25,338 bases of DNA from a virus: IMG/VR virus record IMGVR_UViG_3300044213_000138, positions 1-25,338 of that record; one strand, written 5' to 3'. A model generated the notes under the pieces. The model made no database searches. It was not told where the DNA came from and saw only the letters and a list, made by a program, of their open reading frames with translations. The position numbers and the translations under genes are program-made. Of the stretch, positions 1 to 25,338 are shown in pieces; position 1 is the first letter of the stretch; every line of letters starts with the position of its first letter.

Positions 1-269
1 ACTGTAGATTTCTTCTCTACGAGTTTGTTTAACTTGGTTGCGTTCTCAAATAGTTTCTTAATTCTCTTTGAGTTGAATACTTTGGCCATCTTGTCGATTT
101 TACGAGCAAGACGTTCGGTAACTTTTGCATTATAATTGGCAACATCAATGGTGTCGTCCAGACGTTGTTCAATCTCATCCACACGTTTTTCTTTTTCCGC
201 TTCAATGGAATTTACTGTTGGACTATCACCAACTAAATCTGCAAAAGATGCTTGTTTTTTCTTTGCCAT
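1..269 (-). CDS. Coiled-coil protein of unknown function (N-terminal part, runs off left edge)
   Basis: The first 89 codons of a leftward gene are visible and its 3' end lies outside the window. The product starts MAKKKQASFADLVGD and becomes a highly charged, Glu/Lys/Arg-rich segment that should be helical (for example IEAEKEKRVDEIEQRLDD), with basic patches later. The start is the ATG at 267-269; on the minus strand AAGG lies about 7 bases upstream as a ribosome binding site. The gene begins 3 bases after the GH19 lysozyme gene ends, so they are probably cotranscribed. I do not recognise the family. Its place after gp26, the gp51 frame and the lysozyme suggests a tail or hub role; a tape-measure or scaffold-like helical protein is possible but cannot be judged from this fragment. 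Confidence 0.7.
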   Translation of the reverse strand, partial: MAKKKQASFADLVGDSPTVNSIEAEKEKRVDEIEQRLDDTIDVANYNAKVTERLARKIDKMAKVFNSKRIKKLFENATKLNKLVEKKST

Positions 270-272
270 TTA

Positions 273-1829
273 TTAACCTTGTGCCTTTTTCTGCCAAATA
301 GGTCTATCATCAACAGCAGCTGTTTGTGTTTGTTGTTGTTTTTGGTTCACAACTGTTGTATTTGATGTTGACGCCTGAGCGGTTTGTTGTTTCATATCAG
401 CTTTTGTGTCCCTATTTGTTTCGGATGCACTAGCTAATTGCGTTCCTGTTGCACTTGCACCCAATGAAGCATATGCACTGGCTTTTTGAAGTTGTAACTG
501 GTCTGTTGCTGCCAACTTTCCATTATCCATAACGTTATTAATTTTGGTCATATCTGACCCCAAATTTCCGTGTGCAACGTTACCCACAACCATTTTCAAT
601 CCAGACTGAAAATCTTTAATATTATTTAATGCATCAAGGCCTTTCTTTGCATTGCCTTGACCAATAGAGTTCATTAGATATGCGCCGGCTGCTTTAGAAG
701 CTGTTCCAAAATCTGCAACTATGGATTCAGGATTACTTTCTAGGTTAACACCAATAATGTCACCGATACTCTTATATACTTTTCTACCTGTGATTTGAAT
801 GAAACCACGGCCTTTGTATTTGAATCCGTCACCTGGTTGTGAATTTGTAGATAGTCCGTCATACACCATAGAGAAAAATGCTGGGTCACCTTTTGACCAT
901 TCATCTTGCAATACTTGAGCAGGAATTCCAGTATTAAATCCCATTTTCTTTGCAACATTACCACCAGGTCCTAATTGTGGAAAAACCTTATAGACATAAT
1001 CGATGCCTTTTGATTTTAATGTTTTCAACCAAGCGCCAGCACCAGCTTCTTTAGATTCAGGATTCAATCCAGATTCTTTTGCAGCAGTAGCAATGATTGC
1101 TTGAATTGCGTACGGATTTGTTATGCCAAGAGATTTCAATGCAGTTGAGAACTTACCCGCTTTACCTTTCATACCCTCATCCACTTTTTGTGCTGTTGCA
1201 GGTGGTTGTGCAGGTTTTACAGGTTCAACTTTCTTTTGTGTGGGTGGCGCAGCAGGTTTACCAGGTTCAGGAACAACCTGTTGAGGAACCGGTTCAGGTC
1301 TTTCTTGTACTTGTTTCGGTGCTTCTTGAGGCGCTGGTGCTGGTTGTTCAGGTGCAGCTTCAGGACCAACTTCTGCTTGTTTCTGAACTTCTTCTTTCTT
1401 TTGTGTCTCTGATACGGATGCAGCAACAGCGCCGGCACCAGCAGCAAATTTTACAGTACCAGCAATGGTGTCAAACAAACCACCTTTCTTTTTTTTCTTT
1501 CTTGTTTTTTCTTTTTTCTTTTGTTTCTTATCAGCTTCTTCTTCTTTTTTTTCTTTTTCTTCTTCAACTTCTATAAGAGCATCATAGAGTTTGTCATCAC
1601 CCCTATCTCTTTTCTTACGGAGTTTTTCATCATATTCACGAATCTGAAGCTCTAATTTACGTTTCGACATCATATATACGTAAATCTGACCCAATGCAGC
1701 TACTGCTGGTGTAACTGTGGTTGTTGTCTCATCTTTTTCTTTTCCAATAGAAGGTATGACCGAATTTTTCAACTCGGTCATTTTATCTTTTGTTTCTTCA
1801 GAAATGATTGGGACTTTTTTTTCTGCCAT
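273..1829 (-). CDS. Tail-associated lysozyme with GH19 chitinase-like domain
   Basis: This 518-residue protein probably cuts peptidoglycan during DNA entry or tail assembly. Residues 55-115 are extremely charged and helical, ending in a Lys-rich run. Residues 117-138 are a short Gly/Ala hydrophobic stretch, and about 153-212 form a Pro/Glu/Gln-rich linker. About 226-430 match glycoside hydrolase 19: the likely catalytic Glu252 sits in AKESGLNPES, and KYKGRGFIQITGR (337-349) is the family's signature loop, followed by a Tyr and the 'LESNPE' helix. The C-terminus is Gln/Thr/Ser-rich. gp5 in this window lacks the lysozyme domain that T4 gp5 carries, so this protein probably supplies that activity; this is inference. 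Its ATG overlaps the stop of the gp51-like frame (TAATG), suggesting coupled translation. A tape-measure/lysozyme hybrid is an alternative, but the helical part is short for that. Confidence 0.87.
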   Translation of the reverse strand: MAEKKVPIISEETKDKMTELKNSVIPSIGKEKDETTTTVTPAVAALGQIYVYMMSKRKLELQIREYDEKLRKKRDRGDDKLYDALIEVEEEKEKKEEEADKKQKKKEKTRKKKKKGGLFDTIAGTVKFAAGAGAVAASVSETQKKEEVQKQAEVGPEAAPEQPAPAPQEAPKQVQERPEPVPQQVVPEPGKPAAPPTQKKVEPVKPAQPPATAQKVDEGMKGKAGKFSTALKSLGITNPYAIQAIIATAAKESGLNPESKEAGAGAWLKTLKSKGIDYVYKVFPQLGPGGNVAKKMGFNTGIPAQVLQDEWSKGDPAFFSMVYDGLSTNSQPGDGFKYKGRGFIQITGRKVYKSIGDIIGVNLESNPESIVADFGTASKAAGAYLMNSIGQGNAKKGLDALNNIKDFQSGLKMVVGNVAHGNLGSDMTKINNVMDNGKLAATDQLQLQKASAYASLGASATGTQLASASETNRDTKADMKQQTAQASTSNTTVVNQKQQQTQTAAVDDRPIWQKKAQG

Positions 1830-2029
1830 TATCGTTTACTTTGTCGTTCTCGTATCTTTTGGTTTTCTTTTTCAATATACTGAATCAACATAGTAACGTA
1901 AATATCACGTTCCCATGGCAACATATTCTCAAGTTCAGTTAAACTATATTTGTGGTGTTGTATCAAAGAGAAATTAGTTCGGTAGTAATTTTCCAAATTT
2001 TCATGACGAAGTGTTAACCGAAAAAATTT
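1829..2029 (-). CDS. gp51: gp51-like baseplate hub assembly protein, probably made only as a -1 frameshift extension of gp26
   Basis: This frame lies -1 relative to gp26 and overlaps its 3' end. It encodes about 63 residues with the pattern NYYRTNFSLIQHH, then YSLTELENMLPWERDIYVTM, and a charged tail ending RERQSKR. The NF-HHK-SL-E--MLPWER-IYV- pattern is what I know from gp51-like hub-assembly proteins of aquatic T4-like phages and resembles second-frame tail-assembly chaperones. The frame is open back to a stop at 2057-2059 but has no ATG or GTG before the ATG inside ENMLPW, which would remove the conserved first half. The region of overlap with gp26 carries tandem slippery heptamers, so I infer expression by frameshift. 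The first coordinate given is the shifted AAA codon, not a start codon. The stop overlaps the next gene's ATG. Confidence 0.7.
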   Translation of the reverse strand, partial: KFFRLTLRHENLENYYRTNFSLIQHHKYSLTELENMLPWERDIYVTMLIQYIEKENQKIRERQSKR

Positions 2030-2733
2030 TCTAGACCCTCCACCTCCAATTCGTGTTCATATCCACACTTAGTACATTTAATATTAATTTTCTCTTTTAA
2101 CTCAGGAAGATTGTTATAAAATTCTTCAATCTTACTGAATTGTTGTTGATTCAGACCTTCAACCCATTGTACCAGTTCACCTGGTTGAGTTTCTTTTGCA
2201 TAGTAATACTGTTCACCATCATAGATGTACTCAATACTACTAGCAATCATATTGAAAGTTAAATCCGAAATGTTGTCATACTTAAACGAATCTTTAACAA
2301 CACCAAATTCTGGATACTTCATCTTAACAATAATCTTGTCGGTCAATTGAATCTCTGGATTCAATTCGTTGTTTGTTGGTTGAATCTTTGTTAGGTCAAC
2401 ATTTGTTTCCATGATGTTGCCACAAGTCTTACCTTCAACCTCATTATTACAACGATAACGAGCTTCAATCGATTCACCAACAGACTTAGCACGTAGGTTG
2501 ATGAAATAATATTCAACATCGATAATTGGCAATTTGTCAATATCAATGCCTTCTGTTAATGTGCAACTATCTAGTATGTCTTTTACGACAACGTTGACAG
2601 TTTCAGCTTCTTTTGCTTCCATTGCCATCAAAAGAATTTTCTGTTCTTTCACTAGGAATGGTCTAAACTTAATCTTCTTCTTCGACAAAGGCAATTCAAG
2701 TTCATATGATGGTACTTCAATTTTAGGTAACAT
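2014..2733 (-). CDS. gp26: gp26-like baseplate hub assembly protein
   Basis: This 239-residue protein matches the T4 gp26 family, needed to build the central baseplate hub. The N-terminus has the typical layout: MLPKIEVPSYELELPLSKKK, then a beta strand and FRPFLVKEQKILLMAME, then a helix. Cys95 and Cys104 plus Cys220 and Cys223 (CTKCGYEHE) look like a four-cysteine zinc site. The start is supported by GGAG 6 bases upstream of the ATG (complement of 2740-2743). The gene ends ENFFG-stop inside a slippery run, and a -1 shift would give a product of about 301 residues that continues into the gp51-like frame. It follows the gp54-like gene by 26 bases in the same leftward train. Confidence 0.85.
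   Translation of the reverse strand: MLPKIEVPSYELELPLSKKKIKFRPFLVKEQKILLMAMEAKEAETVNVVVKDILDSCTLTEGIDIDKLPIIDVEYYFINLRAKSVGESIEARYRCNNEVEGKTCGNIMETNVDLTKIQPTNNELNPEIQLTDKIIVKMKYPEFGVVKDSFKYDNISDLTFNMIASSIEYIYDGEQYYYAKETQPGELVQWVEGLNQQQFSKIEEFYNNLPELKEKINIKCTKCGYEHELEVEGLENFFG
2020..2029 (-). promoter_or_regulatory. Candidate programmed -1 frameshift site (A AAT TTT and T TTT TTC)
   Basis: In the gp26 frame the minus strand reads GAA AAT TTT TTC GGT TAA. It contains two overlapping perfect X XXY YYZ heptamers: A AAT TTT at 2029-2023 and T TTT TTC at 2026-2020. A -1 slip on either avoids the gp26 stop and enters the gp51-like frame. GGAGGT and GGAGGG lie 12 and 6 bases upstream of the first heptamer (complement of 2036-2047), a distance at which SD-like sequences stimulate -1 shifting in dnaX. 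No ATG or GTG serves the second frame. I found no strong downstream hairpin; TTCGGT could pair with ACCGAA across a long loop, which is weak. Confidence 0.62.
2036..2047 (-). promoter_or_regulatory. Internal Shine-Dalgarno-like doublet GGAGGTGGAGGG before the frameshift site
   Basis: On the minus strand the gp26 codons for Glu-Val-Glu-Gly read GGAGGTGGAGGG, two strong anti-SD matches in tandem. No usable start codon lies 5-12 bases downstream: what follows is the slippery run, and no ATG or GTG occurs in any frame there. A role as frameshift stimulator therefore explains it better than a role in initiation. That function is inferred. Confidence 0.5.
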
Positions 2734-2759
2734 TTATATCTCCATAATTACATCAAGGT

Positions 2760-3437
2760 TTATAGTAATTTCGTAATATCGTAGTTGGATATCGAGTTTG
2801 TAACATTATTCAAAGCAGAACCCAATGATCCTGCAGCGGTACCACCCAGACCACCAACTGTTGAGGCAATATTTCCAATGCCACTTTCTAGAGCATTCAT
2901 TGCAAGTGCTTGTAGTGAATTGTTTCTCCACTCGGTGTATGCAAAGGTTATAGCTAATTTATGCACAGAATCATCAGCCCAATTTAGGTCCAATTGATTC
3001 ATTGAAACCGGATATGCATCGATAAGGTCTACGGAGTAACTCAATGCACCAGTAACATCATACTGGTTGATTGTAATTGTAGTAACATAGTCACTCTTGT
3101 ACGCCAAATTGTAATTGGCTTGTGGGTTGATGAAGTTAATCCATGCATCAAAGAATGTTTTCTGAGACATGTTATCATCAACAAGGAAAATCAAATCAAT
3201 ATCGTTATATGTTGTCATATAAGGATACTTTTCGATAGGTGCAGTACCAAACTTCTGTTCAGTGGTGGCCAATGTTCTACCAGGTAAATTGGTAGACTCA
3301 CAACGATAGGTCAATTGTCTAGACGTAGCAATGTAAGGCAACAAGGTCAATGGAATAGGAATAGACACATCAAATTTAGACGTTCTGGCTAAATCAGTCT
3401 TGAAACTGGATTTAAAGTCATTGATGTTAGCTGACAT
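2760..3437 (-). CDS. gp54: Tail-tube-fold protein, probable baseplate tail-tube initiator gp54
   Basis: This 225-residue protein belongs to the tail-tube (gp19/gp54) superfamily. The start MSANINDFKSSF, then LTYRCESTNLPGRTLATTEQ (42-61), IEKYPYMTTYNDIDLIFLVD and FFDAWINFINP (95-105) are typical of the proteins placed between baseplate and tube in T4-like phages. LPGR followed by a beta-hairpin is the tube-fold hallmark. The C-terminal 50 residues are Gly/Ala/Ser/Asn-rich. Because it sits among baseplate assembly genes and near gp48, its partner at the tube base, I favour gp54. A tail tube protein (gp19) is the main alternative; tube and sheath genes normally sit together elsewhere. The start overlaps the upstream gene by 11 bases; AAGGG lies about 8 bases upstream. 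Confidence 0.72.
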   Translation of the reverse strand: MSANINDFKSSFKTDLARTSKFDVSIPIPLTLLPYIATSRQLTYRCESTNLPGRTLATTEQKFGTAPIEKYPYMTTYNDIDLIFLVDDNMSQKTFFDAWINFINPQANYNLAYKSDYVTTITINQYDVTGALSYSVDLIDAYPVSMNQLDLNWADDSVHKLAITFAYTEWRNNSLQALAMNALESGIGNIASTVGGLGGTAAGSLGSALNNVTNSISNYDITKLL

Positions 3438-4032
3438 TTGTATTTCCCTTGATTATTTCTTGTGATTCTCTCCAGATTGCTTGTGGTTTCTCACCTTTAA
3501 ATTGGTGCATAGGTAGAAAGGTTGCCACTTCCCACTCATCTGGTTGAATGGTAAGTATCCTAGATTTTAATTGACTATTCAAGTATTTCTTAACGCATGG
3601 TTTGAACTCACGGAATCTCTTGGATGCGGCCAGGATATCATAAGTAACTCTCATTCGTATAATGTCGTCATCCTTTGTTACCGCAAAATCCATGAGTTTG
3701 TCCATAAAGACGGCTCTCATTCTAATTGGTAGGTAATGTAGGTTTAGACCCAAAAATCCATCAGGGTATCTTTGTAATACCAATACCAATGGAAATTTGT
3801 CATAATACGGTAAAGTATCTCTGCCGATAGGGTCATAATAGAAACAATATAGACCACCCAAGACAAAACGTGAAACTGCACGGTCTTTTTCAGCTTTGAT
3901 GCCTCTTGCAATATAAGAAGGGTTTCTTATCTCTGCGATTTTTTGTGTCAACCATTGAACAGAATCTCTGGTTCGTTGTTGAACACCAGAGGCAGATAAT
4001 TCAGCGGTTAGGTTTGTAAGTTTAGATGCCAT
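3427..4032 (-). CDS. gp2-like protein, putative DNA end protector (tentative)
   Basis: This 201-residue protein has a helical N-terminus (1-50) and a conserved-looking core. FVLGGLYCFYYDPIG (56-70) is followed by LPYYDKFPLVLVL (74-86), DGFLGLNLHYLPIRMRAVFM (91-110), then YDILAASKRFREFKPCVKKY and a closing IWRESQEIIK helix. I associate this pattern with proteins labelled gp2-like DNA end protector in T4-like genomes. T4 gp2 binds the ends of packaged DNA and shields them from RecBCD. T4 genes 2 and 4 also lie close together, which supports the call, but I am not certain of the name. No Shine-Dalgarno precedes the ATG; an AATAAATA octamer lies 6 bases upstream instead. The 3' end overlaps the gp54-like start by 11 bases. 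Confidence 0.52.
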   Translation of the reverse strand: MASKLTNLTAELSASGVQQRTRDSVQWLTQKIAEIRNPSYIARGIKAEKDRAVSRFVLGGLYCFYYDPIGRDTLPYYDKFPLVLVLQRYPDGFLGLNLHYLPIRMRAVFMDKLMDFAVTKDDDIIRMRVTYDILAASKRFREFKPCVKKYLNSQLKSRILTIQPDEWEVATFLPMHQFKGEKPQAIWRESQEIIKGNTNVS

Positions 4033-4045
4033 AATGGTTATTTAT

Positions 4046-4480
4046 TCACAGACCTAGGTGGTCTTCCGTGATGATTTGAAACTCCCAACCTCGGTCTAAA
4101 CAATATTCTGTTGCAGCTTTCCATTTGGCCTGATTCACACCATAGGTCATAACTTCATTGATGAAACGTTTAGTTTTTCTGGATGGTTGTACTGGTGGTA
4201 CTGTTTGATATTTCGGTTTAACCTCTATCAACAATGTTTTTGTCTTTCCATCTTTAGTCTTTAACTTAACCAAAAAGTCAGGAAAGTAACGATGAAATTT
4301 GCCATCTACAGGTGATTTGTAAGGAATAATCAATTCCTCTGATGCCCAAGACAAAATATCTGGATTTCTGTCAAACCAATCCATACATCTACATTCCCAG
4401 CTGGAACGATAAACTATGTTTCTTGGGTCTCCCACATACTTTTGTGGATTGCGTGGTCTAAAAAGTCCTGAATAAGCCAT
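4046..4480 (-). CDS. gp4: gp4-like head completion protein with nuclease fold
   Basis: This 144-residue protein starts MAYSGLFRPRNPQKYVGDPR. It matches the head completion proteins that prepare filled heads for tail joining. Its core is a TnsA/restriction-type nuclease fold: Glu29 in YRSSWEC, then YFPDFLV with Asp68, then LLIEVKPK with Glu86 and Lys88, which together make a PD-(D/E)XK motif. The open frame extends 17 codons further upstream, but that extension would cross the late promoter octamer and the divergent region, and family members begin near MAYSG, so I chose the ATG at 4478-4480. It is the first gene of the leftward train. No Shine-Dalgarno is visible before it. The next start lies 13 bases past its stop. 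Confidence 0.85.
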   Translation of the reverse strand: MAYSGLFRPRNPQKYVGDPRNIVYRSSWECRCMDWFDRNPDILSWASEELIIPYKSPVDGKFHRYFPDFLVKLKTKDGKTKTLLIEVKPKYQTVPPVQPSRKTKRFINEVMTYGVNQAKWKAATEYCLDRGWEFQIITEDHLGL

Positions 4481-4487
4481 ATAAATA
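4480..4487 (+). promoter_or_regulatory. T4-type late promoter octamer TATAAATA
   Basis: A perfect match to the T4 late promoter element, TATAAATA, lies in the 35-bp divergent region. T4 late transcription starts about 6 bases past the octamer, giving a leader of about 23 bases before the gp48 ATG at 4516. In T4 this element is read by host polymerase carrying gp55 and gp33. A second, imperfect octamer (AATAAATA, 4499-4506) lies closer to the same start. I found no equally good octamer for the leftward gp4 train. Confidence 0.65.
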
Positions 4488-4515
4488 TATAAAATCTCAA
4501 TAAATAAAGTCGAAA

Positions 4516-5529
4516 ATGGCCATAATCTCAATTCCTACTTCAATCGGTGGTGTATCTATCCCAGGTTCCATTGTCAATGGTCCTTTGGGTTCGCTTTTTG
4601 GTAACACCCAATACGCTAGAAAAGATTTAGCATATCCTAGAGATTTGGGTTCTGCAACCAAAGGTCATTTCGTTCAATTCATCATTTCCAGAATTCAACC
4701 TGTTGGATACACTGGTACCAATAATTATTCTTTGAGTGATGCGTTCAATGGAGTAACATCAACCATTTCAAATGCAACAAACAATGCTTCTAGTGCATTT
4801 GGTGGTGCATCAGGTATAACAGGTTTAAATTCAGAATCATTCAAAAACCTGTCTGTAGACAACATCATGAAAGGTGGAAGTGCAGCAATGGGTCAATTAT
4901 CGAAAGACCTTGAGTTGGCTGCACCAAAAACACAGTTCTACAAATCAATATCTTTATATATGCCAGACACCGCTAGCTTCACATATGACGCTAACTACTC
5001 TGAAGTCAACATGACGGACATTATTAAAGACACAGTTGGTGCATTACCCGTGGTTGGTAAAACATTGGCTGGTGCAGTAGATTCGGATATTACAAAATTT
5101 GTAACACAGAAATCACTTGGTTTGGCTATTAACCCTAAACAACAGGTAATGTTTGAAGGTATTCCCTTGAGAACATACCAAATGCAATTCACTTTTACGC
5201 CATATTCACAACAAGAAGCAGACACAGTTAAACAAATTATAGACTTGTTCAAACAAGAATCTCGACCACAACTGGTCACAAGTGCTGGTGGTATGCTTTA
5301 TGTGCCACCATCAGTTTTTAAACCCGTATTCATGTTCAACGGTGGAGTAAACACAAAAATTGGTGCATACGGCAACAGTGTCATTGAATCTGTTGATGTA
5401 AACTATGCACCAAACGGTTGGGCAACACACAAAGATGGTACACCAGTACAAACTGTTGTGAGTATCAGCTTTAAAGAACTCGACCTTGTTGATAAAAATG
5501 CATTGACTTCATTAGAGAACATAAAATAA
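4516..5529 (+). CDS. gp48: gp48-like baseplate tail-tube cap protein
   Basis: This 337-residue protein (T4 gp48 is about 360) has the family start MAIISIPTSIGGVSIPGSI, then a Gly/Pro-rich segment with GPLGSLFG and LAYPRDLGS and the phrase KGHFVQFIISRIQP. The C-terminal half has tube-like beta elements, including IPLRTYQMQFTFTPYSQQEA, YVPPSVFKPVFMFNGG and VESVDVNYAPNGWATHKDGTPV-like text with VVSISFKELDLV. gp48 sits on top of the hub and, with gp54, starts polymerisation of the tail tube. It is the first gene of the rightward train, downstream of the late promoter octamer. No Shine-Dalgarno is visible. Its stop overlaps the gp53 start (TAATG). Confidence 0.9.
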   Translation: MAIISIPTSIGGVSIPGSIVNGPLGSLFGNTQYARKDLAYPRDLGSATKGHFVQFIISRIQPVGYTGTNNYSLSDAFNGVTSTISNATNNASSAFGGASGITGLNSESFKNLSVDNIMKGGSAAMGQLSKDLELAAPKTQFYKSISLYMPDTASFTYDANYSEVNMTDIIKDTVGALPVVGKTLAGAVDSDITKFVTQKSLGLAINPKQQVMFEGIPLRTYQMQFTFTPYSQQEADTVKQIIDLFKQESRPQLVTSAGGMLYVPPSVFKPVFMFNGGVNTKIGAYGNSVIESVDVNYAPNGWATHKDGTPVQTVVSISFKELDLVDKNALTSLENIK

Positions 5530-6128
5530 TGCAATACTTCGATACTCTACCTAAAATCCTTTACGTTGACCAGTATGGTATAGCGTCCATCAGAACAAAC
5601 TTGCTTGCCCGTGCAAGTGTTGTTGCAAAAGCATATCAAGACCCACTTTTGTATTATCAATATGATACACAAGATGGAGACACTCCAGAAATCGTGGCTC
5701 ACAAATATTACAACGATATGTACCGTTACTGGATTGTATTGTTGTTCAATCAAATGTTAGACCCACAATGGTCTTGGCCAATGAGTGGTAATCAGTTCAA
5801 TGCGTTTATGAGTGATAAGTATGGCAACTTGGATGTCAACGGAACAGTACACCATTATGAGAAAACAGTCACACAATTTGATGTAAATACACAGACAACA
5901 ACAACAAATACCGTTGAAATTCCTGAAACTGTATATGCATCGTTTGTCAATTCTTCAAATACTGTTATGTTGCCTACAGGACAAGTGAACATCACAATAA
6001 CTGCATCAGCTGTCAGTATCTATGAATATGAATTTCAATTGAACGAATCAAAAAGAACAATTTATTTGTTGAACAATCAATACGTTGATAGTATGGAACA
6101 ACAATTTATTAACCTAATGAGTAAATAA
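5529..6128 (+). CDS. gp53: gp53-like baseplate wedge protein
   Basis: This 199-residue protein (T4 gp53 is 196) starts with MQYFDTLPKILYVDQYG. Residues about 37-80 carry a LysM-like segment, YQYDTQDGDTPEIVAHKYYN, followed by RYWIVLLFNQMLDPQWSWPM and FMSDKYG. This is the characteristic gp53 pattern. In T4, gp53 clamps neighbouring wedges together around the hub, and its LysM-like fold is structural. The C-terminal 80 residues are beta-rich and less conserved. It is coupled to gp48 and to the gp27-like gene by TAATG overlaps at both ends, so the three are probably made in a fixed ratio. Confidence 0.9.
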   Translation: MQYFDTLPKILYVDQYGIASIRTNLLARASVVAKAYQDPLLYYQYDTQDGDTPEIVAHKYYNDMYRYWIVLLFNQMLDPQWSWPMSGNQFNAFMSDKYGNLDVNGTVHHYEKTVTQFDVNTQTTTTNTVEIPETVYASFVNSSNTVMLPTGQVNITITASAVSIYEYEFQLNESKRTIYLLNNQYVDSMEQQFINLMSK

Positions 6129-7516
6129 TGGATTTTCTTGACTTCTTATCTTCTCCAGTAGAATCTCCGGGCGTAACATATCCACAGGATTACTACATCA
6201 AGACTATGAATTTTTTGACCTCAAGCGGTCAAAAAATCGATTTAAAGAAGGTAATGCTTGAATTTAGTTACTATGAGGACATTTATAACTTCTCTGTTTC
6301 TGGTTACATTCGTTGTGAAGATGGCCAGGGTTTCATTGAATTACTACAACTAACTGGTAATGAATATATCGAAATCAATTTCGGTAAGGTAAAAGATTCA
6401 CCAAACGGCAGTGATTTGAAATATCGTGTCTATAAAATTGGTGATAGACAAGCTTACTCTCAAAATCTAGAAAGATATACTTTATTTTTCTGTTCTGATG
6501 AATTACTTCTGTCTGAACAATCCAAAATAAGTAAATCCTACAAAGGTCAAAAGATATCCGATATTGTTTTGGATGTATTACAAAATGAATTGCAAGTTGA
6601 AGGTTCCAAAATCAATGACATTGAAGAAACCACTGGTGTCTATGATTTTATTGTTCCTCGTCTGAAACCATTTGAGACTGTTAGCTGGGTTTCAACTTAT
6701 GGAAGACCTAAGGCTACAGGCACAATCGGTGCAGATATGTTGTTGTTTCAAACCAAAGATGGTTTCAATTTCAGGTCACTACAGTCTATGTTCACTGGTG
6801 ATGTATACAACACCTATCGTTATGAACAGAACAATTTGAACGAAACACAACAACCTTTACAGGATAAGGCAAATATCGTTTTACAATATGAAATTAAAAA
6901 GTCATTTGACGTTGTAAAAGACATTGCATCAGGAACATTCGCAAATAAACTTATTTCGATTGACCCACTAACAAGGTCCTTCAACACCACAGAGTTTGAT
7001 TTGGAGAAATTTAAACAACAATCTGAATCATTAAATAGTGGTGATGTCATCAATAATCTAAAGAATAGATTTGGTGAAACACTAAATCAGGCAGCAGACT
7101 CGGTTATAAAAATGGCAGTAGGTAATTCTAATCAGTCAAGTAATCAATATATAAAAGAAAAACAAGGTGGTTTTGGTAAAGATATTTTCCTAGAGACTAT
7201 CATACCACAAAGAACATCACAACTCAGTTTGGCCAACTATAACGTGGTGAAATTAATGTTACCTGGCGATCCAGGTATTACAGCTGGTCGTGTGGTTGAA
7301 TTTAATTTAATGACGATTAAACCCACACTAACGAAAAAAGAGTTAAATCCTTTCTATTCAGGTAAATACCTAGTAACTGCGGTTAGACACATTATCAGAC
7401 CTCTCGATAGTTCATTCCAGACCATTTTGGAAATAGCTAAAGATAGTTCAGAGAAACAACCACAGAATGTCAATAACAGTAATCCTGTTTGGAAAGATGC
7501 TATCACAGGTGCATAA
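6128..7516 (+). CDS. gp27: gp27-like baseplate hub protein
   Basis: This 462-residue protein starts MDFLDFLSSPVESPG. It fits the gp27 hub family, which forms the trimeric ring under the tail tube that holds the gp5 spike. The first 120 residues are tube-like beta strands (FSYYEDIYNFSVSGYIRCED, then EIEINFGKV-type strands). Residues about 125-200 hold the hub helical element KISKSYKGQKISDIVLDVLQ and FIVPRLKPFETVSWV. The C-terminus has LPGDPGITAGRVVEFNLM followed by GKYLVTAVRHII, typical of the second tube domain. It lies immediately upstream of gp5, its expected partner, and overlaps it by TAATG. At 462 residues it is longer than T4 gp27 (about 390). Sequence similarity in this family is low, so the call rests on pattern and position. 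Confidence 0.78.
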   Translation: MDFLDFLSSPVESPGVTYPQDYYIKTMNFLTSSGQKIDLKKVMLEFSYYEDIYNFSVSGYIRCEDGQGFIELLQLTGNEYIEINFGKVKDSPNGSDLKYRVYKIGDRQAYSQNLERYTLFFCSDELLLSEQSKISKSYKGQKISDIVLDVLQNELQVEGSKINDIEETTGVYDFIVPRLKPFETVSWVSTYGRPKATGTIGADMLLFQTKDGFNFRSLQSMFTGDVYNTYRYEQNNLNETQQPLQDKANIVLQYEIKKSFDVVKDIASGTFANKLISIDPLTRSFNTTEFDLEKFKQQSESLNSGDVINNLKNRFGETLNQAADSVIKMAVGNSNQSSNQYIKEKQGGFGKDIFLETIIPQRTSQLSLANYNVVKLMLPGDPGITAGRVVEFNLMTIKPTLTKKELNPFYSGKYLVTAVRHIIRPLDSSFQTILEIAKDSSEKQPQNVNNSNPVWKDAITGA

Positions 7517-8379
7517 TGCAAAATTTTTTAGGTAAAGATGGTTTCTTGTGGTGGATGGGTGTTGTAGAATCTAGAAATGATCCATTGAATCTAGGCAGAT
7601 GCCAAGTACGTATATTTGGTCACCACACAGAAAATTTAAATGAGATTCCAACTTCAGATTTGGCTTGGGCTCTTCCATCATATTCTCCGAACGCAGCTTG
7701 GGTATCATCAACTCCTATTCCTGGTGATTTTGTTTGGGGTTTTTTCACCGATGGTGCATCAGCGCAATTTCCAATTATTGTAGGTGTGTATCCCGGTATA
7801 CCAAAAAGTGGTCCAACATCTGCTGGATTCTCTGAAGGAACACATTATCCTGTAAACGAACCAACTACGAGTCGATTATACAGAAATGAAAAGATTGAAC
7901 AAACACCAATTGGTTATCACAATTCCAACCTAGATAGTAATAGTCTGTTTAGTGAACCATCATCAAAATATGCAACAAAACCACCATATAATAACGTAAC
8001 AGAGACAATTGCACACGTTTTTGAGATGGATGATACACCTGGTGCTGAAAGAATTCACTTAAATCACAAGGCAAACACTTTCTTTGAAATTGCACCTGAT
8101 GGAAGTATGGTCACTAAAGTTCAAGGTGACAATTTTTCAATTTACATAAAGGACAATAATGTTCACGTGAAAGGTGTATGTAATATTGTTGTTGACGGTG
8201 ACACAAACATTCAAGTTGGTGGTAAAGTGACCGGAACAGCTGCATCTTGGAACTTGACTGGTGATATTAATGTGACAGGAAAAATTACTGCGTCAGGTGA
8301 TGTAGTTGGTGGTGGCATCAGTTTAGATAATCACACTCATCCCGACCCACAAGGCGGAAGTACAGGTAATCCGCAGTAA
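7516..8379 (+). CDS. gp5: gp5-like central spike protein without lysozyme domain
   Basis: This 287-residue protein forms the trimeric spike under the hub. Residues 10-95 are an OB-fold: WWMGVVESRNDPLNLGRCQV, VRIFGHH, PIPGDFVWGFFTDG and FPIIVGVYPGIP. Residues 165-265 are short beta repeats typical of an intertwined beta-helix needle. The protein ends ISLDNHTHPDPQGG; His273 and His275 form the HxH motif that binds metal at the apex of VgrG/gpV-type spikes. The T4 gp5 lysozyme domain (about 160 residues) is absent. The open frame begins 9 codons earlier, but the ATG at 7516 overlaps the gp27 stop and gives the typical start MQNFLGKDGF, so I chose it. AAGGAA overlaps its stop. Confidence 0.87.
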   Translation: MQNFLGKDGFLWWMGVVESRNDPLNLGRCQVRIFGHHTENLNEIPTSDLAWALPSYSPNAAWVSSTPIPGDFVWGFFTDGASAQFPIIVGVYPGIPKSGPTSAGFSEGTHYPVNEPTTSRLYRNEKIEQTPIGYHNSNLDSNSLFSEPSSKYATKPPYNNVTETIAHVFEMDDTPGAERIHLNHKANTFFEIAPDGSMVTKVQGDNFSIYIKDNNVHVKGVCNIVVDGDTNIQVGGKVTGTAASWNLTGDINVTGKITASGDVVGGGISLDNHTHPDPQGGSTGNPQ

Positions 8380-8393
8380 GGAAATTTCGAAAA

Positions 8394-8441
8394 ATGTCGT
8401 TCCGGCCCCAAAAATCTCCGGACGGAAGCTCGAGTTCCTAA
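8394..8441 (+). other. Possible 15-codon microORF between gp5 and gp25
   Basis: An ATG at 8394 opens 15 codons (MSFRPQKSPDGSSSS) before a TAA. A fair Shine-Dalgarno, AAGGAA at 8378-8383, lies 10 bases upstream. The sequence is more GC-rich than its surroundings and overlaps possible hairpins. It may be a remnant of a lost small gene or may not be translated. I recognise no family. Confidence 0.2.
8400..8438 (+). other. GC-rich structured intergenic segment with overlapping inverted repeats
   Basis: TCCGG (8401-8405) can pair with CCGGA (8418-8422), or TTCCG (8400-8404) with CGGAA (8423-8427). A near-palindrome, GGAA-G-CTCGAG-TTCC, spans 8424-8438. No U-tract follows, so it is not a standard intrinsic terminator. 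It lies in the 95-bp gap between gp5 and gp25. RNA processing or attenuation is possible; this is inference from pairing alone. Confidence 0.4.
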
Positions 8442-8474
8442 AAAGCGTTTTACTCCTAGACAACTAAATAAAAC

Positions 8475-8867
8475 ATGGCAAACCTACAGAAAATATACTC
8501 AGACATAGACTTTACATTCGCCAAGAAACCGGTGGTGGGTGATGTTGCCTTGAGTTATGATACTCAAGCGGTTATTCGTTCCATCCGAAACATTTTGTTG
8601 ACGAACCACTATGAAAAGTTGTTTGACCCCGATTTTGGTAGCAATATCGATGCTCTGTTGTTTGAAAACTTTTCACCAATCACAAGTGGCATTTTGGAGA
8701 ATGAGATTGCGACTGCAATTAAGAACTATGAACCAAGAGCTATATTAAAAAATGTTAATGTTGTACCGGATGAAATTAACAATGCGTATTCCGTTACATT
8801 ATCATTCTATTTGCAAAATTCTGCAACAGCTACAACAATATCATTACTTCTAGAGAGAAACAGATAA
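8475..8867 (+). CDS. gp25: gp25-like baseplate wedge protein
   Basis: This 130-residue protein (T4 gp25 is 132) is a clear gp25, homologous to TssE of type VI secretion systems. It shows IYSDIDFTFAKKP (7-19), the DTQAVIRSIRNILLTNHYEK helix (29-48), DPDFGSNIDALLFEN, and Glu86-Pro87-Arg88 in NYEPRAILKNVNV, the EPR motif conserved across gp25 and TssE. gp25 joins the wedge to the first sheath ring and triggers sheath assembly. The start has no Shine-Dalgarno; ACTAAATAAAAC directly precedes the ATG. gp6, its wedge partner, begins 1 base after its stop. Confidence 0.95.
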   Translation: MANLQKIYSDIDFTFAKKPVVGDVALSYDTQAVIRSIRNILLTNHYEKLFDPDFGSNIDALLFENFSPITSGILENEIATAIKNYEPRAILKNVNVVPDEINNAYSVTLSFYLQNSATATTISLLLERNR

Positions 8868-8868
8868 G

Positions 8869-10947
8869 ATGGCATCAGCTAATTCTAATATCAATATCAC
8901 TGATTTGGATTTTAATAATATTAAAACAAATCTAAAGCAGTTTTTACAGGCACAAAACACACTCAAAGATTACAACTTTGATGGTTCAGCACTTTCTGTT
9001 CTACTAGATGTGTTAGCATATAACACACAGTATAATGCATATTACATGAACATGGTTGCAAATGAAATGTTCTTGGATTCTGCAATTATGCGTTCGTCTG
9101 TTGTTTCTCATGCAAAAGTTCTAGATTACACACCAAAATCAGCTATTGGTCCTACCGCAACAGTTGATGTGGTTGTTAATCAAGTTGGAACTTCTTCACT
9201 GACAATGCCAGCTTACACACATTTCTTGTCTGAAGCTATTGATGGTGTGAACTACAACTTTGTGACACTAAATTCATATACAGTTAACACTTCTTCAAAT
9301 ACCGCAACATTCAATAATGTTGAACTAAAACAGGGTATTCCTTCCAGTGTTTCATATACAGTAGACTTGACAACTAATCCAGGTGCTGTATTTGAGATTC
9401 CAGAAACAAACGTTGACACCACCACACTTATTGTGCAAGTGCAAAAGACTTCATCAAACAATACATTCCAAGTTTATAATCCAGCAACCGATTTCTTGAC
9501 ACTAGACTCAACATCACAAGTATATTTCTTGCAAGAGTCTTTGACTGGCACATACCAAGTGTATTTTGGTGATGGAATCTTGGGTAACCAATTGTCGAAC
9601 GGAAATGTAGTTACAATTAATTATGTTGTAACTCAAGGTACAGCTGGTGCAGGCGCAAATAATTTTGTGTTGATGGATACAATTGGTGGTCATTCAAACA
9701 CATTCGTATATTCAATTACACAGGCATCACAGGGTGGTGACAAAGAATCAATTGATTCTATTAAATTCCAAGCACCAAAATCATATTCTGCACAAGGTCG
9801 TGCTGTTACCAAAGACGATTACATTACAATCATTCAACAAAATAGTCTAGGTTATTCATTTGATGCAGTTAATGTTTGGGGTGGTGAAGAAAATAATCCT
9901 CCAGTATATGGCCAGGTATTTGTTTGTATCAAACCAACTGGTGCATACACTTTAACCGACAATCAAAAATTATTGATTAAAGAAAGTATTATCAATCCGG
10001 TGTCAGTCATGACTGTCACACCAACCATTGTTGACCCCGATTACACTTTCATCAAAATTAATTCAAATGTTGTATATGACCCTAAAAAGACAGCACTCAA
10101 TACAACACAGTTGCAGGGTCAAATTGTTAATGTTATTCAAAACTTTTCCAATAACAATTTAAACACATTCAATTCAACGTTCTCAGGTTCTAGTCTTATC
10201 TTGGCAATTTCCAATGCAGACCCATCTATTAAGGCTGCGGATTATTCAATCCAATTGCAAAAGAAATTCTATCCAATATTGAGTTCTTCAAACTCATACA
10301 CATTTGATTTTGGTGTGCCTTTAAATAAAGGCGTCTTGACCAGTGGTGTAAGTACTTTCCCTGCACTGCAATTTAGAGACCCATCAAATTCTGCAAACAT
10401 TATCGATGGCATATACATTGAAGAAAACCCATCAGAAACTATTGGTGTGGACTCAATACAATTAACTAATTCTGGTTACAGTTATCAATTGCCACCAGTA
10501 GTTACTATTATGGGTGATGGTATTGGTGCAACCGCAGTTTCACAGATTAACGCATCAGGACAAATTACAAAAATAACAATCACAAACGCTGGACAAAATT
10601 ATACACAAGCAGTAGTTGTGATTACACCGGCAGCAACAGACGGTACAGGTACAGGTGCTGCAGCTGTGGCAATATTACAGGGACAATTTGGAACGCTAAG
10701 AAGTTTCTATTACAATTCAAAGAATGTAAAAACAATTTTCAATCCTAATGTGGGAACAATTGACTACATCAATGGTGTTGTAAAATTGAATTCTTTCTCA
10801 CCACTAGATGTGGATAATCCACTAGGTCAATTAACTGTTTCTGTAAATCCAAAATCAACAATCATTTCTTCTACCTTCGATAAGATAATTACTGTAGATG
10901 CATTTGACCCAACAGCAATTAATGTTAATTTAACGGTTAAAAATTAA
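8869..10947 (+). CDS. gp6: gp6-like baseplate wedge protein (baseplate J-like)
   Basis: This 692-residue protein (T4 gp6 is 660) starts with the typical helical region: ITDLDFNNIKTNLKQFLQ, DYNFDGSALSVLLDVLAYNT, then YYMNMVANEMFLDSAIMRSS and AKVLDYTPKSAIG. The baseplate-J-like core follows, with VYFGDGILGNQLSNGNVV and APKSYSAQGRAVTKDDYITI. gp6 dimers form the iris-like ring that ties wedges together and opens on contraction. Residues about 525-607 carry a Gly/Tyr-rich beta module (TNSGYSYQLPPVVTI ... TNAGQNYTQAVVVI) that T4 gp6 lacks as far as I know; related modules occur in gp7, gp8 and the giant protein downstream. Its stop overlaps the gp7 ATG (TAATG). Confidence 0.92.
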   Translation: MASANSNINITDLDFNNIKTNLKQFLQAQNTLKDYNFDGSALSVLLDVLAYNTQYNAYYMNMVANEMFLDSAIMRSSVVSHAKVLDYTPKSAIGPTATVDVVVNQVGTSSLTMPAYTHFLSEAIDGVNYNFVTLNSYTVNTSSNTATFNNVELKQGIPSSVSYTVDLTTNPGAVFEIPETNVDTTTLIVQVQKTSSNNTFQVYNPATDFLTLDSTSQVYFLQESLTGTYQVYFGDGILGNQLSNGNVVTINYVVTQGTAGAGANNFVLMDTIGGHSNTFVYSITQASQGGDKESIDSIKFQAPKSYSAQGRAVTKDDYITIIQQNSLGYSFDAVNVWGGEENNPPVYGQVFVCIKPTGAYTLTDNQKLLIKESIINPVSVMTVTPTIVDPDYTFIKINSNVVYDPKKTALNTTQLQGQIVNVIQNFSNNNLNTFNSTFSGSSLILAISNADPSIKAADYSIQLQKKFYPILSSSNSYTFDFGVPLNKGVLTSGVSTFPALQFRDPSNSANIIDGIYIEENPSETIGVDSIQLTNSGYSYQLPPVVTIMGDGIGATAVSQINASGQITKITITNAGQNYTQAVVVITPAATDGTGTGAAAVAILQGQFGTLRSFYYNSKNVKTIFNPNVGTIDYINGVVKLNSFSPLDVDNPLGQLTVSVNPKSTIISSTFDKIITVDAFDPTAINVNLTVKN

Positions 10948-13900
10948 TGGTAGCACTTAACAATAAAACCTCATTACTGGTACCATACCAATTACCGGAA
11001 TATATCAGGGATAATCCAGATTATTCCAACTTTGTTGTGTTCCTACAAGCTTACTATGAATGGATGGAGTTGAATGATACTTCAAATTCCACATCATCTA
11101 TAGTAAGTTCAACAAGTCAAGGTCCAACTTTTGCTGCAAAGAATCTATCAAATTATTTTGATATCGATAATACAGTAGATGGATTTCTGAATTATTTTGT
11201 CAATGATTTTCTTCCTTATTTTCCAGAAGATGCATTAACATCAAAAGATAAAGCTGTTAAGGTTGCTAGACAACTATACAAATCAAAAGGAACACCTGCT
11301 TCTTACCAATTCCTGTTCAGAGTATTGTACAATTCAGATTTTGATTTTTACAATACAGATGAAGCTGTTCTGAAATCATCAACGGGTACTTGGTTTGTAC
11401 CAAAAAGTTTAAAACTTGCAACAGATGATAATAGATTTCTACAATTGCAAACACAAGTTGGCGGTAACTACAGAGTCTTTGGTGAAACATCAAAGTCTTT
11501 TGCCACCATTGAATATGTAACATTTGCTGGTAATAAAACAGAGATTTTCATTTCAAATATTGAGAGATTGTTTCAGTCTGGTGAAATGTGTCGTATTGTT
11601 GATGCATACAATCAAGATATCATTATTAATGGAACAAACCTACGTGCAAAATTAGTAGGTCAAATCTCATCAATTAATATTAATCCAAACAACAGAGGAT
11701 TGTTCTATAATCCAGGTGACCCTGTTGTTGTTTATGGTGGTTTAAGTCCTGATGTTGTCAATCCTGTTGGTGCAACAGCAGAAGTTGGTCAAAGCACATC
11801 TGGTTCTGTACAGTTCATTAATTTGATTACAGATGGTTATGGTTATTCCACAGATTCATCGGTATCAACACAACCAGCAAACACAGCAATAGCTTTCACC
11901 AAACTAAACCCTGGCGCAAAAGCACCTATTGCTATAGTTGGTTCTGTTGATCCATCCAAAATTGCCAATGTAGCAATGATTCCTATTGATTCAATTTCAT
12001 TGAAATCTTTGCACTATATCGGCAACATTGCTTACTCACAAATACACCAATCAAATGGTGTAAGTAGTTTCGGACCAAACACACAACCAAGTCCAGTAAC
12101 AAATCAAAACTACACTCAAGAATCATATACTTTTGCAAACAACTTAAGTGCAAATGCAAACACCACACTGGCTAATGCATTATCATTCATTTCATTCTCA
12201 ACATATCCATTATCATCAGTTGTTGTAGAAAGTGGTGGTGGCGGTATTACAACTGCACCAACAGTTCAAGCGGAATCACTATATGGCACAGATGTTGTTG
12301 GCAGTTCAGCATTATTGAGTAGTTTGGGTGTACTAGGTCCTATACAAATCGTAAATGCAGGTAGTGGTTATGTCGTTAATGACACCATCAAATTCAATGG
12401 TGGTGCAGGTTATGGTGCATACGCAAACGTAACAAACGTTGATGCCACTGGTGCAATCACTGGTGTTAATTATGTTTTCAAACCAGGCGAATCACCACAC
12501 CACTATCCATTAGGTGGTATGGGTTATAATAACACAAAATTACCTATACTGAGTGTTGTATCACAAAATACACAAGCATCAAATGCTTCACTATATGTTC
12601 CTGCAATTTTAGGAACAGGAGCCACATTCTCTTTGTCTGTGGACCGTGCAGGTTCAATAACAACAATCAATATTACAAATCCTGGTGAAGATTATGTCTC
12701 AGCACCTAGTATATCATTGAGAGTGCAAGATATTATTGTTGCAAACGTACCATTGAATAATTTCCCGGATAAAGGTGACATTCTATATCAAGGCACTGCT
12801 GGTCCAAACACAGCATCATATTATGCATACTTCGATTCTTTAACACAACTAACAAACAATTTAGATACAACAAAACAATTGTGGAATTTGAGAGTATATA
12901 ACTACAGTTCTCAACCAAAACCAAATCTAATAATCAAATGTGCTGATGCAAACGACTTTGCATTTGGATATGTTGATGATTACGATGCAGACTCATTGAT
13001 TCAATATTCATTGGCAAATACCGCTTATGCAGCAAACTCATTCTTCTCTGGTAGTCCGGAATATAACTCAAATGGTGTTAAGAATTATGGTGACGGAACT
13101 GCATTAGCAACAGCTAAGTTCTTAAATGGTTTGGCTATTGGCCAGGGTCAATACCTAACACAACAGGGTCAACCAAGTGGTTTCAGTGTTCTACAAAACG
13201 TAGACTTTAACAGTTTCACATACCAAATTACTGTAGAAAAAGAAATACAAAAATACAGAAGTGTGTTGTTGAATTTGTTGCACCCATCAGGAACACATAT
13301 GTTGGGCCGTTATTCAAATCGTGCCATCGATTACTTTAATTTGGAATCTTCTGAAATCATTAGTATCGGTCATTCATTGTATTTCTATACACAAACAGCT
13401 GCTGCAAATGTTCAGATGTTGTTGACTGGTAACACAGACCCCTGGAGTAACGCATACGCACCATCAACAAATATCGTCAAGTTTAATAACCTATCTGGCG
13501 CAAACTTAGGAAACATCATTTTTGCCAATACATCTACATTGGCCTTGGTTTCCAATTTTGGTGAAACAGTTTCTTCAATTGTTACTGGTGTTGACCATGC
13601 AAACAACATTGTTACATTGTCCTCAAATGTGTTCTTAGGTTTCACCAATGTCGCAAGTGCTTCTTGGAGTACAGTACCTAACACAATAAATATTACATCA
13701 CTATCCAACACCTATAATATCATTAATAATGGTAATTATAGTAACACAAGTTATCCAATGATGGATATCATTCGTGCAGGCGATACACTGCAAGTGTATG
13801 TGACTTCTGTGAGTGGAAACACATTGGTTCTGCCAATGTTAACCTCATCGGTAGTGAGTTCAGTAGATTATATTAACAACATTGTACACTTAACAAATAA

Positions 13901-14018
13901 CTTGTCATTTAGTGGCAACAGTGTTAATGGTGTGGTCAGCATCGTAAGGTCCTATAATGCTGGTGGAACCATAGCAAACTCCAGCCAAGTTATCATATAT
14001 AATACTCAAGGTGTATAA
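10947..14018 (+). CDS. gp7: gp7-like baseplate wedge protein
   Basis: This 1023-residue protein is close in length to T4 gp7 (1032) and sits between gp6 and gp8 as in T4. The start LLVPYQLPEYIRDNPDYSNF, then VVFLQAYYEWMELND and FLNYFVNDFLPYFPEDAL, and KVARQLYKSKGTPASYQFLF are typical of wedge proteins of this lineage. The middle (about 285-595) has at least four Gly/Tyr-rich beta segments, such as NAGSGYVVNDTIKFNGGAGY and TNPGEDYVSAPSI. A helical stretch, YRSVLLNLLHPSGTHMLGRY, occurs near residue 780. The last 200 residues are repetitive beta. Its TAA stop is followed in the same frame by 24 further sense codons that look protein-like (see 14019-14093), so the true end is in question. Confidence 0.78.
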   Translation: MVALNNKTSLLVPYQLPEYIRDNPDYSNFVVFLQAYYEWMELNDTSNSTSSIVSSTSQGPTFAAKNLSNYFDIDNTVDGFLNYFVNDFLPYFPEDALTSKDKAVKVARQLYKSKGTPASYQFLFRVLYNSDFDFYNTDEAVLKSSTGTWFVPKSLKLATDDNRFLQLQTQVGGNYRVFGETSKSFATIEYVTFAGNKTEIFISNIERLFQSGEMCRIVDAYNQDIIINGTNLRAKLVGQISSININPNNRGLFYNPGDPVVVYGGLSPDVVNPVGATAEVGQSTSGSVQFINLITDGYGYSTDSSVSTQPANTAIAFTKLNPGAKAPIAIVGSVDPSKIANVAMIPIDSISLKSLHYIGNIAYSQIHQSNGVSSFGPNTQPSPVTNQNYTQESYTFANNLSANANTTLANALSFISFSTYPLSSVVVESGGGGITTAPTVQAESLYGTDVVGSSALLSSLGVLGPIQIVNAGSGYVVNDTIKFNGGAGYGAYANVTNVDATGAITGVNYVFKPGESPHHYPLGGMGYNNTKLPILSVVSQNTQASNASLYVPAILGTGATFSLSVDRAGSITTINITNPGEDYVSAPSISLRVQDIIVANVPLNNFPDKGDILYQGTAGPNTASYYAYFDSLTQLTNNLDTTKQLWNLRVYNYSSQPKPNLIIKCADANDFAFGYVDDYDADSLIQYSLANTAYAANSFFSGSPEYNSNGVKNYGDGTALATAKFLNGLAIGQGQYLTQQGQPSGFSVLQNVDFNSFTYQITVEKEIQKYRSVLLNLLHPSGTHMLGRYSNRAIDYFNLESSEIISIGHSLYFYTQTAAANVQMLLTGNTDPWSNAYAPSTNIVKFNNLSGANLGNIIFANTSTLALVSNFGETVSSIVTGVDHANNIVTLSSNVFLGFTNVASASWSTVPNTINITSLSNTYNIINNGNYSNTSYPMMDIIRAGDTLQVYVTSVSGNTLVLPMLTSSVVSSVDYINNIVHLTNNLSFSGNSVNGVVSIVRSYNAGGTIANSSQVIIYNTQGV

Positions 14019-14093
14019 TACTTCCCTGAGATTGCAGATAACTATGGTAATTCTATTATAACCAAGGACGGAAATTACATTCTATTAGGATAA
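14019..14093 (+). pseudogene. In-frame coding-like extension after the gp7 stop (24 codons)
   Basis: Directly after the gp7 TAA (14016-14018) the same frame continues for 24 sense codons beginning YFPEIADNYGNSIITKDGNY and ends at a TAA at 14091-14093. The composition is protein-like. If the stop were a Tyr codon, the joint would read TQGVYYFPEIADN without a break. It may be a decayed C-terminus, a readthrough extension, or a sequence error at one base. I recognise no homolog. Confidence 0.45.
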
Positions 14094-14096
14094 AAG

Positions 14097-14171
14097 ATGA
14101 GTCAAATTAAAATTTCTCAATTACCAGTACTGCCGAACACCAGTTCGAATACATTGCAAATACTTAAATAA
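14097..14171 (+). pseudogene. 24-residue ORF resembling the N-terminus of a phage structural protein (truncated)
   Basis: An ATG with a good Shine-Dalgarno (AGGA at 14087-14090, 6 bases upstream) opens MSQIKISQLPVLPNTSSNT and ends at a TAA after 24 codons. The MSQIKISQLP opening is a common N-terminal signature of fibre and structural proteins in aquatic T4-like phages, which normally continue for hundreds of residues. This is probably the stub of a deleted gene, though a real small peptide cannot be excluded. It is in the same frame as gp7, so 10947-14171 is one frame broken by two TAA codons. Confidence 0.45.
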
Positions 14172-14181
14172 ATAATACACT

Positions 14182-15585
14182 ATGGCTAATCAAAACTTCT
14201 TAACATATGGTGCAAAGGTTTCAGAAATTGAACAGATGTATTTTACCCCTGTTGCTGTAACGACTTTTAATCCATCAGTTCCTATTGGAACATTATATTG
14301 TTTTCTTTCTAAGGTAACTCCTTGGGCAGCAAATAATGTTCCTGTTCCAACACAAGACCAAAAATCAATCAAACAGATTTTCAAGAATATGTTTGTGGCC
14401 AAGTTGATAACACCATCAAATATTTCTCCAGTTGTTCAGAGAATTGATTGGACAGCTAACACTGTATACCAATTCTATCGTGATGATATTGATATGTTCG
14501 CAACAAATCCTGACAACACCTTGGTAAATCAGTTCTATGTTAAGAATCGTTATGACCAAGTGTTTAAATGTTTGTGGAATGATGGCGGAGACCCATCAAC
14601 ACAAGAACCATATTTCCAACCAGGTCAATATAACACAGATAACATCTATTATGGTAACGATGGTTACAAATGGAAATATATCTACACCATAGACACCGGT
14701 TCTAAAGTTAAGTTTATGGATGCAAACTGGATTCCTGTATCGATTGGCCAAAATACACCCAATCCTGTGGTTGCAGCTGGTCTAGGAAGTATTGATGTTA
14801 TCAATGTAACTTCTGGTGGCACAGGTTATGATGCTGCAAACAATCCAATTACTATTACCGTTGTAGGTGATGGCACAGGTGCTACCGCACAAGTTGGTAC
14901 TGTTACTGGTGGTGTAATCCAGGACGTTGTGGTGATAACTCCCGGTTCAGGTTATACTCAAGCTAATGTTGTAATCAGTTCTTCTAATAATGTCGGTTCT
15001 GGTGCAACAGCAATTGCTCCAGCGTCACCAATTGGTGGTCATGGATTTGATGCCGTTTCAGAACTAGGTTGTTTTAATGTCATGGTTACATGTGAATTTG
15101 ATGGAACAGAAAACACAACAGGCACAATAGAGGTGCCAACCAATGACGGCAATGGAAATCCAATTGAGTATTATCAAATGGGTGTTGTAATTAATCCGAC
15201 CACAAACTCATTGTATCCAAATCCAGCTAATGGTGCAATTTATAAAACAACAACCGATATCGTTGTTGCTTCTGCACCAGATACAGGATTCGTTTCAAGT
15301 GAAACTGTATATCAAGGTGCTTCACTTGCAACTGCATCATTTACCGCCACAGTTTTGAACTTTGAGTTGGCAACCAATCTGGTACACCTAATAAATATAC
15401 AAGGAACACCAGCAACAAACCAACCACTAAAAGGCACAAATTCAGGTGCAGTGAGAACCGTTCTAAATGTACAACCATTAGATTGGATTGTTGGTTCAGG
15501 ATATATTTCCTACATAGAGAATCTAACAGGAATTCAAAGAAGCCAAGACGGCAAAGAACAATTTAAGATTGTATTAAGTTACTAA
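14182..15585 (+). CDS. gp8: gp8-like baseplate wedge protein with inserted beta module
   Basis: This 467-residue protein fits gp8, although T4 gp8 is only 334. The N-terminus holds YGAKVSEIEQMYFTPVAVTT-type text, TLYCFLSKVTPWAANNVPVP and QIFKNMFVAKLITPSNISPV. Then come VYQFYRDDIDMF, NQFYVKNRYDQVFKCLWNDG and DGYKWKYIYTIDTGSKVKFM; the last is a strong gp8 signature. The C-terminus ends ENLTGIQRSQDGKEQFKIVL, also typical. Residues about 203-280 carry the Gly/Tyr-rich module (SGGTGYDAANNPITI, TPGSGYTQANVVISS), which roughly accounts for the extra length. gp8 dimers bridge gp7, gp10 and the outer wedge in T4. The start has no Shine-Dalgarno; AATAAATA at 14167-14174 lies 7 bases upstream. Confidence 0.87.
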   Translation: MANQNFLTYGAKVSEIEQMYFTPVAVTTFNPSVPIGTLYCFLSKVTPWAANNVPVPTQDQKSIKQIFKNMFVAKLITPSNISPVVQRIDWTANTVYQFYRDDIDMFATNPDNTLVNQFYVKNRYDQVFKCLWNDGGDPSTQEPYFQPGQYNTDNIYYGNDGYKWKYIYTIDTGSKVKFMDANWIPVSIGQNTPNPVVAAGLGSIDVINVTSGGTGYDAANNPITITVVGDGTGATAQVGTVTGGVIQDVVVITPGSGYTQANVVISSSNNVGSGATAIAPASPIGGHGFDAVSELGCFNVMVTCEFDGTENTTGTIEVPTNDGNGNPIEYYQMGVVINPTTNSLYPNPANGAIYKTTTDIVVASAPDTGFVSSETVYQGASLATASFTATVLNFELATNLVHLINIQGTPATNQPLKGTNSGAVRTVLNVQPLDWIVGSGYISYIENLTGIQRSQDGKEQFKIVLSY

Positions 15586-15594
15586 AGGAAGAAG

Positions 15595-18500
15595 ATGCTT
15601 AACTTTAACGTTGACCCATATTACGATGATTTTGACCCAACAAAAAATTATCATAGAATTTTGTTTAAGCCAGGGTATGCGGTTCAAGCAAGAGAATTAA
15701 CACAAGCACAAACAATTCTGCAAAATCAAATTTCAAATTTTGCAGATAATATCTTTTCGCAAAACACTCCCGTTACTGGTGGTCAAGTCACCACCAACTT
15801 GAATTGTTATTTCATCCGTCTAAACTCCACATATAATGGTACACCGGTTACTGCATCCGGTTTCTTAAATAAAGTTATTACTGATGCAACAGGCACAGTA
15901 CAAGCTAAAGTTATTGCAACAACAGAAGCAACAGGCACATCTTTAAATCCTGGTGACCCACCAACACTAATCGTTTCATATTATTCTGGTATACATTTCA
16001 CAGATAACAGCACAATTATTCCTGTAGACGGAACAAACATTGGTGCAACTGTTGTCACATCAACATTAACTGTACCATCAACAGGTCTATCATCAACAGC
16101 TTCTATTGCAAAGGGTGTTTTCTACATCGTTCGTGGTTATTCTGTATCTGATACCGCAAATGCTGATGGCACATATAACAAATATTCTGTTGGTAACTTT
16201 GTACAAGCCAATCCACAAACAATTGTTCTAAACAAATACTCTAATTCTCCATCATACAGAATTGGTCTATTGATTACTGAAACTATTGCAGACTTCATCA
16301 ACGATTCGTCATTGTTGGATCCTGCCGTTGGTGCATCCAACTATCAAGCACCAGGTGCAGACCGTTACCAAATTAACCTATCACTATCCACATTACCATT
16401 GACTTTGGGTAATGATGATGGATTTATTGAGTTGGTTAGAATCGTTAATGGTCAAATCGTTAAACAAATTGATAATACAGTTTACTCTGTTATCGATGAT
16501 TATTTTGCAAAACGTGATTATGAAACAAACGGCGACTACATCGTTAAAGATTTCAAACTAACACCTTCCGCTAACGGTACAATGGATACCAATAATACTG
16601 GTACCGTTATCAATCCAAACAAATGGGACTTGAGTGTTGGTAAAGGTATTGCTTATGTTCGTGGTTATCGTATTGAGAATCAAGCTCAACAATTGTTGAC
16701 TTCAAACAGAGCACGTGCAACAAACACAATCCAAACCAATAATGGTTATATTGATTTCGGTAACTACTTTATTGTTGATACTCTAAGTGGTGTGTTCGAC
16801 ACTCCAACACAACCATCTGTTGACTTACATTGTGTGAGTTCATCGAACGTTGCATTGACTGGACAATCAGCATACAACTCTACCTTGGTAGGTACAGCTA
16901 GAATTCGTAACTTGAAGTATGTGAGTTCAAATGGTTCCAACACACAATCTTACATCTTCAATGCGTTTGTTTGTGACATTAACACCGATGTTTTATCTGG
17001 AACAGTAAACACAGCAACATCAAATACAATTACAGTTAATGATGTTGCGGGAGCATTCTCATCAATCAATAATGCTTATGACGGTGTTACTCTTAAACTA
17101 AGTTCTGGTTCCGACATTGGTGATATCAGAACAGTTACAGGATATTCTGTAAGTGGTGCATCAAAAACATTCACAGTTAATTCCAATTTCTCAATCAATC
17201 CAAATACCAACGACAACTTCTCGTTAATGTTTGGTGTTGAAAACGTTAATGCCATTGTCACACAAAACGGTTCTTATACAGGACTAACAGCTAATGCAAA
17301 CATTAGTCTTGCCGGAGGCGGCAAAAATGGTGTAACATACACAAGTCCAACAGTACTTCAAAGTGCTGGTTCATCAGAAATGATTTTCCCGGTTGGTTAT
17401 CCTTATGTTGCTAACGTTTCTGGTTCCAACTACTATTCAACAATGTTGTTTAGAGGACAGAAGTTCAACAACACAAGCAAAACATTGACTTTGACTATCC
17501 CCCAACAAGGTATTTCTTTTGAAGGACCTTTGAGTACTCCATTTAATGGTAATCAATTCAAACAATTGTTTACATTGGTGGACACAAACACAGGACAAAT
17601 TCTCGATTTTAGTAATCCAGGCAATACTGCAACACTAATTTCCAATACACAAGTGCAGTTTGCATCACCAACATATGGCACATTGACTGACAACATTGAT
17701 GTGTATGCACAAGTGTTTGTTTCTAATGGTGAAGGTTCTTCTGCTGTATTGAAATATAAGACTCTTATTTCTGGCAATATGACAACATGTGCGGCTCAGG
17801 GTTCATTTACTGCCGTTAATGCCAACGTTTCTGTTGATTTGACCACAGGTCAAGCTGTAATCAATAATGCTGTAATCGGTTCGCAAAAGATTTCATTATA
17901 TGTCACAGATGTTAAGTCCATTGCAAAAATTATTGACACAGGTTCCACATCAGTGAACCCATATGGTCAAACAATTTCTTCTTATAAAGACATTACAGGT
18001 TCATTCTCACTAGACAATGGCCAACGTGATAACTCATATGAACATGCAAGCATCACATTGTTGCCAGGTGTAACACCACCTAAGGGTAACATTCTGGTTG
18101 TGTTTAACTATTACTCACATTCTGGTGGTGATGGATACTTCAACATCCAATCATACACAAACGAAAGTTATTCACAGATTCCTTACTATACTGCCAAAGA
18201 TGGTATTGTATATGCTCTAAGAGATTCTATGGACTTTAGACCATCTAAACAAAACTTAGTTACAACAGGTGTATGGGAATACAACAATCAACCTGCATCA
18301 TCACCATACAATGGTGGTGCATTGTTGCCACAGTGTTTCACCAACTTTCAAAACAGTTACGCATATTACTTGGCAAGAAAAGACTTGTTGGTGTTGACTA
18401 AAGACAGTCAATTCAATATCATTGAAGGTTCACCTGCATTACACCCAATCGCACCTCAGGTGCCAAGTGGTTCAATGGTACTAGCTAACATCAACTTGGA

Positions 18501-21500
18501 TCCATACACCGCATATGTTCCAGGTGAAAACCCTGATGGTATTCCTGCTAACCTTTCTATCAACAAAGTTGTACACAAGCGTTGGACAAAACAAGATATT
18601 ACCGACTTGCAAACACAAGTTGACAATATGGAATACTATTCTGCCTTGTCACAATTGGAAGCTAGCGCAGCCTCAACACAAGTACCAAATAATTTTGGTA
18701 TCACACGTCCAAATTACGGTATTTTGGTTGATGATTTCGGCTCATTCTCTACAGCAGATTCTTCTGCACCAGGTTATGCAGCGAACATCAATATCCGTAA
18801 AAAGACTTTGAATCCGTTGACCTCTATCACCAACTTCCAATTACAAAACCCACAAGTTTTGAATTCTTTGGGAACATTGTCCAACTTCAATTCTTATACA
18901 GTTAACAGTATTGCTGGTACTCAGACAAACATATACACACTACCATACACAACAGCTAACATTGTTTCACAACAATTGGCAAGTAACACAATCAGTGTGA
19001 ACCCATTCAGTGTGGTTGTGGAACAAGGTTTCTTGAGTTTGAACCCACCGATGGACAACTGGGTTAATACAGTTGAAGTTCCATCAATTGCAATTACAGA
19101 CCCGTCATTGCAGTTCAACCAACAAGCTGGCGGTATTAACCTAACCAACGCAGGTGACTTTGCATCACTACCTGGTACACAAACAGTTGTAAGTTCTGCA
19201 CAATCTAGTTCTGCTACATTGTCTGGAACAAACTCAACATCCAACCCTAATGCATCATTCACTGCTGTACCTGCAGCAACTTATGTTGCACAAGCAAGTG
19301 GTCTTGCAACTGCACAATTGTCATCAGCAGCTTCTTCTTCATTGACAACTACAGATGGTTATGTGACTAACAATGCAGTTACAGCAAACATTAGACCACA
19401 AGAAATTATTGTTAGAGCTAAGAACCTATTGGTTAACTGTCCTGTCAACTGTTACTTTGATGGTAAAAACGTCAACCAATGGATGATTTCTCCAAACACA
19501 ATCGAATTGACTGGTGTTACTGGCACATTCAACCAAGATGATATCGTTGGTTTCTATGAAGCATCGGTCACACAGTTCTTCCCAATTGCACGTGTAATTA
19601 CTGCTTACAACTATCCAGGAACATCTAACTGGCGTCTATACGTTGCAACAATGGTTGGTCTTCCATCAACAGTTGCTTCTGATGCTGTGTTCCAAAATGC
19701 GTTCTTCGACATTAATGGTAACTACCAAGGTAAGACCGCATACGGTACAGTAACAATGAATGGTAATTCACTGTTCAACCTACACACCTCAGGTATCATT
19801 TCGAACGTTGGTGGTGGTTTTAAGAACTCATCTAATAATGCACTAGCATCCGTATCGAGTTACAAATCATTTGTTGTTAATGGTTGGTCAGACTTCTTGA
19901 ACAACTACGGTGTTTGGGGTGATAACAGTCACGGTGCTTCTTGGAGTCAATCAACATATACATTTACTCCAACAGTAAGTGGCACATACACAGTAAATTA
20001 TGCAGGTGGTGACATCTCTGTTACAAACTTCAGTATCTCTGGAGCTTATTCAGGAACATTCCCATCAGCAATTTCAACATCACAACAGTCATTCACTGTC
20101 ACACTGACAGCAGGAACAACCTACACAGTTGGTTGGAATCTAACCAATACTGGTGGCAGCGCTTACACAAGTCCTGCATTTGCTGTGACAATTCTCGACT
20201 CAACAAACAACCTTGTTTGGGATAGTTTGACACCACCTAACTTGACACCAGCAAGCGGCACAGTTTATTCTATGCCAAGTGGTGGTTCATTCTACATTGG
20301 TGCAACACAAGTACAGTTGGACGGAAGTGCATCTTCAACAAACAACATCTATGTTGGTTCACAAATAACTATTAAGTCTACTTACACCTATGTTTACAAC
20401 TATGGTGCTGTTTATTACCCACCACCACAACCATTCAGTGGTGACGGCGACTCAAACAACGTAAGTAGATATCAGGCTGCTGTTGCTCAATATAATGCAA
20501 CAATCAACCAGAACACAATCAACTTGCAGAACCAGACCATTACGTTGTCATCAACCACAACATATCAGTCAACAATTACTGCATATAACGGCACAACCAA
20601 GACTGCGACATTGAACACCAATTCACCAGTTAACGTGTCTATGGGTTACAACACACAATTTGGTTCAGTGAACTCTCAGTATACCATTAACGGTACTGCT
20701 GCTTCTGTAGCTGCAGCAATCAATACTGGTGGTGCAATTCCTGCCTTGTCTACAAACGAGAACGGTGAATTCGTTGGTATCTTCAACGTACCTGGTTCTA
20801 TGTTCTGGACAGGTCAACGTGTATTCAGAATCGATAATAGAATCAATGCAACAGACCCAACCTCTGCAACAACATGGGCTGAGGGTACATTCTATGCATC
20901 CGGTCTACAAACTACACAACAAAATGCAGACTTTGCTGCAACTGTAGACTCAACTGCAATCACATTCACACAAACAGGACAATCTGGTTACAACATTGTT
21001 TCACAAGTACCTAAGATTGACCCAATTGCACAAACATTCATGATTGACAAGACAAACTACCCTAACGGTATTTTCTTGAACTCATTGAAATTGTTCTTTG
21101 CACCATTCCCATCAGGAAATGCACCTAAAGTTCCTGTGTCTGTATACTTGTTGAACACACTGAATGGTTATCCAAACGGACAAGCATTGGCACACTCAAC
21201 TGTGACAATCTCTCCACAACACGTTAACACAACAACCAATCCACAAGTATCGAACTCTGCATCATACACATTGTTCAATTTCGATGCACCAATTTATATT
21301 CAACCTGGTGTGTTGTATGCGTTCGTTGTACAATCAAGTGATGCAAATTACAACTTGTGGTATGCACAACAGAATGAAGTGTCAATCAACTCTACAGTAA
21401 ATGGAGTTGCAACTAAGATTGGCCAGACACCATACATTGGTTCATTGTTTGAGTCACAAAACTCAATCACATGGACTGCTGACCAAACTAAGAACTTGAT

Positions 21501-22662
21501 GTTCGAACTAGACCAATGTCTATTTGCAACAGGCACAGCTAACATTCCATTCACAATTCCTAAAGGATTGCCATACAGAAAACTAGGTCGTCAAGATATT
21601 CAACACGGTCTAAGTGCAAACTCTGTTCCAAACGTATATTCATTGTATTCACAAAACTTGTTGATGGATGCATTTAATATTTCAACAACAGATTTTGTTC
21701 CAACAGGCACTTCAGTTGGTTACTCATATCAAACCACATTGTTGAATGGTTTCCAAGCATCTTCATCTCAACCAGTTTCTCCTGGTAAGTATGGTACTCC
21801 TACCCATGACAACGTATATTTGAATGATGGATTGGGCGAACGTGTTCTAATGAAGAATTCAGCTAACTCTTTCCAATTGTCAGCTACAATTCAATCAACA
21901 GATACTAACGTGTCTCCTGTATTGTCTGATGATGGTATTTCATTGTACAACATCACATACCACATCAACAACATGGGTATTGATGGTAACATTATCTCTA
22001 TCACCAATCCAGGTGCAGGTTATAATGCACAAACACTATCAATCAGTTGTTCTGCACCAGATGTAGGTACTGATTATCCAGTATTCGGATTCACATCAAA
22101 TACTGTAACTGGTGGAATCACATCAATCTACACAACATATCCTGGTTCTGGTTTCCACAAGACACCAACAATCACAGTAACAGGTGCAAATTCAACACCT
22201 GCTGTTGTAACTGTGCAAGGTGAAACATCATCATTTGGTGGTAACGGTTATGCAAAATATGTAACCAAGAAGGTTGTGATGGTTCCAGGTAACGATTCTG
22301 GTGATATGCGTGTATTCTACACTGCATACAAACCAGTTGGATCAGACGTTCTTGTTTATTACAAGATTTTGAGTTCACAAGATGGTCAGAAGTTTGATGA
22401 CCAGTCATGGCAACTAATGACCCAAACATCTCAAGTTGGAACATATTCTTCAGATAGAACAGATTTGGTTGAATATGAGTGCGCTCCAGGTATCAACAAC
22501 GTAGCTAATAACTTCTTGAGTTATACCAGTACAAATGGTGTTACATACAACAACTTCATTCAGTTTGCAATTAAAGTTGTATTGAAAACATCTGATAGAA
22601 CAAGTACACCATTCTTGACAGACATTAGAGCTATCGCACTACCATCCGGAACAGGATTGTAA
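15595..22662 (+). CDS. Giant DUF4815-type baseplate or fibre protein
   Basis: This 2355-residue protein is the largest here. The N-terminus, YYDDFDPTKNYHRILFKPGY, then VQARELTQAQTILQNQISNF and FSQNTPVTGG, is the signature of the DUF4815 family found in aquatic T4-like phages. Two later landmarks are ENGEFVGIFNVPGSMFWTGQ (about 1721) and DPIAQTFMIDKTNYPNG (about 1808), the latter opening a jelly-roll-like part with VSVYLLNTLNGYPNGQ and VLYAFVVQSSDANYNLWYAQ. Residues about 1420-1600 (FVVNGWSDFLNNYGVW onward) look like an inserted, aromatic-rich beta-sandwich. Residues about 2130-2210 hold the Gly/Tyr module seen in gp6-gp8. Position after gp8 suggests it replaces T4 gp9/gp10-type parts and attaches fibres; that role is inferred. 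AGGAAGAAG directly precedes the ATG. Confidence 0.82.
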   Translation: MLNFNVDPYYDDFDPTKNYHRILFKPGYAVQARELTQAQTILQNQISNFADNIFSQNTPVTGGQVTTNLNCYFIRLNSTYNGTPVTASGFLNKVITDATGTVQAKVIATTEATGTSLNPGDPPTLIVSYYSGIHFTDNSTIIPVDGTNIGATVVTSTLTVPSTGLSSTASIAKGVFYIVRGYSVSDTANADGTYNKYSVGNFVQANPQTIVLNKYSNSPSYRIGLLITETIADFINDSSLLDPAVGASNYQAPGADRYQINLSLSTLPLTLGNDDGFIELVRIVNGQIVKQIDNTVYSVIDDYFAKRDYETNGDYIVKDFKLTPSANGTMDTNNTGTVINPNKWDLSVGKGIAYVRGYRIENQAQQLLTSNRARATNTIQTNNGYIDFGNYFIVDTLSGVFDTPTQPSVDLHCVSSSNVALTGQSAYNSTLVGTARIRNLKYVSSNGSNTQSYIFNAFVCDINTDVLSGTVNTATSNTITVNDVAGAFSSINNAYDGVTLKLSSGSDIGDIRTVTGYSVSGASKTFTVNSNFSINPNTNDNFSLMFGVENVNAIVTQNGSYTGLTANANISLAGGGKNGVTYTSPTVLQSAGSSEMIFPVGYPYVANVSGSNYYSTMLFRGQKFNNTSKTLTLTIPQQGISFEGPLSTPFNGNQFKQLFTLVDTNTGQILDFSNPGNTATLISNTQVQFASPTYGTLTDNIDVYAQVFVSNGEGSSAVLKYKTLISGNMTTCAAQGSFTAVNANVSVDLTTGQAVINNAVIGSQKISLYVTDVKSIAKIIDTGSTSVNPYGQTISSYKDITGSFSLDNGQRDNSYEHASITLLPGVTPPKGNILVVFNYYSHSGGDGYFNIQSYTNESYSQIPYYTAKDGIVYALRDSMDFRPSKQNLVTTGVWEYNNQPASSPYNGGALLPQCFTNFQNSYAYYLARKDLLVLTKDSQFNIIEGSPALHPIAPQVPSGSMVLANINLDPYTAYVPGENPDGIPANLSINKVVHKRWTKQDITDLQTQVDNMEYYSALSQLEASAASTQVPNNFGITRPNYGILVDDFGSFSTADSSAPGYAANINIRKKTLNPLTSITNFQLQNPQVLNSLGTLSNFNSYTVNSIAGTQTNIYTLPYTTANIVSQQLASNTISVNPFSVVVEQGFLSLNPPMDNWVNTVEVPSIAITDPSLQFNQQAGGINLTNAGDFASLPGTQTVVSSAQSSSATLSGTNSTSNPNASFTAVPAATYVAQASGLATAQLSSAASSSLTTTDGYVTNNAVTANIRPQEIIVRAKNLLVNCPVNCYFDGKNVNQWMISPNTIELTGVTGTFNQDDIVGFYEASVTQFFPIARVITAYNYPGTSNWRLYVATMVGLPSTVASDAVFQNAFFDINGNYQGKTAYGTVTMNGNSLFNLHTSGIISNVGGGFKNSSNNALASVSSYKSFVVNGWSDFLNNYGVWGDNSHGASWSQSTYTFTPTVSGTYTVNYAGGDISVTNFSISGAYSGTFPSAISTSQQSFTVTLTAGTTYTVGWNLTNTGGSAYTSPAFAVTILDSTNNLVWDSLTPPNLTPASGTVYSMPSGGSFYIGATQVQLDGSASSTNNIYVGSQITIKSTYTYVYNYGAVYYPPPQPFSGDGDSNNVSRYQAAVAQYNATINQNTINLQNQTITLSSTTTYQSTITAYNGTTKTATLNTNSPVNVSMGYNTQFGSVNSQYTINGTAASVAAAINTGGAIPALSTNENGEFVGIFNVPGSMFWTGQRVFRIDNRINATDPTSATTWAEGTFYASGLQTTQQNADFAATVDSTAITFTQTGQSGYNIVSQVPKIDPIAQTFMIDKTNYPNGIFLNSLKLFFAPFPSGNAPKVPVSVYLLNTLNGYPNGQALAHSTVTISPQHVNTTTNPQVSNSASYTLFNFDAPIYIQPGVLYAFVVQSSDANYNLWYAQQNEVSINSTVNGVATKIGQTPYIGSLFESQNSITWTADQTKNLMFELDQCLFATGTANIPFTIPKGLPYRKLGRQDIQHGLSANSVPNVYSLYSQNLLMDAFNISTTDFVPTGTSVGYSYQTTLLNGFQASSSQPVSPGKYGTPTHDNVYLNDGLGERVLMKNSANSFQLSATIQSTDTNVSPVLSDDGISLYNITYHINNMGIDGNIISITNPGAGYNAQTLSISCSAPDVGTDYPVFGFTSNTVTGGITSIYTTYPGSGFHKTPTITVTGANSTPAVVTVQGETSSFGGNGYAKYVTKKVVMVPGNDSGDMRVFYTAYKPVGSDVLVYYKILSSQDGQKFDDQSWQLMTQTSQVGTYSSDRTDLVEYECAPGINNVANNFLSYTSTNGVTYNNFIQFAIKVVLKTSDRTSTPFLTDIRAIALPSGTGL

Positions 22663-22663
22663 T

Positions 22664-22888
22664 ATGAATCGTAAGTATGTGAAGGTGAAAGATAGCTCTT
22701 TCGTCAGAGATGTAAACAGTATGGGGTTAAGTAATTTGGATAAATCAGCAAAAAGTGAGTATGAATCAAAGCTGAACATGGTAAAACTCCAGAAACAAGA
22801 ACTAAATATTGTAAAGGATGAAATCGAGAGTATCAGAAATGAATTTTCTGAAATCAAAGATTTATTGAAAAAATTATTGGAAAAATAG
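22664..22888 (+). CDS. Small coiled-coil protein, conserved-type hypothetical
   Basis: This 74-residue protein starts MNRKYVKVKDSSFVRDVNSM. After a short basic beta-like start and a Leu/Asp/Lys/Ser linker, residues about 30-74 form one continuous heptad-like helix (QKQELNIVKDEIESIRNEF, then IKDLLKKLLEK). I know similar short ORFs beginning with a KYVKVKD-type motif and ending in a coiled coil from T4-like marine phages, near baseplate genes, but no function. It starts 1 base after the giant protein's stop and ends 1 base before the oxygenase ATG, so the three are almost certainly cotranscribed. A trimerising or adaptor role next to fibre proteins is possible but unproven. Confidence 0.75.
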   Translation: MNRKYVKVKDSSFVRDVNSMGLSNLDKSAKSEYESKLNMVKLQKQELNIVKDEIESIRNEFSEIKDLLKKLLEK

Positions 22889-22889
22889 T

Positions 22890-23492
22890 ATGGAACCTAT
22901 AGTGATTGATGATTTCCTACCAGAAATCTATCAAGAATCAATTTATCATTTAATGACAGGTAGTGAATTTCCGTGGATGTTTGGTGATTATTCAGTTAAT
23001 GATGGTTCACTTGAACATTTGTATAATATTGATGAACCATATCAAGAACACATACAAATGAGACATCTATTTGCGAGAGATAATATCATAAAGAGTGAGA
23101 ATTTCAAATATATTGCACCTTTAGTGGGTGAATATGTTAAAAGAATGAACATGGAGTCCGCCAACATCTTTAGACTCAAAGCTAATTTGTTGGTAAGACA
23201 ACCTGGACCACAGAATCAGATGCCACATGCAGACGGTATGAATGAGGAAGATGGTAAAATAACAGGTATAGGTAAAAAAACTTTGTTGTATTATGTAAAT
23301 GATTCTGATGGAGACACATTCTTTTATGACAAATATTTTTACGGTGAACCTATAGGAACTGTAAAAAAGGTACTATCAGTAACACCAAAAAAGGGAAGAG
23401 CAGTTATTTTCGATTCTAATCATTTACATGCGGGTTCTTGTCCACATGATTCAAAATTTAGAATGGTAATTAACTGTGTATTTCACGAATAA
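22890..23492 (+). CDS. 2-oxoglutarate/Fe(II)-dependent oxygenase
   Basis: This 200-residue enzyme has the double-stranded beta-helix motif set of 2OG-Fe(II) oxygenases. The iron ligands are His113 and Asp115 in QMPHADGM and His180 in HLHAGSCP; Arg191 in SKFRMVINCVF should hold the 2-oxoglutarate carboxylate. LLYYVNDSDGDTFFYDKYF and VTPKKGRAVIFDSNHLHAG are the typical strands. Such enzymes hydroxylate protein or nucleic acid substrates and are frequent in aquatic T4-like phages, often beside tail genes. Its place between a coiled-coil protein and a fibre protein suggests it modifies a virion protein, perhaps a fibre, but the substrate is unknown. An AATAAATA octamer overlaps its stop and may drive the next gene. 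Confidence 0.88.
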   Translation: MEPIVIDDFLPEIYQESIYHLMTGSEFPWMFGDYSVNDGSLEHLYNIDEPYQEHIQMRHLFARDNIIKSENFKYIAPLVGEYVKRMNMESANIFRLKANLLVRQPGPQNQMPHADGMNEEDGKITGIGKKTLLYYVNDSDGDTFFYDKYFYGEPIGTVKKVLSVTPKKGRAVIFDSNHLHAGSCPHDSKFRMVINCVFHE

Positions 23493-23495
23493 ATA
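23488..23495 (+). promoter_or_regulatory. Candidate late promoter octamer AATAAATA
   Basis: AATAAATA, one base from the T4 late element TATAAATA, overlaps the oxygenase stop. Transcription would begin near 23501, leaving a leader of about 32 bases before the fibre gene ATG at 23533. Such AT-rich octamers arise easily in this DNA, so the call is tentative, but the spacing is suitable and the gap is one of few in the rightward train. Confidence 0.35.
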
Positions 23496-23532
23496 AAACA
23501 GTTAATCTAAAGGTCGGACGTAGAAAGAACAA

Positions 23533-25338
23533 ATGTCTAATTACAATCCAGCAAATACATTTACAACACTAGGTTACGCCAACACCTTTGGCGATTGGGT
23601 AGTCACAACCAATAACTTAGTAAACCAAAACAATGATTTGGCGGCAAACAACTTTTATAAAGCTTCAGGTACTATGTACTTGGAAGACGCCACATTAGGT
23701 TTACAAGTATCGAACAATGCAATTGTTGGTGGTCAAATCCAATCATTAGGTATCGGTTCTGGTGTTTACGTACAAAACAACTTGGTTGTTGGTGGTCAAG
23801 CTTACTATACCAACACAACAACTTCAATATTCACATCAGGCGCAGTATCGGTTGGAGGACAATTAACCGCCAACGGTACAGGTTATGGTCTAAACGTTGC
23901 AAATAATTCTTTGTTGAATGGAACACTATATGTTCTAGGAACAGGCAACTTTGGTAGTAACGTATATGTTTCTGGTGGAACATTCCTTTCTAACACATTG
24001 TCTGTAACAGGCAATACCAGCATTTCAAATACCATTTATGTGACAAAAGATGGTAATTTCTCTGCAAACGTTAACATTACAGGTAATACAAACGCAGAAT
24101 TGTACTTAAATGTATCACAAGACATTAAAGCACAAGCATCTTTGTATGTTGCCAACAATGCAATCGTAACAGGCAACTATGTAACACCTAATACAGTTTT
24201 CTCTAACGTTGTTCAAGCAAACAATAGTGTTAATACCGCAATCGTATCTGCAACAAATGGTGTATATGGCAACTACCTACAAGGTAATACCAGCATCAAC
24301 ACACCAACCATATACAGTAACGCACATCAGTCAAATACAAGCATAAATACCGCAACTATTTCTGCAACCACCACTGTGTTTGGTAACAGTATCAATGCTA
24401 ACACATCAGTTTACACTCCAGTTGTACAAGCAAACAATACTGTTAACACTTCTGTTGTGTCTGCAACAACTACAGTGATTGGTAATAGTGTTAACGCCAA
24501 CACAGCTGTGTATACTCCAGTTGTACAATCAAATAACGCTGTCAACACTGCAATTGTATCAGCAACCAACACAGTATTCAGTAATAGTGTTAATGCTAAT
24601 ACAATTGTTTACACACCAACTGTACAAGCAAACAGTCTTGTTAACACAGCAGTAGTCAATACACAAACTGTGTCAGTAACAGGAACATCGTACCTGAACA
24701 ACGTTACTGCAAATAGCAATATTACATCAAAAAATACAGCTAACGTTACAAACGATATGTTCGTTGGTGGTAATTTGTATGCAAACAACAACATAAACGT
24801 AACACCAACTGGTAGAATAAATGCAACCAACATTGCATTTGTTGAATTTGGTGGTTCCGGTGCAGGTCTAGTTAATACACAATCACTATCTGTTGGTGCA
24901 GGCGGTTTGTCTGTTGGTGGTAACTTTGTAATTAATGGAACCACAGTATATAACACAAACCAATTCACGTTGAGTGCTGCAACACCAAGTCCATCAACAG
25001 CTTCATTTAATGTCTATAGAGTAAGTAACGCAAACGCTTCAATACAATGGTCAGAATCTAACAAGTACTGGTCTACAAGTGATGTTGCAACAGGACTATA
25101 CTACAGAGTATTGACAGATTACTGGAAGAGCGATTCTCAATATCTAGCAAGTTCTTCAAACGTTGCCTCATCAATGGCAGTGTATAACTTGAATCAAAAC
25201 TTGTTAGCTAACGTTACATCAATCAATAGTAGCATCAACACAAACGTCAACTCACTGAACGCAGCAATTAGTGCTAACGTTGCAACCATTAACGGTTCTA
25301 TTACTTCAAACGTCAATACACTAACAACATCAATTAAC
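23533..25338 (+). CDS. Repetitive tail fibre or virion structural protein (runs off right edge)
   Basis: An open frame of 602 codons from the ATG at 23533 reaches the window end without a stop, so the protein is incomplete. It starts MSNYNPANTFTTLGYANTFG, followed by DWVVTTNNLVNQNNDLAANN. Most of it is Asn/Thr/Val/Ser-rich with short beta repeats (NNLVVGGQ, LSVTGNTSISNTIYVT, VGGNLYANNNINV) as in beta-helical or beta-prism fibre shafts. Residues about 229-378 hold a 33-residue tandem repeat. Near 488-540 a different segment appears (VYRVSNANASIQWSESNKYW, then GLYYRVLTDYWKSD), after which Asn/Ser/Val repeats resemble a trimeric coiled coil. It probably makes a host-contact fibre; receptor and exact T4 equivalent are unknown. 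Only a weak ribosome site (AGAAAG) precedes the ATG. Confidence 0.83.
   Translation, partial: MSNYNPANTFTTLGYANTFGDWVVTTNNLVNQNNDLAANNFYKASGTMYLEDATLGLQVSNNAIVGGQIQSLGIGSGVYVQNNLVVGGQAYYTNTTTSIFTSGAVSVGGQLTANGTGYGLNVANNSLLNGTLYVLGTGNFGSNVYVSGGTFLSNTLSVTGNTSISNTIYVTKDGNFSANVNITGNTNAELYLNVSQDIKAQASLYVANNAIVTGNYVTPNTVFSNVVQANNSVNTAIVSATNGVYGNYLQGNTSINTPTIYSNAHQSNTSINTATISATTTVFGNSINANTSVYTPVVQANNTVNTSVVSATTTVIGNSVNANTAVYTPVVQSNNAVNTAIVSATNTVFSNSVNANTIVYTPTVQANSLVNTAVVNTQTVSVTGTSYLNNVTANSNITSKNTANVTNDMFVGGNLYANNNINVTPTGRINATNIAFVEFGGSGAGLVNTQSLSVGAGGLSVGGNFVINGTTVYNTNQFTLSAATPSPSTASFNVYRVSNANASIQWSESNKYWSTSDVATGLYYRVLTDYWKSDSQYLASSSNVASSMAVYNLNQNLLANVTSINSSINTNVNSLNAAISANVATINGSITSNVNTLTTSIN
24217..24660 (+). 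repeat. Tandem 99-bp (33-residue) repeats within the fibre gene
   Basis: Four units start at 24217 (long form, 114 bp), 24331, 24430 and 24529, with a partial fifth at 24628. The 33-residue unit reads like NNTVNTSVVSATTTVIGNS followed by VNANTAVYTPVVQ. The units keep the reading frame and differ at many bases, so they are diverged copies. The longer first unit looks like one repeat plus an extra half-module. Confidence 0.75.

Follow-up and report, generated by a model that had tools for sequence, protein, structure and literature searches.

A predicted −1 frameshift at the end of a gp26-like gene probably yields short and long forms of a tail-assembly chaperone in a phage of the T4 superfamily

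The window analyzed here is the whole stretch of a 25,338-base virus record, in which a gp26-like gene and an overlapping gp51-like reading frame lie on the minus strand (Table 1). A profile search matched PF12322 to residues 8–238 of the gp26-like protein. The 3′ end of its gene reads GAA AAT TTT TTC GGT TAA, and a preliminary description of this DNA had pointed to two overlapping slippery heptamers there, preceded by a doublet resembling a Shine-Dalgarno (SD) sequence. Both are present, the doublet being GGAGGTGGAGGG at 2047–2036 on the minus strand. The same description had proposed a gp51-like protein in the −1 frame, the conserved part of which is preceded by neither ATG nor GTG. In agreement with this, the frame matched PHROG_634 (‘baseplate hub assembly catalyst’, gp51) and is open from stop to stop over 75 codons (2056–1829); no ATG or GTG was found within that open frame, and the earliest codon that could serve as a start is a TTG located 8 codons past the slip. 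A −1 shift at the heptamer would produce a fusion of 301 aa that has its first 238 residues in common with the short form, and the sizes proposed earlier, 239 and about 301 residues, are those given by the coordinates.

Table 1. Features of the gp26/gp51 locus in the window
Feature	Position	Strand	Remarks
gp26-like gene, putative short chaperone form (TAC-N)	2014..2733	−	239 aa; PF12322 1.3e-59, PHROG_150 4.6e-64
gp26 stop TAA	2014..2016	−	one sense codon past T_TTT_TTC
Slippery heptamer T_TTT_TTC	2020..2026	−	in gp26 frame, first base 2026
Overlapping heptamer A_AAT_TTT	2023..2029	−	in gp26 frame, first base 2029; not conserved
SD-like GGAGGG, putative stimulator	2036..2041	−	9 nt between GGAGGG and T_TTT_TTC; conserved
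Distal GGAGGT of SD doublet	2042..2047	−	not conserved (codon table of relatives)
−1 frame extension, gp51-like	1829..2020	−	63 aa counted from CGG; PHROG_634 5.1e-31
Downstream gene	273..1829	−	518 aa; ATG overlaps extension's stop (TAATG)

For comparison with the window locus we used 178 gp26–gp51 junctions, drawn from contigs of viruses and from the genomes of isolates. These loci are related, so that counts among them are not independent events, and grouping them into 97 clusters at 80% identity reduces the effect of kinship but does not remove it. Queries with Vibrio and T4 sequences against the viral contigs yielded few loci, and the profile of distant extensions (A2) varied too much to be of use in scanning DNA. 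The extension lay in the −1 frame relative to gp26 in 178/178 junctions, and an in-frame T_TTT_TTN was found in 177 of them; in 173 its distance to the gp26 stop was exactly 10 nt. The single exception is locus L192, which has lost the gp26 C-terminus together with the slip site (around 1480–1530) while its gp51 extension is intact; this gap could be a natural deletion or an assembly error. It is scarcely conceivable that the arrangement reflects a sequencing error or a degraded gene, that is, an in-frame gp26–gp51 gene split by an indel. Such an origin would fit the T4-type gp51, which is read in one frame, but the frame relation was the same at all 178 loci, among them independent contigs and the isolates P-SSM2, phiM19 and Ah1.

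The codons around the slip site are equally constrained. The codon before T_TTT_TTN (AGT, GAT, AAT, GCT or TCT) ends in T in 97/97 clusters, the first Phe is TTT in 97/97 against a background of 71%, and the second Phe is TTC in 94/97 against a background of 29%, the background being rich in TTT. The fixed C of this TTC doubles as the opening base of the Arg or Gln codon read after the slip and would therefore serve the fused product too. In the genes of the window, T_TTT_TTN occurs in frame 4 times in 7,547 codon positions; as the motif is rare and here adjoins a stop that is followed by a homologous −1 frame, an accident is unlikely. The slip signal at the junction is exceptionally well conserved. 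This holds for one of the two heptamers of the preliminary description: A_AAT_TTT was present in 30/178 loci, and we rejected it as a second slip site of the group because it is not conserved, although it may contribute to slippage in the window phage.

The SD-like element showed a comparable pattern. The energy of the predicted duplex with the anti-SD sequence reached a minimum of −7.75 kcal/mol (mean over the 97 clusters) in positions starting 15–16 nt upstream of the heptamer; the background lay near 0 (sd 1.1), and the E. coli 16S tail served as a stand-in for that of the host. Codon usage at the element was biased: Glu was GAG in 63/88 cases (background 26%), Val was GTG in 20/28 (12%), Leu was NNG in 41/58 (31%) and Gly was GGR in 55/97 (27%). 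GGAGGG is thus kept through synonymous codon choice, which indicates selection on the bases themselves. The doublet as a conserved unit had to be abandoned, since the relatives keep the proximal GGAGGG but not the distal GGAGG(T), and the distal GGAGGT of the window is probably incidental. In signals of the dnaX type, about 10 nt separate an SD-like element from the X_XXY_YYZ heptamer downstream of it. The window resembles bacterial dnaX in having GGAGGG 9 nt upstream of such a site, and differs from it in the U-run of the site, in the lack of a strong downstream hairpin in its clade and in the unrelated protein. We also weighed slippage of the RNA polymerase, instead of the ribosome, on the A4T6 run as the event that opens the extra frame. 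A homopolymeric T run does lie at the junction, but six T's are short for polymerase slippage, and the codon phase of the run, the SD-like element and the hairpin found in one clade (see below) are signals of translation; we consider this explanation very improbable.

The −1 frame behind the slip site evolves as coding sequence. Single-base codon differences among 56 unique sequences of the window's clade were compared in the three frames; beyond codon 8, 79–85% of them were synonymous in the −1 frame versus 5–16% in the others, and codons 1–8 showed a weaker excess (56% versus 45% and 15%). An Arg directly follows the slip in 56/56 sequences of this clade.

An improbable alternative, though the least so among those we weighed, is that gp51 is a separate small protein, made by termination-reinitiation at the gp26 stop or from a weak non-AUG start there, with the heptamer being incidental. 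It agrees with existing annotations in which gp51 is a gene of its own. Vibrio, Emdodecavirus, Pootjesviridae and P-SSM2-type relatives, moreover, have an ATG at position +2 or +5 relative to the gp26 stop. An ATG that coincides with the stop or comes right behind it occurs in about half of the surveyed clusters, the window's clade not among them, and makes a separate gp51 possible there. In 32/97 clusters there is no start codon near the junction. In the window and its clade, the stretch ahead of the conserved part contains neither ATG nor GTG, and the TTG of the window stands 8 codons into conserved −1 coding. Where an ATG lies at +5, about 24 nt separate it from the SD-like element; this is too far for initiation, while the 9 nt that separate GGAGGG from the heptamer suit slippage. 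A separate gp51 would also leave unexplained the fixed distance of T_TTT_TTN in 173/178 junctions.

Downstream structure bears on the same question. Segments after the heptamer were predicted to fold more stably than their shuffles (mean z of about −1.8), with 49% below z −2 compared with 4–10% of control segments, and this signal comes largely from P-SSM2-type phages. In that clade a conserved 11-bp hairpin stem starts just after the heptamer; one pair shows compensatory changes (U-A, G-C, A-U), and covariation was 0.116 versus 0.072 in shuffled alignments, with 0 of 500 shuffles as high. The ATG of the P-SSM2-type relatives sits inside this stem, which counts further against separate initiation at +5. 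No strong downstream hairpin was found in the window's clade, and no stable one downstream of the window's own slip site (−2.7 kcal/mol over 40 nt), a point against the proposed slip.

The relation to T4 gave an additional argument for the fusion. T4 gp26 (208 aa) and T4 gp51 (249 aa) are paralogues, each matching PF12322 over its full length, and gp51 consists of a gp26-like domain and a C-terminal extension read in one frame. The 301-aa fusion aligned with T4 gp51 across the junction (BLASTP, E=2e-6), and the −1 extension of the window is homologous to the T4 gp51 C-terminus. T4 gp51 is thus a full-length counterpart of the fusion, at odds with a separate small protein, and one gene with a slip in the window phage would equal the two genes of T4. 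The earlier statement that genes 26 and 51 are separate in T4 was right, but gp51 is not merely the downstream part: it is a gp26 paralogue that already carries the extension. Both phages have proteins of the same family (PF12322, PHROG_150/634) and long forms with the same C-terminal extension, and they differ in that T4 has two paralogous, divergently placed genes where the window has one gene and a −1 slip. As the preliminary description had proposed, then, a −1 frameshift fusion of the two frames is supported, and the comparative evidence is strong: the slip motif at a fixed distance, the codon bias at the SD-like element, the coding −1 frame, the lack of an upstream start codon in a large part of the family, and the alignment with T4 gp51.

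To relate gp26 to known folds we relied on an alignment-based AF2 model (pLDDT 89), which replaced a poor single-sequence model (pLDDT 31). The top PDB matches to model residues 1–91 were 3fgx, 3klu (YqbN), 2ob9 (the HK97 tail-assembly chaperone) and 5ir0, with Z of 5.5–7.7, the next row falling to Z 2.7. Foldseek placed 2ob9 first, with a weak E of 0.68, for which reason the resemblance of the modelled gp26 N-domain to the tail-assembly-chaperone fold has moderate support. A search of PDB sequences with the fusion returned nothing relevant. A large protein gene comes after the chaperone gene in many relatives, and the 518-aa product in the window is probably the tape measure protein. It has stretches rich in Lys/Glu and in Pro/Ala and a weak GH19/endolysin-like match; this tape measure candidate probably carries a cell-wall-active domain. 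No T4 gp29 profile was among the matches listed for it, and no sequence link to gp29 was found.

We regard it as very probable that one gene gives rise to a short and a long tail-assembly chaperone, through a minority −1 slip on T_TTT_TTC aided by GGAGGG. Most ribosomes would read gp26 to its stop and release the short form. On T_TTT_TTC a minority would move back by one base, a step favoured by base-pairing between GGAGGG, nine bases upstream, and the anti-SD of 16S rRNA; these ribosomes would pass the gp26 stop and append 63 residues, giving the long form. We infer from the sequence both this slip and an efficiency that would leave the long form in the minority. A point against the slip is that the related sites U_UUU_UUA and U_UUU_UUU shift far less readily in E. 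coli than A_AAA_AAG does (PMC5009743). On the model of lambda G/GT, the proposed chaperone role in the window phage would consist in coating the tape measure protein with many copies of the short form and few of the long one, and in recruiting tail-tube subunits.

The locus appears to follow the strategy of lambda G/GT. Like G/GT and the chaperones of other dsDNA phages (Xu, Hendrix and Duda 2004), the putative chaperone of the window has a modelled N-domain similar to the HK97 chaperone; its gene stands directly before the 518-aa gene, the tape measure candidate. Unlike lambda G/GT, the locus has T_TTT_TTC in place of lambda's site, a conserved SD-like stimulator, and further gp26 domains after the N-domain. 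Linking the T4 hub pair to the lambda-type strategy, as the preliminary description did, was right but already published in 2022 (Vladimirov et al., as cited in PMC10885494 and PMC12846349). According to PMC10885494, which cites Vladimirov, Gautam and Davidson (2022, Virology 566:9-15), short and long chaperone genes replace frameshifting in some T4-like phages. PMC12846349, citing Vladimirov et al. (2022), mentions poly-T slip sequences in T4-like short chaperone genes. This kind of system was known, then, as the T4-like pair and the poly-T slip sites had been reported by 2022. In its account of Pakpunavirus/Vandenendeviridae, PMC12846349 gives a chaperone frameshift at GTTTTT, where, as in the window, the short chaperone gene carries a poly-T slip motif at its 3′ end; these phages belong to a family different from the window's, and the likeness is one of motif and position.

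A single gene with T_TTT_TTC is found in Cinqassovirus Ah1, Ceceduovirus AS-yj, Schizotequatrovirus phi-ST2 and Citrobacter phage Ci1, while the gene pair is present in T4, RB49 and AM101; GenBank MH165274 labels both proteins ‘tape measure protein assembly chaperone’. In a tree of 40 proteins, T4-type gp26, T4-type gp51 and the single-copy genes each lay on one side of a branch. We lean towards a history in which the T4 superfamily started from a single gene with an SD-stimulated U_UUU_UUC slip, which would have been kept in Kyanoviridae, several Straboviridae genera, Emdodecavirus, Pootjesviridae and Menderavirus; one lineage would have added a hairpin, that of the window would use the SD alone, and the T4 lineage would have exchanged slippage for one duplication into genes 26 and 51. 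The tree is unrooted, so the order of the two arrangements is not readable from it, and slippage first with duplication later is suggested by the breadth of the single-gene form. The single-gene version displays directly that gp26 and gp51 correspond to the short and long forms of one putative chaperone, and the whole offers a clear case of the same protein pair obtained by predicted programmed frameshifting in one lineage and by a duplicated gene in another. Several annotations omit or truncate gp51, those of S-CAM4, ACG-2014d, metaG-MbCM1 and Ah1, for example, having no entry for it; in such records it could be annotated as ribosomal slippage.

Distant phages without the canonical motif count against the frameshift reading: in Ackermannviridae, Vibrio phage D506 and Aeromonas phage TSW001 there is a −1 extension, but gp26 ends in (A/C)TT TTC with no X_XXY_YYZ. 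Six loci (L111, L117, L198 and L199, from Ackermannviridae or close to them, together with L112 and L113) have a −1 extension with an MPWHL motif and no canonical heptamer; their 0-frame ends (A/C)TT TTC NNN TAA, with one further codon in L113. Single-tRNA slippage on T_TTC and restart at the stop are candidate mechanisms for them.

Several minor observations were made. The gp26/gp51-like proteins at L113:2489-3241 and L092:616-1365 gave weak matches to PHROG_1854 ‘PmgB-like’ (E 0.012 and 0.034, respectively). In phage P1, PmgB is encoded upstream of the tape measure protein (PMC9024508); it may be a distant chaperone relative. In L108 the T4-type gp51 match covers 746 bases, which is not a multiple of 3, and gene 51 is apparently broken or mis-sequenced there. 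Elsewhere in the window, a single ORF of 2,355 aa lies at 15595–22662 on the plus strand, downstream of baseplate wedge genes.
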